Below, piece by piece: positions 1 to 64,000 of a DNA stretch of 64,000 nucleotides. The position numbers and the translations under genes were made by a program. Each line of letters begins with the position of its first letter. The first letter of the stretch is position 1. The notes under the pieces are model-generated. The model was not told the origin of the DNA. It was given only the letters and a program-made list of their open reading frames with translations, and searched no databases. The stretch is from Fermentimonas sp. (GTDB taxonomy: Bacteria > Bacteroidota > Bacteroidia > Bacteroidales > Dysgonomonadaceae), in the NCBI GenBank assembly GCA_028709385.1, contig JAQVXD010000001.1, positions 124,001-188,000 of the forward strand, written 5' to 3'.

Positions 1-812
1 GTTTCAGGATCAATCTGTTCTCCTGCAACTGACCACTCTTTAGCATCAACATCATATCTTAATATCTCAGTTGCCATAGCCGGCTTTTGATTATCATCAC
101 CCCCAAAAAATCCTCCTAAAAGATAAACGTATGTTTTGTCTTCTGTTTCTATTGATGCTAACACAGGCTGTACACGCGGAATTCCGGGATATTGTGGCAA
201 TTCGACCCATTCGCTCCCTGCTTTTGTATCTATACAATAAATAGAATTGGAAGGTTTGCCGTTTAGATTGCCTCCTGCAACAAAAACTATATCACCGCTT
301 GAACAGCCTGAGAAATTGTCCATAGGAAATGGTAAATCAACAAACGGTTTGAGTGAAATTTCATTGTTGGATGTGAGTGAAACGCGGTAACATGATTTTA
401 ATGATTCTTTTTCATTATTGCCTCCTATCCAAAGTGCTCCGTCAGAAACAGGTACAGAGACCCCATAAGCAGAGGGGGTGGGGAGTCGGCCAATAACTGT
501 CCACTCTTCAGTTGCATCATTATATAACATTATCTCATCATAAAATGCTTTTGAACCTCCTTCGAATCCAAGTTTCCCGGGGAAGTTAGCTCCTCCTGCA
601 ACGATAAGTTTTTCGTCAATCAGTGCGGCATAAGCAGCAGAAACCCCTTTGTTGAGATCTCCTGTCAAGCCCTCTGTTGATAATTTATTCCAGTTTATTT
701 TCATTGTATAATTTTTTGATGTTTCATCTGTGGTATGTTTACAAGAAAACATTGTAATTACCGTAAATGTAATTATAAGTAGTCGTGATATGAAAGAAAT
801 AACTGAATTCAT
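1..812 (-). CDS. Kelch-repeat, NanM/YjhT-like N-acetylneuraminate epimerase (cyclically permuted mutarotase family), C-terminus cut by window edge
   Basis: Reverse-strand translation from ATG at 812 (MNSVISFISRLLIITFTVITMFSCK..., lipobox-like LFSC/MFSC) continues open to base 1 with kelch-like repeats (LIVAGGANFPG, LWIGGNNE, IVFVAGGNLNG, YVYLLGGFFGG). Not in ORF track because truncated. Context is a sialidase operon. Confidence 0.8.
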   Translation of the reverse strand, partial: MNSVISFISRLLIITFTVITMFSCKHTTDETSKNYTMKINWNKLSTEGLTGDLNKGVSAAYAALIDEKLIVAGGANFPGKLGFEGGSKAFYDEIMLYNDATEEWTVIGRLPTPSAYGVSVPVSDGALWIGGNNEKESLKSCYRVSLTSNNEISLKPFVDLPFPMDNFSGCSSGDIVFVAGGNLNGKPSNSIYCIDTKAGSEWVELPQYPGIPRVQPVLASIETEDKTYVYLLGGFFGGDDNQKPAMATEILRYDVDAKEWSVAGEQIDPE

Positions 813-822
813 TTTCAAATTA

Positions 823-2793
823 TTATTCTTTTATTTTTGATGGATTGTATATTAATCCCGGGACAGCCTCCTCTCCGTCGGGTGTAACAAAAACAAATGT
901 AAACATCCATTTCTGCAGTCGCACTTCGGGTGTACTGAATTTGCCAACCGGCAGTTTTAATAATACTTTATTCCATCCTTTATTAAGCTCTACTGATATC
1001 GGTTCACGTGCAACATAATTTTCATTCTTAAGAGTAATCTCGTTTGTCTTTTTAGTGTGAATGTTCTCCCATTCAGGAGCCGGCAGTTCTTCATCATTTA
1101 TCCATATACGGCTGCCACGATAGTCCCACTTGCCCTGTGGCGCAGCTAAATCTGCTTCAGATCTGCTATAATCCTGAGTAGACGCCCATAAACCTGCTTT
1201 TTGTGATTTGGGTGACCATACCCACGTATAAGCATAAGCAGTATGATTTTCCTGAGGGCTATCATAAAAAGCAGGGACTATATCACCCCATACATGTCTT
1301 AAATATATACCTGCACCGATTGCAGGTCTGAAATTATAGACCTTATCATCAAATGTATAACTTTCACTTATATTTTCCTCCGGAGGAAACGACATATCGA
1401 GATCTCCTTCGTTTGGAAACGGGTCTGTAATATGCCATTTTATGTTGGTCTGTTTTACATATGGAAATGGCTCGTTCGTAAAATTATACTTTTTATGCCA
1501 AATCATTCGCTCTTCAAAATCAGCAAATTCCTTGAAAACAGGATCATCTACTTCTGTCGGCAGAATTACACCATTTTTGTCAAAATATTCAGAGCCGCCG
1601 CCTCTCCATGTACGTTCTGCAAATGCCATCATGTTTGGATAGAAGTAGTTCTGAAGCATGATGTCCTGTTCCGTTGGCAAATAACGGTCATTCCAAATTG
1701 CGAGGATTGATCCTGCAATATCATCGCTCCCTTGTATTTCATTATATATTCTGCTGTTATAGAGTGCAACGATATCTCCAAAAGCGTCGTAGTGGTTGAT
1801 ATAATGAAAGCGTGAATCTATTGCAGGAATTCCCGGTTGTGCTTTGCCTCTGTAACTCCATAGATGAGTAGCATCAATCTCCCCCGGCTCATAATGCCAG
1901 CCTGGATTCCATGAAATTACCTTCTTCCCGAAACCTCTGATATGTTCTACCATTTCAGGAACAAAATAAGGATTGGTGAACTGTACTTCGTCAGTGCCTA
2001 TATGTATATATTCAACTTCAGGAAATACTTCAGTGCAAATTTCCTGCATAAGCTCCTTAAGGATTTTCATTCCTTCGGGTGATTGCATATCCACGCCCAT
2101 TGCTCGTACAAATGCATCGCTGTGACCCGGCATATCAATCTCAGGAATAAGCATCATATTGTGCTTACGAGCCCATTCTGCAATTTCATGAGCATCTTCA
2201 ATAGTATAATATTTATCGTGCAGACGGGTAAAGCTGCTACTGTCGTTAAGTTGAGGGGATACCCTGCTTTCCAGTCGCCATCCCTGGTTTTCAGTCAGAT
2301 GCCAGTGAAATACATTTATCTTGTACTGAGACAAGAGAGATATCTGTTTTTTAAGCTCTTCTACTGAGATAAAACTTCTGCCCACATCATGCATAAAACC
2401 GCGTACACGAAATGCAGGCCAGTCGGTAATCTCTACCGCCGGTATTGATTGATCAGAGTTTTTTGCCTGTAATACCAGTTGGTTTAAAGTTTGTTTTGCC
2501 CAATAGATGCCTTTATCTCCTGTGGCTTCAATCACAACAGAATCAGGGGTGACAATCAGCCTGTAAGCCTCTTCCTGATTAATTGCAGCTTCAGGAACAG
2601 AATTTACATTCTTTATCGAAATGATATTAGAATCAATCTTACCGTTTTTAAGCTGATGCTTTTGTGACCAGTTGACCACTACGTTTTGAGGCAAAGGAAG
2701 TAATTTCAGAGTCTCATCACTTTCTCTTTTTGCACAAGACAGTAGTACTGATGCTGATAATATTACTAATAATAAATTGCCTGTAAATTTCAT
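823..2793 (-). CDS. Beta-N-acetylhexosaminidase, GH20 family, lipoprotein
   Basis: 656 aa; signal peptide with lipobox (ASVLLSC); GH20 features GFMHDVGRSFISVEELKKQISLLSQYKINVFHWHLTENQGWRLE, IPEIDMPGHSDAF, YIHIGTDEV. Confidence 0.92.
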   Translation of the reverse strand: MKFTGNLLLVILSASVLLSCAKRESDETLKLLPLPQNVVVNWSQKHQLKNGKIDSNIISIKNVNSVPEAAINQEEAYRLIVTPDSVVIEATGDKGIYWAKQTLNQLVLQAKNSDQSIPAVEITDWPAFRVRGFMHDVGRSFISVEELKKQISLLSQYKINVFHWHLTENQGWRLESRVSPQLNDSSSFTRLHDKYYTIEDAHEIAEWARKHNMMLIPEIDMPGHSDAFVRAMGVDMQSPEGMKILKELMQEICTEVFPEVEYIHIGTDEVQFTNPYFVPEMVEHIRGFGKKVISWNPGWHYEPGEIDATHLWSYRGKAQPGIPAIDSRFHYINHYDAFGDIVALYNSRIYNEIQGSDDIAGSILAIWNDRYLPTEQDIMLQNYFYPNMMAFAERTWRGGGSEYFDKNGVILPTEVDDPVFKEFADFEERMIWHKKYNFTNEPFPYVKQTNIKWHITDPFPNEGDLDMSFPPEENISESYTFDDKVYNFRPAIGAGIYLRHVWGDIVPAFYDSPQENHTAYAYTWVWSPKSQKAGLWASTQDYSRSEADLAAPQGKWDYRGSRIWINDEELPAPEWENIHTKKTNEITLKNENYVAREPISVELNKGWNKVLLKLPVGKFSTPEVRLQKWMFTFVFVTPDGEEAVPGLIYNPSKIKE

Positions 2794-2807
2794 AATTATT
2801 TTATTTT

Positions 2808-4484
2808 TTAAAGCTCTTCAGCTTTTACCCATTCAATTAAATAACCTTTGTCGTTCTTTTCCTTGCCGCTCAGGAGATGGAGGTATGAAATTCCATGTTG
2901 CGATTTATTTGAAAGCGGTAATGTCACTCTTTTACGTTTATCTACATAAACAACGGCAGCAGGTTTTTTCATATTCAGGTCCCACTCAATCTCTATTAGG
3001 TGAGGTTTAGAGTCTCTTATTTTTAAATTCTTACTATCTAAAGTTAGACTGAAAGGAGCAAAATGAACAGCAGTTGTATCAGTCGGATTAAACCACCTGT
3101 CGTTGAGTAAAAGCTCACCCTGACTGTTTAAGTCGTTAAATATGATAGATAAAGATAGTTTTCCCTTATGAAAAGCAGGGAAATTCCACACTGCACCTCT
3201 CACAGAAGTAAGCAGTGAATCGTCTTCGATATATTTTACAAGCAACTTCCCCTCTTCTAAACTGCAACCTGCTGTGCGATTGTATCCGCAATGCCCCACA
3301 ATACCTTTGTAGTAGCTAAATACACTCCATTGATCCAGTCCATCAGAAAAATCGCAATAGCGCTCTTTTTCATACAGCCAGTCTGCGTTGAAGCGCAGCA
3401 TTACCCTATGAAGGGGATGTTGACCCAGTGAAACTAAAACTTCTCCTGAGTCAAGTTCTATAAACTGACTTTGGTGTACACTCTTATCTATACCCGGTAT
3501 AGTTCCGAAATCCTCTGCATCACGTCTCGGGTCAAGGTACAATTCACGGAACCCTTGCCAACTGTTACCTTCATCTGAAGAAATGGCAGCATGTATAGCA
3601 TTTCTGTTAGTGAAAACATCATCCCATACTCCCGTTGTGTTATTTACTTCGGGCAGAGGAGTTGTATTCGACCAAAGAATAAGTATTCTACCATCTTTTA
3701 ACCTGCCAATAGTGGGCATTGTAATTGTACCGTAGAAAGGAGATGGAGTAGCATCACTCCATGTTTCACCACCATCATTTGAAAATGACTGGTAGTGATG
3801 ATCCTGGGAAGTACGAATCAGCATCCATAGCTTTCCGTCTTTCAGCTCTATAACAGTTGGTTCTGCAGCACCGTGATTCCATCGGATTCCGTTGTGAAAT
3901 CCCCCTCCCTCATGATCCGGTGTTTTGACAAGAGATGATCTTTTCCACGTTCGCCCATCGTCATCAGAAATAAATATGAAACAAGCTCTGGGCAGCCCCC
4001 TTTGTAGGCCATAATGACCGGCAACAACTACACGCTTGCCGTCTCTTATAAAAACCGGTGGCTTTAACATAATGCCCATGGAGTCGGACACTTTAATAAG
4101 CTCTCTGCCTCCATTTAGTCCCCCGTTAGTACGAATAGCATAAGTGCCCATACCCGGCGCAGAGATAAGTCTTAAATATTCGCTGCTTAAAGGGCTGCTA
4201 GTATCTGCAAACGGAATGTTGTCGGGGATGTTTACTTTTGTCCAAGTAAGCCCCTTATCTTTGCTTGAAAGATAAAATGACACTTTGTCAGCCTGTTCAC
4301 CATAATTGTAGTGCCTGATCTCGCCTGTTTCAAGTAGAGACAGGCCAATATATGCATCACTGGGAGGAATACCTGCAACCTTTGGTTCCCAAATCAGTGT
4401 GTCATTCTGTGTCGATTCTGCAAACAGAAATAAAAACAGTCCGCTCAGGAAAAAAACAGATATTACTCCTCTGCTGTAAATCAT
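2808..4484 (-). CDS. Exo-alpha-sialidase (BNR/Asp-box repeats)
   Basis: ORF 2808..4535; start trimmed to MIYSRGVISVFFLSGLFLF (signal peptide). Asp-box motifs SKDKGLTW, SDDDGRTW, SNDGGETW, SSDEGNSW. Confidence 0.88.
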   Translation of the reverse strand: MIYSRGVISVFFLSGLFLFLFAESTQNDTLIWEPKVAGIPPSDAYIGLSLLETGEIRHYNYGEQADKVSFYLSSKDKGLTWTKVNIPDNIPFADTSSPLSSEYLRLISAPGMGTYAIRTNGGLNGGRELIKVSDSMGIMLKPPVFIRDGKRVVVAGHYGLQRGLPRACFIFISDDDGRTWKRSSLVKTPDHEGGGFHNGIRWNHGAAEPTVIELKDGKLWMLIRTSQDHHYQSFSNDGGETWSDATPSPFYGTITMPTIGRLKDGRILILWSNTTPLPEVNNTTGVWDDVFTNRNAIHAAISSDEGNSWQGFRELYLDPRRDAEDFGTIPGIDKSVHQSQFIELDSGEVLVSLGQHPLHRVMLRFNADWLYEKERYCDFSDGLDQWSVFSYYKGIVGHCGYNRTAGCSLEEGKLLVKYIEDDSLLTSVRGAVWNFPAFHKGKLSLSIIFNDLNSQGELLLNDRWFNPTDTTAVHFAPFSLTLDSKNLKIRDSKPHLIEIEWDLNMKKPAAVVYVDKRKRVTLPLSNKSQHGISYLHLLSGKEKNDKGYLIEWVKAEEL

Positions 4485-4494
4485 AATGATTGTA

Positions 4495-6579
4495 TTAATA
4501 TTCTGTTGAAAATGTTGATGCCGGCAGGCCTTCAATATTTACAAGATTGCCGTCTGAATAAGAACTCCACCCATATCTTACATATCTGGGAGTATTCACT
4601 TTTTCTGATCTTACTTTAATAACATTTCCTTCAATTTCTGCAGTGGCAGGATAAAACAGTCCCGGAAATTCAGCCACCTCAAAGGATCTGAGTGGTTCAC
4701 CATCAGATGTTTTTAGACCTTCAGCATACTCAAATGAGAGCCAAACCGTTTCATTTTCAACATAAAAATCATGAAACATGGGTCCTGAGGGTGTAATTTC
4801 GTTTAGTCCGTATGTCTTATTAAGTGCCCAGCGAGCAAGTCTTTCTCCCACCTGTTTCTTTTCACGAGGGTGAACATCTGTGCTGTCACCAAGATCAGAT
4901 GAGACTGCCATACCGCAATTTGGGATTTCGTACATGAGTCTGCGCTGACTATCTCTGAAATGTCCCCAAGTTTCTCTGCCTACAGCCATGCTGGAGAGTT
5001 GCACATAGTAAAAGGGCAGATCTTCATTCCAGGAAGATCTCCAGCTCTCAACAAGAGTAGGGAAGATTGTTTCATGCAGTTCAACATTCTGTTCATTTGA
5101 TTCTCCCTGATACCATATTACACCTGTGATATTTAATTTTGTAATATCCTGAATTCCCGCTTCGTAAAGATAAGAGGGATGATAAGGGTGACGTTGCAAA
5201 GGGTTTTCAGACAACTCACTGTTTTGTCCAGCCCTTTCTCTGCACCAGGGATTTATATAATCATTATTTTTCCAGTTACGAAACATACCAACAAGTCGCG
5301 GATGGTGCTCCAGTGTATAACGATCAATCCATGCTTCAGCAGGAGAACCGCCCACAGCGTTAAGTATAAGTCCTACAGGCACACCTGTTTCCTCTTGCAC
5401 AGATTTGCCGAAATGATAAGCAACAGCCGAGAAGTCTTTCGCAGTTTCAGGTGTTGTTCTTTGCCATTCTGTTTCAGTAAAATATTTCAGTTCATTTATT
5501 TTGTCCAGCGTCTCAGTGTCCCATGCAACGTTATTAGTGTAAGCAACCGGTTTCATATTAAAAAGTCTTATTTCAGGCAGATTCGCATTCTTGATATCTT
5601 CTGAAGCCGTAGCAGCCTGATTAAGCCTGAATTCCATATTTGATTGACCGGAGCAGAGCCAGATATCCCCGATAAGTATATCATTCATGGTAATAATTTT
5701 ATCACCACTTGAGAACGTTACGTTATATGGTCCTCCTGCTTGCATAGAAGGGAACTCAATCTCCCACTCGTCATAACTATTTACTGCAGCTGATATTTTA
5801 CTGTTATTGAAATCTATTTCAACTGTTTCATTTGTGTTTGCACTACCCCAGAATTTAATAGGTTTATTTCGTTGTAAAACCATTCCGCTTGTAAAGATAG
5901 AAGCCGGTTTTAGTCCGCCGAAATCTCCTGTTATGGCACCATATACTGTTTCTGCAATTATTTTTGCACCATCCCCCGTTGGGTGCAGGTTATCAGGGAA
6001 GAGATCAGGTCGTTTATGAAGCGGAGTATGCAAATCAATTAATTCCACATCACCTACTCTCGCAATTACTTCAATTGCATCCTGAACTTGCCAGTACCAG
6101 TCTCTCGTACTCGACTCAAAACGGGAGTGACCTGTAAATATTGGAGTCATCCTGGAGATCATTACTTCAGCATCAGGATTTATATGTTTAAATGTATCAA
6201 TCAGGTTTAGATAATCTCTTACGAATTCGTCACGGTATCTAGCCCATGCCCTTGGATCAGTATCGTTTAATCCCAGATGAATTATAACAATGTCTGCTTT
6301 AAAATCGATAGCATCTTTAAATTCAGGCAAATTCCAGTATGGTCTGTATCCATTTTTAAGTAAAGTAGCTCCACTATGTCCAAAGTTTCTAACCTCATAT
6401 TCATTGCCAAGCATAACTTGCAATTGTGCAGGGTATCTTTCATCAGGATTCTCAATTCCCATGCCATATGTGACAGAGTTACCTACGCAGGCAACTTTGA
6501 CCGGCTGACTAAAAATCGAGGATATTACTAATAGAATAAAGGTAACAGTTAGAACTGTTTTGTTCAGAGTGTTATTCAT
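4495..6579 (-). CDS. Two-domain esterase: N-terminal SGNH/GDSL hydrolase + C-terminal sialate O-acetylesterase (SASA) domain, exported
   Basis: 694 aa; signal peptide; N-term GNSVTYG and later LHPTGDGAK; C-term LCSGQSNMEFRL and VIWYQGESNE typical of sialate O-acetylesterase. Confidence 0.88.
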   Translation of the reverse strand: MNNTLNKTVLTVTFILLVISSIFSQPVKVACVGNSVTYGMGIENPDERYPAQLQVMLGNEYEVRNFGHSGATLLKNGYRPYWNLPEFKDAIDFKADIVIIHLGLNDTDPRAWARYRDEFVRDYLNLIDTFKHINPDAEVMISRMTPIFTGHSRFESSTRDWYWQVQDAIEVIARVGDVELIDLHTPLHKRPDLFPDNLHPTGDGAKIIAETVYGAITGDFGGLKPASIFTSGMVLQRNKPIKFWGSANTNETVEIDFNNSKISAAVNSYDEWEIEFPSMQAGGPYNVTFSSGDKIITMNDILIGDIWLCSGQSNMEFRLNQAATASEDIKNANLPEIRLFNMKPVAYTNNVAWDTETLDKINELKYFTETEWQRTTPETAKDFSAVAYHFGKSVQEETGVPVGLILNAVGGSPAEAWIDRYTLEHHPRLVGMFRNWKNNDYINPWCRERAGQNSELSENPLQRHPYHPSYLYEAGIQDITKLNITGVIWYQGESNEQNVELHETIFPTLVESWRSSWNEDLPFYYVQLSSMAVGRETWGHFRDSQRRLMYEIPNCGMAVSSDLGDSTDVHPREKKQVGERLARWALNKTYGLNEITPSGPMFHDFYVENETVWLSFEYAEGLKTSDGEPLRSFEVAEFPGLFYPATAEIEGNVIKVRSEKVNTPRYVRYGWSSYSDGNLVNIEGLPASTFSTEY

Positions 6580-7246
6580 AAATATATGGTTTTATTATTT
6601 CAGTCCATTTTATGTAGCCCTCACCCATAAGGTGCAACCCATCATTTGTATACATGGGATCAAGGTTATTTGTGCCCGGAGTAACAAAATGGCTGTAAAG
6701 ATCGACAAATTCCACACCTTTTTTATTAGCAAGGCATTTCAGTTTATCATTTAACGGTTTAATAATATCTTTGTGCTGAGTGTGTCCTTTAAACATTCCA
6801 AACGACTCATTTACCGGAAGAATACTTTGGATGTAAATAGAAGTATTGGGCGATTCCGTCTGAATTCGTTCAATTATTTGACCAGTCTTATGTACTATAC
6901 TCTCAGGCATAACTCCCCGTCCAAGGTCATTTATCCCTATCAAAAGAAATATTTTTGCAGGCTCACCTGCAACAATCGAATTAAGTCTGTCAAGTACACC
7001 TGTACAAACATCTCCGCTAATCCCCCTGTTTTTAATTCTTTTGTCATTCAGCAGTTCTACCCATTCACCGCCATTGGTTATACTATTTCCAAGGAAGATA
7101 ATGTCTTCATTAGTGGTTGGAAGTTTTTCAAACAACGAGACTCTTTGATAATAGAATGTAGAGTGATTACCACTTTGAGCAAAAAGTGAAGTTGCAAATG
7201 CTAACACTAATAAGAGAATATTAAATTTTTTGTACAAATAGTCCAT
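6572..7246 (-). CDS. SGNH/GDSL hydrolase family protein, exported (probable sialate O-acetylesterase-type)
   Basis: 224 aa; signal peptide; IIFLGNSITNGGEW block, GINDLG block, TNDGLHLMGEGY block; overlaps next gene by 8 nt. Confidence 0.85.
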   Translation of the reverse strand: MDYLYKKFNILLLVLAFATSLFAQSGNHSTFYYQRVSLFEKLPTTNEDIIFLGNSITNGGEWVELLNDKRIKNRGISGDVCTGVLDRLNSIVAGEPAKIFLLIGINDLGRGVMPESIVHKTGQIIERIQTESPNTSIYIQSILPVNESFGMFKGHTQHKDIIKPLNDKLKCLANKKGVEFVDLYSHFVTPGTNNLDPMYTNDGLHLMGEGYIKWTEIIKPYIYE

Positions 7247-7451
7247 AAGGCAATTTTTAAATAATTTTTAAAATTCGAAGATAACAATCCTTTGTGTTTC
7301 TACTTTCTTAATGATATTACTCAGAATGTGTTTTTAAGTGTTTCTTGATTTTTATTCCTTAAATCATTTATCTGATGCCTGCAAACTGAACAAAAGCATT
7401 AATATCTATTAAATAATTTTAATCTTTTGAAAATAGTATGTGATTACCGCA

Positions 7452-8663
7452 TCAGGCACATATATGTTCCTTTCCTAATACTTCTTTGGCTTTACTATTG
7501 ATCCTCTCTAATGTTTGCCAACATTGAAACAGACCTCTCGGTACATGAAAACATCCCTTCCATTTGCCACCTTTGAGGTCAAGTAAAACATTTCCCTCTC
7601 TACTAAGATAGCCCCACCATTCGGGGAATTCAGGATCTTTAAAATGTTTCCAGGTATAGTCATGCAACTTCTCAAACCATCTTAAACAATCCTCAGATCC
7701 TGTTAACTCAAAACCTTTAAGGAGTGATATTAATGCTTCAATATGAACCCACCAGAGCTTTTGATCCCACTCCAGTTGTTGTGGCGGAAAACCTTTACGA
7801 TCCATAAAATAAAAAATGCCGCCATGTTTTTTATCCCAACCATAGTCCATCAATTTTAATGTAGTCTCTACAGCCTTTTCAATTAAATCATTCCTTTTAA
7901 GACGTATTCCAAGATCCATTATAAACCACATAGATTCGAGTCCATGTCCCGGGTTGACTAATCTGCCCTCAAATGTGTCAGATAAAGTTCCATCCTCATT
8001 CAAATTTTCAACAATGATTCCACCTAGTTCTGGACGTAAAAAAACATCCATTACTTCATAGATGCACTCATTCATAATTTTTTCAACTGTATCTTTATCT
8101 AGCAGATGTTCGATCTCAAGTGTAAGATTGCAAAGGATCATAGGTAGTGAAAATGATTTTAAATTTCTCGTACCGGGATATGCTTTATTCCATTTTCCTT
8201 TTGGATTGTCTCGTTTTGAGATAATTTTGTCAAATGTTTTCCTGGCGATCTCAGCATATTCTTTGTTACCTGTGGCCAGGCTTAGTTGACCAAATGCCAT
8301 GGCAGCAAAAGTGTATGAAAAAATATTGTATGGTTCTACAAGTGGCTTACCTTCGCGAGTGAGTGAAAAATACCAATTGTAATCTCCATCATGAGCATTT
8401 TTTTTTAAGAATTCAGCACCCTGAGTGGCACAGTCAAGCCATTCTTTATTTTTCTCTACTTTATTGTAAAGCATAGAGAATAGCCAAACCTCTCTACACT
8501 GCAGCCAAACAAATTTATCGGTGTCAAAAACATCACCTTTTCTGTCAAGACATGTGTAATAACCCCCAAATTCTTCATCCTGAGATTTAGATAACCAGAA
8601 AGGCACAACGTTTTCCAAAAGCTCAGACTTGTACTGTATTCTTAATTTACTGTAATCTAACAT
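7452..8663 (-). CDS. N-acylglucosamine 2-epimerase family protein (AGE/NanE-type function in Bacteroidota sialate catabolism)
   Basis: ORF 7452..8708; start trimmed to MLDYSKLRIQYKSELL. AGE-type motifs DKFVWLQCREVWLFSML, VNPGHGLESMWFIMDLG, WDQKLWWVHIEALISLL. Confidence 0.88.
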   Translation of the reverse strand: MLDYSKLRIQYKSELLENVVPFWLSKSQDEEFGGYYTCLDRKGDVFDTDKFVWLQCREVWLFSMLYNKVEKNKEWLDCATQGAEFLKKNAHDGDYNWYFSLTREGKPLVEPYNIFSYTFAAMAFGQLSLATGNKEYAEIARKTFDKIISKRDNPKGKWNKAYPGTRNLKSFSLPMILCNLTLEIEHLLDKDTVEKIMNECIYEVMDVFLRPELGGIIVENLNEDGTLSDTFEGRLVNPGHGLESMWFIMDLGIRLKRNDLIEKAVETTLKLMDYGWDKKHGGIFYFMDRKGFPPQQLEWDQKLWWVHIEALISLLKGFELTGSEDCLRWFEKLHDYTWKHFKDPEFPEWWGYLSREGNVLLDLKGGKWKGCFHVPRGLFQCWQTLERINSKAKEVLGKEHICA

Positions 8664-9075
8664 ATTTTTAAAATATTTTCTTAATAAGGGTTTAATAAAT
8701 ACATGCATTATATAATAAAATAACTACACAAATGGCAAAATAATAATTAAATGTTTAGCTATGTAGCAAAATAAACACAATAAAATTAAGAATGCAAATA
8801 CATGTTTAAATAGTTTTTGTAGATTAGTGAATATTAACAAGGATGGTTGATATTTTAGGATCGAATACTTTTTTAGTTTTGTCAACTAAAAATCATTCTG
8901 TTGTTTAATTTTCTTATTTAGCTCTTAATTCGCACATCTAAAAGAATCATTTTGCTTGTGATTTTTAGCACAAATACTGAAGTATGCTTAAATCATAGGA
9001 TAATTGAAATACTTTTTATTTGAATTATGTGATAGCTTAATAGCTGAAACATCACTAAAAAAATATTTATTAAAG

Positions 9076-9810
9076 TCAGGACTTAGAAAGAAATTTTTCC
9101 GCAAGCATTAATGACTCATGTTTCCCAACATCAATCATCTGACTGTCTTTGACAGAATAGTATACTATTTTCTCATAGTCGCATACTGACAGGTAAAAAT
9201 CAATAATTGAAAACCTGTCTGTAAAGTTGTCCATATGACTAAAAATGGAAGGGTCAATTATATGGATTCCTGAAAAAGCGAGTTGACTGTATTGTGAGGA
9301 GTCAAAATCGGGAACAGGCGATTTCACCTCTCCTGTTTTTTTGTTAATCCACCCTTTAAGTTGTTTTTCTGAGTCAAAACAGAGGTATCTGGATGTCTTT
9401 CTGTCACTGCAAACAACTGTTGCAATTGCATTATTGCTGACATGAGAGGTATAGAGTTCATTCAGATCAATATTTGAGAGAATGTCAACATTATGAACCA
9501 GAAAAGGTCTGTTGTCATCGAAGAAGTGAGATGCTTTTTTTATACCACCCCCGGTATCCAGTAATTTTTCACGCTCATCTGAGAATTCAATTCGAATGTC
9601 AAAGTAGTTTTTTGACTCCACGAAATCAATTATCTGTTCTCCGAAGTGATGAATATTTATAATAATCTCGTCAAATCCGGCGAGTTTGAGTTTCTCTATA
9701 GTATGTTGCAGTAATGGTTTTCCTCCCACAGAAACCAAAGCTTTAGGCATTGAATCGGTTAAAGGCTTTAGGCGAGAACCAAGTCCTGCTGCAAAAATCA
9801 TTGCTTTCAT
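9076..9810 (-). CDS. Sugar-1-phosphate nucleotidyltransferase (MurU-like NDP-sugar pyrophosphorylase)
   Basis: 244 aa; MKAMIFAAGLGSRLKPLTDSMPKALVSVGGKPLLQHTI, LLDTGGGIKKA, PFLVHNVDILSNIDL. Confidence 0.85.
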   Translation of the reverse strand: MKAMIFAAGLGSRLKPLTDSMPKALVSVGGKPLLQHTIEKLKLAGFDEIIINIHHFGEQIIDFVESKNYFDIRIEFSDEREKLLDTGGGIKKASHFFDDNRPFLVHNVDILSNIDLNELYTSHVSNNAIATVVCSDRKTSRYLCFDSEKQLKGWINKKTGEVKSPVPDFDSSQYSQLAFSGIHIIDPSIFSHMDNFTDRFSIIDFYLSVCDYEKIVYYSVKDSQMIDVGKHESLMLAEKFLSKS

Positions 9811-9827
9811 GAGATGTTTATTTCGGG

Positions 9828-11243
9828 CTACTTAAATTCCTGTTCTAAATTCTGTTCACGATGCACAAGTGATACTTTAACTCCGAATTTCTTATTAATA
9901 TGTTCAGCTACATGCTGTGCAGCATATACAGAACGGTGCTGTCCCCCGGTACAACCGAAAGAGATCATCAGGTTAGTAAAGTTCCTTTCCATATAGCGCT
10001 TTACATGCCTGTCAACTAAAGGATATATATTATCCAGAAAATCCACCATTTCGCCATCATCCTCCAAGAATTTAATCACAGGTTCATCCAGTCCCGTAAC
10101 ATTATTATATCTTTCAAACTTCCCTGGGTTATTTATTGCACGGCAATCAAATACGTACCCGCCACCGTTGCCTGAGATGTCGTTGGGGATGCCTTTTTTG
10201 TATGCAAAACTGTAAACCCTGACCTCCAGCTCTCGTTTTCTGGTGTCGGCAAATTGCTGCAGATCAACCATCTCCCGGAGTATTGCTTCAAGATATGGAT
10301 ATTCACTGAATCCATCCTTAAGTAGTTCACGCAGATTGTTCAGTGCGAAAGGAATGCTTTGTATAAAATGAGGCTTCTTCTCAAAATACCCTCTGAAACC
10401 GTATGCACCAAGCACCTGAAGTGTTCTGAAAAGTACAAATTGACGAAGGCGGTTTTTAAATTCAGCCTCATCAACTTGTTTATATTTACTTAGTGACCCA
10501 ATATATGTTTTAATCAGCTCTTCCCTTAGTTCAGACGGGAAATTTGCTTTCGCTTGCCAGAGGAAAGAAGCAACGTCGTAGTATATCGGACCTTTTCTGC
10601 CACCCTGAAAATCAATAAAGTAAGGGGTGTTGTTAACAAGCATCACGTTGCGGGACTGAAAATCGCGATACATGAAAGTGTCCGATTTATCTTCTAAAAG
10701 TGTATAAGCAAGTTTTTCAAAATCATTTTCAAGCAGATCTTCTCTGAAATCCATTCCTGTTGTCTTCAGAAAATTGTACTTAAAGTAGTTCAGATCCCAC
10801 ATTACCGAACGATTATTGAATTCAGAAAGAGGATAACATACACTGAAATCAAGCTCTTGTGCTCCTTTTACCTGGAAATCTGCCAAAGCAGAGATCGTTT
10901 TATGGAGAAGCTCTTTCTCCTGGTGACCAAAAACTCCTGTCAACCTGCCTCCCTTGATTAAGTCAAATAGAATTGTGTCTCCTAAATCCTGTTGAAGATA
11001 AAACATCCCATCGTCCGAGACCGCCAATACTTCAGGTACATTTAGGCCTTTATCCCTGAAATGTCGGGCTAAACATATGAATGCATGATTTTCCTCTACC
11101 GACTCACCGTGAACACCAATTAATGAGATATTGTCGCTTTGAAGTCTGTAGTATTTACGGTTGGAGCCTGAAGTAGGCAAAGCTTCAAGAGTGGGTTTTG
11201 TTTTACCTGTAAGTTCAGAAAACAATTTTATAAGTTGTTGCAT
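9828..11243 (-). CDS. AmgK-like aminoglycoside phosphotransferase-fold kinase fused to RapZ C-terminal domain
   Basis: 471 aa; N-term APH motifs MYRDFQSRNVML, YFIDFQGGRKGPIYYDVASFLWQ; C-term RapZ/YvcJ C-domain motifs YVFDCRAINNPG, VTGLDEPVIKFL, ISFGCTGGQHRSVYAAQHVAEHI, HREQNLE; no RapZ N-terminal Walker A P-loop domain. Confidence 0.88.
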   Translation of the reverse strand: MQQLIKLFSELTGKTKPTLEALPTSGSNRKYYRLQSDNISLIGVHGESVEENHAFICLARHFRDKGLNVPEVLAVSDDGMFYLQQDLGDTILFDLIKGGRLTGVFGHQEKELLHKTISALADFQVKGAQELDFSVCYPLSEFNNRSVMWDLNYFKYNFLKTTGMDFREDLLENDFEKLAYTLLEDKSDTFMYRDFQSRNVMLVNNTPYFIDFQGGRKGPIYYDVASFLWQAKANFPSELREELIKTYIGSLSKYKQVDEAEFKNRLRQFVLFRTLQVLGAYGFRGYFEKKPHFIQSIPFALNNLRELLKDGFSEYPYLEAILREMVDLQQFADTRKRELEVRVYSFAYKKGIPNDISGNGGGYVFDCRAINNPGKFERYNNVTGLDEPVIKFLEDDGEMVDFLDNIYPLVDRHVKRYMERNFTNLMISFGCTGGQHRSVYAAQHVAEHINKKFGVKVSLVHREQNLEQEFK

Positions 11244-11283
11244 TAATAATTAATTTAAGAATTAATTTAATAATCAGCGTAGT

Positions 11284-13209
11284 TTACTCTAACTCATCTG
11301 TCCATATTTTTACGACTGCATCACTTGGCATTCGCCAAGCACCACGCGGGGAAAGATTGACTGTTCCCACTTTAGGACCGTCGGGCATACATGAACGTTT
11401 GAATTGTTGTGAAAAGAATCTTTTGTAATATATCTTCAGCCATTTAAGGATCTCTTCTGATGAATATTTTTCAGCAAAAGCCTGATTCGCCATAAATAAT
11501 ATACGTTTTGGGCTGTCACCATAGCGAATCATACGATGAAGGAAAAAATCGTGAAGTTCATAAGGGCCCACAAAATGTTCTGTTTTCTGGGCAATCTTAC
11601 CTTCATTATCAGCGGGAAGAAGTTCTGGACTGAAAGGTGTATCCAGAATATCATGTACTATTTTACCGGGAGTATCTTCAAGCTGAGAGTCCGCAATCCA
11701 ACGTACCAGAGAAGCAACCAAAGTTTTCGGAACTCCGCTGTTTACAGCGTACATCGACATATGATCGCCATTGTAGGTTGCCCATCCTAATGCAAGTTCA
11801 GACATATTTCCGGTTCCAATAACAAGTCCCCCTACCTTATTCGCATAATCCATTAATATCTGAGTACGTTCCCTTGCCTGACTGTTTTCGTACGTAACAT
11901 CATGTTTGGAAGGGTCGTGGCCTATATCATTAAAATGCTGATTAACCGCATCCACTATCGATATCTCTTTAACGGTTACACCGGCTGATTCCATGAGTGA
12001 CACAGCATTTGAGTATGTCCTGTTTGTTGTTCCGAGTCCGGGCATAGTTATTCCATGAATATTTTCACGTGGATAGCCCAGCAAATCGAAAGTCTTAACA
12101 ACTACCAGGAGTGCCAGTGTAGAATCAAGTCCGCCCGAAACTCCTATTACAACTTTATCTACTCCTGTATGCAATAATCTCTTGGCAAGCCCGTGTGTTT
12201 GTATATTAAAAAGATCCGAGTAACTTTCATTCTCAACTTTTTTTCCAGGAATAAATGGATGAGGATTAAAATTACGATACATCCTTTTTGGGTATACAGG
12301 ATCGGGGAAACAATCAATTTCAGTTACATTTCCTGATGAAGAGGAAATAATATTTGTATTAACAAGTTTATCGTGCCTGATGGCAGTGATGTCAATATCA
12401 GCAATAATAATTTCACTGTCAAGTGAAAAGCGTTTTGACTCTGCAAGCAAAGTGCCGTTCTCAGCAACTATACATGCACCTGAAAATACCAGATCAGTTG
12501 TTGATTCACCAACTCCTGCAGAAGCGTATACGTACGCTGAGCTACACCTTGCAGATTGCTGCAATACCAGAGATTTGCGGTATCTGTATTTGCCAACCAG
12601 TTCATTACTTGCCGAAAGATTGAAAATAATATCTGCATCCTGCATGCCTGGTTCAGAAGAGGGTGGCAGAGGTGTCCATAAATCTTCACATATCTCAATT
12701 CCAAAATTTCCATAAGGAGTGGTAAATACCATTCCCTCTGATGAAATTGGTATGCTTTCGTTGTTTATCTCGACAGAATATTCATCTGCTACGGTTCCCG
12801 GAGTGAACCATCTCTTCTCCTGAAATTCATTGCTGTTGGCCAGATAAGTTTTAGGAACGATACCGACAATGCCATCACTTGAAAGAACAGCTGCCACGTT
12901 GAACAGGCTATTCTTAATCTTAAGTGGCAATCCAACTATAACAATGATTTTCTTTTTATTATCTTTTATAAACTCGGATAGGTTGATCAGAGATGAGAGT
13001 GCCTTCATTTGAAGTGTTTCCTGAAAAAAGAGATCACCGCAACTGTAGGAGGTAATGCTGAGTTCGGGGAAGCAGAGTATCTGTACATCCTCATTGATTG
13101 CCTGCTCTATTACAGATTTTATTTCACTTGTGTTGAAGTCGCAGTCTGCAACTCTTAGTTTAGGCGCTGAAGCAGCAACCCGAATAAAACCAAGATCATT
13201 AATGTTCAT
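11284..13209 (-). CDS. nadE: Glutamine-dependent NAD(+) synthetase
   Basis: ORF 11284..13233; likely start MNINDLGFIRVAA. Nitrilase-type domain (CFPELSITSYSCGDLF, GIEICEDLW) plus NAD synthase P-loop (VIGVSGGLDSTLALLV, GTGNMSELALGW). Confidence 0.95.
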   Translation of the reverse strand: MNINDLGFIRVAASAPKLRVADCDFNTSEIKSVIEQAINEDVQILCFPELSITSYSCGDLFFQETLQMKALSSLINLSEFIKDNKKKIIVIVGLPLKIKNSLFNVAAVLSSDGIVGIVPKTYLANSNEFQEKRWFTPGTVADEYSVEINNESIPISSEGMVFTTPYGNFGIEICEDLWTPLPPSSEPGMQDADIIFNLSASNELVGKYRYRKSLVLQQSARCSSAYVYASAGVGESTTDLVFSGACIVAENGTLLAESKRFSLDSEIIIADIDITAIRHDKLVNTNIISSSSGNVTEIDCFPDPVYPKRMYRNFNPHPFIPGKKVENESYSDLFNIQTHGLAKRLLHTGVDKVVIGVSGGLDSTLALLVVVKTFDLLGYPRENIHGITMPGLGTTNRTYSNAVSLMESAGVTVKEISIVDAVNQHFNDIGHDPSKHDVTYENSQARERTQILMDYANKVGGLVIGTGNMSELALGWATYNGDHMSMYAVNSGVPKTLVASLVRWIADSQLEDTPGKIVHDILDTPFSPELLPADNEGKIAQKTEHFVGPYELHDFFLHRMIRYGDSPKRILFMANQAFAEKYSSEEILKWLKIYYKRFFSQQFKRSCMPDGPKVGTVNLSPRGAWRMPSDAVVKIWTDELE

Positions 13210-13219
13210 TACTGTAGTC

Positions 13220-15103
13220 TTATTTATTTTCAACCTTTTCCTGAGATATCACCTCCATCTTATAATTCCATCTATTGAAATATAGATTTTCCTTTTTAGT
13301 TTCAACTTCACCCCGTTGAAAATCTACAGTCTCACTCCTTGGGAATTGTTTTGCAGGATAGAATTTGCCTGAAAAATCGTTGTTGATGTACAACCTGTAT
13401 GAATCGATACCTGACATAAAGAAACTTCTGCCTGTGCTATTATTTAGTGGCTCACCTCTGCCAAAAGAAACATCTACCGGTATCCAGCCAACGCCTTCAA
13501 AATAGACTTCAACCCAATCATGCAGATTAACTTCGCCGGGGTGAGTCATCCAACCGCTCTGCCATCGAGCGGGTATTCCTTTGTAACGCAGCATATTTAT
13601 CAAAAGAAGTGCTACCTGCCCACAATCGCCTTTTTTATTTTCAAGAACATATTCCGGAATATCAGGTATTGTTGAATACTCAAGAGCACTTGCCCAGGGG
13701 AAATTTTCTGTAATATAATTATATATAGACTTTAAAGATTCTATCTCAGTTTTGTCATAACGGGTTATACTGTCGGTCAGACTCCTGATATTATCTGAAA
13801 AATGTGTGTGTGGAGGTTTTTCTGAAGTGTATTTTTTATAAAGATCTGACTTTTTATCATATGGTTTAGGGGTGAGTTGGTTCAAATCATACCATTCGCC
13901 ACGAGATGTGAAAGTAAACTCTGCAGAAAAACTAACCGGCTCTCCTTCCTTAGCAGTCTGTTGCATATAAATAGAAGTGTGATCTGTTTTATCATCTGAT
14001 AATATATAGTCGTTTTGTGAAACACTGATAAGTTCAACGTTTGTTTGGCGACCCACATCTTTTCTCGGAAATGGCAGCCATGCTTTCACGAGTTCCCCCT
14101 CTTTTACTTCTCCCTCCGGCACCGTAATTGTATATCTCAAGTGGGTTGTTATTTCCGGTAAGTTATATTTGCCGATTATTTCAGTTTGTGATAACTCATC
14201 AAGATGATTGTCTAAAGTATGTTTTGCACCTGACTCTGCACTTTTCACCGGTCTGTTTATCAGTTTACGTGCTTCTGCATCAATTCTGAAAATATTTGGT
14301 GCAGCATTGCGGAAATATCTTTTCTGTCCGTCAATTATTCTGAATTCAAGAGTACCGGTTTCCTCCCATTGGTTCAGTTGTTCTTCAGTTGGAGTGAAAT
14401 TCTGATTATCTTGAATCCATTTTAAAATATCTTCTCTGCTTCTGTTGAAATCAAGTGAAACTCTTCTTTGCAACTCCTCTGAACTGAGTGTGCACTGGCA
14501 TAGCTTATCAGTGAATAAAATGCCGTTGAGATGGTCATATTCATGCTGAAAAATAACCGAAGTGAAGTTATCTTTTCTGCTGTACCCTTCCAGGCGCTCT
14601 TTTATAAGTAAGCCTGCTTCGTTAAAATATTCGACTTCAATCCATGGATATCGTATAGAATTTCCGCTTATTTCAGGGATTGAAAGGCAACCGTCGCGCT
14701 CAAAGCAGACTGTTTCATCGGGATGATTTACTATTTTTGGGTTTATTGCAATCTGCACCGGATGTTCAGGATGATCAATTCTTGTGAACAGGAAAATATT
14801 CTTTAGAACACCAACCTGAGGTGCAGCAATACCTACACCGCCTGAATTATATAAAGTGGTTTGAAGTCGTTTTATGATCAACTTTAAACTTTCATTCCCA
14901 GTAATAGAGTCTTCATCTATATCCTCTGATTGCATTCTTAGAATCAGAGAATCAACCTTGTCTGTTGTCTGAAGAATCCTTAAAGGAGTGCTCTCATCGC
15001 CACTGTGTATAATTTCCAATTCTCTTTCCGTGAATGATTGAGAAAATATCAAAGTAAATTGAGTAGAAAATAATATTATGCAAAACAGAGCTTTGAGATT
15101 CAT
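13220..15103 (-). CDS. Predicted exported peptide deformylase domain fused to transglutaminase-like domain
   Basis: 627 aa single ORF; N-terminal hydrophobic signal (MNLKALFCIILFSTQFTLIFSQ); PDF motifs GGVGIAAPQVG, DGCLSIPE, QHEYDHLNG; C-terminal transglutaminase-like motifs KKGDCGQVALLLINMLRYKGIPARWQSGW, NLHDWVEVYFEGVGWIPVDVSFG. Confidence 0.88.
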   Translation of the reverse strand: MNLKALFCIILFSTQFTLIFSQSFTERELEIIHSGDESTPLRILQTTDKVDSLILRMQSEDIDEDSITGNESLKLIIKRLQTTLYNSGGVGIAAPQVGVLKNIFLFTRIDHPEHPVQIAINPKIVNHPDETVCFERDGCLSIPEISGNSIRYPWIEVEYFNEAGLLIKERLEGYSRKDNFTSVIFQHEYDHLNGILFTDKLCQCTLSSEELQRRVSLDFNRSREDILKWIQDNQNFTPTEEQLNQWEETGTLEFRIIDGQKRYFRNAAPNIFRIDAEARKLINRPVKSAESGAKHTLDNHLDELSQTEIIGKYNLPEITTHLRYTITVPEGEVKEGELVKAWLPFPRKDVGRQTNVELISVSQNDYILSDDKTDHTSIYMQQTAKEGEPVSFSAEFTFTSRGEWYDLNQLTPKPYDKKSDLYKKYTSEKPPHTHFSDNIRSLTDSITRYDKTEIESLKSIYNYITENFPWASALEYSTIPDIPEYVLENKKGDCGQVALLLINMLRYKGIPARWQSGWMTHPGEVNLHDWVEVYFEGVGWIPVDVSFGRGEPLNNSTGRSFFMSGIDSYRLYINNDFSGKFYPAKQFPRSETVDFQRGEVETKKENLYFNRWNYKMEVISQEKVENK

Positions 15104-15168
15104 AACTACATTGCTGATTTATATAGATGTAACAAAGATATAAAAATTTCTTATTCTGAGATTAGTCT

Positions 15169-15918
15169 TTAAATTCTCATCGTACGTGACAGTTGAATTA
15201 TTTCAGGTAGCTTCTGAAGAAGTTCTGTCATAGAGTGTAAAAGAAGTGAAGCGCCTGCTTCAATAAGTTTTTCATCACTTAGTAATCCTGTGTTAACAGC
15301 GATAGTGAAAATTCCTGCAGCTGAAGCGGATTCTATGCCAAGAGGAGCATTCTCAATTACTATTGCCTGATTGGGACTTAACATTCCTCCTTTTTCCAGA
15401 CCCATAAGATATGGCTCTGCGTCAGGCTTTCCCTTTATTACATCATAAGCGGTCACCATTGTTTCAGGTGTGAAGACATCAGGAAAATGAGTGTCAAGCC
15501 TATCGAGTAAAGAAGGTTGACCTGATCCGGTGACCAGTATTGGTTTCAATCCCTGTTTTTTAACAAAGCTCAGGACCTCTTTTGCACCAGGTAAAGTTGC
15601 ATTGTCATTAATCTGTTGAAACAGTTCTGTTTTACGTGCATAGATGTTGTCTTTTTCTTCTTTTGTTGCACTTCTTTTGAATTCTCTTTCAGTTATTAAG
15701 TTTATTGTAGATTTTCCAACTCGCCCTTCATGAAGATAAAACTCAACGGGTTTAGTTGACTTATATCCAAACTCCTCCATTGTTTCTTGCCATGATTTTG
15801 CATGTGCAGGCATAGAGTCATAAAGAACCCCATCCATATCAAATAGTACCGCCTGTAAATCAAAATTTGTATAATTATGTTTTCTGAGATAATTTTCAAA
15901 CTGTTGACGCATGTTCAT
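15169..15918 (-). CDS. HAD-superfamily hydrolase, beta-phosphoglucomutase-like
   Basis: 249 aa; AVLFDMDGVLYDSMPAHAKSW, VTGSGQPSLLDRL, KGKPDAEPYLMGLEKGG, VIENAPLGIESASAAGI. Confidence 0.88.
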   Translation of the reverse strand: MNMRQQFENYLRKHNYTNFDLQAVLFDMDGVLYDSMPAHAKSWQETMEEFGYKSTKPVEFYLHEGRVGKSTINLITEREFKRSATKEEKDNIYARKTELFQQINDNATLPGAKEVLSFVKKQGLKPILVTGSGQPSLLDRLDTHFPDVFTPETMVTAYDVIKGKPDAEPYLMGLEKGGMLSPNQAIVIENAPLGIESASAAGIFTIAVNTGLLSDEKLIEAGASLLLHSMTELLQKLPEIIQLSRTMRI

Positions 15919-16018
15919 AAATAATTTAGAAGTATAATATAAATTGCAAAGTTACAATTTATATTATACTTCTAAAGTTTGGTTTTTACAAGAGAGAATC
16001 TTGAAATAAGCTGACTAT

Positions 16019-17368
16019 CTACAGTTTCGATTTAATCGATTTAGTAGCCTCTTCATATCCCGGCTTTTCCAGGAGTGCGAACATATTTCTTTTATAAGCT
16101 TCTACACCCGGTTGGTTAAATGGATTTACTCCAAGCAGGTAGCCACTTATTCCGCAAGCCTTTTCAAAGAAATAAATAAGTTGTCCCACAAATCTTTCGT
16201 TTAGTTCCGGTATTTCGATTAAAATGTTCGGTACACCACCATCCACATGAGCAAGACGGGTTCCCAATTCGGCCATTTTATTTACCTCGTCTACTCTTTT
16301 ACCCTCCAGATAGTTTAATCCGTCAAGGTTTACATCATCATGAGGTACAATGACTTTTTTGTTAGGCTCTTTTATTGATATAACTGTTTCAAAAATAGTA
16401 CGTTCACCTTCCTGAATCCATTGACCCATAGAGTGCAAATCTGCTGTGAAATCAACTGCAGCAGGAAATATTCCCATCTGTTCCTTTCCTTCGCTTTCAC
16501 CAAAGAGTTGTTTCCACCACTCAGCCAGAAAATGCAGTTTGGGATGATAATTCACAAGAATTTCAATTTTCTTGCCTCTTTTGTAAAGTTCATTACGGAT
16601 TACGGCATAAATAGCAGGTAAATTGTAGTCAAAAGAAACTGATGTATCTGTTGCCTTTTCTATTTCTGCTGCACCTGCAACAAGTTTTCTTATATTTATT
16701 CCTGCTACAGCAATCGGAAGAAGACCTACCGGTGTAAGTACAGAATAACGGCCTCCAATATTATCTGGTATAACAAAAGTTTTATAACCTTCACTATCGG
16801 CTAAAGTGCGCAGTGCTCCTTTAGCAGCATCAGTTATTGCAACTATAAGTTTTTTTGATTCTTCGCTTCCAACTTTTTTCTCAAGTAAATTTTTCAGCAG
16901 TCTGAAAGCAATAGCCGGCTCTGTAGTTGTACCCGACTTGGAAATATTTATTATGCCAAACTCCTTATCGTTCAAATATTCAATCATTTCTGACAGGTAG
17001 TCCTCACTGATATTATTTCCTGCGTACAAAATCACAGGATTCTTACGTTTGTTTTCATGCTGCAACCAGTCGAATGAGTTGGATAATGCATCTATAACAG
17101 CGCGGGCACCAAGATAACTACCGCCAATACCAACGACAACAACAACATCACAATTAGTACGTAAAACTGTTGCTGCATCTTCAATATCACGAAGTTCTGC
17201 TTCGCCGATTGATGAGGGCAAATTAACCCAGCCAAGGAAATCACTCCCGTCACGGGATCCGTCATATAAAGCATTGTTTGCTGATGTAGCAAGCTCAGAC
17301 TTTCTTAGAATTTCTTCTTCTGAAACAATTCCGGTGAGATGCTTAATATTTATTTGAATGCTATCCAT
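16019..17368 (-). CDS. pgi: Glucose-6-phosphate isomerase
   Basis: 449 aa; [66 protein letters not shown]. Confidence 0.95.
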
Positions 17369-17414
17369 ATTTTATATGTTTATTTGTTTTAGAATACTTC
17401 GCAAAAGAAAATAA

Positions 17415-18410
17415 TTAAAAGTAGTCAATAAGATTTTTTATAGCAACCTTTGGCTCAAGTCGCTCATATAGAATTTTGTAAACTGTTTCAGCGATAGGAG
17501 TATTTACCTTAAACCGATTGTTCATTTCATGTATGCATTTGGCACCGTAATAACCCTCAGCTATCATTTCCATTTCCAGTTGTGCGGTTTTAACAGAATA
17601 TCCTTTTCCAATCATAGTTCCAAGAGTTCTGTTTCTGCTGAATTGCGAATAGCTTGTAACAAGCATATCTCCAAGATAGTGCTGATCTGTAATATTACGT
17701 TCGATAGGAACAACTGAGTCGAGAAACAGAGACATTTCCTTCGCGCAGTTACTCATAAGTACAGCTTGGAAATTGTCACCGTAGAGCAACCCCTGGCAAA
17801 TACCTGAAGCTATTGCATAGATGTTTTTGAGCACTGCTGCCAGTTCAATTCCCACAACATCATTTGATGTGCGTGTTTTAAGAATTCTAGAGGATATCGA
17901 TTCAGCAAGAAGAGAGGCTTTCTCAGTATCACTACTCGCGGCAGTCAGAAATGAAAGCCTTTCCAGTGCTACCTCTTCTGCGTGACAAGGGCCTGAAAGC
18001 ACCCCAATATTTTCAGTGGGTATTTTAAAGTTATCAGCCAGGTACTCGCTCATCACCATATTGTCATTTGGGATGATTCCTTTTAAAGCTGATACCATAA
18101 ACTTACCTCTGAAAGTACTGTTCCATATACGTCTGAAATATTGTTTTACATAAGGTGACGGGATAGCTATAATAACTGTATCTGAGTCTTTTATAGCTCT
18201 TTCAATGTTTGAGTAGAAAGTTATCTGTGCCAGATTAAACTTAACATTAGTCAGATAGCCGGGGTTATGCCCCAGCTTATAAAAACCTTCAATCTGTTCA
18301 TCACGACGGATAAACCAGTTTATATGTTTTTGTTTCATCAGCACCATTTTGGCTAGTGCTGTTCCCCAAGTTCCGCCTCCCAGGATACAGATTTTACCTA
18401 TTGAATCCAT
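17415..18410 (-). CDS. gpsA: NAD(P)H-dependent glycerol-3-phosphate dehydrogenase
   Basis: 331 aa; ILGGGTWGTALAKM, IPSPYVKQYF, SGPCHAEEVAL, AAVLKNIYAIASGI. Confidence 0.95.
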   Translation of the reverse strand: MDSIGKICILGGGTWGTALAKMVLMKQKHINWFIRRDEQIEGFYKLGHNPGYLTNVKFNLAQITFYSNIERAIKDSDTVIIAIPSPYVKQYFRRIWNSTFRGKFMVSALKGIIPNDNMVMSEYLADNFKIPTENIGVLSGPCHAEEVALERLSFLTAASSDTEKASLLAESISSRILKTRTSNDVVGIELAAVLKNIYAIASGICQGLLYGDNFQAVLMSNCAKEMSLFLDSVVPIERNITDQHYLGDMLVTSYSQFSRNRTLGTMIGKGYSVKTAQLEMEMIAEGYYGAKCIHEMNNRFKVNTPIAETVYKILYERLEPKVAIKNLIDYF

Positions 18411-18435
18411 TTTAGTTATATTTCAGCATGTTGGG

Positions 18436-20172
18436 TTACTCCTCTCCGGAAGCGTTGTCTACCCATTTTTTAACCTCTTCCGTTGAAGGATTTTTAAGTT
18501 CAAGCTTCATTTTTTTATTCAAGCCACATATTTCCTGATGAAGTTTGTTTGGATTTACGTCAATAAGACTGTTGATTTGAGTGTAACCGACTTTTTGTAC
18601 AAGTTGAACCCACTCTTCAGGAATGCCTAACTTCATAAAGTCAGACACTGTATCTCTTTTGACTCTTTTTTCGGGACGCATAAGCGGGAAAAGGAGTACT
18701 TCCTGAATGGATACCTGTCCTGTCAGCAACATGGCAAGCCTGTCCATACCTATTCCCATTCCTGATGTAGGAGGCATTCCATATTCAAGAGCCCTAAGAA
18801 AATCCTGATCAATAAACATTGCCTCATCATCACCTTTCTCAGAGAGTTTTAGTTGTTCTTCAAATCGATTTCTCTGATCTATCGGGTCATTCAGTTCGGT
18901 ATATGCATTTGCAAGTTCTTTTCCGTTCACCATCAATTCAAATCGTTCTGTCAATTCCGGATTATCACGGTGGCGTTTGCACAGTGGAGACATCTCTATC
19001 GGGTAATCTATAATAAATGTTGGCTGAATATATTTTCCTTCAGCCTTTTCTCCAAAAATCTCATCAATAAGTTTTCCTTTACCCATAGTTTCATCCTGCT
19101 CAACACCGAGCTTATCACAAACACTGCGTAACTGGTCTTCATCCATACCACTGATGTCAATACCGGTGTGGTCCTTTATAGCGTCGATCATAGTAACCCT
19201 TTTGTAGGGTGCTTTAAAATCGATCTCATTCTCACCTACTTTTACTTTAGTCGTACCCAGAACTTGAAGTGCAACATGTTCAAGCATCTGTTCAGTGAAC
19301 TCCATCATCCACTTATAATCTTTATACGACACATATATCTCCATTACTGTGAACTCAGGGTTATGAGTACGGTCCATACCCTCATTCCTGAAGTTCCTGG
19401 AAAATTCGTAAACCCCTTCAAAACCGCCTACAATAAGTCGTTTCAGATACAGCTCATTAGCAATTCGTAAATATAAATCAATATCAAGAGCATTAAGGTG
19501 TGTAATAAAAGGACGCGCTGCAGCTCCTCCGGGAATGCTTTGTAGAACAGGAGTATCGACCTCCAGATAACCCCTTCTGTTGAAAAACTCACGCATTGCA
19601 TCAAATATTTTTGTGCGCTTGATGAAAATGTCTTTCACTTCATCATTTACAAGAAGGTCAACATATCTTTGACGATAACGCAATTCAGGATCTGTGAATT
19701 TATCAAAAGCCACTCCATCTTTCATTTTTACAACAGGAAGTGGTCTCAATGACTTAGATAATACCTTCAGAGATTCTGCGTGAACGGAAATCTCTCCGGT
19801 TTTAGTGCGGAAAACAAAACCTTCAATGCCTATGAAGTCGCCAATGTCAAGAAGCTTTTTAAAAACGGTGTTGTATAGGTCTTTATTTTCACCGGGACAT
19901 ATATCATCACGAGTAATATAAACTTGTATTCTCCCTTTTGAGTCCATTAGTTCAACAAAAGAGGCTTTACCCATAATTCGGCGACTCATTATCCTGCCTG
20001 CAATTCTAACATTGCGGCGATCAGAATCATCTTTAAATTCATTTTTTATATCGGTGGAGTAGGCGTTTACATCATAACCTGATGCGGGATATGGTTCTAT
20101 ACCCAACTCTCTCAATTCTACCAGACTCTGTCTGCGGAAAATCTCCTGTTCACTAAGTTCTAAATTGTGCAT
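18436..20172 (-). CDS. lysS: Lysyl-tRNA synthetase, class II
   Basis: ORF 18436..20271; start trimmed to [17 protein letters not shown]. Class II motifs: [40 protein letters not shown]. Confidence 0.95.
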
Positions 20173-20190
20173 AACTAAATATAAATCATA

Positions 20191-20198
20191 CAAAAGTA
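20191..20198 (-). promoter_or_regulatory. Candidate Bacteroidota -7 box (TACTTTTG) upstream of lysS
   Basis: CAAAAGTA on + strand = TACTTTTG on - strand, fits TAnnTTTG consensus, about 20 bp upstream of lysS start. Confidence 0.45.
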
Positions 20199-20395
20199 CT
20201 AAATAATTTAGTAAAATATGCTTTTTATAAACCTTACAAATTAAAAGAGTTAATATAAAAATACTTTTCATTGAAATTTGTGATATATCATGCTTCTTAA
20301 TGATTTGTAAGATAGTATTATATGGGATGTTTAAGATTTAACTGTTTAGGAGGAAGAAAATTAAGGAAATAATTCTTTAATTCGATGTAAAATGC

Positions 20396-20403
20396 TACAT
20401 TTG
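20396..20403 (+). promoter_or_regulatory. Candidate -7 box (TACATTTG) upstream of the DRTGG/HydS/HydBAC operon
   Basis: TAnnTTTG match 47 bp upstream of ATG at 20450. Confidence 0.45.
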
Positions 20404-20449
20404 AGCTGTTATACTTAATTCAAATGATCTTGTCTAATAATTAGAGAAC

Positions 20450-20791
20450 ATGAAGTTGCAAACGATATGCGACATAGTTAACGGTAATATTCTTAATGAA
20501 TTTCAGGATTCATCGGATTACACTAAAGCCTTTGCTTCAGATTTAATGAGCGATGTGTTGAGATTTTCAATGGAAAACACTGTTTTAATTACAGGTCTCT
20601 CCACAATTCAAACAATAAGAACAGCTGAAATAACTAACTTGTCTTGCCTGATAATAGCAAGAGATAAGAAAGTATCATGTGATATGATTAACCTGGCAGC
20701 CCATAGCCGGATTTCGATTATATCCACTCAGGCATCTGTATTCGAAATATCAGGATTATTATACGAGAAAGGTTTAAAACCGGTGTACTAA
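20450..20791 (+). CDS. DRTGG-domain protein (hydrogenase-associated)
   Basis: 113 aa; DRTGG-like fold pattern (SDLMSDVLRF..., LIIARDKKVSCDMINLAAHSRISIISTQASVFEISGLL), paralogous to 22567..22917; TAATG overlap with next gene. Confidence 0.7.
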   Translation: MKLQTICDIVNGNILNEFQDSSDYTKAFASDLMSDVLRFSMENTVLITGLSTIQTIRTAEITNLSCLIIARDKKVSCDMINLAAHSRISIISTQASVFEISGLLYEKGLKPVY

Positions 20792-21201
20792 TGAAAATGC
20801 AGTATTTTATTCAGGGTGGGGACTTCAGTGCGGGTGGCCGTGCCAGTACTGAAGTTAAAAGTATTATTAAGCAGTTTAATATTTCGCCTGAAAAAATAAG
20901 ACGTATAGCAATAGCTCTTTACGAAGCAGAGATGAATGTTGTGGCTCATGCTTTTAAAGGAAAGATGGATGTGGATCTGAGGCCTGATCATATTCGCGTG
21001 GTGTTTATAGACGAAGGGCCGGGCATTGAGGATATTGATAAGGCGATGGAGGAGGGTTTTTCCACTGCCTCTGATGAAGTGCGTCAAATGGGCTTCGGTG
21101 CGGGAATGGGCTTACCTAACATCAAAAGAAACTGCGACGAAATGTTGTTATCCTCTGTTCCCGGTAAGGGAACAAGACTTGAGATTAAAGTTTTATTTTA
21201 A
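20791..21201 (+). CDS. Anti-sigma-factor-like (RsbW/SpoIIAB-type) GHKL ATPase
   Basis: 136 aa; N-box EAEMNVVAHA, G1 DEGPGI, G2 GFGAGMGLPNIKR. Confidence 0.82.
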   Translation: MKMQYFIQGGDFSAGGRASTEVKSIIKQFNISPEKIRRIAIALYEAEMNVVAHAFKGKMDVDLRPDHIRVVFIDEGPGIEDIDKAMEEGFSTASDEVRQMGFGAGMGLPNIKRNCDEMLLSSVPGKGTRLEIKVLF

Positions 21202-21205
21202 AGCT

Positions 21206-22558
21206 ATGAAAGACAGGAACTATACACACTCGATTCAGATCGATATAAATAAATGTATCGGCTGTTCACACTGTATGCATGTATGTTCTACACAGGCAAT
21301 AAGAATTGTTGAAGGTCACGCTTTAATTCAGCCTGAAAGATGCATTGATTGCGGAGAGTGTTACAGAGTCTGCCCTCAGCGAGCCATCTATGCAAGGGAT
21401 GACGGACTGAGGTCTGTTGAGAAAACAGGCTGGAAAATAGCTCTTGTACCTTCAGTATTTATTGGTCAGTTTTCATCAGAATACTCTGCATCACAGGTTC
21501 TGAATGCGGTTAAACAATTGGGATTTGACGAGGTTTTTGAGGTTGAGCATGCAGTTGATTTCATAAAAGAAGTTTACGAAAATTTAGCGACAGAAGATCT
21601 GCCCCGTCCTCTGATCAGTTCTTACTGTCCTGCAGTAGTGCGGTTAATTCAGGTAAAATACCCTTCTCTGACACACAATATAATAAGACTAAAAGCACCT
21701 CACGACTTAGCGGCCATATATCTTAGGAAGTCTAAAAACAGTATTCACAACTATCGCTCAAATATTCACATCTACTATATTACCCCTTGTGCAGCAAAAA
21801 TTGTGGCAGCCATTTCACCTGTTGGTGAAGATAAATCAGCAATTGACGGTACGATCAACATGACAGAAGTATTTAACCGTACATCTGCAATATTGATTGG
21901 CGAGAAGAATACTGGAATGCACAAAACAATTGCTGATATGAGTCCTGATTCTGTTAACTGGTCGCTGTCAGGTACAGAAAAGAAATATTTCTCCGGCAGA
22001 AGCCTTGCTATCGACGGAACAGACAACGTAATTCAGTTTCTTGAAAAATTGGAATCGGGACACATTAAAGATATCGACTTTCTTGAAATGAGAGCATGCG
22101 ATCAAGGGTGCGCAGGAGGTATTTTATGTCCGGGGAATAGGTTCCTTACTGTGGAAAGACTGGAGCAGAGACAGAAAAGACTGGAAAAGCTGAAATCCCA
22201 AAACTGTGGTAAAGTTGTCAACCCGTTAATGGATTACAGTGAGGTCCTGCATGACTATTCGGGAGTAGACCCTGTTTACCCTCGTGACGGTTTGCTGCTT
22301 GATGATGATATGGAAAAGGCATTAATTAAACTGCAGCGTATAAACCGCCTGGAGTCATACTTACCCGGATTTGACTGCGGGGCTTGTGGTGCTCCCGGCT
22401 GCAGAAATCTTGCTGAGGATATTGTAAAAGGAAGAGCAACAATTTCACACTGTGTATTTGTACAGCGGATCATGGAGAAGAATTATAAACTGAGTCCTGA
22501 TCAGGCTTTTATTGTAATTGAGAAGATCTGGGGCAAGGGAAGATTAAATAAACTATAA
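21206..22558 (+). CDS. HydS-like divergent [FeFe]-hydrogenase (putative sensory) with N-terminal 2x[4Fe-4S] and C-terminal [4Fe-4S] domain
   Basis: ORF track 21026..22558, start trimmed to MKDRNYTHSIQIDINKC after the ATPase stop. CIGCSHCMHVC, CIDCGECYRVCP; H-cluster-like motifs SSYCPAVV, TPCAAK, ACDQGCAGG; C-term FDCGACGAPGCRNLAEDI. Confidence 0.85.
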   Translation: MKDRNYTHSIQIDINKCIGCSHCMHVCSTQAIRIVEGHALIQPERCIDCGECYRVCPQRAIYARDDGLRSVEKTGWKIALVPSVFIGQFSSEYSASQVLNAVKQLGFDEVFEVEHAVDFIKEVYENLATEDLPRPLISSYCPAVVRLIQVKYPSLTHNIIRLKAPHDLAAIYLRKSKNSIHNYRSNIHIYYITPCAAKIVAAISPVGEDKSAIDGTINMTEVFNRTSAILIGEKNTGMHKTIADMSPDSVNWSLSGTEKKYFSGRSLAIDGTDNVIQFLEKLESGHIKDIDFLEMRACDQGCAGGILCPGNRFLTVERLEQRQKRLEKLKSQNCGKVVNPLMDYSEVLHDYSGVDPVYPRDGLLLDDDMEKALIKLQRINRLESYLPGFDCGACGAPGCRNLAEDIVKGRATISHCVFVQRIMEKNYKLSPDQAFIVIEKIWGKGRLNKL

Positions 22559-22566
22559 CAGTTAAG

Positions 22567-22917
22567 ATGGAAAAGAATCTGAAGTTTTTTATAAAAGAAT
22601 TAGGTTTAGAATGCAAAGCTGGTGAAGAGTTGCTCAACAGGGTCCCGAAAGGAGCCTATGTTTCTGATTTACTAAGCGATGTTATCGGAAAAGCTCAGGA
22701 GGATATGATATGGATAACAACGCAGGCACATCGAAATATTATAGCTGTAGCCAGTTTGAAAGAGTTGAGTGCAATAATAGTTGTTAATGACAGAAAAGTT
22801 GATGATGATGTGCTTGAAAGTGCAGACTCAGAAGGGGTTGTAGTGCTTTCTACTAAAGAGGCGGCATTTGAAACAGCCGGCAAACTATATTGCATTCTAT
22901 ATGACATAGATACATAA
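22567..22917 (+). CDS. DRTGG-domain protein (second paralogue)
   Basis: 116 aa; YVSDLLSDVIGKAQEDMIWITTQAHRNIIAVASL, IIVVNDRKVDDDVL, VVVLSTKEAAFETAGKL pattern parallel to first copy. Confidence 0.7.
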   Translation: MEKNLKFFIKELGLECKAGEELLNRVPKGAYVSDLLSDVIGKAQEDMIWITTQAHRNIIAVASLKELSAIIVVNDRKVDDDVLESADSEGVVVLSTKEAAFETAGKLYCILYDIDT

Positions 22918-22942
22918 TAATTGTTAAAGTAGTACAATTGTA

Positions 22943-23656
22943 ATGAGCTTTTTCAATGCAGATCTGCATATTCATACATGTCTTTCTCCCTGCGGAGATG
23001 AGGACATGAGTCCGCGAAACATTATTCGCATCGCGAAAGAGAGAGATATGCAGATAATTGCAATTACAGATCACAACACTACCCGTAATGTGAGAGTGTG
23101 TATGGAGCTTGGTATGCGAAAAGGAGTTTTTGTAATTCCGGGTTGTGAAGTAAATACTGTCGAAGAGGTACATTGTCTCTGTTATTTTCCCGACCTGCAA
23201 GTACTGGATAAGTTTCAGCAATTTCTGGACAGCCGAATAGCAGACCTAATAAATGATCCTGAAAAATTTGGCTATCAGGTAGCAGTAGACGAGAGTGATG
23301 TGATAATATACGAAGAAGAGCGATCTTTATTTACCGGAATTATGGATGGAATAGATGCTCTTGCAGAAGAGGTGCATAAGTTGGGGGGTATATTTGTACC
23401 TGCACATATAGACAGGCCTGTTAACAGTCTTTTAAGTCAACTTGGATTCATACCGCCGGACTTGAAGTATGATGCTCTGGAGGTTTCAAAACGTACTCTA
23501 CTGAGTGATTTTGAAAAAATGCATCCTGAACTAGCCGGAGAATTTTTTCTGCGAAATTCTGACGCACATTATACCGATGATATTGCTAAAGCTTATAACA
23601 GGTTTGAAATGGAAGATGCAAACTGGGAGTGCTTCAAATTACTGTTCAGCAAGTAA
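22943..23656 (+). CDS. PHP-domain phosphoesterase
   Basis: 237 aa; ADLHIHTCLSPCGDEDMSP, IAITDHNTTRN, FVPAHIDRP, NSDAHYTDDI. Confidence 0.85.
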   Translation: MSFFNADLHIHTCLSPCGDEDMSPRNIIRIAKERDMQIIAITDHNTTRNVRVCMELGMRKGVFVIPGCEVNTVEEVHCLCYFPDLQVLDKFQQFLDSRIADLINDPEKFGYQVAVDESDVIIYEEERSLFTGIMDGIDALAEEVHKLGGIFVPAHIDRPVNSLLSQLGFIPPDLKYDALEVSKRTLLSDFEKMHPELAGEFFLRNSDAHYTDDIAKAYNRFEMEDANWECFKLLFSK

Positions 23657-23682
23657 TGATATATTTTATTATATAAGATAAA

Positions 23683-24246
23683 ATGGTTGAAATGGCAATG
23701 CATATGATGGATGTTGCGCAAAACTCGATAAGGGCTGATGCTAAAAATATATATATCAACTTCTTCGAGGATTGTGATAATAACATATTGCTGTTCAGTG
23801 TTGAAGATGACGGCAAAGGTATGAGTGATGAGGAATTGAGTCGTCTTGAAGATCCTTTTTTTACAACTAGAACAACACGAAAAGTAGGACTAGGGATTCC
23901 TTTCCTGAAGATGACATGCGAGCAGAGTGGCGGATCTTTTACTGTTAAGTCTGAAGATGGAGTTGGTACTACAGTTGAAGCAACTTTCCGGACAGATAAT
24001 CCCGATTGTTTGCCCGTTGGTGATATTGCCGGTTATCTTACAATGTTGCTTGTAGCAAATCCTGATATCAGGATAAGGTTCTCTTACAAGATTAACAATG
24101 AGGAATTCACGCTTGATAACGCTGAACTAAGAGAACAGGAGATCGAGCTGCAACAGCCGGGAATGGCCGGTGTAATAAAGGCTTTCATAAAAGATAATCT
24201 TGAAGAACTTTACTCTAATCGCAAAGTGAAAAGTTTTTTATGTTGA
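23683..24246 (+). CDS. Stand-alone histidine-kinase-type GHKL ATPase domain protein
   Basis: 187 aa; MMDVAQNSIRADA (N-box), VEDDGKGM (G1), TRKVGLGIPFLKMTCEQSGG (G2); no DHp/sensor region. Confidence 0.82.
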   Translation: MVEMAMHMMDVAQNSIRADAKNIYINFFEDCDNNILLFSVEDDGKGMSDEELSRLEDPFFTTRTTRKVGLGIPFLKMTCEQSGGSFTVKSEDGVGTTVEATFRTDNPDCLPVGDIAGYLTMLLVANPDIRIRFSYKINNEEFTLDNAELREQEIELQQPGMAGVIKAFIKDNLEELYSNRKVKSFLC

Positions 24247-24310
24247 ATTTAAAAAAAAGACTATGGCTGATAATTGGTAACAAATCGTTTAACCTTTAAA
24301 AATTAAATAT

Positions 24311-24706
24311 ATGAGAGAAATAAAAACATTAGCTGACCTTAAGAAAAAACAGGAGGAGATGAGAAGCAGAATAAAATTACGGGACAATGCAGAAAATCCC
24401 GAATCTCTTGTTCAGGTAAAGGTTGCCATGGCAACTTGTGGTATCGCTTCAGGTGCTAAAGAGGTGATGGAATACTTTGTTGATGAACTTGATAAAAGAT
24501 CAATCCGTGCAATTGTTACACAGACCGGCTGTATGGGGTATTGCTATGCGGAACCTACCGTAGAAATTACTCTGCCGGGACAAGACCCTATTGTGTTTGG
24601 TTATGTTACCGTCAAAAAAGCAGGGGATATAATCGAACATTATATTAAAGAAGGGGAACTGGTGGATGGCATCATTCCTCAGAATTATAATACCATTAAA
24701 TCTTAA
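24311..24706 (+). CDS. Thioredoxin-like [2Fe-2S] ferredoxin, hydrogenase associated
   Basis: 131 aa; VAMATCGIASGAKEVMEYF ... TQTGCMGYCYAEPTVEI; upstream of HydB. Confidence 0.83.
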   Translation: MREIKTLADLKKKQEEMRSRIKLRDNAENPESLVQVKVAMATCGIASGAKEVMEYFVDELDKRSIRAIVTQTGCMGYCYAEPTVEITLPGQDPIVFGYVTVKKAGDIIEHYIKEGELVDGIIPQNYNTIKS

Positions 24707-24717
24707 TATGACTGTAT

Positions 24718-26544
24718 ATGAGCAAGTATAAAATGCATATTTTAGTCTGCGCCGGAACCGGATGCAGTTCTTCTGAAAGTAATCTGGTCTGTGAAATACT
24801 GATTGATGAAGTTGAGAGAAAAGGACTGGGCGGTGATGTGCAGATTATTCGTACTGGCTGTTTTGGTTTTTGTGAAAAGGGGCCAATAGTGAAAGTTTTG
24901 CCTGATAATACCTTTTACACAAATGTGAAACCGGCAGATGCTAAAGAGATTGTTGATGAGCATATAATTAAAGGCCGTAAAGTCTATCGTTTGCTTTATA
25001 CAGATCCTGAGTCAGGAGAGCATTTACCTGACTCAAAGCACATGGGGTTTTACCAGAAGCAAATACGTGTAGCACTTCGGAATTGTGGTACAATCGACCC
25101 TGAGAATATTGATGAAGCTATTGCAAGAGATGCTTATCAGGCATTGGGTAAGGTAATCACTGAAATGGGACCTGATGTGGCCATTAACGAAATAAAGTCT
25201 TCAGGTTTAAGAGGTCGAGGAGGTGCAGGATTCCCGACCGGCCTCAAATGGGAGATTGCCCGTAAAAACGATGCTGATCAAAAGTATGTAGTCTGCAACG
25301 CTGATGAAGGTGACCCGGGTGCATTTATGGATCGTTCCATTCTTGAGGGTGATCCCCATTCTATTATTGAAGCGATGGCTATTTGCGGATACTGTATAGG
25401 AGCCAGTAAAGGATTGGTCTATATCCGTGCTGAGTATCCTCTAGCGGTAAAACGACTGAAAATTGCTATTGCTCAGGCACATGAATATGGTTTACTTGGT
25501 GATAATATATTTGGTACAGATTTCAGTTTTGATATCTCTTTAAAATATGGTGCCGGAGCTTTTGTATGCGGTGAAGAGACAGCACTCATTCATTCCATGG
25601 AAGGAAAGAGAGGCGAGCCTACCAACAAACCGCCTTTTCCTGCTCAAAGCGGTTATCTCGGGAAACCTACCAATGTTAATAACGTGGAGACTTTCGCCAA
25701 TATTCCGGTCATAATTCTTAAAGGAGCAGAGTGGTTCTCTTCAATTGGAACTGAAAAGTCGAAAGGCACCAAAGTATTTGCACTCGCAGGAAAAATTAAT
25801 AATGTAGGTTTGATTGAGATCCCAATGGGTATTACTCTCCGTGAGATAATTTATGAAATCGGAGGTGGTATCAAAAATGGAAAGAAATTCAAGGCAGTAC
25901 AAACTGGAGGACCTTCAGGAGGTTGCCTGACAGAGAAGCATCTTGATATTCCAATTGATTATGAAAGTCTGACAGCTTCAGGCTCTATGATGGGATCCGG
26001 AGGAATGATCGTACTCGATGAAGATGATTGTATGGTGTCAGTGGCTAAGTTTTATCTGGAGTTTATAGTTGACGAGTCATGCGGTAAATGCGCTCCTTGT
26101 CGTATAGGCAACAAGCGTATGCACGAGACTCTCAAAAGAATAACGGACGGTAAAGGCACACAGGAAGATTTGGATAAGCTTAAAAACCTCAGCTATGTTA
26201 TTAAGGATACATCTTTATGCGGACTCGGACAGACTTCGCCCAATCCGGTTCTCTCTACCATGGAACATTTCATGGATGAGTATAATGAACATGTAATCGA
26301 TAAAAAATGCCGGGCAGGGCAGTGCAGCAATCTGCTCTACTACGTAATCTCAGAAGAGGAGTGTATCGGTTGTATGGCTTGTTTGAGAGCTTGTCCTACA
26401 CACGCTATAAGTGGTGAGAAGAAAGAGGCACATGTTATTAATCAGGAGATATGTATAAAATGCGGGGCGTGTATGGAAAAATGCAAATTCGACGCCATCA
26501 CGCTGAGGAGCGACTACCCGAGGGTGTCTGTTCCAATAGTATGA
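24718..26544 (+). CDS. hydB: Electron-bifurcating [FeFe]-hydrogenase beta subunit HydB (NuoF-like)
   Basis: 608 aa; N-term [2Fe-2S] Trx-like domain, GLRGRGGAGFPTGLKWE, NADEGDPGAFMDR, ESCGKCAPCRIGNKRM, C-term CIGCMACLRACP and CIKCGACMEKC. Confidence 0.93.
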   Translation: MSKYKMHILVCAGTGCSSSESNLVCEILIDEVERKGLGGDVQIIRTGCFGFCEKGPIVKVLPDNTFYTNVKPADAKEIVDEHIIKGRKVYRLLYTDPESGEHLPDSKHMGFYQKQIRVALRNCGTIDPENIDEAIARDAYQALGKVITEMGPDVAINEIKSSGLRGRGGAGFPTGLKWEIARKNDADQKYVVCNADEGDPGAFMDRSILEGDPHSIIEAMAICGYCIGASKGLVYIRAEYPLAVKRLKIAIAQAHEYGLLGDNIFGTDFSFDISLKYGAGAFVCGEETALIHSMEGKRGEPTNKPPFPAQSGYLGKPTNVNNVETFANIPVIILKGAEWFSSIGTEKSKGTKVFALAGKINNVGLIEIPMGITLREIIYEIGGGIKNGKKFKAVQTGGPSGGCLTEKHLDIPIDYESLTASGSMMGSGGMIVLDEDDCMVSVAKFYLEFIVDESCGKCAPCRIGNKRMHETLKRITDGKGTQEDLDKLKNLSYVIKDTSLCGLGQTSPNPVLSTMEHFMDEYNEHVIDKKCRAGQCSNLLYYVISEEECIGCMACLRACPTHAISGEKKEAHVINQEICIKCGACMEKCKFDAITLRSDYPRVSVPIV

Positions 26545-26565
26545 TAAATTTAACTGTTTCTAAAA

Positions 26566-28353
26566 ATGAAAAATATGATTGAGCTTACAATAGATAAGAA
26601 AAAGGTACAGGTTGAAAAGGGCACCACAATTCTAAAAGCAGCCCGTAAAGCCGGAGTGGAAATACCAACACTTTGTCATTTCGAGTTGTGTGATATGGGA
26701 ATTGAAAATAAGCCGGGAGGATGCAGGATATGTGTAGTTGAGGTGGAAGGACGCAGAAACCTGGCTCCCTCATGCATCACTGAAGTTCAGGAGGGTATGG
26801 TTATTAATACTCATAATATCAGGGTGCTGAATGCAAGGACTACTGTGCTTAAACTGATAATTTCCGACCATCCTTTTGATTGCCTGGTATGTGCAAGGTC
26901 AGGACAATGTGAATTACAGAGTCTTGCCACACAGTTTAACATCCGTAGTCTCCCGTATGAGGGTGAACAATCAAGGTACAGAAAAGATACTTCGCCTTCT
27001 ATTATAAGAGACATTGATAAATGCATTATGTGCCGCAGATGCGAAATGATGTGTAATGAAGTGCAGACTGTTGGTGCACTTTCAGCTGTAAACCGTGGGT
27101 TTATGTCAGTAGTAGCACCTGCTTTCGAAATGAATCTTGAAGATTCTCCATGCACCTATTGCGGTCAGTGTCTTTCAGTTTGCCCCACAGGTGCGCTCAC
27201 AGAAGTGGATCATACAAATGATATTATACGTGCTTTAAGTGATTCATCCAAAACTGTTATCGTACAGACTGCCCCTGCAGTTCGTGCTGCTCTGGGTGAA
27301 GAGTTCGGTCTGCAGCCGGGAACATTAGTGACCGGTAAAATGGTATCGGCTTTAAAAGAGCTCGGATTTGATTATGTTTTTGACACTGATTTTAGTGCAG
27401 ATCTCACTATAATGGAGGAGGGAACTGAACTTTTGCAGCGACTGAAAGCTTATTTAGCCGGAGATACAGAAGTGCGTCTGCCGATTCTTACTTCCTGCTG
27501 CCCCGGATGGGTAAACTTTTTTGAGCATAATTTCCCCGATCTGATTGATGTACCTTCAACAGCAAAATCACCTCAGCAAATGTTTGGAGCAATTGCCAAA
27601 ACGTACTTTGCAGATAAGATAGGAGTAAACAGAAAAGATCTTATCGTGGTGTCTATCATGCCGTGTATAGCTAAGAAGTATGAATGTCAGCGGGATGAGT
27701 TTAAGGTGGACGGTAATCAGGATGTAGACTATTCAATTTCTACCCGTGAACTGGCTGCATTTATAAAAGAGGCTAATATTGATTTTCTGAATCTTCCTGA
27801 TGCAGATTTTGATGACCCGCTGGGTGAGTCAACCGGTGCAGGTGTAATATTTGGTAATACAGGAGGTGTAATTGAGGCTGCCTGCAGAACTGCCTATGAA
27901 ATTTATACAGGTAAAAAGCTCGAAAATGTGGTGTTTGATAATTTGCGGGGAATGGAAGGTATACGCTCTGCGAAGGTTGATTTTGACGGAATTGAGCTTA
28001 ATATAGGTATTGCACACGGATTGGGTAACGCCCGCAAACTTTTGGATGAGGTAAGGGCAGGTACTTCAAAATATCATGCAATAGAGATAATGGCCTGTCC
28101 CGGTGGCTGTATTGGTGGCGGCGGACAGCCTTATCATCACGGAAACAGTGAGATACTCAGTAAACGGGCAGCTGCAATTTACACAGAGGATGAGCGTAAG
28201 ACAATTCGCAAATCGCATGAAAACCCGTCAATCATAAAGCTGTATAAAGAGTTTCTGGGTGAACCCGGAAGTCACAAGGCGCACAGTCTGCTACATACGG
28301 AATATTTTCCAAAAAGTAATGAGGTTACACTTCATTTGAACGGTGAAATATAA
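26566..28353 (+). CDS. hydA: [FeFe]-hydrogenase catalytic subunit HydA
   Basis: 595 aa; [2Fe-2S] PTLCHFELC...GGCRIC, DHPFDCLVCARSGQCELQ, two [4Fe-4S] sites, H-cluster motifs TSCCPGWVNF, MPCIAKKYE, MACPGGCIGGGGQP. Confidence 0.95.
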   Translation: MKNMIELTIDKKKVQVEKGTTILKAARKAGVEIPTLCHFELCDMGIENKPGGCRICVVEVEGRRNLAPSCITEVQEGMVINTHNIRVLNARTTVLKLIISDHPFDCLVCARSGQCELQSLATQFNIRSLPYEGEQSRYRKDTSPSIIRDIDKCIMCRRCEMMCNEVQTVGALSAVNRGFMSVVAPAFEMNLEDSPCTYCGQCLSVCPTGALTEVDHTNDIIRALSDSSKTVIVQTAPAVRAALGEEFGLQPGTLVTGKMVSALKELGFDYVFDTDFSADLTIMEEGTELLQRLKAYLAGDTEVRLPILTSCCPGWVNFFEHNFPDLIDVPSTAKSPQQMFGAIAKTYFADKIGVNRKDLIVVSIMPCIAKKYECQRDEFKVDGNQDVDYSISTRELAAFIKEANIDFLNLPDADFDDPLGESTGAGVIFGNTGGVIEAACRTAYEIYTGKKLENVVFDNLRGMEGIRSAKVDFDGIELNIGIAHGLGNARKLLDEVRAGTSKYHAIEIMACPGGCIGGGGQPYHHGNSEILSKRAAAIYTEDERKTIRKSHENPSIIKLYKEFLGEPGSHKAHSLLHTEYFPKSNEVTLHLNGEI

Positions 28354-28374
28354 ACTATAAAAGCTGTCAATAAT

Positions 28375-28926
28375 ATGAGTCAGAATATAAAAGTAAATCC
28401 GGAAGTTTACAGTTTCATGGAGAAAAAGACCGGAACAGATAATGTGGAGGTTAAAGTGAATCTCTCCAAGGAGAAGGTCGACAAGATAAACGAAATCTGT
28501 AATATGTTTGATAATGAGCCTCGTGAGCTTATAAATGTATTACATGAGGCACAGCATGAGTTTGGCTATCTGCCGGCAGAAGTGCAGGATGTGATTGCCC
28601 ACAACCTCCATATCTCTGTGGCACAGGTGTACGGAGTAGTCACTTTCTATTCATACTTCTCGATGATTCCCAAAGGAGAGCACCCGATTTCAATATGTAC
28701 AGGTACAGCCTGTTATGTTCGTGGTGCAGAAAAAGTGCTGGAGGAATTTAAAAAAGAGCTGAATATTAAAGTAGGTGAAACCACCTCTGATGGTAAGTTT
28801 TCAATCAATTGTCTACGTTGTGTAGGGGCTTGCGGACTCTCCCCTGTAGTTCTTGTCGGAGAAAGGGTCTTTGGCAGGGTATCACCTGATGGTGTTAAGG
28901 CAATATTAGACGAATACAGGAAATAA
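28375..28926 (+). CDS. hydC: Hydrogenase gamma subunit HydC (NuoE-like)
   Basis: 183 aa; HEAQHEFGYLPAEVQDVIA, VYGVVTFYSYFS, CTGTACYVRGAE, CLRCVGACGLSPVV. Confidence 0.93.
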   Translation: MSQNIKVNPEVYSFMEKKTGTDNVEVKVNLSKEKVDKINEICNMFDNEPRELINVLHEAQHEFGYLPAEVQDVIAHNLHISVAQVYGVVTFYSYFSMIPKGEHPISICTGTACYVRGAEKVLEEFKKELNIKVGETTSDGKFSINCLRCVGACGLSPVVLVGERVFGRVSPDGVKAILDEYRK

Positions 28927-28949
28927 GTAACGTAATAAACCAGGTGGTA

Positions 28950-30023
28950 TTATTTATAGTTTTTTGAATAATGTTTCGAATTCCCCTGTTTAAAATAGCC
29001 TATTTTATGCCTTATTGTTTCTAAGCTTTTTTCAAGAGAATCAAGCTCATCTTCATCATTTAAAGCATTTAAGGGCTTGTTTTCATAAAGCAGATATTCT
29101 TTTCTGTAATTACAGGGTGTTATGTTGGGCATTATCACATTTGCTCCAACAGCAACAGCCTTTTCCCGTCCTTTATGTTCTAAGGTCTGCATTGCTGTTG
29201 TAGCGGCTATATTAATATCAGGCATTAAAATCCGTAAGAGAGATATCATCTTCAATGCCAGAGTGAATCGTACTGAAGCTGGCTCTAATAGTTCCCTGTA
29301 TTTATACAAAGGGGTTTGATGATGCTCAATATAAGGACCCATACCACACATATCTATATTAATATCCCTCATAAAAACAAGATCATCAGCCAGCATGTCA
29401 ATTGTCTGGAAAGGCAGGCCAATCATTACTCCTGTTCCCACCTGGTAACCCGTTTTACGTAACAATTCCAGAGCCTTTACACGTTTGGTAAAGCTATGTG
29501 ATTCACCCTGAGGATGAAGTTTTTTGTAAAGCTCTTCCGAAGAGGTTTCAATACGTAACAGGTATCGGTCAGCCCCGCTTTCAAACCACCTGCGATAAGT
29601 ATCCCCGCTCTGCTCACCACAGGAAAGTGTGATACCAATACCGTTGTTGGTGATTTTTTTAGATTCTCTTAAAATCTTGTCAATTTTATCAGTAAAAGTC
29701 TTTGAGCTTGTTTCGCCAGACTGTATCGCAACAGATCCGTAACCCTTTTTGAAAGCCAGTTTAACTAAATCTATTACCTCCTCATGTTTCAGATTGTAAC
29801 GGTTGACGCTATTATTCGATCGCCTGATTCCACAATAATAACAATCCTTTTCACAAACGTTTGACAGTTCAATCAATCCGCGCAAAAAAACTTCATTACC
29901 AACATTCTGAAGTTTGATTTTGTATGAATAATCAAATAAAGCCTGCTCTTTTTCTCCTGTAGAGGATAGAAGTTCTGCTATATCACCCCTCGATAAAGGG
30001 TAGTCTTGGATTGTTTTTATCAT
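28950..30023 (-). CDS. hydE: [FeFe]-hydrogenase H-cluster radical SAM maturase HydE
   Basis: 357 aa; radical SAM CEKDCYYCGIRRSN; downstream of hydF/hydG. Confidence 0.93.
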   Translation of the reverse strand: MIKTIQDYPLSRGDIAELLSSTGEKEQALFDYSYKIKLQNVGNEVFLRGLIELSNVCEKDCYYCGIRRSNNSVNRYNLKHEEVIDLVKLAFKKGYGSVAIQSGETSSKTFTDKIDKILRESKKITNNGIGITLSCGEQSGDTYRRWFESGADRYLLRIETSSEELYKKLHPQGESHSFTKRVKALELLRKTGYQVGTGVMIGLPFQTIDMLADDLVFMRDINIDMCGMGPYIEHHQTPLYKYRELLEPASVRFTLALKMISLLRILMPDINIAATTAMQTLEHKGREKAVAVGANVIMPNITPCNYRKEYLLYENKPLNALNDEDELDSLEKSLETIRHKIGYFKQGNSKHYSKNYK

Positions 30024-31221
30024 ATTCGTAAAACTTTCTGAAGACTCTTACAACTCTTTCAAACACACCGTTTACATAGGCCAGTGCCATACCATAGTTG
30101 GTTACGGGTATTCCCTTTTTTATAAAAGGATACAGCCTGTTTAACAACTGTTTACGAGTTACCATGCATCCGCCGCACTGCACAACTAGTGAGAAATCGC
30201 TTATATTATCCGGCAATGCAGTTAATCCTGAAACAACTCTGAAATTCAACTTTTTTCCTGTAAACTCCTGAAGCATCTTTGGGATTTTTACTCTTCCGAT
30301 ATCGTCACAACTTGTCTGATGTGTGCAGCTCTCCAGTATTAAAACTTCATCGCCGTCTTCAAGGTTCGAGATACAGGGTGTACCTCTCAGGTATGCTGCA
30401 AAATCACCTTTAAGACGGGCAAAGAGAATACTGAAACTGGTAAGAGGTATTGTTTCAGGCAGTTTCGCGGTTACTGTGTTAAAAATCTGACTGTCCGTAA
30501 TTGCCAGAGCAGGAGTGATACCGGTTTCCAGGAAGTTATCCAGTTCATCTTCTCTCACAACCACCACTATACAGTGATTATCAATTGCATCACGGATAGT
30601 TTGATTCTGAGGATAAATCAGTCTGCCTTCAGGAGCCTCACTGTCTATTGCAACAATAATAAGTACAACATCTTTTGGACTTACAAGATTACCAATCAGA
30701 GTGTTGTTCTGATAAACAGTTTTCGGTAAAATTCTCTTCAGTGAGTCAATAAGAATTTCTCTATCTTTAGGTTTGTAGGTGCTTATATCTATTATCTCAG
30801 CGTTAGAATGCCATTTGATAGCGTTCTTGGTGATAGCCGCTATCTTACTGATATCATTTTTATTATGAACTATAAGATAGGGTACATCATGTGCTTTAAA
30901 CTGATCAATCAGACGAACTTCATAATCACCGAATTGATTTCCTGCAATAAGCAAAACAGCGCAATCAACTCTCAGAATCACCTCGAGTGATTTTTTAATC
31001 TTCAGGTGACCAATTTCGCCTAAATCATCTATACCTGCGGTGTCGATAATAGTAGCCGGCCCAATCCCAAGTATTTCAACTGCCTTTTTCACAGGGTCGG
31101 TGGTCGTCCCTTTTCTGCTCGAAACAATTGAAATATCCTGATCGGTTAGCATATTGATTAATGAACTCTTGCCTGTATTCGTACGGCCGAAGATTCCTAT
31201 ATGTAGATTATTTACGCTCAT
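29983..31221 (-). CDS. hydF: [FeFe]-hydrogenase H-cluster maturation GTPase HydF
   Basis: 412 aa; GRTNTGKSSLINML, DTAGIDD, NKND; C-terminal ESCTHQ and CGGCM Fe-S ligands. Confidence 0.95.
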   Translation of the reverse strand: MSVNNLHIGIFGRTNTGKSSLINMLTDQDISIVSSRKGTTTDPVKKAVEILGIGPATIIDTAGIDDLGEIGHLKIKKSLEVILRVDCAVLLIAGNQFGDYEVRLIDQFKAHDVPYLIVHNKNDISKIAAITKNAIKWHSNAEIIDISTYKPKDREILIDSLKRILPKTVYQNNTLIGNLVSPKDVVLIIVAIDSEAPEGRLIYPQNQTIRDAIDNHCIVVVVREDELDNFLETGITPALAITDSQIFNTVTAKLPETIPLTSFSILFARLKGDFAAYLRGTPCISNLEDGDEVLILESCTHQTSCDDIGRVKIPKMLQEFTGKKLNFRVVSGLTALPDNISDFSLVVQCGGCMVTRKQLLNRLYPFIKKGIPVTNYGMALAYVNGVFERVVRVFRKFYEYDKNNPRLPFIEG

Positions 31222-31223
31222 AA

Positions 31224-32645
31224 CTAAAAATATAGATCTCTTTCTCCCTGTTCTATCCTTTCAATTTTTTTCTTAAGCTCCTTCTGAATCTTCACGCTCA
31301 ACTCTTTAAGGTTCTTTTCTATCACCTTCATGCCCTTTTCTTTGGTTTGCTCAGGTGCATAATCATACAGGTATTCGGCAAGTGTTAATATTGCATTAGG
31401 AGTACAGAATCTTTTTATAAAACCGGGAACAGAAAACTCCATAAAATGTTCACCCGTTCGTCCCAAACGGTAGCATGCAGTACAGAACGAAGGTATCATA
31501 TCCTGATCAAGAAGCTCGTCAATTATATCATTTAAAGGGCGGTCGTCGTTGATGCGGAACTGACTCCTGTCGATATTTTCATTTTTTTCTTTAAATGAAT
31601 AGCTTCCCAGCTCTATTTTAGTGCCTCCGTCAATTTGTGAAACGCCGTATTGGATCACTTCGTCACGAAGCGCAGCAGGTTCACGGGCAGTCAGTATCAT
31701 ACCGGTATAAGGAACTGCCAGCCGGAGTATCGCAACCATACGTAAAAAATCTTCATCTGAAACAAAATAACTGCTACCCATATGTAAATTCGACGCATCT
31801 TTTATCCTTGGGAAGGAGATAGTATGAGGTCCCACGTTATAACAAGTCTCCAGATGGTTAGTGTGCCTGACAAGTCCCATAACTTCAAAGCGCCAGTCGT
31901 ACAGTCCGATTAAAGCACCTATACCTACATCATCAATACCCGCTTTCTGTGCACGGTCGAGTGCCGTCAGCCTCCAGTTGTAATCTGCTTTCCTGCCACT
32001 GAGGTGATATTTTTTATACGCTTCGGGATGATATGTTTCCTGAAACACCTGGTAAGTGCCTATTCCGGCTTCTTTTACAGTTTTGTACCCCTCAATATCA
32101 AGAGGTGCTGCATTTATATTTACCCGTCGGATTTCACCATTACCCTTTTTTACTTTATATGTCGTTCTTACTGAATCAGCTATAAACTCAGGAGTATATT
32201 CGGCATGTTCTCCAAAAACAAGAATCAGTCTCTTTTGACCTTCATCTTCAAGGGCTTCGACCTCTTTAACTAGCTCATCAAGTGAAAGTGTTTTCCTTAC
32301 CTGAGCTTTATTGGATGCCCTGAATCCGCAATAAACACAATTATTTGAGCATTTATTGCCTACATAAAGAGGAGCAAAGAGTACAATGCGGTTACCGTAA
32401 ACATTTCGTTTTAATAATCTGGCGCCCTCCTTTATCAGCTCAATAGAAGTTGTATCTGTAGCATTAATTAATATTGCTGTCTCTTCAAGATTTAATCTTT
32501 TTTTTGAAAGTGATTTTTCTACTATTTCTTTAACCTTATCAGGGGTAGGGATAGAGTTATTAAGGTAATCCCATATTTCATCCGGATCAATAAACGGTTG
32601 CATTGGTAAATCAGGTATACGGTATTTCTCAGGAGTAAATTGCAT
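31224..32645 (-). CDS. hydG: [FeFe]-hydrogenase H-cluster radical SAM maturase HydG
   Basis: ORF 31224..32687; start trimmed to MQFTPEKYRIPDLP. Radical SAM CSNNCVYCGFRASN; C-terminal FCTACYRLGRTGEHFME. Confidence 0.95.
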   Translation of the reverse strand: MQFTPEKYRIPDLPMQPFIDPDEIWDYLNNSIPTPDKVKEIVEKSLSKKRLNLEETAILINATDTTSIELIKEGARLLKRNVYGNRIVLFAPLYVGNKCSNNCVYCGFRASNKAQVRKTLSLDELVKEVEALEDEGQKRLILVFGEHAEYTPEFIADSVRTTYKVKKGNGEIRRVNINAAPLDIEGYKTVKEAGIGTYQVFQETYHPEAYKKYHLSGRKADYNWRLTALDRAQKAGIDDVGIGALIGLYDWRFEVMGLVRHTNHLETCYNVGPHTISFPRIKDASNLHMGSSYFVSDEDFLRMVAILRLAVPYTGMILTAREPAALRDEVIQYGVSQIDGGTKIELGSYSFKEKNENIDRSQFRINDDRPLNDIIDELLDQDMIPSFCTACYRLGRTGEHFMEFSVPGFIKRFCTPNAILTLAEYLYDYAPEQTKEKGMKVIEKNLKELSVKIQKELKKKIERIEQGERDLYF

Positions 32646-32753
32646 AATATGTTTATTACAGGTTATCACAAAGATAGCATTTTTCAAATGATTCTAAACA
32701 TTACTTTTAATGTAAATTTGGTAGTAAATAGGGCATACATTTAACAAAGATAG

Positions 32754-32791
32754 CTTATACATAGCTTATCTGTACATAAGCTATGTATAAG
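32754..32791. repeat. Perfect inverted repeat, 16-bp arms, 6-nt spacer
   Basis: CTTATACATAGCTTAT-CTGTAC-ATAAGCTATGTATAAG between divergent hydG and dapA. Confidence 0.9.
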
Positions 32792-32908
32792 TAATCTATA
32801 AGTGATCTTTGGACGGTACATTGTGAATTCTGATTAAAGAACTTATTTTGGAGTAGTTTAACATACAACAAAAACTTTCTGTTTTTAGCATGCGTTTTGA
32901 AAATTATG

Positions 32909-32916
32909 TACCTTTG
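32909..32916 (+). promoter_or_regulatory. Candidate -7 box (TACCTTTG) upstream of dapA
   Basis: TAnnTTTG match 70 bp upstream of dapA ATG. Confidence 0.5.
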
Positions 32917-32985
32917 CAACTTGTAGTCATTTTGTTGGTTAAACAGATGATTCAAAGCTAAAATGAAAGAAAAAGCTAGCATTTC

Positions 32986-33879
32986 ATGACAGAATTAAAC
33001 CTGAGAGGCTTGGGAGTAGCCCTGATCACTCCTTTTACCAATGATGGTTCGATTGATTACGAAGCCTTATCACGTCTGATTGATTATCAGCTGGATAATG
33101 GTACAAACTATATTGTTGCCCTTGGCACAACTGCCGAGACTCCCACTCTTTCCAAAGAAGAGAAGAAAGAGGTGTCAAGATTCATAGTTGATAAGGTTGA
33201 CGGCAGAGTACCTGTTGTTTTGGGTGTTGGAGGAAATAATACTTCTGCATTGGTGGAAGAACTCAAAACAACTGATTTTAAGGGTATAAGTGCAATTCTT
33301 TCAGTGACACCTTACTACAACAAGCCCACTCAGGAGGGTCTTTACCAGCATTATAAAGCTCTTTCTGAGGCTTCGCCTCTGCCTCTTGTTTTATATAATG
33401 TTCCGGGACGAACAGGTGTGAATATGGCTTCAGAAACAACTCTGAGAATAGCAAAAGACTGCAGTAATGTGATTGCAATAAAAGAGGCATCGGGGAAACT
33501 GGATCAGATAGAAGAAATAATAAAAGGAGCACCTGAAGGTTTTTCAGTCATTTCGGGTGATGATGCAGTAACATCTGCCGTAATTGATCTTGGCGGTATC
33601 GGAGTTATATCAGTCTTTGGCAATGCTTTTCCTAAAGAGATGGCGTGGCTGGTTGACAGTGCTCTAAAAGGTGACTCACTGAATGCAAGAAATAAAATGG
33701 AAGAAGATTTCAGTGAGCTATTTCACCTTATTTTCATAGAAGGCAATCCCGCTGGCGTAAAATCCATCCTTAGTCAGAAAGGTATTATTGAAAACAGTCT
33801 CAGGCTCCCACTGGTACCGGTTAGCGAAAAGACTTCTTTAAAGATAAAACAGGCTTTGGAAAAAGCTAAATACCTATGA
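32986..33879 (+). CDS. dapA: 4-hydroxy-tetrahydrodipicolinate synthase
   Basis: 297 aa; GVALITPFTNDGSIDY, GTTAETPTLS, LYNVPGRTGVNM, VIAIKEASGKL. Motifs also fit the wider DapA/NanA superfamily. Confidence 0.9.
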   Translation: MTELNLRGLGVALITPFTNDGSIDYEALSRLIDYQLDNGTNYIVALGTTAETPTLSKEEKKEVSRFIVDKVDGRVPVVLGVGGNNTSALVEELKTTDFKGISAILSVTPYYNKPTQEGLYQHYKALSEASPLPLVLYNVPGRTGVNMASETTLRIAKDCSNVIAIKEASGKLDQIEEIIKGAPEGFSVISGDDAVTSAVIDLGGIGVISVFGNAFPKEMAWLVDSALKGDSLNARNKMEEDFSELFHLIFIEGNPAGVKSILSQKGIIENSLRLPLVPVSEKTSLKIKQALEKAKYL

Positions 33880-33958
33880 TTTTACTTTTACCCTTAAATG
33901 TCAGGTGTGTATGCCGGTGATGGTTTTAAACAGCTGACTGTTATTGAAATAATTTTAG

Positions 33959-33966
33959 TACTTTTG
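33959..33966 (+). promoter_or_regulatory. Candidate -7 box (TACTTTTG) upstream of M13 peptidase
   Basis: TAnnTTTG match in the 33880-34088 intergenic region. Confidence 0.4.
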
Positions 33967-34088
33967 CATAACAGAATAACAGAATTCAATTACTTTACTC
34001 ATGGAACGAGCATTTAAATCATTAAACAACATAACATGATTAATGCGAGTTACATATGATACCTTTTTGAGTAAATAAATTTAATCAT

Positions 34089-36122
34089 ATGAAACGATTA
34101 TTATTTCCAATTACAGTTTTTTTTATAATGACTACAATAGGTTGTACAGAACAGGGAAGTACCCGTTCAGCTCAAAGTATAGATGTTTCTGATATGGATA
34201 CTACTGCCAACCCTGGCGAGAGTTTTTATCAATATGCCACAGGCGGCTGGCAGAAAGCAAATCCCATACCTGATGAGTATGCACGATATGGTTCTTTTGA
34301 TAAGCTTCGTGAAGAGAATCAGCATCAGATTCAGGAACTTATTCAGGAACTGGGAACCAAAGAATATGTTGAGGGCACAAATGCCCAGAAAGTGGGAGAT
34401 ATGTATTCAACCGGTATGGATAGTGTTAAATTAAATGCTGACGGTGCAGCGCCAATTATACCGCTATTGCAGAATATTGCCTCTGCAGAAAGTAAAGATG
34501 ATATAATAAGAACTGCGGCTCAGCTTACAAAGCTGGTGTCAAATCCATTCTTTGGCTTTTCGGTCGGACCGGATGATAAAAACAGCAGTATGAATATTGC
34601 ACATATATATCAGTCCGGTATCGGGATGGGTGACAGGGATTATTACCTTATGCAGGATGAACGCTCGCAAACTCTTCGCGAGGCTTATATCAAGCTAATG
34701 GAAACGCAATTCCAGAATGCAGGTTACAGTGAGGAAGATGCAAAAAGTGCTGCTGCTAATGTAATGAAGATCGAAACTGAACTTGCCGAAGCACATGTGA
34801 CAAAAGAGATGCGTCGTCTGCCTGAACTGAATTACCACAAGATGCTGGTTTCCGAACTGGACACTAAGGTTGCTCCTTTCGCATGGAATATTTATTTTGA
34901 AGAGGTTGGTGCAGGTGAAATCGACAGTCTTAATGTTTCGCAGATTGAACCGGTTAAAGCTGCTGTTGCTATTATCGACAGAGAGCCGGTTAATGTTTTG
35001 AAGGATTATCTTAGCTGGAAGGTTATCAATTCAGCCGCCAGTTACTTAAGTGATGATTTTGTCAATGCCAACTTTGAGTTTTATGGCAAGGCAATGAGCG
35101 GAAGTAAAGAACTTCGCCCACGCTGGAGAAGGTCTATTGATGCAGTAAACAGCGCCATGGGAGAGGCTGTAGGACAGTTGTATGTAGAAAAATATTTCCC
35201 TGCAGAAGCCAAAGAGAGGATGCTGGCTCTTGTAGATAATTTGAAGCTGGCTCTCAGTGATCGTATTGATCAGCTTGAATGGATGAGCAGCGAGACAAAA
35301 GAAAAAGCGCAGGAAAAGCTTGGAACATTTATTGTAAAAATAGGCTATCCTGACAAATGGAAAGATTACTCATCTCTCGAAATTAAAAAAGATTCATACT
35401 GGCAGAACATCATGCGTGCATCTGCATTTGCCTGGGAAGAAATGATTGTAGAACTGGGAAAACCTGTTGATCGCACAAAATGGTATATGTCACCGCAGAC
35501 AGTAAATGCCTACTATAGTCCTTCTTCGAACGAAATATGCTTTCCCGCAGGAATCCTGCAGCCTCCGTTTTTCTTTATGGATGGAGATGATGCAATAAAT
35601 TACGGCGGTATAGGTGTTGTTATCGGACATGAAATGACTCATGGTTTTGATGACCAGGGAAGGAAGTTTGATAAGGATGGAAATCTTGCAGACTGGTGGA
35701 CAGCTGATGACGCTGCCAGATTTGATGAAAGGTCTAAAGTACTGGTTGATTTTTTTGATAATATTTTAGTAATTGATACTGTTCGTGCTAACGGAACATT
35801 TACTTTAGGTGAAAATATTGCCGATCACGGGGGACTTCAGGTTTCTTATCATGCTTTTCAGAAAACTGAGCAGGCAAAAGCGGGTGAAAAAATCGACGGT
35901 TTCACTCCTGAACAACGTTTCTTTTTAAGTTATGCCGGACTTTGGGCAGGCAATGTTCGTGATGCTGAGATACTCAGACTTACTCAAATTGATCCTCATT
36001 CTCTCGGAAAATGGAGGGTTGACGGTGCATTGCCTCATATTGATGCATGGTATGAAGCATTCGGTATTGATTCGGAAGATCCGATGTATATCCCTGCAGA
36101 TGAGCGCGCTTCTATTTGGTAG
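34089..36122 (+). CDS. M13 family metallopeptidase (PepO/neprilysin-like), lipoprotein
   Basis: 677 aa; lipobox TIGC; VVIGHEMTHGFDDQGRKFD, GENIADHGGLQVSY, FFLSYAGLWA. Confidence 0.94.
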   Translation: MKRLLFPITVFFIMTTIGCTEQGSTRSAQSIDVSDMDTTANPGESFYQYATGGWQKANPIPDEYARYGSFDKLREENQHQIQELIQELGTKEYVEGTNAQKVGDMYSTGMDSVKLNADGAAPIIPLLQNIASAESKDDIIRTAAQLTKLVSNPFFGFSVGPDDKNSSMNIAHIYQSGIGMGDRDYYLMQDERSQTLREAYIKLMETQFQNAGYSEEDAKSAAANVMKIETELAEAHVTKEMRRLPELNYHKMLVSELDTKVAPFAWNIYFEEVGAGEIDSLNVSQIEPVKAAVAIIDREPVNVLKDYLSWKVINSAASYLSDDFVNANFEFYGKAMSGSKELRPRWRRSIDAVNSAMGEAVGQLYVEKYFPAEAKERMLALVDNLKLALSDRIDQLEWMSSETKEKAQEKLGTFIVKIGYPDKWKDYSSLEIKKDSYWQNIMRASAFAWEEMIVELGKPVDRTKWYMSPQTVNAYYSPSSNEICFPAGILQPPFFFMDGDDAINYGGIGVVIGHEMTHGFDDQGRKFDKDGNLADWWTADDAARFDERSKVLVDFFDNILVIDTVRANGTFTLGENIADHGGLQVSYHAFQKTEQAKAGEKIDGFTPEQRFFLSYAGLWAGNVRDAEILRLTQIDPHSLGKWRVDGALPHIDAWYEAFGIDSEDPMYIPADERASIW

Positions 36123-36171
36123 AATTTTAAAAAAACATTATTTACTTATTAATTAAATCAGATTTCAAAAT

Positions 36172-36774
36172 ATGTTTTCAGGAATAGTTGAAGAGGCTGC
36201 AACAGTTGTTGCATTGAAAAAAGATAAATCTAACCTTCATATATCACTCAAGTGTTCTTTTACTGATGAGTTAAAAGTTGATCAGAGTATTTCCCATAAC
36301 GGGGTTTGTCTGACTGTTGTGTCAATCGAGGACGATGTATATACTGTAACAGCTATAAAAGAGACACTGGATATTTCCAATCTCGGATTACTTGAAGTTG
36401 GCAGTAAAGTAAATCTGGAACGAAGCATGCCAATGAATGGCAGACTCGATGGTCATATCGTGCAGGGGCATGTTGATCAAACTGCTGTATGTAAAAATGT
36501 TACAGAAGCAGATGGCAGCTGGTACTTCACTTTTGAATATGAATATGATGAAGAGATGGCCAGGAAAGGTTATATGACCGTAGACAAGGGTTCTGTAACA
36601 ATAAACGGTGTAAGTCTGACTGTTGTTGAACCGACTGAAAACAGTTTCAAGGTGGCAATCATTCCTTACACTTACGAATTCACCAACTTTCATCAAATTA
36701 AGGAGGGAAGTGTAGTGAACCTTGAATTTGATATAATTGGAAAGTATATCAGCCGCCTGATAGCTTTAAATTAA
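36172..36774 (+). CDS. ribE: Riboflavin synthase alpha subunit
   Basis: 200 aa; MFSGIVEE start, duplicated lumazine-binding repeats SISHNGVCLTVVS and GSVTINGVSLTVVE. Confidence 0.94.
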   Translation: MFSGIVEEAATVVALKKDKSNLHISLKCSFTDELKVDQSISHNGVCLTVVSIEDDVYTVTAIKETLDISNLGLLEVGSKVNLERSMPMNGRLDGHIVQGHVDQTAVCKNVTEADGSWYFTFEYEYDEEMARKGYMTVDKGSVTINGVSLTVVEPTENSFKVAIIPYTYEFTNFHQIKEGSVVNLEFDIIGKYISRLIALN

Positions 36775-36809
36775 ATCTGCTGAATAGAGATCATTGAATA
36801 ATTGGAAAT

Positions 36810-37370
36810 ATGAATAATGTTGATTTTCTTAAATTTGTTTCCTCACGCCAGAGTGTCCGTGCTTATGACACAGGACGTCCGGTAGAAAAGGAGAAAATTG
36901 ATCGCATAATAGAAGCGGCACGTTTGGCCCCTTCAGCCTGTAATGCTCAGCCATGGCATGTTATTGTTGTTGATGATCCTGAACTGAAGAACAGAGTGGC
37001 CGATGCCACATCTGCACGTGCTTTGGGGATGAATCATTTTACCAAGCAGGCTCCTGTACATCTGGTGCTGGTGGAGGAAAAAGTAAACCTCTCTTCGGGA
37101 ATAGGAGGATGGGTAAAACAAAAAGATTATGCACAGATGGATCTGGGGGTTATTGCAGCACATATAATTCTTGCAGCACATGCCGAAGGGTTAGGCTCAT
37201 GTATTCTTGGATGGTTCAACGAATCATCAATGCGTGAGATTCTCTCAATCCCAGACTCAAAAAGAGTCTGGCTGGATATAACAATTGGTTATAGCGCACA
37301 GCCCCTGAGAGAAAAAAAGAGAAAGCAGATTGGCGAAATTGTATCATACAACAGTTACAAAAATAGCTGA
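36810..37370 (+). CDS. Nitroreductase family protein
   Basis: 186 aa; SRQSVRAYDTGRPVEKEKIDRIIEAARLAPSACNAQPWHVIVV, GLGSCILGWF. Confidence 0.9.
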   Translation: MNNVDFLKFVSSRQSVRAYDTGRPVEKEKIDRIIEAARLAPSACNAQPWHVIVVDDPELKNRVADATSARALGMNHFTKQAPVHLVLVEEKVNLSSGIGGWVKQKDYAQMDLGVIAAHIILAAHAEGLGSCILGWFNESSMREILSIPDSKRVWLDITIGYSAQPLREKKRKQIGEIVSYNSYKNS

Positions 37371-37382
37371 ATTTACATATAG

Positions 37383-37438
37383 AAAAGATTAGACGCCAGG
37401 ATGTAAAAAGTTTATAATCATTAAACTTTAATCTTTTT
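37383..37438 (+). terminator. Possible AT-rich terminator downstream of nitroreductase
   Basis: Nested inverted repeats AAAAGATTA...TAATCTTTT enclosing AAAGTTTA-TAATCAT-TAAACTTT, ending in a T run. Confidence 0.35.
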
Positions 37439-37550
37439 AACAGGATGTTATTGTGCTTTTGTTGGTGGCATCGCAAAAATATGTCATCTTTGTAAGCTTA
37501 AATATTTTTATGAAACTTAGAGGCCGAGGCCGGTTGATATACCTAAACAA

Positions 37551-38891
37551 ATGAATATTAAGAAAAAACGTTTCTTTTTGTTGATCGCTTTTCTTACGAT
37601 TACCACAGTGATTTTCGCCCAACAGGTAGGTTCCAATTCTCCGTACGGAAGATATGGTTTTGGTGTTTTGTCAAACCCTTCTCTGGGTGCTTCAGAAGCC
37701 ATGGGTGGTATAAGTTACGGCTTACGCAGAAGTCAGCAGGTTAATCCCGGTAATCCGGCTTCTTACTCAGAACTTGACTCATTAACTTTTGTTTTCGATT
37801 TAGGTGTGTCAGCTCATATGTCAAGAATGAGTGACGGTATAAACAGTCGTGATTTTTATAATGGAAATTTGGATTATATAGCACTTCAATTCCCGCTGCT
37901 TCGTAATATGGGTGCCAGTGTCGGACTCCTGCCTTACTCTAAAGTCGGGTATAATTTTGGAAACCGGCGCTCTTTGTCGGATATCCAGTACTTAGAAACA
38001 TACAGGGGTACAGGCGGTTTAAGTCAGATTTATTTAGGTGCTGCCTGGGAACCAATTAAGAATATATCAATCGGAGCTAATATCTCATATCTTTTCGGCA
38101 ACTTTTCTCATAGCAGAGTCAGCACTCCTGTTACAAGCAACGCACTGATTACTGAGGGTTTAAATAGTTTTACAATAAGGGAGCTGAAGTATGATTTCGG
38201 ACTTCAATACACTTATCCTATTGACAGAACACGCTCCCTGACTTTTGGGGCAGTCTATTCTCCACAAATCAACACTAAAGCTGATGTTAAATCATCAGTA
38301 TTTAATTTTACCTCTGATCCGTATCAAAGTCCCGGCTTGGACCCGGTTCAGGTCATAAGCAGCGATACCTTACGGGGAGAGAGTTTCCAATTACCTAATA
38401 CTTTTGGTGCAGGACTTTCTTACCAGACTGATAAGTTTTTGGTTGGCGTTGACGGTACTTACCAATTGTGGAAAAATTCAGCATATTCAGGTCAACTCGA
38501 CGATCTCACTGATGATAACAGATATAACGACCTTTATCGTATAAATGCAGGTGTTGAGTATGTTATAGACCCTTATAGTCAGAACTTTTTCAACCGCATA
38601 CGTTTCAGGGGAGGTCTTTCATATTCCAATTCATATATTAATGTAAGTGTAAGTAATCCTGAAAGTGGTCAGAATCTCGGGATGGGCAGCTTTAATGAAT
38701 ATGGTATAAATTTAGGGATAGGTTTACCTTTCCATGATTTAAGAACAGGTCATCTGTCTCTGTTGAATATAGGTTTAGGATATACCAGGCAAAACCCCGA
38801 CAACCAATTTATGATTGGTCAGGATATGTTTAAGATTTCGGTAAATATGAATGTAAACGAACTCTGGTTTTTCAAAAGACAATTTAATTAA
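37551..38891 (+). CDS. Putative outer-membrane beta-barrel protein
   Basis: 446 aa; signal peptide; GSNSPYGRYGFGVLSNPSLGASEAMGG; repeated amphipathic beta-strand pattern ending in a terminal aromatic (FKRQFN). Confidence 0.72.
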   Translation: MNIKKKRFFLLIAFLTITTVIFAQQVGSNSPYGRYGFGVLSNPSLGASEAMGGISYGLRRSQQVNPGNPASYSELDSLTFVFDLGVSAHMSRMSDGINSRDFYNGNLDYIALQFPLLRNMGASVGLLPYSKVGYNFGNRRSLSDIQYLETYRGTGGLSQIYLGAAWEPIKNISIGANISYLFGNFSHSRVSTPVTSNALITEGLNSFTIRELKYDFGLQYTYPIDRTRSLTFGAVYSPQINTKADVKSSVFNFTSDPYQSPGLDPVQVISSDTLRGESFQLPNTFGAGLSYQTDKFLVGVDGTYQLWKNSAYSGQLDDLTDDNRYNDLYRINAGVEYVIDPYSQNFFNRIRFRGGLSYSNSYINVSVSNPESGQNLGMGSFNEYGINLGIGLPFHDLRTGHLSLLNIGLGYTRQNPDNQFMIGQDMFKISVNMNVNELWFFKRQFN

Positions 38892-38945
38892 TACTAAATC
38901 GTTTGATATCAGAATATTTTTTTTACTTTGGGTAATTATTTGCAC

Positions 38946-38953
38946 TAAATTTG
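38946..38953 (+). promoter_or_regulatory. Candidate -7 box (TAAATTTG) upstream of the TPR protein
   Basis: TAnnTTTG with TTTG 15 nt upstream. Confidence 0.4.
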
Positions 38954-39066
38954 ACTGATAAATAATATAAATGGAAAAAGTTGAAAAAGAATTAGATTAA
39001 ACTATTCTTTTAACATTTTGTCCAAGTTGCAACAGAAAGAAAAAACAACTATAAAAAGCAACCAAT

Positions 39067-40431
39067 ATGAGAAAATTATTATTAACTGGTTTTCTGGCTA
39101 TAGCAGCTATAGCCGGTGTAAACGCTCAGAAGGCGGGATACGACCCGGTGAATGCGCCTTTCGGACATGGAGAGGACAGCGTAGCCTGTCGTGTTAATTT
39201 AAGTTTGATGCAAACAGCAGCTAAAGCAGAAGCATACGAATCTGCTTTGACGCCATGGGCTTCTGTTTATGAGAACTGCCCGGCTGCAAGTAAAAACACA
39301 TTTATTTACGGTCCCAGAATCTTCAAAGCTCTGTACGAGAAAGAAACAGATGCTGCAAAGAAAAAAGAGTATCTTGATAAGATAATGGAGATATATGATA
39401 ACAGAATAATCTATTTTGGTAATGACGATCCAAAAGAGACTATTATTGCATACAAGACATACGATTATATGGAGTTGATGGGCAACCAGGCCGACCAGAA
39501 GCTGATATATGATTGGTTAGGTGAGGCTGTGCATGGCTTGAAAGATAAAATGTATCCGCTGGATGCATACTCTTATTTCATGGTATCTTCTTTGAGCCTC
39601 TATCTTAACGACAACTCATTAAAAGATCAGTATATTTCAGACTACTTCAATGTTATGAGCTATACTGATGATGCTATCGCAAACGCAAAAGCTGCAAACG
39701 ACGAGGCTAATGCTGATTATTTAGGAGTTGTTCAGGAGGGTATTCAAACCGGATTTGTAAACAGTGGAGCAGGCGATTGTAATACTCTTACAGAATATTA
39801 CGCAGATAAAGTAGAGCCTAACAAAAATAATAAAGAGTTTCTCAGTGAAGTTATAAATGCACTTAGTTCAGTAGGTTGTACAGAATCTGATTTCTATTTC
39901 ACTGTTGCTGAATATCTGCATAGGTTAGAGCCTTCAGCTAATGCTGCTTTAGGTTTGGCAAACAAGAGCCTGAGAGATAAAGACTACGAAACTGCTGTTA
40001 AATATTACGCAGAAGCAGCAAGCCTTGAAAAGGATAAGGTCAGAGCATCTGAATACATGCTGCAGCTTGCAAGTATTTTCTCTAATCAGCGCAATTTTGC
40101 AAGAGCAAGACAATCAGCTTATGATGCGCTGGAATACAACCCAAATAATGGAGATGCATATATATTAATAGCTCAATTATACGCAAGCTCTGCAAATAAT
40201 ATTTTCCCTGAAGCTGAAAAAGCCGGTTTGGTATACTGCGCAGCAGTTGATAAACTTCAAAGAGCAAGATCAGTTGACCCAAGTGTAGCAAGTAAAGCAA
40301 ACAGTCTTATTAATAGCTACTCTGCAAGGTTCCTGGATACTGAAACTGCTTTTATGATGGGTTATAAACCTGGTGAAACAGTATTTATACCGGGTTGGAT
40401 TGGTGAAAATACTACTGTAAGACTTAGATAA
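39067..40431 (+). CDS. Exported tetratricopeptide-repeat protein
   Basis: 454 aa; signal peptide; TPR-like segments (DKDYETAVKYYAEAASLEKDKVRASEYMLQLASIFSNQRNFARARQSAYDALEYNPNNGDAYILIAQLY). Confidence 0.75.
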   Translation: MRKLLLTGFLAIAAIAGVNAQKAGYDPVNAPFGHGEDSVACRVNLSLMQTAAKAEAYESALTPWASVYENCPAASKNTFIYGPRIFKALYEKETDAAKKKEYLDKIMEIYDNRIIYFGNDDPKETIIAYKTYDYMELMGNQADQKLIYDWLGEAVHGLKDKMYPLDAYSYFMVSSLSLYLNDNSLKDQYISDYFNVMSYTDDAIANAKAANDEANADYLGVVQEGIQTGFVNSGAGDCNTLTEYYADKVEPNKNNKEFLSEVINALSSVGCTESDFYFTVAEYLHRLEPSANAALGLANKSLRDKDYETAVKYYAEAASLEKDKVRASEYMLQLASIFSNQRNFARARQSAYDALEYNPNNGDAYILIAQLYASSANNIFPEAEKAGLVYCAAVDKLQRARSVDPSVASKANSLINSYSARFLDTETAFMMGYKPGETVFIPGWIGENTTVRLR

Positions 40432-40451
40432 AACATCAATACACATATATA

Positions 40452-41132
40452 GTGTTGAAACTGCAACACAACATATTAAAATTATGGCGCATGACAACCA
40501 CCTTATCGGTGGTTGTTATGTTGCTTTATCTGGTATCCTGTAACGAAAACAGTGATAAGCTTGTCGACTTTGAATACGATCCCGAAGTAATACCTACAAT
40601 GATTACAGATTCAGCCTATCAACTACTTTCAGATTCGGGTGTAACAAGATATAAGATCTCTTATGATGTTTGGATGGTGTTTGATAAGGCTAAAGAGCCA
40701 TACCAGTATTTTCCTGAAGGTCTTTTTTTAGAGCGATTCACACCTGATTACAGTACAGAGGCAACAGTAAAAGCCGATACTGCATGGTACTTTGATGACA
40801 AAAGACTATGGAAACTAAAGAGTAATGTTCACGTAGAGAACTTGCAGGGTGAGGAGTTTAGAAGCGAAGAACTTTATTGGGATATGGAGAATGGAAGGGT
40901 TTATTCTGACACCTATATCGAAATTAAAAGAAAAGATTCTCAGATAAAAGGTTACGGTTTCGAGTCGAATGAGCAAATGACTGATTACAGAATATTCAGA
41001 CCTCACGACGGGAGACTGCCTTTTGTTGACAGGCCGGTAGTGCCGTCAGACTCACTTAATGAGGACACACCTGATTCTATCTCTAATTCTATAATAGAAG
41101 GTGAACAGGAAGCAGTGATCTTAATGGAGTAA
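40452..41132 (+). CDS. lptC: LPS export ABC transporter periplasmic protein LptC
   Basis: 226 aa; membrane-anchored; RYKISYDVWMVFDKAKEPYQYFPEGLFLERF, DDKRLWKLKSNVHVENLQGEEFRSEELYWD. Confidence 0.78.
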   Translation: MLKLQHNILKLWRMTTTLSVVVMLLYLVSCNENSDKLVDFEYDPEVIPTMITDSAYQLLSDSGVTRYKISYDVWMVFDKAKEPYQYFPEGLFLERFTPDYSTEATVKADTAWYFDDKRLWKLKSNVHVENLQGEEFRSEELYWDMENGRVYSDTYIEIKRKDSQIKGYGFESNEQMTDYRIFRPHDGRLPFVDRPVVPSDSLNEDTPDSISNSIIEGEQEAVILME

Positions 41133-41136
41133 ACAT

Positions 41137-42423
41137 ATGACAAGCACGTTAGAAATAGGATTGTGGATTACTTTTCTTCTCTTGTCGGTCTTTTTTTCAG
41201 GCATGGATATGGCATTTGTTGCATCCGACAAATTGCAGTTTGCAGTCTCCAAGAAAAGCAAGGGTCTTTATAATTTTATGCTTAACAGTATTTATGCCCG
41301 CCCCCGCATGTTTTTGGCAACATTAATGATTGGGAAAGTTATTGCACTTGTACTTTTACTGTATTTTACTATCCTTATAGTATTTAATAATCCCGGTATT
41401 TATTTAAATCAGGAGTGGATTGGTGCTATTCTGGTAATAATATTTTCCACATTAATTATTCTAATATTTGATGAACTAATCCCAAGGACACTGTTTAAAA
41501 AAAATCCCAATTCATGGGTGAAAGCTTTTGCAATACCGGCTTTTATATTCTATGTTTTATTTTATCCGGTTGCATCTGTTTTTATTATAATATCTGAAGG
41601 AATTCTGAGATTATTCGGAATTAAATCTCCTCAGCCAAACGATCAGACATTCAGCAGAGTTGATCTTGATACGTTCGTTAAAAAAAGCATAGATGATCTG
41701 TCAAGAGTAAACGAAATGGATTCAGAAGTGAAGATTTTTCGTAATGCTCTTGATTTCTCATCAGTGAAATTAAGGGACTGTATGGTGCCAAGAGCTGATA
41801 TTGTAGCTGTAAGTATTGAAACAGATGTTGATACTCTTAAAGAGAGATTCATTGAAACAGGTATTTCCAGAATTCTGGTGTATAAGGAAGACATCGACGA
41901 CATAGCCGGCTATATACATATGTGGGAGATTTTCTCGCATCCCGAGGACTGGACCGATAATATCACATCAATTTCATTCGTTCCTGAGAGTATGCAGGCA
42001 AGTAAGCTCATGAGCGACCTGATGTTGCAACGCAAAAGTATTGCGGTTGTAGTTGATGAATTTGGCGGGACGTCCGGCATTGTAACCATGGAAGATCTGG
42101 TAGAGGAGATTTTTGGTGAGATTGAGGATGAGTATGATGTTAAATCCAAATTCGTAAAAGAGGAGACAAAAGGTCAGTACGTACTTTCGGGGCGCGTAGA
42201 GATTGATCATCTTAATGAAATTTATAACCTTGAAATACCGGAATCAGATGAGTATTCAACAGTTGCAGGGTTTCTTCTTCACCATACACAACGATTCCCT
42301 AAAACGTACGAAACGGTTGTGATAGGTGACTATACATTCAAAATACTTAAGGTTACAGATCGCAAAATTGAAGTTGTACGACTGATAACTGACAATAGCA
42401 AAGAGGTTGAAACATCAGACTAA
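41137..42423 (+). CDS. CNNM/CBS/CorC-HlyC domain transporter-associated protein (GldE-like hemolysin family)
   Basis: 428 aa; N-term membrane CNNM domain, CBS pair (DCMVPRADIVAV, VVVDEFGGTSGIVTMEDLVEEIFGEIEDEYD), C-term transporter-associated domain. Confidence 0.88.
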   Translation: MTSTLEIGLWITFLLLSVFFSGMDMAFVASDKLQFAVSKKSKGLYNFMLNSIYARPRMFLATLMIGKVIALVLLLYFTILIVFNNPGIYLNQEWIGAILVIIFSTLIILIFDELIPRTLFKKNPNSWVKAFAIPAFIFYVLFYPVASVFIIISEGILRLFGIKSPQPNDQTFSRVDLDTFVKKSIDDLSRVNEMDSEVKIFRNALDFSSVKLRDCMVPRADIVAVSIETDVDTLKERFIETGISRILVYKEDIDDIAGYIHMWEIFSHPEDWTDNITSISFVPESMQASKLMSDLMLQRKSIAVVVDEFGGTSGIVTMEDLVEEIFGEIEDEYDVKSKFVKEETKGQYVLSGRVEIDHLNEIYNLEIPESDEYSTVAGFLLHHTQRFPKTYETVVIGDYTFKILKVTDRKIEVVRLITDNSKEVETSD

Positions 42424-42549
42424 TATTTAATATGCACTTTTTTAGAATAAAATAATATACTTATCTGCTTTATTTTTACTAACTTCGTGCCCTAATTTGA
42501 ACAAACATATATTTTAACGTTTAATTGAAACAGACTAATAGTTATTTAG

Positions 42550-44679
42550 ATGGCAACTTTACAAAACATCAGAAATAAAGGACCACTGCTGGTCATTGTC
42601 ATAGGTGTAGCTCTGCTAGCCTTTGTATTAGGAGACCTTTTTAGTTCGGGATCATTGCTTGTTGGGAAAGCGAGAGACAGAGCTTTTGTTGTAAACGGAG
42701 AAGTTATTACAACTCAAGATTATTCCAGTAAAATCACCGAATTTGAGGAGTTCCAGAAAATGATCAGCGGACAATCTTCGCTTGATGAAAACATTTCATT
42801 ACAAATCCGTGAAGCAGTTTATCAACAAATGGTTCGCGACAGATTGCTTGAAGATCAGGCAGGTGATCTCGGACTTGTGGTAACTAAGGAGGAGATAAAT
42901 GATCTTGTTCACGGACAATCAATTTCGCCTATTTTACAACAACTGCCTTTTTTTCTTGATCCTCAGACCGGTGTATTCAGCCGTACAGCATTAGTACAGT
43001 TTTTAAATGTGATTAATACTCCAAGCCCTAATCCACAGGAACAGGTATTAGTGGATCAGTACAAATCTTTGTGGTTGTTTATCGAGAACATGGTAAAGAC
43101 TCAGCGTCTTGAGGAAAAGTATATCTCACTGCTTACTAATTCAGTAATCGTTAATGATATTGAGGCAAAGAAGACTTTCGACCTATCGCAGCAGAATGCA
43201 GATGTCGAATATGTTATGAAGAGTTATTTTACCGTTCCGGACTCTGCTGTAACAGTAACTGATAAAGAAATCAAAGACTTTTACAATAAAAATAAAAAGT
43301 CCTTCAAACTTGAAGCTCCTATAGTGAAGATTTCATATTTCACTAAAGAGATTGTTCCAAGTGATGAGGATTTTGCTGCAATAGAGGAGCAGTCACAGAT
43401 TGCTTATACACAATTGCAGTCTGCAACAAATCCTGCAACTGTAGTAGCAGATTATTCCGATACACCATATCGCGACGTTTTTTTGGGTGAAAACCTGCTT
43501 ACCCCTTCTCAGCTTGATTTCGCAAGAACTGCAAATGTATCTGACATTTATGGCCCTGTACGTGAAGGCGATTCATTCCAGCTCTATAAGCTGATAAATA
43601 AAACTGTTTCTCCTGATTCAGTATATCTGAGTATGATGGCTGTGCCTAATTCTACAATGGTAGGACAGGATTCAGTAATTACACAGTTTGTTGACAGTAT
43701 TTATAATGCAATCAACAACGGAGAACCGTTTGCTGCTGTTGCTAATAGTCTTAATCCTCAATCTAACGGAGGTGATGTTGGCTGGGCAAGAGAGATTGAT
43801 CTTCTGCCTTTCGGAAAGGAAATGGTAGTGGCTGCATTCAGCGCACCTGTGGGTCAGCCGGTAAAAATATCTTTACCCGGACAGCAGGTAATATTCCAGG
43901 TTGAGCAAAAAACAAGTCCTGTCAACAAGTTTAAACTTGCAGTAGTAAACATGCCTGTTGTGCCAAGTGAGAAGACTTCAAATAATATTGACAACGAATT
44001 AAATCAGTTCGTTTCAGCGCCTAATGTAGGTAAGGACTTTAATCAGCTTGCATCAGAAGCAGGTTATATGGTTATTCCTAATATGTCATTCTCTGCAAAT
44101 GATTTCTCTTTGGGACAAATTCCAAGTTCACGTCAGGTAATTACCTGGGCTGCTAACCAGAAGGAGATAGGTGCAGTTAGAAAATTCGACCTTACAAATC
44201 TGAGGATTGTAGCCCGTGTGGATGAAATAATACCTTCAGGTACCACACCGCTGTCAGAGGTTTCAGACATAATTCGTACACAGTTTGTAAATCAGAAGAA
44301 GGCAGAAAAAATAATAGCAGATCTGGAGCAGCAAAGCCTGACTTCATTGGAAGCTTATGTAGAAGCAATGAATTCCAGAGTGGATTCAGTTCGTTTTGTT
44401 AACTTCACAACTCAGAATGTTGTAGGTCTGGGATTTGAACCTGTTGTTAATGCAGTCTCTTCATTTGCACCGCTTAATACTGTTGTCGGACCAATGGAAG
44501 GAAATATGGGTGTGTTTGTGGCAAAAGTTGCAAACCGTTCAGAAGGAAGTGCAGAATATAATGATAAAGAACAAAAAGAATCAATGTTAAACAACAACGC
44601 ATACAGATTGCAGATGCAGGCTGTAGAGACTCTTAAGAATGAGTTGGGTGTTGAAGATAACAGATATAGGTTCTTCTGA
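42550..44679 (+). CDS. SurA/PpiD-like periplasmic peptidylprolyl isomerase (SurA_N-like + parvulin domain)
   Basis: 709 aa; N-terminal TM; MATLQNIRNKGPLLVIVIGVALLAFVLGDLF, NGEVITTQDYSSKI; PPIase-type segment NPQSNGGDVGWAREIDLLPFGKEMVVAAFSAPVGQP. Confidence 0.87.
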   Translation: MATLQNIRNKGPLLVIVIGVALLAFVLGDLFSSGSLLVGKARDRAFVVNGEVITTQDYSSKITEFEEFQKMISGQSSLDENISLQIREAVYQQMVRDRLLEDQAGDLGLVVTKEEINDLVHGQSISPILQQLPFFLDPQTGVFSRTALVQFLNVINTPSPNPQEQVLVDQYKSLWLFIENMVKTQRLEEKYISLLTNSVIVNDIEAKKTFDLSQQNADVEYVMKSYFTVPDSAVTVTDKEIKDFYNKNKKSFKLEAPIVKISYFTKEIVPSDEDFAAIEEQSQIAYTQLQSATNPATVVADYSDTPYRDVFLGENLLTPSQLDFARTANVSDIYGPVREGDSFQLYKLINKTVSPDSVYLSMMAVPNSTMVGQDSVITQFVDSIYNAINNGEPFAAVANSLNPQSNGGDVGWAREIDLLPFGKEMVVAAFSAPVGQPVKISLPGQQVIFQVEQKTSPVNKFKLAVVNMPVVPSEKTSNNIDNELNQFVSAPNVGKDFNQLASEAGYMVIPNMSFSANDFSLGQIPSSRQVITWAANQKEIGAVRKFDLTNLRIVARVDEIIPSGTTPLSEVSDIIRTQFVNQKKAEKIIADLEQQSLTSLEAYVEAMNSRVDSVRFVNFTTQNVVGLGFEPVVNAVSSFAPLNTVVGPMEGNMGVFVAKVANRSEGSAEYNDKEQKESMLNNNAYRLQMQAVETLKNELGVEDNRYRFF

Positions 44680-44730
44680 TATATATATAAATATATTAAC
44701 AAAGGACTTAACAGTCCGGCAAGTAAATAA

Positions 44731-44760
44731 TAAGGGCCGTTCCATTTGGAGCGGCCCTTA
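44731..44760. terminator. Bidirectional hairpin terminator between convergent PPIase gene and pfp
   Basis: TAAGGGCCGTTCC-ATTT-GGAGCGGCCCTTA, GC-rich stem with one G-T mismatch, AT-rich flanks, between convergent genes. Confidence 0.75.
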
Positions 44761-44784
44761 TATATAAATATATCAGGAAAGGAA

Positions 44785-46446
44785 TTAGAAACTGATCTCT
44801 CCTGTTTGTTCCAGTTGCAATGTTTTGCTTGGTTGATCACATACCTCGGTAGGACCAAAATACTGTATAGGTCCCGGATATACGTAGTCAGTATGTATTG
44901 CCCATTCGTCGCGGTTCTCTTTGAAATATAAGAAAGGAGCACCATCCAGCTTAACCAAAGCTTTTTGAATTACAGGTTTCATTTCACCGTGACGACGTTC
45001 CAGGTTAAGCATCATTGTGATAGGTACACCACCGGCAATCCATTCTGCTGCAGGTGCTGTAGTATTTCTCACAGACGACATATAACCTGTTTTACCTGAT
45101 GCTACAAGCATTGAAGCTGTGTAGCCAAGTGAATAGCAGTAGTCGGCGTCATAGTTGGAAGGAGCGGCACAACGACCCTCATAACCGAAGAAATGAGTAA
45201 TACTTGCAAATTTGCCACTATATTTACCCTCCTTAGCCCATTGACTAAGCTTTTTGCCAACCATTTCAGTAAGCAGTTTTTCAGTTTCAATCAGAGAAAC
45301 CTGTACGTTACCGTGCGGGTCACGGTCGAGTGTTAACTGACGTGCAACTGACTCCGGCAGGCTCGCATATATCTCTGAGTTTTCAGGAGACAATTTGCTG
45401 ATGATGTACTCGCGCTTACCTGAGCGGCGTACAAGATCAAACTCTTCCTGGTTATGAGCAAGGAAATCGTTTAATTCGCTAATTAGGTTCTTCATTGCCG
45501 GTATGAATTCAATTAAACCTTCAGGAATAATTACAGTACCGTAATTTAAACCCTTATCAGCACGTTTTGCAATAATACCGGCGATATATTCAATGATATC
45601 ATCAAGGGATAAACCTTTTTCTTCAACCTCTTCTGATATTATACAAACATTTGGGTGTGTCTGAAGAGCACATTCCAATGCTATGTGTGATGCTGAGCGA
45701 CCCATAACCTTGATGAAGTGCCAGTATTTGCGTGCAGAGTTACAGTCACGCTGAATATTACCGATCAATTCAGAATAAACTTTACAAGCAGTGTCAAATC
45801 CGAAAGATGTTTCAATCTGATCATTTTTAAGGTCACCGTCAATTGTTTTCGGACATCCCAAAACCTGCACATCCGCATCAATTGATTTGTAGTATTCTGC
45901 CAACACGCATGCGTTTGTATTAGAGTCATCTCCTCCGATAATAACAAGTGCTTTTATATCAAGTTTCTTGAGGATAATAAGTCCTTTGTCAAACTGTTCT
46001 TTAGTTTCAAGTTTAGTACGTCCTGAACCGATAATATCAAAACCTCCCGTATTTCTGTATTCATCAATTATTTCACCGGTAAGTTCTTTATACTGATGGT
46101 CAATTAATCCGGCAGGTCCAAGAATGAAACCATATAATTTACTGTCTTTATGCAAGCGTTTGATACCGTCAAAAATTCCGGCAATAACATTATGTCCACC
46201 CGGAGCTTGTCCTCCCGACAATATAACTCCTACATTTATAGGTTCAGGAGTTCCTGTTTCTCCGTCAGCCTGTTCAAAAGTTACAATTGGCAGACCATAT
46301 GTGTTTGGGAATAATTCCTTTATCTCTGCATGGTCAGCCACAGACTCTGTAGCAGCACCTTCTGCTATTTTCACGTTGCCTTTAAGTCCTTCGGGCATTT
46401 TAGGGACATAATCAGTCCTTGCAATTTGTAAAGCGCTTTTAGTCAT
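44785..46446 (-). CDS. pfp: Diphosphate--fructose-6-phosphate 1-phosphotransferase (PPi-dependent PFK)
   Basis: 553 aa; VGVILSGGQAPGGHNVIAG, VIIGGDDSNTNACVLAEYY, GCPKTIDGDLKND, VMGRSASHIALECALQTHPN. Confidence 0.93.
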   Translation of the reverse strand: MTKSALQIARTDYVPKMPEGLKGNVKIAEGAATESVADHAEIKELFPNTYGLPIVTFEQADGETGTPEPINVGVILSGGQAPGGHNVIAGIFDGIKRLHKDSKLYGFILGPAGLIDHQYKELTGEIIDEYRNTGGFDIIGSGRTKLETKEQFDKGLIILKKLDIKALVIIGGDDSNTNACVLAEYYKSIDADVQVLGCPKTIDGDLKNDQIETSFGFDTACKVYSELIGNIQRDCNSARKYWHFIKVMGRSASHIALECALQTHPNVCIISEEVEEKGLSLDDIIEYIAGIIAKRADKGLNYGTVIIPEGLIEFIPAMKNLISELNDFLAHNQEEFDLVRRSGKREYIISKLSPENSEIYASLPESVARQLTLDRDPHGNVQVSLIETEKLLTEMVGKKLSQWAKEGKYSGKFASITHFFGYEGRCAAPSNYDADYCYSLGYTASMLVASGKTGYMSSVRNTTAPAAEWIAGGVPITMMLNLERRHGEMKPVIQKALVKLDGAPFLYFKENRDEWAIHTDYVYPGPIQYFGPTEVCDQPSKTLQLEQTGEISF

Positions 46447-46549
46447 GAAATTTGAAATTTATTAATTCTCTTGTTAATACTTATCTCTTGTTAATTGCTT
46501 AATTGATAAGTTTATTTGGGTTGCCAAATATACTATTTTTTCGTCAAAT

Positions 46550-46586
46550 TATCATTGAAATTATCTAACTATCATTGAATTTATAT
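46550..46586. repeat. Short direct repeat TATCATTGAA at 20-bp spacing in divergent pfp/sucA intergenic region
   Basis: TATCATTGAAATTAT at 46550 and TATCATTGAATTTAT at 46570. Confidence 0.6.
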
Positions 46587-46654
46587 CTATTATTTGTTTT
46601 TAATGAACAATTTAGCCTTCTTTACTATTTATATATAAAAAGATTTATTTACCA

Positions 46655-49378
46655 ATGAATACCGGAAATGATTTCGATTCAATGGAGATCGAAGCAATAG
46701 AGGATTTGTATAAAAAATACAAGGAATCACCCGAAAGTGTTGATGAAAGTTTTCGTTATTACTTTCAAGGCTTTGATTTAGCCATAACCCGCTTCCCATT
46801 AAAGCCTTATGAGAAAAATGGCAGTGCAGAGCATTCTCCCAAAGAGTTGAATGTAATGAGGCTGATAACTGCTTATCGGAGAAGAGGGCACCTATTTACA
46901 AAAACCAATCCCGTAAGAACACGAAGGAGTTATAGCCCTACTCTTGCAATAGAAAATTTCGATCTGACAGAGAAAGATCTTGATTTAGTATTTGAAGCGG
47001 GGAATGAGGTCGGACTCGGCAGAACCACTCTTCGTGAAATAATAAAGCTCCTTGAAGAGACTTATTGCGCTTCAATTGGAGTGGAATATCGTTATATGAC
47101 CAATCCTGACAAAGTGAAATGGCTTCAGGAGAAAATGGAAAACTCCAGAAACAGTGAAGAGCTGTCAAGAGAGAAGAAATTGCATATACTCGATTTATTA
47201 GTTGAAGCTTCCGGATTTGAAGACTACATGCATAAAAAGTTTGTAGGTCAGAAGCGTTTCTCGCTTGAAGGCTCAGAATCAATTATCCCGGCTCTGGATG
47301 CAATAATTTCAAGGGGCGGGGAGTACAATGTAAATGATATAGTTATAGGGATGGCGCATCGCGGAAGGCTTAACGTGCTCACTAATATAATGAAGAAGCC
47401 TTACTCCCAGGTGTTCCGTGAATTCAACGCGCAAAATTATGAAGAGGAGATAAAATATGGTGATGTTAAATACCATCTGGGTTATAGCAGTACTATAGAT
47501 TATGAAGGCCGCACCATTTCTGTAAACCTTGCTCCAAATCCGTCACATCTCGAAGCGGTGGGACCTGTTGTACAAGGTATAGCGCGCGCTAAACTGGAGA
47601 ATGATCATAACCTTAATTATGATGAAGTACTACCTATCTTGGTTCACGGAGATGCAGCTATTGCCGGACAGGGTGTAGTATATGAAACCATTCAGTTCTC
47701 AAAACTTGGCGGTTATAGTACCGGAGGCACAATTCATGTAGTAATTAATAACCAGGTAGGATTCACAACTAACTATCTGCAGGCAAGATCCAGTACATAT
47801 TGTACTGACATAGCCAAAGTAACTCAGTCTCCCGTATTTCATGTTAATGGAGATGACCCCGAAGCAATGGTATTCGTAGCTAAATTAGCTCTCGAATTTC
47901 GTCAGGAGTTCAATACAGATGTTTTTATAGATCTTCTTTCTTATAGGAAATACGGTCATAATGAGGGAGATGAGCCACGCTTCACTCAGCCTGAACTTTA
48001 CGATATTATTGCAAAGCATAAAAATCCCCGTGATATATATGCCGATAAACTCATAGCAGAGAATGTGGTTGATGCCAGGGATTTTGATAAAATGGTAGCC
48101 GACTTCCATAGCGTACTTGATAAATCTTATGAGGTCTCGCTGAAGTCAGACAAATTAAACTTTCAACCCTTTTTGTCCGATAAAAACAGTCATTTAAGAT
48201 TACCTGCAACAGAAGACTTTGAAAATACAACAGAAACAAAGGTATCCCGTGAACTCTTCTTGGAGGTGGCAAAGCGTATTACAACATTACCTGATGACAG
48301 ACAGTTTTTCAATAAAACCACAAGACTCTTTTCCCAGCGTGCAGCAATGATAAAGGAGGATTCTTACGATTGGGCAATGGGTGAACTCATGGCATATGCC
48401 ACGCTTGCCAAGGAGATGGTTCCGGTACGTTTAAGCGGCCAGGATTCAGAGCGGGGAACATTCTCTCACCGCCACGCAGAAATAGTTACCGAAGATGACG
48501 GCACTGATAAATATTTCCCACTTAAAAACCTGGGAGGAGAGCAGGCGCCTGTAAGAGTTTATAACTCAATGCTGAGCGAATACGGAATACTGGGATTCGA
48601 GTATGGATACTCACTTGCTTTTCCTGACGGCCTGACAATCTGGGAAGCTCAGTTCGGCGATTTTTATAATGTCGGCCAGGTTATAGTTGATCAGTACATA
48701 TCCTCAGCGCAGGAGAAATGGGGTTTAAAATCAGGACTCATAATGTTTCTGCCTCACGGTTACGAAGGGCAGGGGGCAGAGCATTCAAGCGGGAGAATTG
48801 AGCGCTTCCTGGGGCTATGTGGCAATAACAACATGCAGGTGGTAAATTGCACTACACCCGCTAATTTCTTTCATGTCATCCGCCGGCAAATGCATCGTGA
48901 TTTCAGAATACCGCTAATAATATTTACACCCAAAAGCTTGCTGAGGCACCCTGAATGTACATCAACGTTATCAGATTTCACCGAAGGCAGATTTCAGGAA
49001 GTGATTGAAGATAAAGAGATTCAGTCCAAGTCGCACATAAAGAGACTGCTCCTCTGCACCGGTAAAATTTACTACGAATTAAAAGAAGCCCGTAAAGAAA
49101 AGAATGCTAAAAATGTGTCAATAGTACGACTTGAGCAACTTTATCCATTTCCCGAAAAGCAGATCAGTGATCTTATCAAAAGTTACCCCAAAAATACCGA
49201 ACTTATCTGGGTTCAGGAGGAGCCGTTAAATATGGGAGCATCTCTATATGTAAAACAGAAGATGGAAGATTATAATATCAGAGTAATAAGTCGCCCTGCA
49301 AGTGGTGTTACGGCAGAAGGGCTAACTGCACTGCACAAAGTTAACCAGGCTGTAATCATCAACCATGCTTTTGAATAA
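46655..49378 (+). CDS. sucA: 2-oxoglutarate dehydrogenase E1 component
   Basis: 907 aa; NDIVIGMAHRGRLNVL, VHGDAAIAGQGVVYET, SYRKYGHNEGDEPRFTQP, LPHGYEGQGAEHSSGRIERFL. Confidence 0.95.
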   Translation: MNTGNDFDSMEIEAIEDLYKKYKESPESVDESFRYYFQGFDLAITRFPLKPYEKNGSAEHSPKELNVMRLITAYRRRGHLFTKTNPVRTRRSYSPTLAIENFDLTEKDLDLVFEAGNEVGLGRTTLREIIKLLEETYCASIGVEYRYMTNPDKVKWLQEKMENSRNSEELSREKKLHILDLLVEASGFEDYMHKKFVGQKRFSLEGSESIIPALDAIISRGGEYNVNDIVIGMAHRGRLNVLTNIMKKPYSQVFREFNAQNYEEEIKYGDVKYHLGYSSTIDYEGRTISVNLAPNPSHLEAVGPVVQGIARAKLENDHNLNYDEVLPILVHGDAAIAGQGVVYETIQFSKLGGYSTGGTIHVVINNQVGFTTNYLQARSSTYCTDIAKVTQSPVFHVNGDDPEAMVFVAKLALEFRQEFNTDVFIDLLSYRKYGHNEGDEPRFTQPELYDIIAKHKNPRDIYADKLIAENVVDARDFDKMVADFHSVLDKSYEVSLKSDKLNFQPFLSDKNSHLRLPATEDFENTTETKVSRELFLEVAKRITTLPDDRQFFNKTTRLFSQRAAMIKEDSYDWAMGELMAYATLAKEMVPVRLSGQDSERGTFSHRHAEIVTEDDGTDKYFPLKNLGGEQAPVRVYNSMLSEYGILGFEYGYSLAFPDGLTIWEAQFGDFYNVGQVIVDQYISSAQEKWGLKSGLIMFLPHGYEGQGAEHSSGRIERFLGLCGNNNMQVVNCTTPANFFHVIRRQMHRDFRIPLIIFTPKSLLRHPECTSTLSDFTEGRFQEVIEDKEIQSKSHIKRLLLCTGKIYYELKEARKEKNAKNVSIVRLEQLYPFPEKQISDLIKSYPKNTELIWVQEEPLNMGASLYVKQKMEDYNIRVISRPASGVTAEGLTALHKVNQAVIINHAFE

Positions 49379-49453
49379 ATTCCATATTATACTATCGAGA
49401 GTGAAAAAATAATCATGAGAAATATCTAATCTCAATAAAAAGAAAACCAAGTA

Positions 49454-50806
49454 ATGGCAATTATAGAAGTTAAAATACCGAGTCCGGGTGAATCAATAAC
49501 ACACGTAGAGCTTTTCAACTGGCTTGTTGAAGATGGAACCGTAGTAAAGAAAGATACCGAAATAGCAGAGCTGGAGTCAGACAAAGCAACACTGATGCTT
49601 GTAGCCTATGATTCCGGGAAGGTATCACTTAAAGCGAAGGAGGGAGATATGCTCGAAGTGGGATCAGTTGCCTGCACAATAGACACCTCAGTACAACCCA
49701 CAGAAGAAGCATCTGACTCTTCGAAAACAGAGGAGATAAAAGAGTCTCCCGATGTAGTGAAATCTGTTGGAGCTGTCGAAGCATCCAAAGCAGTGAAAAC
49801 TACTGAGCCTAATGCATCAGCAAAACCGGCTGAAACCGCTGAATCTTCAACATCTGATGCAAAAGTGAGTGATAAGCAAGATCAGACAGATTTGGATAAT
49901 GTTAAAGTGACTCCTTTGGCTCAGAAGGTAATGGATAAATATGATTTGTCCGTGGAGGATGTAATAAATGGTTTAAGACGCTTAAAGCGCGAAGATGTAG
50001 AAGCAGCGTTAAGTGCACAAGATCTTCCGGATGGAATAGTTCAGTCTCAAACATCCGGATTTAAGAGACATGCAAGTAGAGAGCTCAAATCCGAAAGACT
50101 CAGTTCACTACGGAGAAAACTAAGCGAACGTCTGGTCTCAGTCAAGAATGAAACTGCAATGCTGACTACCTTCAACGAGGTGGATATGAAGCCTATAATG
50201 GATATTCGGAAGAGAAATCAAGCACAGTTTACAGAAAAACATGGGATAAAACTCGGCATCATGTCGTTTTTTATGAAAGCCTCATCTGTAGCACTCCTCG
50301 AATTTCCTAACGTAAACAGCATGATCGACGGAGAAAATCTTGTGACTTATGATTTCACGGATATATCTGTTGCCGTAAGTGCTCCTAAAGGCCTGATGGT
50401 GCCTGTAGTCCGTAATGTAGAAAGTCTTGGTCTGGCAGAGATTGAAAAAGCTATCGCCGATCTGGCAGGAAAAGCCCGTATCGGCAAACTGTCAATCCCC
50501 GAAATGACAGGCGGGACCTTTACTATAACCAACGGAGGTGTCTTCGGATCCATGATGTCAACACCTTTAATTAATCCGCCGCAGTCGGCCATTCTTGGTA
50601 TGCACAACATAATTGAACGCCCTGTGGCAATTGACGGGCAGGTAGTTATCAGACCAATGATGTATGTGGCATTGTCTTACGACCATCGGGTAATTGACGG
50701 CAAAGACTCCGTAAGCTTTTTATTAAGGATAAAACAGCTTCTTGAAAACCCGACAGATCTATTGTTTGGTGGCAGCAGCGGAGAGAAAGCCTTACTCGAA
50801 TTATAA
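49454..50806 (+). CDS. sucB: Dihydrolipoamide succinyltransferase E2 component
   Basis: 450 aa; lipoyl domain [12 protein letters not shown]3-binding [19 protein letters not shown], catalytic [31 protein letters not shown]. Confidence 0.93.
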
Positions 50807-50860
50807 TTCGATTTAGTTAAATAAATATATGTTGCATCTTGTGGGGGAGAAGTGCTTAAT

Positions 50861-53206
50861 TCACTTTTTCCCCACAATTTTAAATTTAGCGAACTTAAGC
50901 AGTAGTTGTTTTCTGCCTGCGGACTCAAATTCAACTATTGCACGACGGTCATTCCCACTCATCTCGATAGAGGTCACTTCACCCTGACCAAATCTTTCGT
51001 GCTCAATAATATCCCCCTCTTCAAGTTCCCTTGCCTCTTTAGATAACGGCATAGAAGGAGCTGCACTCTGAACAGAAACAAGTCGCTTACCTGAAGAAGC
51101 TGTTCCAATAGGATTAGAAGACTCCGTCCTGCCCGTATAACTGCTTTTGCCTGTCTTGGTCTCTCTTTGAAGTCGTTGTTCACGCATAGTACCCCAAAAG
51201 TCAACAGCTGTATCCGTTGTTGAGGCATTCAATGCCGTGCTCGTATCCATATGCACATAAGCTGGGTCTATTTCTCGAAGAAACCTGCTTTCCGATGCCG
51301 AATTTGTCTGACCGTTTTTAAACCTGCTCCTGGCATATGTTACAGTGCAAGTTTTCTTCGCACGGGTAATAGCTACATAAAACAGACGCCGCTCCTCTTC
51401 CAGTCCCCTCACTTCCGATTTTGCCATAGATGACGGGAAAAGATCCTCCTCCATACCCACAACAAATACATGATTAAACTCAAGTCCCTTAGCCGAGTGA
51501 ACAGTCATCAAGGTCACCTTTTCAGCCTCCTCATCCTTGTCCGTATCCTGATCAGTAAGCAGTGAAACCTCCGACAGAAAATCCACCAGACTGACCTCTT
51601 CTTCACCCTGCTCCTGTCGTGTTGAAACAAACTCATCAATTGCATTAAGCAGCTCCTGAATATTCTGTGAGCGGCTCATTCCTTCAGGTGTAAGATCCTG
51701 ATATGCTTCGTGAGATATACCTGTTTTCTTTAACACCTCCTGAGCCAGTTCAAATGCATTGAGCGACTCATTCATATCAATAAACTCGCTTATAAGGTCA
51801 TAAAAACCTTTAAGTTTCTTCTCAGTGCCTGAATTTATGTTCAGATTATATTCAACCGGTGCTGAAAGCACTTTCCACAGGCTTATCTGGTGAAGAGCCG
51901 CTGCAGAAGATAGTTTGCCCACTGTCACATCACCGATTCCACGTGCCGGATAATTTATAATCCTGCGGAATGCCTCCTCATCAGAAGGATTCACGATCAG
52001 TCTGAAGTACGCAATAACATCCTTTATCTCTTTACGCTGATAAAACGACTTCCCGCCATAAATCCTGTAAGGAATGTTTTTCTTTCTGAGTGAATCCTCA
52101 AATATTCTAGATTGTGCATTTGTGCGGTAGAGAATAGCAAAATCACTGTATGCAGAATGACTTTCCATTCTCATTCTGGCAATTTTATTTGCAACAACAA
52201 GCCCCTCTTCAAAATCCGAAAAAGTGCTTATAATCTCCATTTTCTCGCCAGCCTCATTTTCAGAGAATACATCTTTTGCAATCTGCTCCGTATTCTTTTT
52301 TATCAGACTGTTGGCAGCATTCACAATATTTTGTGTAGATCGGTAATTCTGCTCAAGTTTAAAAACTTTCGTTTCCGGAAAATTAGACCTGAAATTAAGA
52401 ATATTGTCAATATTTGCCCCCCGGAATGAATAAATACTCTGGGCATCATCACCTACAACACACACACGGTGGTGTACATCAGCCAACTGTTTTACAATAA
52501 GATGCTGAGCAAAATTAGTATCCTGATACTCATCCACAAGGATATACTGAAACTGATTTCTGTATTTCTCAAGAATTTCTTTATGATCACGAAACAAAAT
52601 ATTAGTGTACATCAGCAGATCATCAAAATCCATGCTGTTACCTGCACGCAGACGGTTTTGATACCTCTTATAAATCTCAAAAATCTGAGGCTGTCTTGCC
52701 CTGTTGTCATACTGAATGATCTCTGCATTAGATGCATACATTGCAGGAGTAATCAAACTGTTTTTTGCTCTTGATATCTGTCCCTGAACATTTCCCGGTC
52801 TGTATTGCTTATCGTCAAGATTCAAATCTTTAATAATAAGCTTAACCAGATTACGTGAATCGGATGAGTCAAATATTGTGAAGTTAGATTGAAAACCGAT
52901 AGATTCAGCTTCGTTACGAAGTATACGTGCAAAAATTGAGTGGAAAGTACCCATCCACAATCTTCTTGCCCTCTTTTCCCCAACCAGTTCAGCAATACGC
53001 GATTTCATTTCACGCGCAGCTTTATTAGTAAATGTAAGTGCGAGAATATAGTATGGAGGTAAACCCTGTTCCAGCAGATAGGCAATCTTGTAACTAAGTA
53101 CACGTGTTTTCCCTGATCCTGCTCCTGCTATTACAAGAGACGGGCCGTCGCAAAACTCCACTGCAGCACGCTGTGCCTCGTTCAGTTCATTTATCAAGAA
53201 ACTCAT
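50861..53206 (-). CDS. UvrD/PcrA-type superfamily 1 DNA helicase
   Basis: 781 aa; GPSLVIAGAGSGKTRVLSYKIAYLL, VDEYQDTNFAQ, VGDDAQSIYSFRGA, EQNYRSTQNIV, TLMTVHSAKGLEFNHVFVVGMEE. Confidence 0.95.
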   Translation of the reverse strand: MSFLINELNEAQRAAVEFCDGPSLVIAGAGSGKTRVLSYKIAYLLEQGLPPYYILALTFTNKAAREMKSRIAELVGEKRARRLWMGTFHSIFARILRNEAESIGFQSNFTIFDSSDSRNLVKLIIKDLNLDDKQYRPGNVQGQISRAKNSLITPAMYASNAEIIQYDNRARQPQIFEIYKRYQNRLRAGNSMDFDDLLMYTNILFRDHKEILEKYRNQFQYILVDEYQDTNFAQHLIVKQLADVHHRVCVVGDDAQSIYSFRGANIDNILNFRSNFPETKVFKLEQNYRSTQNIVNAANSLIKKNTEQIAKDVFSENEAGEKMEIISTFSDFEEGLVVANKIARMRMESHSAYSDFAILYRTNAQSRIFEDSLRKKNIPYRIYGGKSFYQRKEIKDVIAYFRLIVNPSDEEAFRRIINYPARGIGDVTVGKLSSAAALHQISLWKVLSAPVEYNLNINSGTEKKLKGFYDLISEFIDMNESLNAFELAQEVLKKTGISHEAYQDLTPEGMSRSQNIQELLNAIDEFVSTRQEQGEEEVSLVDFLSEVSLLTDQDTDKDEEAEKVTLMTVHSAKGLEFNHVFVVGMEEDLFPSSMAKSEVRGLEEERRLFYVAITRAKKTCTVTYARSRFKNGQTNSASESRFLREIDPAYVHMDTSTALNASTTDTAVDFWGTMREQRLQRETKTGKSSYTGRTESSNPIGTASSGKRLVSVQSAAPSMPLSKEARELEEGDIIEHERFGQGEVTSIEMSGNDRRAIVEFESAGRKQLLLKFAKFKIVGKK

Positions 53207-53637
53207 AATGCAGATATTTCCTTTGTAGTATTCATTAGGCTTGAATCTCTTACTCTCCTGTTAATACTGTGATTTAGTTTATAAGGACGATTGAACGCTT
53301 CCTGTGAGACTTTAAAATACTCCGACAACTTTCTGATTGTATCTTTTGAAAGTCCTTTCTGATAATTTAAAATCTTTGAAACAGTGCCTTTTGATAACTC
53401 TAAAATTTGTGCTAAATCTTTAGCTCTCAAGCCATGCTCTTTCATTAAAGATTTCAATAATACGATTGGATCCGCATCATTCATCAGTGAATGATCTGTA
53501 TCCCACTTTTCTATTAAAAGTGTCAGAAGATCAATTTCATCATTTGATTTGTTATGTATGATCAGTTCTTCTAATAAGTCACAATACGCTTCATATTGCT
53601 CTCTAGTTTTTATAATAGTATATTTCAAATTCCCCAT
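53203..53637 (-). CDS. higA: HigA-like HTH antitoxin
   Basis: 144 aa; HTH GLRAKDLAQILELSKGTVSKILNYQKGLSKDTIRKLSEYF; immediately downstream of HigB-like toxin; ATGA overlap with helicase start. Confidence 0.83.
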   Translation of the reverse strand: MGNLKYTIIKTREQYEAYCDLLEELIIHNKSNDEIDLLTLLIEKWDTDHSLMNDADPIVLLKSLMKEHGLRAKDLAQILELSKGTVSKILNYQKGLSKDTIRKLSEYFKVSQEAFNRPYKLNHSINRRVRDSSLMNTTKEISAL

Positions 53638-53648
53638 AATCTTATAAT

Positions 53649-53987
53649 TTATTTTTTATACAAATCTACGTCATACTGATTACCAGCTTTACATAGCTTC
53701 GTATATTCAGCATGTGTACCTATCCACTTAATAAAAAGATGAACATTAGACTCACCATAGTAGTACTTGCATATCAACCGATATTTTTTCCCTCCAATAT
53801 TAAATATTACTCTGTCAGATCCTCTGCCTAATAAGTCGGCACTATTGAAAGTTACTATCATATCATTAGGGATATTCCAATCCGCTCTTTTAATAATTGA
53901 CAGCCAGTTTTCAAAATATATTTTACTCCTGGCGTTTTTTAAAACGTAGTCTTCAATAGTTTTTATTTTAATTAATCGTACTTTCAT
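53649..53987 (-). CDS. higB: HigB-like (RelE-superfamily) toxin
   Basis: 112 aa; RSKIYFENWLSIIKRADWNIPNDMIVTFNSADLLGRGSDRVIFNIGGKKYRLICKYYYGESNVHLFIKWIGTHAEYTKL resembles the HigB_toxin family. Confidence 0.85.
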   Translation of the reverse strand: MKVRLIKIKTIEDYVLKNARSKIYFENWLSIIKRADWNIPNDMIVTFNSADLLGRGSDRVIFNIGGKKYRLICKYYYGESNVHLFIKWIGTHAEYTKLCKAGNQYDVDLYKK

Positions 53988-53998
53988 TATTTAAACAA

Positions 53999-54006
53999 CA
54001 AAAGTA
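53999..54006 (-). promoter_or_regulatory. Candidate -7 box (TACTTTTG) for the higBA operon
   Basis: CAAAAGTA on + strand, 12 nt upstream of toxin start. Confidence 0.5.
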
Positions 54007-54010
54007 TATA

Positions 54011-54035
54011 ATTAGTTTCACAAAATGAAACTAAT
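54011..54035. promoter_or_regulatory. Perfect palindromic operator candidate upstream of higBA
   Basis: ATTAGTTTCA-CAAAA-TGAAACTAAT, 10-bp arms, directly upstream of higBA -7 box. Confidence 0.6.
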
Positions 54036-54040
54036 CACTA

Positions 54041-54070
54041 ATAAAAAAACCGCTCTCTTTCGAAAGCGGT
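54041..54070 (-). terminator. Rho-independent-like terminator downstream of the OMP gene
   Basis: On - strand ACCGCT-TTCGAAAGAG-AGCGGT followed by a T run. Confidence 0.7.
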
Positions 54071-54092
54071 CTTCAAATCATTTAAAAACTAT

Positions 54093-54563
54093 TTAACGGA
54101 AAGTGTATCGCAAACTTAATGCAAATCCACTGTACCAGTAATCATTATAATCATTTGTGAAATTAAATGAAGGCTTCCAGTCGAGTGACACATTAAAAGG
54201 AGCCCTCGGGAAAACATATTCCAGACCTGCTATCAGGTCAGCACCAAGTAAAAATGCGTTATTATAATGATCTTTGTTTTTGTGAATACCACCAATATGA
54301 GCTCCTAAACCCAAATACCAGTCGAGATTGGGAGCGTTGGGAACAGGCTGCTGGTATTCATATAACCCTGTAAGCTGAAACCATCGCGGTGAAGCCGAAA
54401 GTATGAACTCACCTGCACTTGCAGGTGCGAAAAAGTGTTTTAGAGTCAAACCGCTGTCATATCCCAGACGTACACCAAAAGCAGTGTTGTATTGTTGCGC
54501 GCTAAGTGTAGTTGTGAATGCTGCAATAAGCAGTCCCGCAAAAAATAATTTTTTAAGTTTCAT
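54093..54563 (-). CDS. Small outer-membrane beta-barrel protein
   Basis: 156 aa; signal peptide (LLIAAFTTTLSAQ), alternating beta-strand pattern, terminal SLRYTFR. Confidence 0.75.
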   Translation of the reverse strand: MKLKKLFFAGLLIAAFTTTLSAQQYNTAFGVRLGYDSGLTLKHFFAPASAGEFILSASPRWFQLTGLYEYQQPVPNAPNLDWYLGLGAHIGGIHKNKDHYNNAFLLGADLIAGLEYVFPRAPFNVSLDWKPSFNFTNDYNDYWYSGFALSLRYTFR

Positions 54564-54684
54564 AAGTCAATTTTTTTGTTAAAATAAATAGTTCAAGTTT
54601 TGGTTTGTTCAATGTTGAAACAAACTACTTCACATTTTGTTTGTAGCTGTTTAATGAAAATTAAAATTACCAGTTGTTTAGAGC

Positions 54685-57297
54685 TTATTTACCTTTAACA
54701 ATTTTCTTGATTTCGTTAAGCTTGTTAAGTGCGTTAATAGGGGTTAAATTATTGATATCCAGGTTGATTATCTCGTCACGAACCTGACTCAATATCGGGT
54801 CATCCAGCTGAAAGAAGCTCAACTGATACCCCTCCTGTTTTTCCACAAAATCATTAATTGGCTTCTTTATATCCCCTTTGCGGTTTGAATTTTCCATTTG
54901 AGATAAAATTGTATCAGCCCTTTTTGTTATGCTTTGAGGCATTCCCGCCATCCTGGCTACATGAATCCCAAAACTGTGTTCACTACCTCCCGGCTTCAGT
55001 TTGCGAAGAAATATCACCTTATTGTCGATCTCTTTTACCGATACATTAAAATTGTGAATACGCTTAAAAGATTTCTCCATCTCATTAAGCTCATGATAAT
55101 GAGTGGCAAAAAGCGTCTTAGCCCTTGCTTTTGGGTTCTCGTGAATATACTCTACAATTGCCCAGGCAATAGATATACCGTCGTAAGTACTTGTGCCCCT
55201 TCCAAGTTCATCAAACAGCACAAGACTTCTGTCAGATAAGTTATTCATTATGTTCGCAGCCTCGTTCATTTCCACCATGAAAGTGGACTCACCAAGTGAA
55301 ATGTTGTCTGAGGCACCCACTCGGGTAAATATTTTATCAACCAGACCAATCTTTGCAGATTCCGCCGGAACAAATGATCCTATCTGAGCCATCAGTGTAA
55401 TCAGAGCAGTTTGACGCAGCAGTGCCGATTTTCCTGACATGTTAGGTCCGGTAATTATCAGAATCTGCTGATTGTCATTATCAAGATACACATCGTTGGA
55501 TACATACGGCTCATCTGCAGGCAGCTGTCTTTCAATTACAGGGTGTCGCCCCTCCTTAATGTCTATTACATACGATTCGTTAATTTCCGGGCGAATATAG
55601 TTGTACCGCTCAGCCACATTTGCAAATGAAAGTAGACAGTCGGCCCGTGCAATTATATTTGCATTATTCTGAATAACAGGAATATATTCAATAAGACTTT
55701 CAACCAATTCAACATATATCTTATTCTCCAGAACCATAATCTTCTCTTCCGCCCCAAGAATCTTTTCCTCATACACCTTCAGCTCTTCAGTGATATATCT
55801 CTCGGCACTCACCAAAGTCTGTTTTCTGGTCCATTCTGCCGGCACCTTACTTTTATGCGTATTCCGCACTTCAATATAATAACCGAAAACGTTATTAAAT
55901 GCGATTTTAAGAGAGGGGATGCCGGTCTTTTCACTTTCTCGATGCTGAATCTGAAGTAGGTAATCCTTACCCGAAAATGCTATATTGCGAAGGTCATCCA
56001 GTTCCCCGTTTACCCCTTTTCTTATAAAACCCCCTTTATTAATTAATGCCGGAGGATCAGGAACAATCTCCTTATCAATCTTATCTCTCAATATCGGACA
56101 AGGATTTAAAAGTTCGCCCATCTCCTTCAGACTTTTGTTGCCAGACTCCGCAAAAGCATGCTGAATTGGATCAATGGCATTGAGGGCAACTTTCAGCTGA
56201 ACCACCTCCCTAGGAGAGATTCTTCCTACTGCAGCCTTAGAGATAATTCTTTCCAGGTCTCCTATCAGCGACAACTGCTGAGTGAGCAGCTTTTTCAATT
56301 CCGGGTCGCGGAAAAAGTACTCAACCACGTTCAACCGCTCTCTTATAGGTGCAACCTCTTTGAGGGGGAAAACAACCCATCGCCTCATTAGCCGCGAACC
56401 CATAGGAGAAATAGTTTTGTCAAGAACACCCAGCAGACTTTTGCCTCCTTCGTTCATGGGCGACAGCAGTTCCAGATTTCTGACGGTGAATTTGTCAAGT
56501 CGCACAAACCGCTCCTCCTCAATTCTTGTCAGCGATGTAATATGCTCAATATTAGGATGCTGAGTGATATCCATATAGTGCAGGATAGCCCCCGAAGCAA
56601 TAATGCCCTGTTCAAGCTGTTCAACTCCGAAACCCTTAAGGGTTGCAGATTTAAAATGAGACAGCAACCTGTCGCGGGCTGCATTTTCTGTAAAGATCCA
56701 GTCATCCAGCACCGAAATCATCCAGCCGGAGCCTAACATCTCCTCAAACTTCTTCTTTTTTGAATGTTCGATCAGGATCTCTTTTGGAGAGAAATTTGAC
56801 AACAGTTTATCAATATTATCCCTGGTACCCTCAGTGGTAAGAAATTCACCTGTTGAGATATCCAGAAACGAGATACCTATTATATTATTAGAAAAGTGAA
56901 TTGCACAGAGAAAATTATTCTCCTTGTGATTAAGTACCGTATCATTAATTGAAACACCGGGGGTAACAAGTTCTGTTATCCCCCGTTTGACAAGTTTCTT
57001 AGTAGTTTTAGGATCCTCCAGCTGGTCGCATATTGCCACTCTCTTGCCTGCTCTCACCAGTTTAGGCAGATAAGTATCAAGTGCATGATGCGGGAATCCT
57101 GCCAGCTCTACAAACTGAGCAGCCCCGTTTGCCCTTCTGGTCAGTGTTATACCCAATATTTCAGATGCAATAATCGCATCATCCGAAAAAGTCTCATAGA
57201 AATCACCAACTCTGAACAGCAGTATCGCGTCAGGATGCTGACTCTTGATATCAACAAACTGCTTCATCATTGGTGTTTCTGCTATTTTTTTTGCCAC
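54685..57297 (-). CDS. mutS: DNA mismatch repair protein MutS
   Basis: 870 aa; [68 protein letters not shown]. Confidence 0.97.
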
Positions 57298-57397
57298 AAG
57301 CTACAATTCATATTTTAATAGCAGGCTTAATTGCCGCTATCTCAAATCAAAAATACAAAAAAAACAGTACTCTCAAAAAGTATATAATTCATCTGCT

Positions 57398-58090
57398 TTA
57401 ATTGTGTCTCGCTAAAAGTCTCCTCAGTTCCTTAACTCCTTCAGATGCCCCCGTCTTAATATGATGAATGTCATGTCTTCCGGTAGAAACATCTTTAGGA
57501 TCAATAAGATAAACAGGAACATTTCTTTTCACGTCATTAAGAAGCCCTGCGGCAGGATATACATTCATTGATGTACCGATAATTACGAAAATATCAGCCT
57601 TGCGCACTATGGCTTCCGCAACCGGAATCATTGGAACCATCTCTCCAAACCATACTATGTGAGGGCGCAACTGATAACCCATTTCGCATTTGTCGCCCAA
57701 ATTAATATCACAGTTTTCCGGATCAATATCATACACAAGCGATTCGTAGGCAGTAGAACGTGATTTCATCAGTTCGCCATGCAGGTGAATAACAGAGGTA
57801 CTGCCTGCCTGTTCGTGCAGATTGTCGATATTCTGAGTAATAATACTAACTTCAAAATCCTTTTCCATTTCCGCCAAGCCGTAGTGACCTGCATTTGGTT
57901 TCGTGGCAAGAAGTTCGCGCCGCCTCACATTATAAAAGTTAAGCACCAGTTCAGGATTAGCATTGAAGCCCTCCGGCGTTGCCACCTTCTCCACCGGATA
58001 TTTATCCCATAAACCGCCTGAGTCTCTGAAAGTTGAAATACCACTTTCTGCACTCATACCTGCACCTGTTAATACTACAAGTTTTTTCAT
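57398..58090 (-). CDS. Sir2-family NAD-dependent deacylase
   Basis: ORF 57398..58114; start trimmed to MKKLVVLTGAGMSAESGISTFRDSGGLWD; ITQNIDNLHEQAG, RPHIVWFGEMVP, IIGTSMNVYPAAGL. Zn-ligand Cys not all canonical (CDINLGDKC). Confidence 0.9.
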   Translation of the reverse strand: MKKLVVLTGAGMSAESGISTFRDSGGLWDKYPVEKVATPEGFNANPELVLNFYNVRRRELLATKPNAGHYGLAEMEKDFEVSIITQNIDNLHEQAGSTSVIHLHGELMKSRSTAYESLVYDIDPENCDINLGDKCEMGYQLRPHIVWFGEMVPMIPVAEAIVRKADIFVIIGTSMNVYPAAGLLNDVKRNVPVYLIDPKDVSTGRHDIHHIKTGASEGVKELRRLLARHN

Positions 58091-58183
58091 TATTACAGCC
58101 TCTTTTTCCCTCAAATATAGCTTTTTATACTTAAAAACATAACATTTTATTTGATAAACACGCTCTTTTCATAATTTATGTCG

Positions 58184-58191
58184 TACTTTTG
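58184..58191 (+). promoter_or_regulatory. Candidate -7 box (TACTTTTG) upstream of FKBP genes
   Basis: TAnnTTTG match 29 bp upstream of ATG at 58220. Confidence 0.45.
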
Positions 58192-58219
58192 CATGATAAT
58201 TCGAAAAGTAAATATATTA

Positions 58220-58804
58220 ATGGACAAATTAAGTTATGCGTTAGGTATGAGTATGGCCTCAAACCTAATGAATTCAGGCCTCAGACAAATCGATGTTGAT
58301 TCTTTTGTAAAAGCCTTCAAAGAGATCATGGACAACAAAACTCCTTCAATGTCTCCCCAGGAAGCAAATCAGATATTACAGGATTATTTCAGTAAACAAC
58401 AGGACGATATGTTAAATAAAAATCTGGAAGCAGGTAAAGCCTTCCTCGAAGAGAACAAAAAGAAAGAAAGTGTAGTTGCACTCCCCAGCGGACTGCAGTA
58501 CGAAATACTTAACGAAGGTGACGGTGCAATACCAAAAGCCACAGATAAGGTCAAATGTCACTACCATGGCACACTTCTTGACGGTACAGTATTTGACAGC
58601 TCTGTTCAGAGAGGTCAACCCGCAGTATTTGGTGTTAACCAGGTTATTAAAGGATGGGTTGAAGCACTTCAGCTGATGTCGGTAGGTTCAAAATGGAGAT
58701 TATTTATCCCCTCAAATCTTGCCTACGGAGAGCAGGGTGCAGGCGGTGCAATAGAACCTAATTCAACTCTTATTTTTGATGTAGAGCTGTTAGGTATCGA
58801 ATAA
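58220..58804 (+). CDS. FKBP-type peptidylprolyl isomerase (Mip/FkpA-like, no clear signal peptide)
   Basis: ORF 58178..58804; start trimmed to [101 protein letters not shown]. Confidence 0.92.
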   Translation: MDKLSYALGMSMASNLMNSGLRQIDVDSFVKAFKEIMDNKTPSMSPQEANQILQDYFSKQQDDMLNKNLEAGKAFLEENKKKESVVALPSGLQYEILNEGDGAIPKATDKVKCHYHGTLLDGTVFDSSVQRGQPAVFGVNQVIKGWVEALQLMSVGSKWRLFIPSNLAYGEQGAGGAIEPNSTLIFDVELLGIE

Positions 58805-58837
58805 TTCGAAAGAATACATATAATAATATAAAGTAAA

Positions 58838-59848
58838 ATGAAGAAAACAATTTTAGGCACTTTCAGTGCATTAGCAGTTTTGGCTGTTATGATGGTATCC
58901 TGTGGCGGAGCCTCTACACCCAAAACCTCATTAAAAAATTCTGTGGACAGCGTATCCTACGCTTATGGTGTGACTATGGCCGATCAGGGATTGGCACAAT
59001 TCCTCGAGCAGGCAGGTGTTATTTACAGCACAACCGGTATCGAGTATGATTACCAGATGAGAATCGCATCAGCTGATTCAACTCAAAAAGCTGCATTACA
59101 GGCAGAGATGGCATCAAAGATCGACTCTGTTAACAAGCTAAACGGACCCCGTTTAAATGAATTCATCAAAGGTATGAAGGAAGCAATTAATCTTAACAGT
59201 GAATCGCCTTATGCACACGGATTAAGCATTGGTGTACAATTCTCACAGCAACTGCTTCCACAATTCAATTCAATGCTCTATGGTGAAGATTCTGATCAAA
59301 AAGCAAATAACGATCAATTGCTGGCCGGTCTGATTTCAACATTAAAGAATCAGGAACTTGCTATCAACAAGATGGAATCAAGCAGTTTGGTTCAGGCTGA
59401 AATGGAGAAAGCTCAGCAAGCTCAGATGGAACGTCAGGAAGAAGAACTTAAAGAGCAGTATCAGGAAGAGATTGCAAGCGGAGATGCTTATATGTCAGAA
59501 AATGCTGCAAGAGAAGGTGTTGTTACACTTCCCAGCGGTTTGCAATATGAAATTCTTACAGAAGGAAAAGGTGCAATACCTACCGACACCGACAGAGTGA
59601 AAGTTCACTATCACGGTACATTAGTCGACGGTACTGTTTTTGACAGCAGCGTTGAAAGAGGTGAGCCCGCTACTTTCGGTGTTACTCAGGTTATCCCGGG
59701 CTGGACAGAAGCATTGCAACTCATGCCTGTTGGTTCAAAATGGAGACTATATGTTCCTTACGATTTAGCTTACGGTTCTGCAGACAGAGGCAGCATCAAG
59801 CCATTCTCTAACCTTATCTTCGATGTTGAATTGATAGGTATTGAATAA
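58838..59848 (+). CDS. FKBP-type peptidylprolyl isomerase, lipoprotein
   Basis: 336 aa; lipobox (MMVSC); C-terminal FKBP domain [52 protein letters not shown]. Confidence 0.92.
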
Positions 59849-59888
59849 AGAAAAAATGAAATAGCTTACTTGAATAAGCATCAAAAAG

Positions 59889-59918
59889 AGCAGCCCTTTG
59901 GGGTTGCTTTTTTTTTTG
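59889..59918 (+). terminator. Rho-independent terminator downstream of FKBP lipoprotein gene
   Basis: AGCAGCCC-TTTG-GGGTTGCT stem (one G-T pair) followed by about 10 T. Confidence 0.8.
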
Positions 59919-60105
59919 GGTGTATGCAGTCTGTTTAAATAAAATTAAGACCAAAATCAGTGCTCAAGTTTATATATTTAATGTTAAATCTTAGTTGTAT
60001 TCTTTAATAGAATTGGAAAATGAATAATAAAACCCTTTAAAACAGAGAAATTATAATAATAATTGAAATAAATGCTTGAAAATGTTGTTATTTGAATAAA
60101 TGTTA

Positions 60106-60113
60106 TATATTTG
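60106..60113 (+). promoter_or_regulatory. Candidate -7 box (TATATTTG) upstream of susC-like gene
   Basis: TAnnTTTG with TTG 18 nt upstream (60085-60087). Confidence 0.5.
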
Positions 60114-60257
60114 CAAAAATAATGTATATTAATTTATAAGTTAAAAAAAATATATGACCCGGTAAAGATGTCTCCTCTTCTTACGCACAAATTTCTTACA
60201 AGAAATTCCAATATATATATCCCTATTAATTTGTATTAAATTTTAAAAGCAGAGTTT

Positions 60258-63200
60258 ATGAAAAAAAAGCTTATTATGTTTTTTGCCCTGCTCTTCACCG
60301 GGTTTGGGCTACTTATGGCTCAGACACAGGTTCGAGGAAATGTTGTGGATGAAGCAGGTGAACCTGTAATAGGTGCCACTATATTAATAAAAGGTACGTA
60401 TCAGGGAACAGTCACCGATATAGACGGTAATTTTTTGCTGATGGCGCCAACAGGAGGTACGCTGGTAGTTTCTTATGTAGGTTACATTACAGAAGAGGTG
60501 CCGGTAAGTCCTGAAATCACAGTTACCTTGACAAGTGATACAGAGCAATTAGACGAGATTGTGGTTGTGGGTTATGGTACACAAAGAAAAAGAGACGTTA
60601 CCAGCTCAATTTCTCAAATCAGAGGGGATGATTTAGCTTCAAAGGCCTCTCCCAGTTTTATGCAGCAGATGGCAGGAAGAGCTTCGGGGGTTCAGGTAAT
60701 ATCACCTTCAGGTGACGTAACCCAGGCTCCAAGAGTGATAATCAGAGGTGTTGGCACTATTTCTTCATCAAATGCACCTCTTTATGTAATTAATGGCGTG
60801 CCTGTGACATCAGGTAACGTGGGTTATTCATATTCTAATAATAATGCCCTTGCCGATATTAACCCATCGGATATCGAATCTTTCGAAATTTTAAAGGATG
60901 GTGCTGCAACTGCCATTTATGGTTCACGTGCAGCTAACGGGGTTGTGTTGATTACAACAAAACAGGGCAAGCAGGGAGCGGCAAAAATATCTTATGACTC
61001 ATGGATGGGATGGTCAAGTGCAGCTAAACTATACGATCTTCTTAACGCTCAGGAGTTTGTAATGATTGCAAATGAGAAGTATACAAATGCAGGGGGAAAT
61101 CCACAGGCCAATATGGATGATAAAGGTACTGATACAAACTGGTATGACCATGTTTTCAGAACAGGATTCCAGCATAGTCACACTGTGTCAATCTCCGGTG
61201 CATCTCCACAGACTCAGTATTTTATGTCTGCCGGTTACACAGATCAAAAAGGACTTTCTATTAACAATAGCTATAATAGATATACCTTTTACGCAAGGGC
61301 AGAGCATAAATTCCTGAAAGATTATTTAACTGCCGGCTTTTCACTGAATGCTTCCAACCAGGTTAATACAGGTCCGGTTAAAGGTACAAATTCTATCAGC
61401 GATAATATGTATGCCAGTTCAAGGATGTTGCCAAACGTTGCAGTTTATAATCCTGATGATCCTACCGGATTCAATATAGATGCAACAGACCGCAAGTCCC
61501 TCGCTAAAGGTCCTAACCTGCGTACTATCGAAAATACTATTCCTAATATAGTATGGGTATTGAAAAACAATAAGCAAACAAATACCTCATACAGGTTGCT
61601 CCCAACTGCAAATATTGATATCAAACCGGTCAGCTGGTTAACATACAGAATGCTGGTAGGTGCAGATGTTAATTTGATTGATGACAGTTATGTTTGGAAA
61701 CCTGAGTCAGGTGATGGTTTTGGTTATAAAGGACTTGTCAACAGATCTTCAATTAAGAGACAGCGCTGGAATTTTCAGAACATCCTTAGCTTCAACAAGT
61801 CATTCGGGTCTCATAATCTTGATGCTACAGCAGTTGCTGAGTGGACAAATTATACATATAACAGATTCACTGCAGGAGCACGTGATTTTTCTGATCCGTT
61901 CTTTGTAGATGAAATTATTTCTGATACTTATGTAACCCAAAGTTCCGGCGGTAGCGTAACAACAAACGGTCTGGCATCATATATATTCCGTGCAAACTAC
62001 AATTACAACAGCATATTCTATCTGGGTGGTTCAGTACGACGTGATGGTATTTCCAATCTGCATAAAGATAATCGTTGGGGTACATTCTATGGTGGATCTG
62101 CTGCTTTCAGAATTTCAGCAATGGATTTTTGGAGTGAAAGTCCGATAAATAATGTAGTAAGTGATTTACGTATAAGAGGAAGTTTTGCAGAAGTTGGTAA
62201 CGACAGACTTTCAGGAGACTTCATGTTTCAGGATATTTTTGCAGGTCAGAAGTATGGAGATCAGCCGGGTATAGCATATTATCAGGCAGGTAACCCCGCA
62301 CTGCAATGGGAAAAGCAGAAGATACTGGACTTTGGATTTGATGCTGCTTTTCTACAAAACAGGTTTAATCTTGTTTTTGCATATTGGCAAAAGGATAATA
62401 GTGACATCGTGTTAGATGTTCCAACACCACCGTCATTAGGAATCCCATGGAATGTAATTGCACAAAACTATGGTGAGATAGAAAACAGTGGTATTGAGAT
62501 AGAAGTAGGAGGTAATATAATTCAGAAAAATGATCTGACTTGGAAAACATCTTTCAACTTTTCAACTCAGAAAAGCAAAGTTGTAACTTTAGTTAATGAT
62601 ATTCCTTATGAGCATTATATATTACGTGAAGGTGAATCTGTCAATGCTTTATGGGGTTACAGGTATGCAGGTGTTAATATGAGTAACGGCAATCCCATGT
62701 ATTATAAAAAGGATGGTTCAATCGTTCAGGGAAATATTACTAATTCGGTTTATTACGTCTATGATCCCAGTAACCCTAAAGATTTAAGTGAACGATCCAA
62801 TCTGGTAGAAGAAGATAAATTCATACTGGGCAACTCTTTGCCTACATGGTTTGGCGGATGGGATAATACGTTAACAATTAAAAATTTTGATTTCAATATT
62901 TTCTTCCGCTTCTCCGGAGGTAATAAGATTGCTAATGTAACTCGCAGAGATCTGCTCGATCAAGGTTTTACTAACAGCAGTACCGAAATCTTAGGCAGGT
63001 GGCAGAGCGAAGAAAATCCGGGTAATGGTGATGTCCCCAAACTATGGTATGGAAAGGGTGCATTTATTTCCAGATCAGGTGAAGGTTCATCGCGTTGGAT
63101 CGAAAATGGAGATTTTCTGAAGCTTCAGAATCTTTCAGTTGGATATAACATGCCTCAGGAAATATGCAAGCAGCTATGGGTAGAAAGAGTCAGAATTTAT

Positions 63201-63338
63201 GTTCAGGGACAAAATCTGGCAACTTTCACTGATTATAGTGGATTAGATCCTGAGGGTTATACTGTTGTTCCGGGTGTTGACTGGAATGGTAATCCACAGC
63301 AAAGGACAGTATTGTTTGGTTTGAATATCGGCTTTTAA
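60258..63338 (+). CDS. SusC/RagA-family TonB-linked outer-membrane protein
   Basis: 1026 aa; carboxypeptidase-regulatory-like N-domain (GNVVDEAGEPVIGATILIKGTYQGTVTDIDGNF), TonB box-like EIVVVGYGTQRKRDVTSSIS, plug motif DGAATAIYGSRAANGVVLITTKQG. Confidence 0.95.
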   Translation: MKKKLIMFFALLFTGFGLLMAQTQVRGNVVDEAGEPVIGATILIKGTYQGTVTDIDGNFLLMAPTGGTLVVSYVGYITEEVPVSPEITVTLTSDTEQLDEIVVVGYGTQRKRDVTSSISQIRGDDLASKASPSFMQQMAGRASGVQVISPSGDVTQAPRVIIRGVGTISSSNAPLYVINGVPVTSGNVGYSYSNNNALADINPSDIESFEILKDGAATAIYGSRAANGVVLITTKQGKQGAAKISYDSWMGWSSAAKLYDLLNAQEFVMIANEKYTNAGGNPQANMDDKGTDTNWYDHVFRTGFQHSHTVSISGASPQTQYFMSAGYTDQKGLSINNSYNRYTFYARAEHKFLKDYLTAGFSLNASNQVNTGPVKGTNSISDNMYASSRMLPNVAVYNPDDPTGFNIDATDRKSLAKGPNLRTIENTIPNIVWVLKNNKQTNTSYRLLPTANIDIKPVSWLTYRMLVGADVNLIDDSYVWKPESGDGFGYKGLVNRSSIKRQRWNFQNILSFNKSFGSHNLDATAVAEWTNYTYNRFTAGARDFSDPFFVDEIISDTYVTQSSGGSVTTNGLASYIFRANYNYNSIFYLGGSVRRDGISNLHKDNRWGTFYGGSAAFRISAMDFWSESPINNVVSDLRIRGSFAEVGNDRLSGDFMFQDIFAGQKYGDQPGIAYYQAGNPALQWEKQKILDFGFDAAFLQNRFNLVFAYWQKDNSDIVLDVPTPPSLGIPWNVIAQNYGEIENSGIEIEVGGNIIQKNDLTWKTSFNFSTQKSKVVTLVNDIPYEHYILREGESVNALWGYRYAGVNMSNGNPMYYKKDGSIVQGNITNSVYYVYDPSNPKDLSERSNLVEEDKFILGNSLPTWFGGWDNTLTIKNFDFNIFFRFSGGNKIANVTRRDLLDQGFTNSSTEILGRWQSEENPGNGDVPKLWYGKGAFISRSGEGSSRWIENGDFLKLQNLSVGYNMPQEICKQLWVERVRIYVQGQNLATFTDYSGLDPEGYTVVPGVDWNGNPQQRTVLFGLNIGF

Positions 63339-63368
63339 TAAAATGTTTAACGAAAATACAGATGTAAT

Positions 63369-64000
63369 ATGAAAAATATATTATCTATTTTATTTTGTCT
63401 GACATTGCTGTTCAGTTGTACTGAGCAGGCAATAGATCTTGATCAGAAAGATGCTATACCCTATGATGTGGCGTTTGCGACAGCTGATCGTTGCGAGTTG
63501 GCAATAGTTGGTTGTTATGACGCAGCGCAAAGTGGCTATTACCCCGGCAATAATCAAAGAAGAGGTTATCCGTTTGGTGCTGCTACCGTACAACAGGGAG
63601 ATATGAAGGGTGAACTTATGATAAATGTACAGCAGTTTTTTGCAGTTACCTATAATGGTGATTACTCTGTATCATCACCAAACGGTCAGGCACATTGGGA
63701 ATGTACTTATCAAATGATCAACAAAATCAATATTGTTATTGAAGGCCTTAGAACCGCAGCTGAAAACGGAGTTTTAACACAAGAAAAGGCAGCTGACGGA
63801 GAAGCAGAAGTGCGTTTCCTGAGAGCCCTGGGTTTACATGAGTTACTGGTCTATTTTGCACTTCCTTATGCTGCAACTGCCGATGCCTCTCATTACGGAG
63901 TTCCTATAAGTACTGTGCCAATAAATACTATTGATAAGGTGGAAGAAGCTAAAGAAGCAGGAAGAGCCACTGTGGCTGCAACTTATAGTCAGATACTTGA
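63369..64000 (+). CDS. SusD/RagB-family nutrient-binding lipoprotein, truncated by window edge
   Basis: Translation from ATG 63369: MKNILSILFCLTLLFSCTEQAIDL... AELRFLRAL-type motif (EAEVRFLRALGLHELLVYFALPYA); stays open to 64000. Confidence 0.9.
   Translation, partial: MKNILSILFCLTLLFSCTEQAIDLDQKDAIPYDVAFATADRCELAIVGCYDAAQSGYYPGNNQRRGYPFGAATVQQGDMKGELMINVQQFFAVTYNGDYSVSSPNGQAHWECTYQMINKINIVIEGLRTAAENGVLTQEKAADGEAEVRFLRALGLHELLVYFALPYAATADASHYGVPISTVPINTIDKVEEAKEAGRATVAATYSQIL

Follow-up and report, generated by a model that had tools for sequence, protein, structure and literature searches.

A predicted exported peptide deformylase fused to a transglutaminase-like domain in Fermentimonas sp.

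The window analysed here is a stretch of 64,000 nucleotides of Fermentimonas sp. (contig JAQVXD010000001.1, positions 124,001 to 188,000), and it carries a single gene in which a peptide deformylase (PDF) domain is joined to a transglutaminase-like (TGc) domain. The features of the locus, in positions of the window, are as follows.

15169..15918, minus strand: HAD-family hydrolase, the upstream syntenic flank (PF13419; flank conserved in siblings).
13220..15103, minus strand: PDF-TGc fusion gene, 627 aa (ORF, Pfam, G008 homologue, dN/dS).
15041..15103, minus strand: predicted signal peptide, residues 1-21, with a predicted SPI cut between IFS and Q (inspection, hydrophobic N-terminus, Q-rule).
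14495..14977, minus strand: peptide deformylase domain, residues 43-203 (PF01327, invariant columns in 12 exported relatives, AF2, Foldseek).
14174..14488, minus strand: helical linker, residues 206-310 (alignment to stand-alone TGc proteins, helices in the model).
13889..14170, minus strand: beta-rich domain preceding the TGc core, residues 312-405 (AF2 secondary structure; conserved in TGc relatives).
13472..13783, minus strand: TGc core, residues 441-544, with C494, H528 and D544 (PF01841, conserved triad, Foldseek 3isr).
11284..13209, minus strand: glutamine-dependent NAD+ synthetase (NadE), the downstream syntenic flank (PF00795 and PF02540; flank conserved in siblings).

The fusion ORF begins with ATG, the plus strand of 13220..15103 being full of stops, and the ATG of NadE lies about 10 bp past its stop codon. 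A sequence-only reading of this DNA had placed the ORF at the right coordinates and had left out the strand. Both halves fall into known fold families: Pfam matches Pep_deformylase (PF01327) at E 2e-33 (115.6 bits; cut-off 22.8) and Transglut_core (PF01841) at E 4e-22 (79 bits; cut-off 23). An AlphaFold2 model from a 36-row alignment has a mean pLDDT of 90.1, and with this model Foldseek finds PDFs (1lme, rmsd 1.8 Å, target TM 0.87), which places the first half in the PDF fold, together with 3isr, a putative cysteine protease of Cytophaga, for the TGc half. The linker derives from the N-terminal part of a stand-alone TGc protein and has no signal peptide or lipobox of its own. An assembly chimera or a frameshift was ruled out, since G008, whose assembly consists of two contigs, has the complete fusion as well (76% identity).

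Export of the fusion was called by inspection of the sequence and a hydropathy script, and the signal peptide is a predicted one. The N-terminus, MNLKALFCIILFSTQFTLIFS followed by Gln at +1, is compatible with a Sec/SPI signal peptide, and Gln directly after the cleavage site (the 'Q-rule') is a trait of most Bacteroidetes SPI substrates (PMC5837995). We predict that the fusion protein is sent out of the cytoplasm.

The PDF motifs quoted in the earlier reading are all present, as GVGIAAPQ (Q96), DGCLS (C139) and HEYDH (H187, E188, H191), and are invariant in 12 exported relatives; Pfam, motif columns and the 1lme match agree with its assignment. The E-to-D change in DGCLS, to which it drew attention, is real but no oddity, being common to many Bacteroidales members of the exported clade described below. 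The window PDF shares with type I peptide deformylase (PF01327; the housekeeping Def of Thermotoga maritima, 1lme) the fold, the three motifs, the metal ligands and the catalytic Glu; it differs in belonging to a separate clade whose members carry a signal peptide or lipobox, in DGCLS, in extra residues before HEYDH, in its fused domain, and in scores below NCBIfam equivalog cut-offs, that on TIGR00079 falling just short (103.2 bits against 103.95). A pair of cysteines, C133 and C202, which 12 exported PDFs from the genus and its nearest relatives all share and which the genome's own cytosolic def lacks, is a possible disulfide. Between G000 and G008, Nei-Gojobori estimates put dN/dS at 0.11 in the PDF, at 0.05 in the TGc core and at 0.09 over residues 23-627, ratios that are rough because dS is above 1; both halves evolve under purifying selection, and together with the motifs these values rule out a decayed PDF.

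The earlier reading had also proposed looking for a separate housekeeping def, and the genome has one: a 186-aa cytosolic protein lacking a signal peptide, encoded beside RuvX in a cluster of the order ABC ATPase-RuvX-def, whose TIGR00079 score of 140 bits clears the cut-off. With this second def and its own predicted signal peptide, the window protein does not fit the description of a cytosolic, ribosome-associated Def, and the second def and the tree below rule out a housekeeping PDF with a mis-called start. Sibling carriers likewise have a separate cytosolic def. Some siblings also encode another PDF of cytosolic type, about 172 aa long, which forms its own well-supported group (L146, L148, L149, L150).

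A profile built from 12 relatives was used for a systematic survey of Bacteroidota. It matched 60 of 394 Bacteroidales genomes (about 15%) at E <= 1e-30, a few of the matches being cytosolic-type, and at E <= 1e-28 it matched 14 of 398 genomes across the phylum, about 10 of them exported-type. One contig scan of genomes gave four relatives only; the four named relatives are MAGs (three Prevotellaceae, one Bacteroidales), which by their sample codes are probably from insect guts. About 57 exported Bacteroidota PDFs have a hydrophobic N-terminus, most of them with a lipobox or Q-rule site: a crude regular expression finds a lipobox-like pattern in 31 of those inspected, and others have a Q-rule site. 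In an IQ-TREE phylogeny of 85 PDFs a 97/89 branch separates the exported proteins from the cytosolic ones, the sole intruder (L094) being a contig-end fragment of an exported-type protein. Judged from sequence, then, the window PDF belongs to a well-supported clade of PDFs bearing predicted signal peptides or lipoboxes, apart from the cytosolic PDFs. A plasmid or phage origin was rejected, the matches there being only cytosolic-type PDFs at under 40% identity.

The three motifs are kept in nearly all exported PDFs; seven members of family f30 (L056, L058-L063) have EGDLS, with Asp in place of the Cys metal ligand, and keep the other motifs. At the loci inspected, the exported stand-alone PDFs had no constant gene neighbour. 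Other architectures occur, namely DUF1684 joined to an exported PDF (L055:1432-2688), a lipoprotein with tandem PDF domains of which the first is degenerate and the second intact (L072, with relatives of similar length, 380-391 aa, in L073, L074 and L080), PDFs with N-terminal regions that by inspection are beta-rich or Ig-like and in which Pfam names no domain (L120-L124), and a lipoprotein PDF that continues in frame into a TadA-like deaminase (L119:1919-3037), which is probably a stop-loss fusion. The sequence-only reading of an exported, motif-complete PDF joined to a papain-like domain is supported, but export is not special to the fusion, because most members of the large exported PDF clade stand alone. 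The literature searched, with most subscription journals outside its scope, yielded no description of exported, secreted or periplasmic PDFs or of PDF-TGc fusions, and the family, widespread in Bacteroidota, is apparently undescribed.

A search for the PDF-TGc architecture, also suggested by the earlier reading, found the full fusion again, but in two of 39 genus genomes only (G000 and G008, 76% identical), with siblings holding one half or neither; G004 has, at the edge of a contig, a TGc end of 92% identity. The genus has a syntenic slot of the order HAD-X-NadE-APH/RapZ, in which X is a stand-alone exported PDF in G003 and G005, a PDF remnant in G023, and a stand-alone lipoprotein TGc in G015, G022, G025, G035 and G006; G022 retains a PDF at another locus, and G015 apparently also has a PDF remnant. 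In a tree of the neighbouring APH/RapZ protein, G000, G004, G008 and G023 group together (100/99). By this distribution of sequences the fusion is rare and young: it is recent and dispensable, since siblings have one half only or neither, and the remnants in G023 and apparently G015 indicate that the PDF itself is dispensable.

The TGc triad that the earlier reading put forward, GDCGQ (C494), LHDW (H528) and PVDVSF (D544), is borne out by the PF01841 match and by conservation in TGc relatives. With the bacterial transglutaminase-like cysteine proteases (PF01841; 3isr of Cytophaga hutchinsonii) the window TGc shares the triad, the beta-rich domain before the core, and predicted export; it differs from them in sitting behind a PDF and in having lost its own lipobox. 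The signal peptide that TGc relatives carry is likewise absent, and export of the TGc half therefore depends on the signal peptide of the PDF. This is the sole TGc of the genome. Elsewhere in Bacteroidales the family is an operon neighbour or fusion partner of the enzymes of YkfB/YkfC muropeptide catabolism (NlpC/P60 endopeptidase and L-Ala-D/L-Glu epimerase; PMC2954226). G020 and G031 encode this TGc in one protein with SH3b and NlpC/P60 domains, the gene adjoining one for an MR_MLE epimerase; in G058 the TGc, epimerase and NlpC/P60 genes adjoin, and a YkfC-like and/or MR_MLE epimerase neighbour (1.5-kb flanks) is present at about 10 of some 22 TGc loci outside the genus. The TGc family is thus connected to YkfC/YkfB-type muropeptide enzymes by operon and by direct fusion, and these operon partners suggest the kind of link to cell-wall peptides that the sequence-only reading had offered as one possibility. 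In the window genome, unlike these relatives, the TGc does not adjoin ykfBC; a YkfC-like lipoprotein gene and an epimerase with a twin-arginine-like leader, a pair predicted to be exported, lie 33 kb from the fusion, and a PDF with YkfBC is not reported in the literature found.

Our preferred explanation, to which we give an even chance, is that this deformylase works outside the cytoplasm, where it unblocks peptides or N-termini that carry formyl-Met, and that a peptidase or amidase of envelope peptide catabolism is tied to it. With catalysis, substrate, metal, localisation and coupling as we infer them, the protein would be exported by Sec, cut before Gln22, and act as a soluble two-headed enzyme outside the cytoplasm. 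The PDF half would remove formyl groups from N-formyl-Met peptides or N-termini missed by the cytosolic PDF, leaving a free amino end; its substrates might be formylated signal-peptide fragments, the N-out ends of membrane proteins, or peptides of lysed neighbours. The TGc half would serve as a cysteine peptidase or amidase and, like its family, act beside YkfC/YkfB-type muropeptide enzymes in the envelope, and the fusion would couple deblocking with peptide breakdown. It counts against the explanation that muropeptides are not known to carry formyl groups, and the two halves therefore need not share a substrate. A formylated substrate outside the cytosol is plausible: SRP keeps nascent membrane proteins from being deformylated, and both signal peptides and membrane proteins of the N-out type have been proposed to retain fMet (PMC5454389). 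Also in its favour, YkfC-type enzymes require a free N-terminal residue (PMC2954226). Against this explanation stand the PDF remnants, the lack of a constant neighbour of exported PDFs at the inspected loci, the unexplained matter of how an extracytoplasmic PDF would obtain its metal, and the separation of the halves in most siblings; because each occurs there without the other, coupling can be useful at most, not obligatory.

The same separation bears on the alternative that survives best, that two neighbouring genes of one slot ran together by a neutral accident and that the domains act independently. One slot carries PDF alone, TGc alone or the fusion, and stop-loss fusions do occur, as L119 joins an exported PDF to a deaminase that should be cytosolic; the fusion nevertheless persists in two species, purifying selection acting on both halves, and its TGc relies on the PDF for a signal peptide, so that we consider an accident unlikely, if not far-fetched. 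A little less probable still is that the exported clade serves the cell's own envelope as a second round of maturation, acting on SRP-shielded N-out inner-membrane proteins and signal peptides, the TGc fusion being incidental. The substrate source is predicted by PMC5454389, the PDFs are mostly stand-alone and lack fixed partners, and most carriers are independent of TGc; but many members are lipoproteins that may sit at the outer membrane, and a presence as patchy as about 15% of sampled Bacteroidales is hardly that of a core maturation step. Recruitment of the PDF fold, with TGc, to a different small amide in the extracytoplasmic space, such as one on cell-wall peptides, would accord with the YkfB/YkfC connection, with a subclade set apart by DGCLS, a 6-residue insert before HEYDH and the invariant C133/C202, and with the narrowly missed equivalog cut-off; we think it improbable, as the canonical catalytic residues are all kept, the structure closely matches true PDFs, and stand-alone PDFs exist without any TGc. 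Removal of host-detected fMet signals, raised by the earlier reading as formyl-peptide receptor evasion, can be set aside as very improbable, for although purified PDF has been proposed to be able to inactivate formyl peptides (PMC6563851), nothing here points to it: no virulence context is seen in the window, exported PDFs are limited to a minority of Bacteroidota, and the four named relatives are the presumed insect-gut MAGs.

The standard account places deformylation in the cytosol, on the ribosome, and peptide deformylase is known only from inside cells. The exported clade in Bacteroidota suggests that formyl groups are removed outside the cytoplasm too. For the phylum as a whole we see a slightly less than even chance of a genuine extracytoplasmic deformylation system, in which the secreted and lipoprotein PDFs would strip leftover formyl groups from foreign peptides, from signal peptides or from membrane proteins of the N-out type and to which the window fusion would add an envelope peptidase or amidase. 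What happens to formyl groups beyond the cytosol is still an open question (PMC5454389), and an exported, motif-complete PDF clade in many Bacteroidales makes it testable by knock-out and N-terminomics; such enzymes also matter for how many formyl peptides reach animal hosts and for where PDF inhibitors may bind off target. Elsewhere in the window, inspection of translations at 21026-28353 finds a run of iron-sulfur and [FeFe]-hydrogenase/NuoF-like ORFs, which suggests an anaerobic fermenter.

Follow-up and report, generated by a model that had tools for sequence, protein, structure and literature searches.

Organisation of the locus

The window analysed here is a 64,000-nucleotide stretch of DNA from a Fermentimonas-like Bacteroidales genome. 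The ORF listing of this window confirmed a cassette of six genes on the plus strand at positions 20450-24246. The first encodes a 113-residue standalone DRTGG domain (DRTGG1, 20450..20791; PF07085) and is followed by genes for a 136-residue GHKL ATPase of the SpoIIAB/RsbW type (ATPase 1, 20791..21201), a 450-residue group D (M2e)-like HydS with Fe_hyd_lg_C and PF04060 domains (21206..22558), a second DRTGG protein of 116 residues (DRTGG2, 22567..22917; PF07085), a 237-residue PHP-domain protein (22943..23656; PF02811) and a second GHKL ATPase of 187 residues (ATPase 2, 23683..24246; PF02518). DRTGG1 and ATPase 1 share a one-base overlap in the sequence TAATG (20789-20793), and the later gaps within the cassette are 4, 8, 25 and 26 nt. 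The gene order, coordinates, overlap and tight packing described in an earlier note on this DNA are all verified; its statement that the DRTGG paralogs flank HydS is incorrect, as ATPase 1 separates DRTGG1 from HydS.

The cassette had also been described as running straight into the hydrogenase genes. These do follow on the same strand, but the cassette and HydB are separated by a gene for a 131-residue thioredoxin-like [2Fe-2S] protein (24311..24706, plus strand; NF041612 34 bits, below cut-off), which is probably the HydD described in Feng 2022. From ATPase 2 onwards the spacing is 64, 11, 21 and 21 nt. HydB (24718..26544), the NuoF-type NADH/FMN subunit, matches PF01512 (160 bits) and also carries PF10589, Fer4 and an N-terminal thioredoxin-like domain. 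It precedes the catalytic group A [FeFe]-hydrogenase HydA (26566..28353; NF040763 907 bits against a cut-off of 765 bits, PF02906 323 bits) and the NuoE-type subunit HydC (28375..28926; PF01257 168.6 bits). The maturation genes HydE, HydF and HydG (28950-30023, 29983-31221 and 31224-32687), assigned from sequence and position, occupy 28950..32687 on the minus strand and are convergent with the operon.

Distribution of the cassette and exchange of the catalytic subunit

Of 80 named Bacteroidales loci, 73 keep the six-gene order and the remaining seven are apparently cut by contig ends; this recurrence indicates that the arrangement is more than chance. HydS is present in 57 of 197 other Bacteroidales genomes and is accompanied by DRTGG2 and ATPase 1 in every one of the 57. 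Co-occurrence of gene pairs over the 197 genomes gave Fisher p values of ~1e-37 to 1e-50, uncorrected for phylogeny. The thioredoxin-like gene follows ATPase 2 in most loci. This gene-neighbourhood survey bears out the proposal of a HydS-centred cassette that is obligate, co-inherited and usually adjoins a bifurcating hydrogenase.

The earlier note had named separation of these genes from HydS or HydABC as evidence against its proposal, and such separation does occur in part. Four genomes keep the other cassette genes without HydS, and the cassette is not adjacent to HydBC in Parabacteroides distasonis and in genome G198; the neighbouring HydBC is therefore not its sole target. No hydrogenase genes were found in the 18 kb examined around the P. 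distasonis cassette. The sole match in a tblastn search of plasmids with DRTGG2 was a gyrA-bearing P. distasonis record, probably of chromosomal origin. A rule that genomes with no hydrogenase client have no HydS was dropped, since two genomes (G343 and G346) possess HydA without HydS.

The cassette accompanies the HydBC core whichever of four catalytic subunits is present: the [FeFe] enzyme, a [NiFe] enzyme with Hdr/FlpD, a NuoG-like subunit with NfnAB, or a formate dehydrogenase, in which case the cassette lacks HydS. It lies ahead of the genes for the last three enzymes too. The description of the cassette as hydrogenase-linked thus holds as a usual association but fails as a strict one, and this exchange of the catalytic client led us to reject a role confined to hydrogenases. 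The Nfn-type variants lack the PHP protein and ATPase 2.

The DRTGG proteins and ATPase 1

Matches to PF07085 (cut-off 25.2 bits) are marginal for DRTGG1 (25.6 bits) and somewhat higher for DRTGG2 (31.6 bits); the DRTGG proteins of one related locus, L165, score 34.0 and 28.9 bits. The two are paralogs (hhalign probability 99.7). The literal DRTGG motif is not present, RDKKV and NDRKV occupying the aligned place, and other motifs are invariant instead. DRTGG1 carries the near-invariant pattern SDLMSDVL...TGL..Q..RTAE...R-K in 86 homologs, and DRTGG2 the signature Y-SDLLSDV...W-T-Q-H-N. The profile match of DRTGG2 to 1ko7 (E=1.7e-4) relates it to the N-terminal domain of HPr kinase, and it also resembles the regulatory domains of CBS-DRTGG pyrophosphatases. 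DRTGG1 is naturally fused to ATPase 1 in four genomes (loci L129, L130, L179 and L182), which predicts one direct contact between them.

ATPase 1 matches PF02518 (40.1 bits), PF13581 (34.8 bits) and PDB entry 1tid (E=1.8e-4). The fold, modelled via the homologous fusion protein of L130, matches that of SpoIIAB (TMt 0.87, rmsd 1.8 Å). Its invariant motifs are E45-x3-N49, D74-x-G-x-G and GFGAGMGL, and the residues E45 and N49 of the catalytic Glu-x3-Asn box are present in 88 of 88 homologs.

A putative group D-like sensory hydrogenase

HydS comprises two N-terminal [4Fe-4S] motifs, an H-domain (Fe_hyd_lg_C, 97 bits) and a C-terminal [4Fe-4S] domain (PF04060, 49.5 bits), and a Pfam profile search gave no match to a PAS domain. 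The H-cluster residues Cys141, Cys195, Cys298 and Cys302, together with Lys198, are kept in the window protein. All four cysteines are retained in 108 of 110 homologs, C298 being replaced by His in two members of the distant set, and the four Cys residues of the C-terminal [4Fe-4S] domain are invariant in the homolog alignment. The proton-transfer cysteine (C299 of CpI) is Tyr in the window protein and Phe or Tyr in 110/110 homologs. Both diiron-site methionines are replaced by Thr/Arg or Thr/His in these proteins, the window HydS having Thr for M353 and Arg for M497 of CpI. The H-cluster cysteines, the lost proton-transfer cysteine and the C-terminal [4Fe-4S] domain without PAS are three features of group D (M2e), and from its sequence we regard HydS as a putative group D-like sensor with a predicted H-cluster.

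In one 99%-complete genome HydS is the only [FeFe]-hydrogenase-type protein. No catalytic [FeFe]-hydrogenase was found in genome G198, which has the cassette, and HydS is the only PF02906 protein of genome G172; the H-cluster ligands are kept in both despite this. HydF is present in G198, while a search for HydE, HydF and HydG in G172 gave only weak partial matches, with 1.80 of 3.32 Mb covered. The HydF ORF of the window has homologs in 118 of 198 genomes. A HydF match is missing in some genomes with HydS, but no weight was given to this because genomes with catalytic HydA can be without one as well.

ATPase 2 and the PHP protein

The second ATPase, probably the “HisK” of published operons, was earlier described as a bare ATPase of the histidine-kinase type, a description that does not stand. 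Its GHKL domain (PF02518, 53.4 bits) begins at the N-terminus and is followed by a second, C-terminal domain (AF2 pLDDT 90.6, pTM 0.86). Histidine kinases carry an Asn-x3-Asn box. ATPase 2 has an invariant D10-x3-N14 instead, the Asp being present in 88/88 homologs, and a Pfam profile search detected no DHp domain with a phospho-accepting His; a histidine-kinase relay was rejected for want of this phosphoacceptor domain. Its full-length fold matches of lowest E value are MutL/PMS2-type ATPases, which superpose loosely.

The PHP protein (PF02811, 34.6 bits; cut-off 26.4) is a probable metal-dependent phosphoesterase, to judge from nine His, Asp and Glu residues of the metal-binding PHP motifs (H9, H11, D43, H44, E69, H77, H155, D207 and H209), which are invariant in 91 homologs. 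Cys17 is also invariant among these and possibly occupies a further ligand position.

A possible redox switch of electron-bifurcating enzymes

We put at about even the chance that the six genes are inherited together as a signalling module belonging to electron-bifurcating enzymes of the HydBC type (Bfu family), in which HydS acts on a DRTGG/ATPase switch. This reading is also favoured by H-cluster ligands that persist in HydS where no catalytic [FeFe] enzyme was found, and by the SpoIIE-type phosphatase (21 loci) and Rex (6 loci) genes that recur nearby. Starting from the parts and their order, the co-occurrence of HydS, DRTGG2 and ATPase 1, the DRTGG1-ATPase 1 fusion, the conservation of active sites and the exchange of clients, we infer a direction of signalling, a phosphorylation step, DRTGG as its substrate and an output. 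HydS would bind H2 or take up electrons at its modified H-cluster, and its C-terminal [4Fe-4S] domain would hand this state to DRTGG2 and to a DRTGG1-ATPase 1 complex. ATPase 1, acting as a protein kinase of the SpoIIAB kind or as a clamp driven by ATP, would phosphorylate or release a DRTGG partner, so that DRTGG would fill the place of STAS in classical partner switches. The PHP protein and ATPase 2 may reset or gate the switch, a step that would be dispensable since both are absent from the Nfn-type variants. The output would tune the bifurcating enzyme or the fermentative redox balance of the cell. More tentatively, this may be a new kind of partner switch, with paired DRTGG proteins replacing STAS and a hydrogenase-derived sensor governing a SpoIIAB-type kinase whose target is DRTGG; it would then be an exchangeable redox governor serving electron-bifurcating enzymes at large (H2-, formate- or NAD(P)H-linked) and not hydrogenases alone.

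It is rather less probable that the cassette serves to assemble or repair the HydBC core. The ATPases, PHP and DRTGG proteins would in that case be chaperones or cofactor-insertion factors driven by ATP, with HydS giving structural or redox help. Such a module would follow HydBC across differing catalytic subunits, as observed, and would suit the MutL/PMS2-type matches of ATPase 2, which is not a full histidine kinase; Feng 2022 took HydD, HydP and HisK to act in maturation and/or regulation (PMC8880783). However, among 73 genomes that have a HydA ortholog, 17 lack the cassette (some possibly through assembly gaps), and it is thus not generally needed for assembly. In P. distasonis and G198 it has no HydBC beside it, and the full H-cluster site of HydS would be superfluous in an assembly helper.

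Classical partner switching, in which ATPase 1 would be an anti-sigma factor or serine kinase whose STAS antagonist and SpoIIE-type phosphatase are encoded elsewhere, seems unlikely. ATPase 1 resembles the kinases of the SpoIIAB-SpoIIAA-SpoIIE and RsbW-RsbV switches in fold and catalytic box, a SpoIIE-type phosphatase gene recurs in 21 of 100 loci, and L172 has, a few kb upstream, a set of STAS, RsbW-like and SpoIIE genes, of which similar ones occur in L168 and L173. Nevertheless, ATPase 1 scores 56.3 bits against TIGR01925, far below the cut-off of 135 of this curated SpoIIAB model, and the residue aligned to Arg20 of SpoIIAB, the sigma/antagonist contact position, is Ser19, 95% conserved. 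Its fusion partner is DRTGG rather than STAS, and the SpoIIE gene goes with group C HydS, which lies beside the cassette in some relatives. No sigma factor or STAS gene was found within the cassette, either in the window or in relatives, and the STAS set was seen only in those three related loci. A DNA-binding regulator is likewise absent from the cassette, which thus has no output gene of its own. The partner switching suggested in the earlier note is accordingly not borne out in its sigma-factor form.

Equally improbable is a metabolic role, with HydS as a slow hydrogenase or electron valve and the PHP and DRTGG proteins making or binding a small phosphorylated metabolite: the retained H-cluster ligands and Lys198, the invariant PHP metal ligands and the relatives of DRTGG2 would fit, but the proton-transfer cysteine is lost throughout the HydS set and two ATPases lacking a catalytic partner domain suit switching better than catalysis.

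In relatives, Rex seems to add a further, separate layer through NADH-linked control of transcription. Rex-like palindromes lie upstream of the operon in 37 of 83 cases, compared with 19 of 488 controls (p=1.9e-21), and a Rex gene occurs in 6 loci. A Rex operator in the window itself was rejected, the best site (10 of 14 matches) being at background level.

Relation to known systems

Earlier publications already report group D HydS next to HydABC, together with a HisK-like ATPase. TamHydS of Thermoanaerobacter mathranii, which alters its secondary structure with H2 (PMC13104023), likewise has two N-terminal [4Fe-4S] motifs, an H-domain without the proton-transfer Cys, a C-terminal [4Fe-4S] domain and no PAS (PMC8163306, PMC13104023), and adjoins a group A enzyme and a histidine-kinase-like ATPase. 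Its diiron-site Met positions are Ser/Leu rather than Thr/Arg, and its reported neighbours are the ATPase and an AraC protein, whereas the DRTGG, SpoIIAB-like and PHP genes found here are not reported there. The HydABC and NiFe-HydABCSL operons with HydD, HydP and HisK share the HydBC core, and their HisK and HydD probably correspond to ATPase 2 and the thioredoxin-like gene (PMC8880783, PMC9304861); in these accounts (Feng 2022, Schut 2022) the DRTGG pair, SpoIIAB-like ATPase and group D HydS are not described as one unit, and “HisK” here lacks the phosphoacceptor domain of histidine kinases. Group C HfsB/HydS-PAS with HfsC also places an H-domain sensor beside phospho-switch enzymes and hydrogenase genes (PMC5707799, PMC11837493), and deletion of hfsB shifts fermentation products (PMC5707799); that module uses PAS and a SpoIIE-type phosphatase, in contrast to the kinase-type ATPase and PAS-less sensor of the cassette. 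A literature search for DRTGG together with hydrogenase found nothing relevant. To judge from the literature searched, the obligate DRTGG/ATPase partners, the DRTGG1-ATPase 1 fusion, the client exchange over the HydBC core, a genome with HydS as its sole [FeFe]-type protein and the Thr/Arg or Thr/His diiron replacements are new.

The signalling route of group D sensory hydrogenases was described as an open question by Land 2020 (PMC8163306). Our survey supplies a short list of obligate HydS partners, which makes this route testable. It also reveals genomes where no [FeFe]-hydrogenase-type protein other than the sensor was found, and others where the client is a [NiFe] enzyme or not a hydrogenase at all. 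If the proposed switch is correct, H2 or redox signals would reach electron-bifurcating metabolism in many anaerobes, including gut Bacteroidales, through a switch built from domains with no known joint working.

A conserved gene cassette beside the hydrogenase core

The Bacteroidales genome from which the window derives (2.83 Mb; contig positions 124001-188000) carries the six genes picked out by the earlier note as a compact plus-strand run (20450-24246) in the order DRTGG1, ATPase 1, HydS, DRTGG2, PHP protein and ATPase 2, where they were indeed found. The same run continues with a gene encoding a thioredoxin-like [2Fe-2S] protein, then HydB, HydA and HydC, and the HydEFG maturation genes, assigned by sequence and position, lie on the opposite strand, convergent with the operon. 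The best-matching named locus is from a Fermentimonas sp. MAG (HydS 93% identical). A survey of the cassette order in named loci recovered it uninterrupted in 73 of 80, the seven exceptions appearing truncated by contig ends; the cassette runs on to the thioredoxin-like gene and HydB in 67/80, and all ten genes are present in 55/80. These loci were picked by HydS similarity, so separate occurrence of the cassette genes is not measurable from them.

When 198 Bacteroidales genomes, including that of the window, were searched with each cassette protein separately, the others yielded HydS in 57, DRTGG in 62, ATPase 1 in 61, PHP in 59 and ATPase 2 in 61 (complete set in 54). The co-occurrence with HydS expected by the earlier note holds in part: DRTGG2 and ATPase 1 accompany HydS in every HydS genome (57/57, that of the window excluded), but four genomes (G229, G286, G343 and G346) have the cassette without HydS. 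Pairwise Fisher p values, which take no account of common descent and serve for description only, are ~1e-37 to 1e-50 inside the cassette and ~1e-26 to 1e-30 between cassette genes and HydA. The cassette is absent from 17 of the 73 genomes having a close HydA orthologue, with assembly gaps possible in some (in G268, for example, the contig breaks off).

A second HydC-HydB-HydA set (HydA ~50% identical), lost in the window, stops just 5' of the cassette in many relatives, upstream of DRTGG1 (loci L047, L050, L061, L063, L066, L077, L080 and others), so that the cassette there lies between two hydrogenase operons. Two further loci, L078 and L086, are near-identical; L086, labelled Alphaproteobacteria, is probably a misnamed Bacteroidales bin.

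Exchange of the catalytic subunit

The cassette tracks the HydB/HydC core, not a single catalytic subunit, and a strict reading of the hydrogenase link proposed earlier is not supported. An [FeFe] HydA is the partner in the window and most Bacteroidales. In another class of the same phylum, HydS occurs in 20/294 genomes. Most of 18 newly fetched loci, together with L131 and L132, have a [NiFe] partner in the order HdrC-HdrB-HdrA-DRTGG1-ATPase 1-HydS-DRTGG2-PHP-ATPase 2-HydC-thioredoxin-HydB-HydA (no H-domain)-FlpD-[NiFe] small-[NiFe] large, an arrangement similar to that of the NiFe-HydABCSL type (Feng 2022, PMC8880783). A NuoG-like subunit with NfnAB-like proteins is found in L129, L130, L179 and L182, where PHP and ATPase 2 are absent. 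The partner in G286 is a formate dehydrogenase (catalytic subunit 901 bits to TIGR01591, cut-off 666), and HydS is absent. Within the 18 kb examined in Parabacteroides distasonis, no hydrogenase genes surround the six-gene cassette.

The G286 locus (L124) has the cassette followed by HydB-formate dehydrogenase-HydC, with FdhD-like and MobA-like genes upstream. Housekeeping genes including gyrA are present on the P. distasonis record (L142, NZ_OY725779.1, 'plasmid 34'), probably a piece of the chromosome. L128 (G247) has HydB and HydC after the cassette, no HydA between them, and an adjoining group C HydS and SpoIIE-like phosphatase. A conserved Cys-containing protein of ~180 aa and unknown family is encoded 5' of DRTGG2 in three of the four NuoG-like/NfnAB loci.

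The HydS active site

The 110 homologues of HydS (21206-22558) keep all four H-cluster cysteines, bar one Cys to His replacement in two sequences, and the C-terminal [4Fe-4S] cysteines are invariant. The lysine matching K358 of the reference hydrogenase CpI is conserved in 109/110, and the CpI C299 position is Phe or Tyr in 110/110. Residues 193 and 296, corresponding to the diiron-site methionines M353 and M497 of CpI, are Thr/Arg in most Bacteroidales and Thr/His in most of the [NiFe]-partnered set. The Thermoanaerobacter mathranii homologue TamHydS is reported to have Ser and Leu at these two positions (PMC8163306); in contrast to the reported TamHydS and TmHydS residues, the side chain next to the diiron site is charged in HydS here. 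In G198 (C110; L126/L127; 1.8 Mb, 99% complete) HydS is the sole PF02906 protein, yet HydF is kept, in support of an H-cluster matured for HydS alone. HydS is likewise the sole PF02906 protein in G172, where 54% of the genome, searched for maturase genes, gave weak partial matches. The N-terminal [4Fe-4S] cysteine at residue 20 is kept in 2/20 of the [NiFe]-partnered set (L131, L132, L165-L182), its replacements being mostly Arg, Asp or His.

ATPases, DRTGG and PHP proteins

ATPase 1, judged on a homologous fusion protein from L130 (AF2 pLDDT 88.9, pTM 0.68), has the fold of SpoIIAB (TMt 0.87, 1.8 A) and carries a Glu-x3-Asn box. It falls below the curated SpoIIAB cut-off and, unlike SpoIIAB, has a conserved Ser at the Arg20 position; a sigma-factor reading of the cassette is not supported. 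Natural DRTGG1-ATPase 1 fusions, each a single polypeptide, occur at L129:10367-11203, L130:8655-9470, L179:8429-9223 and L182:8339-9133, all upstream of the NuoG-like/NfnAB enzyme. Such fusion predicts contact between DRTGG1 and ATPase 1, a claim that excludes any domain arrangement given the modest pTM of the L130 model. The two DRTGG proteins are paralogues, each with its own invariant motifs, and DRTGG2 is distantly related to the N-terminal domain of HPr kinase.

The PHP protein keeps every metal-type residue. ATPase 2 has Asp-x3-Asn, no phosphoacceptor domain and full-length fold matches of MutL/PMS2 type (TM ~0.5, a loose superposition), which together suggest a GHL-type ATPase. It is probably the HisK of published operons.

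Regulation and function

A Rex-like palindrome (TTGTKAA-N4-TTMACAA, >=12/14 matching) lies 5' of DRTGG1 in 37/83 loci compared with 19/488 control genes (p=1.9e-21); by the same criterion neither the window nor its close relatives have one upstream of DRTGG1. In the relatives that have these sites, operon transcription thus appears to be under an NADH sensor of its own, which would make a further, possibly post-translational, role for the cassette more likely. Near the cassette, a Rex gene occurs in 6, a single-domain response regulator in 11 and a SpoIIE-family phosphatase, mostly with group C HydS, in 21 of 100 loci. In L172, genes for SpoIIE phosphatase, STAS and RsbW-like proteins form a set (L172:3-1709) a few kb 5' of the Hdr/cassette operon, and similar genes occur in L168 and L173.

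Group D HydS has been described beside a bifurcating hydrogenase and a histidine-kinase-like ATPase (PMC8163306, PMC3608648), and HydD, HydP and HisK of the [NiFe] operon are published with an assumed role in maturation and/or regulation (PMC8880783). We found no DRTGG-hydrogenase link of this kind in the open-access literature searched. The accessory cassette, surveyed in Bacteroidales and one other class of the phylum, is real, strongly conserved and largely undescribed. Its most likely function, which we hold with about even confidence, would be to relay redox/H2 signals from HydS by way of a DRTGG-ATPase switch.
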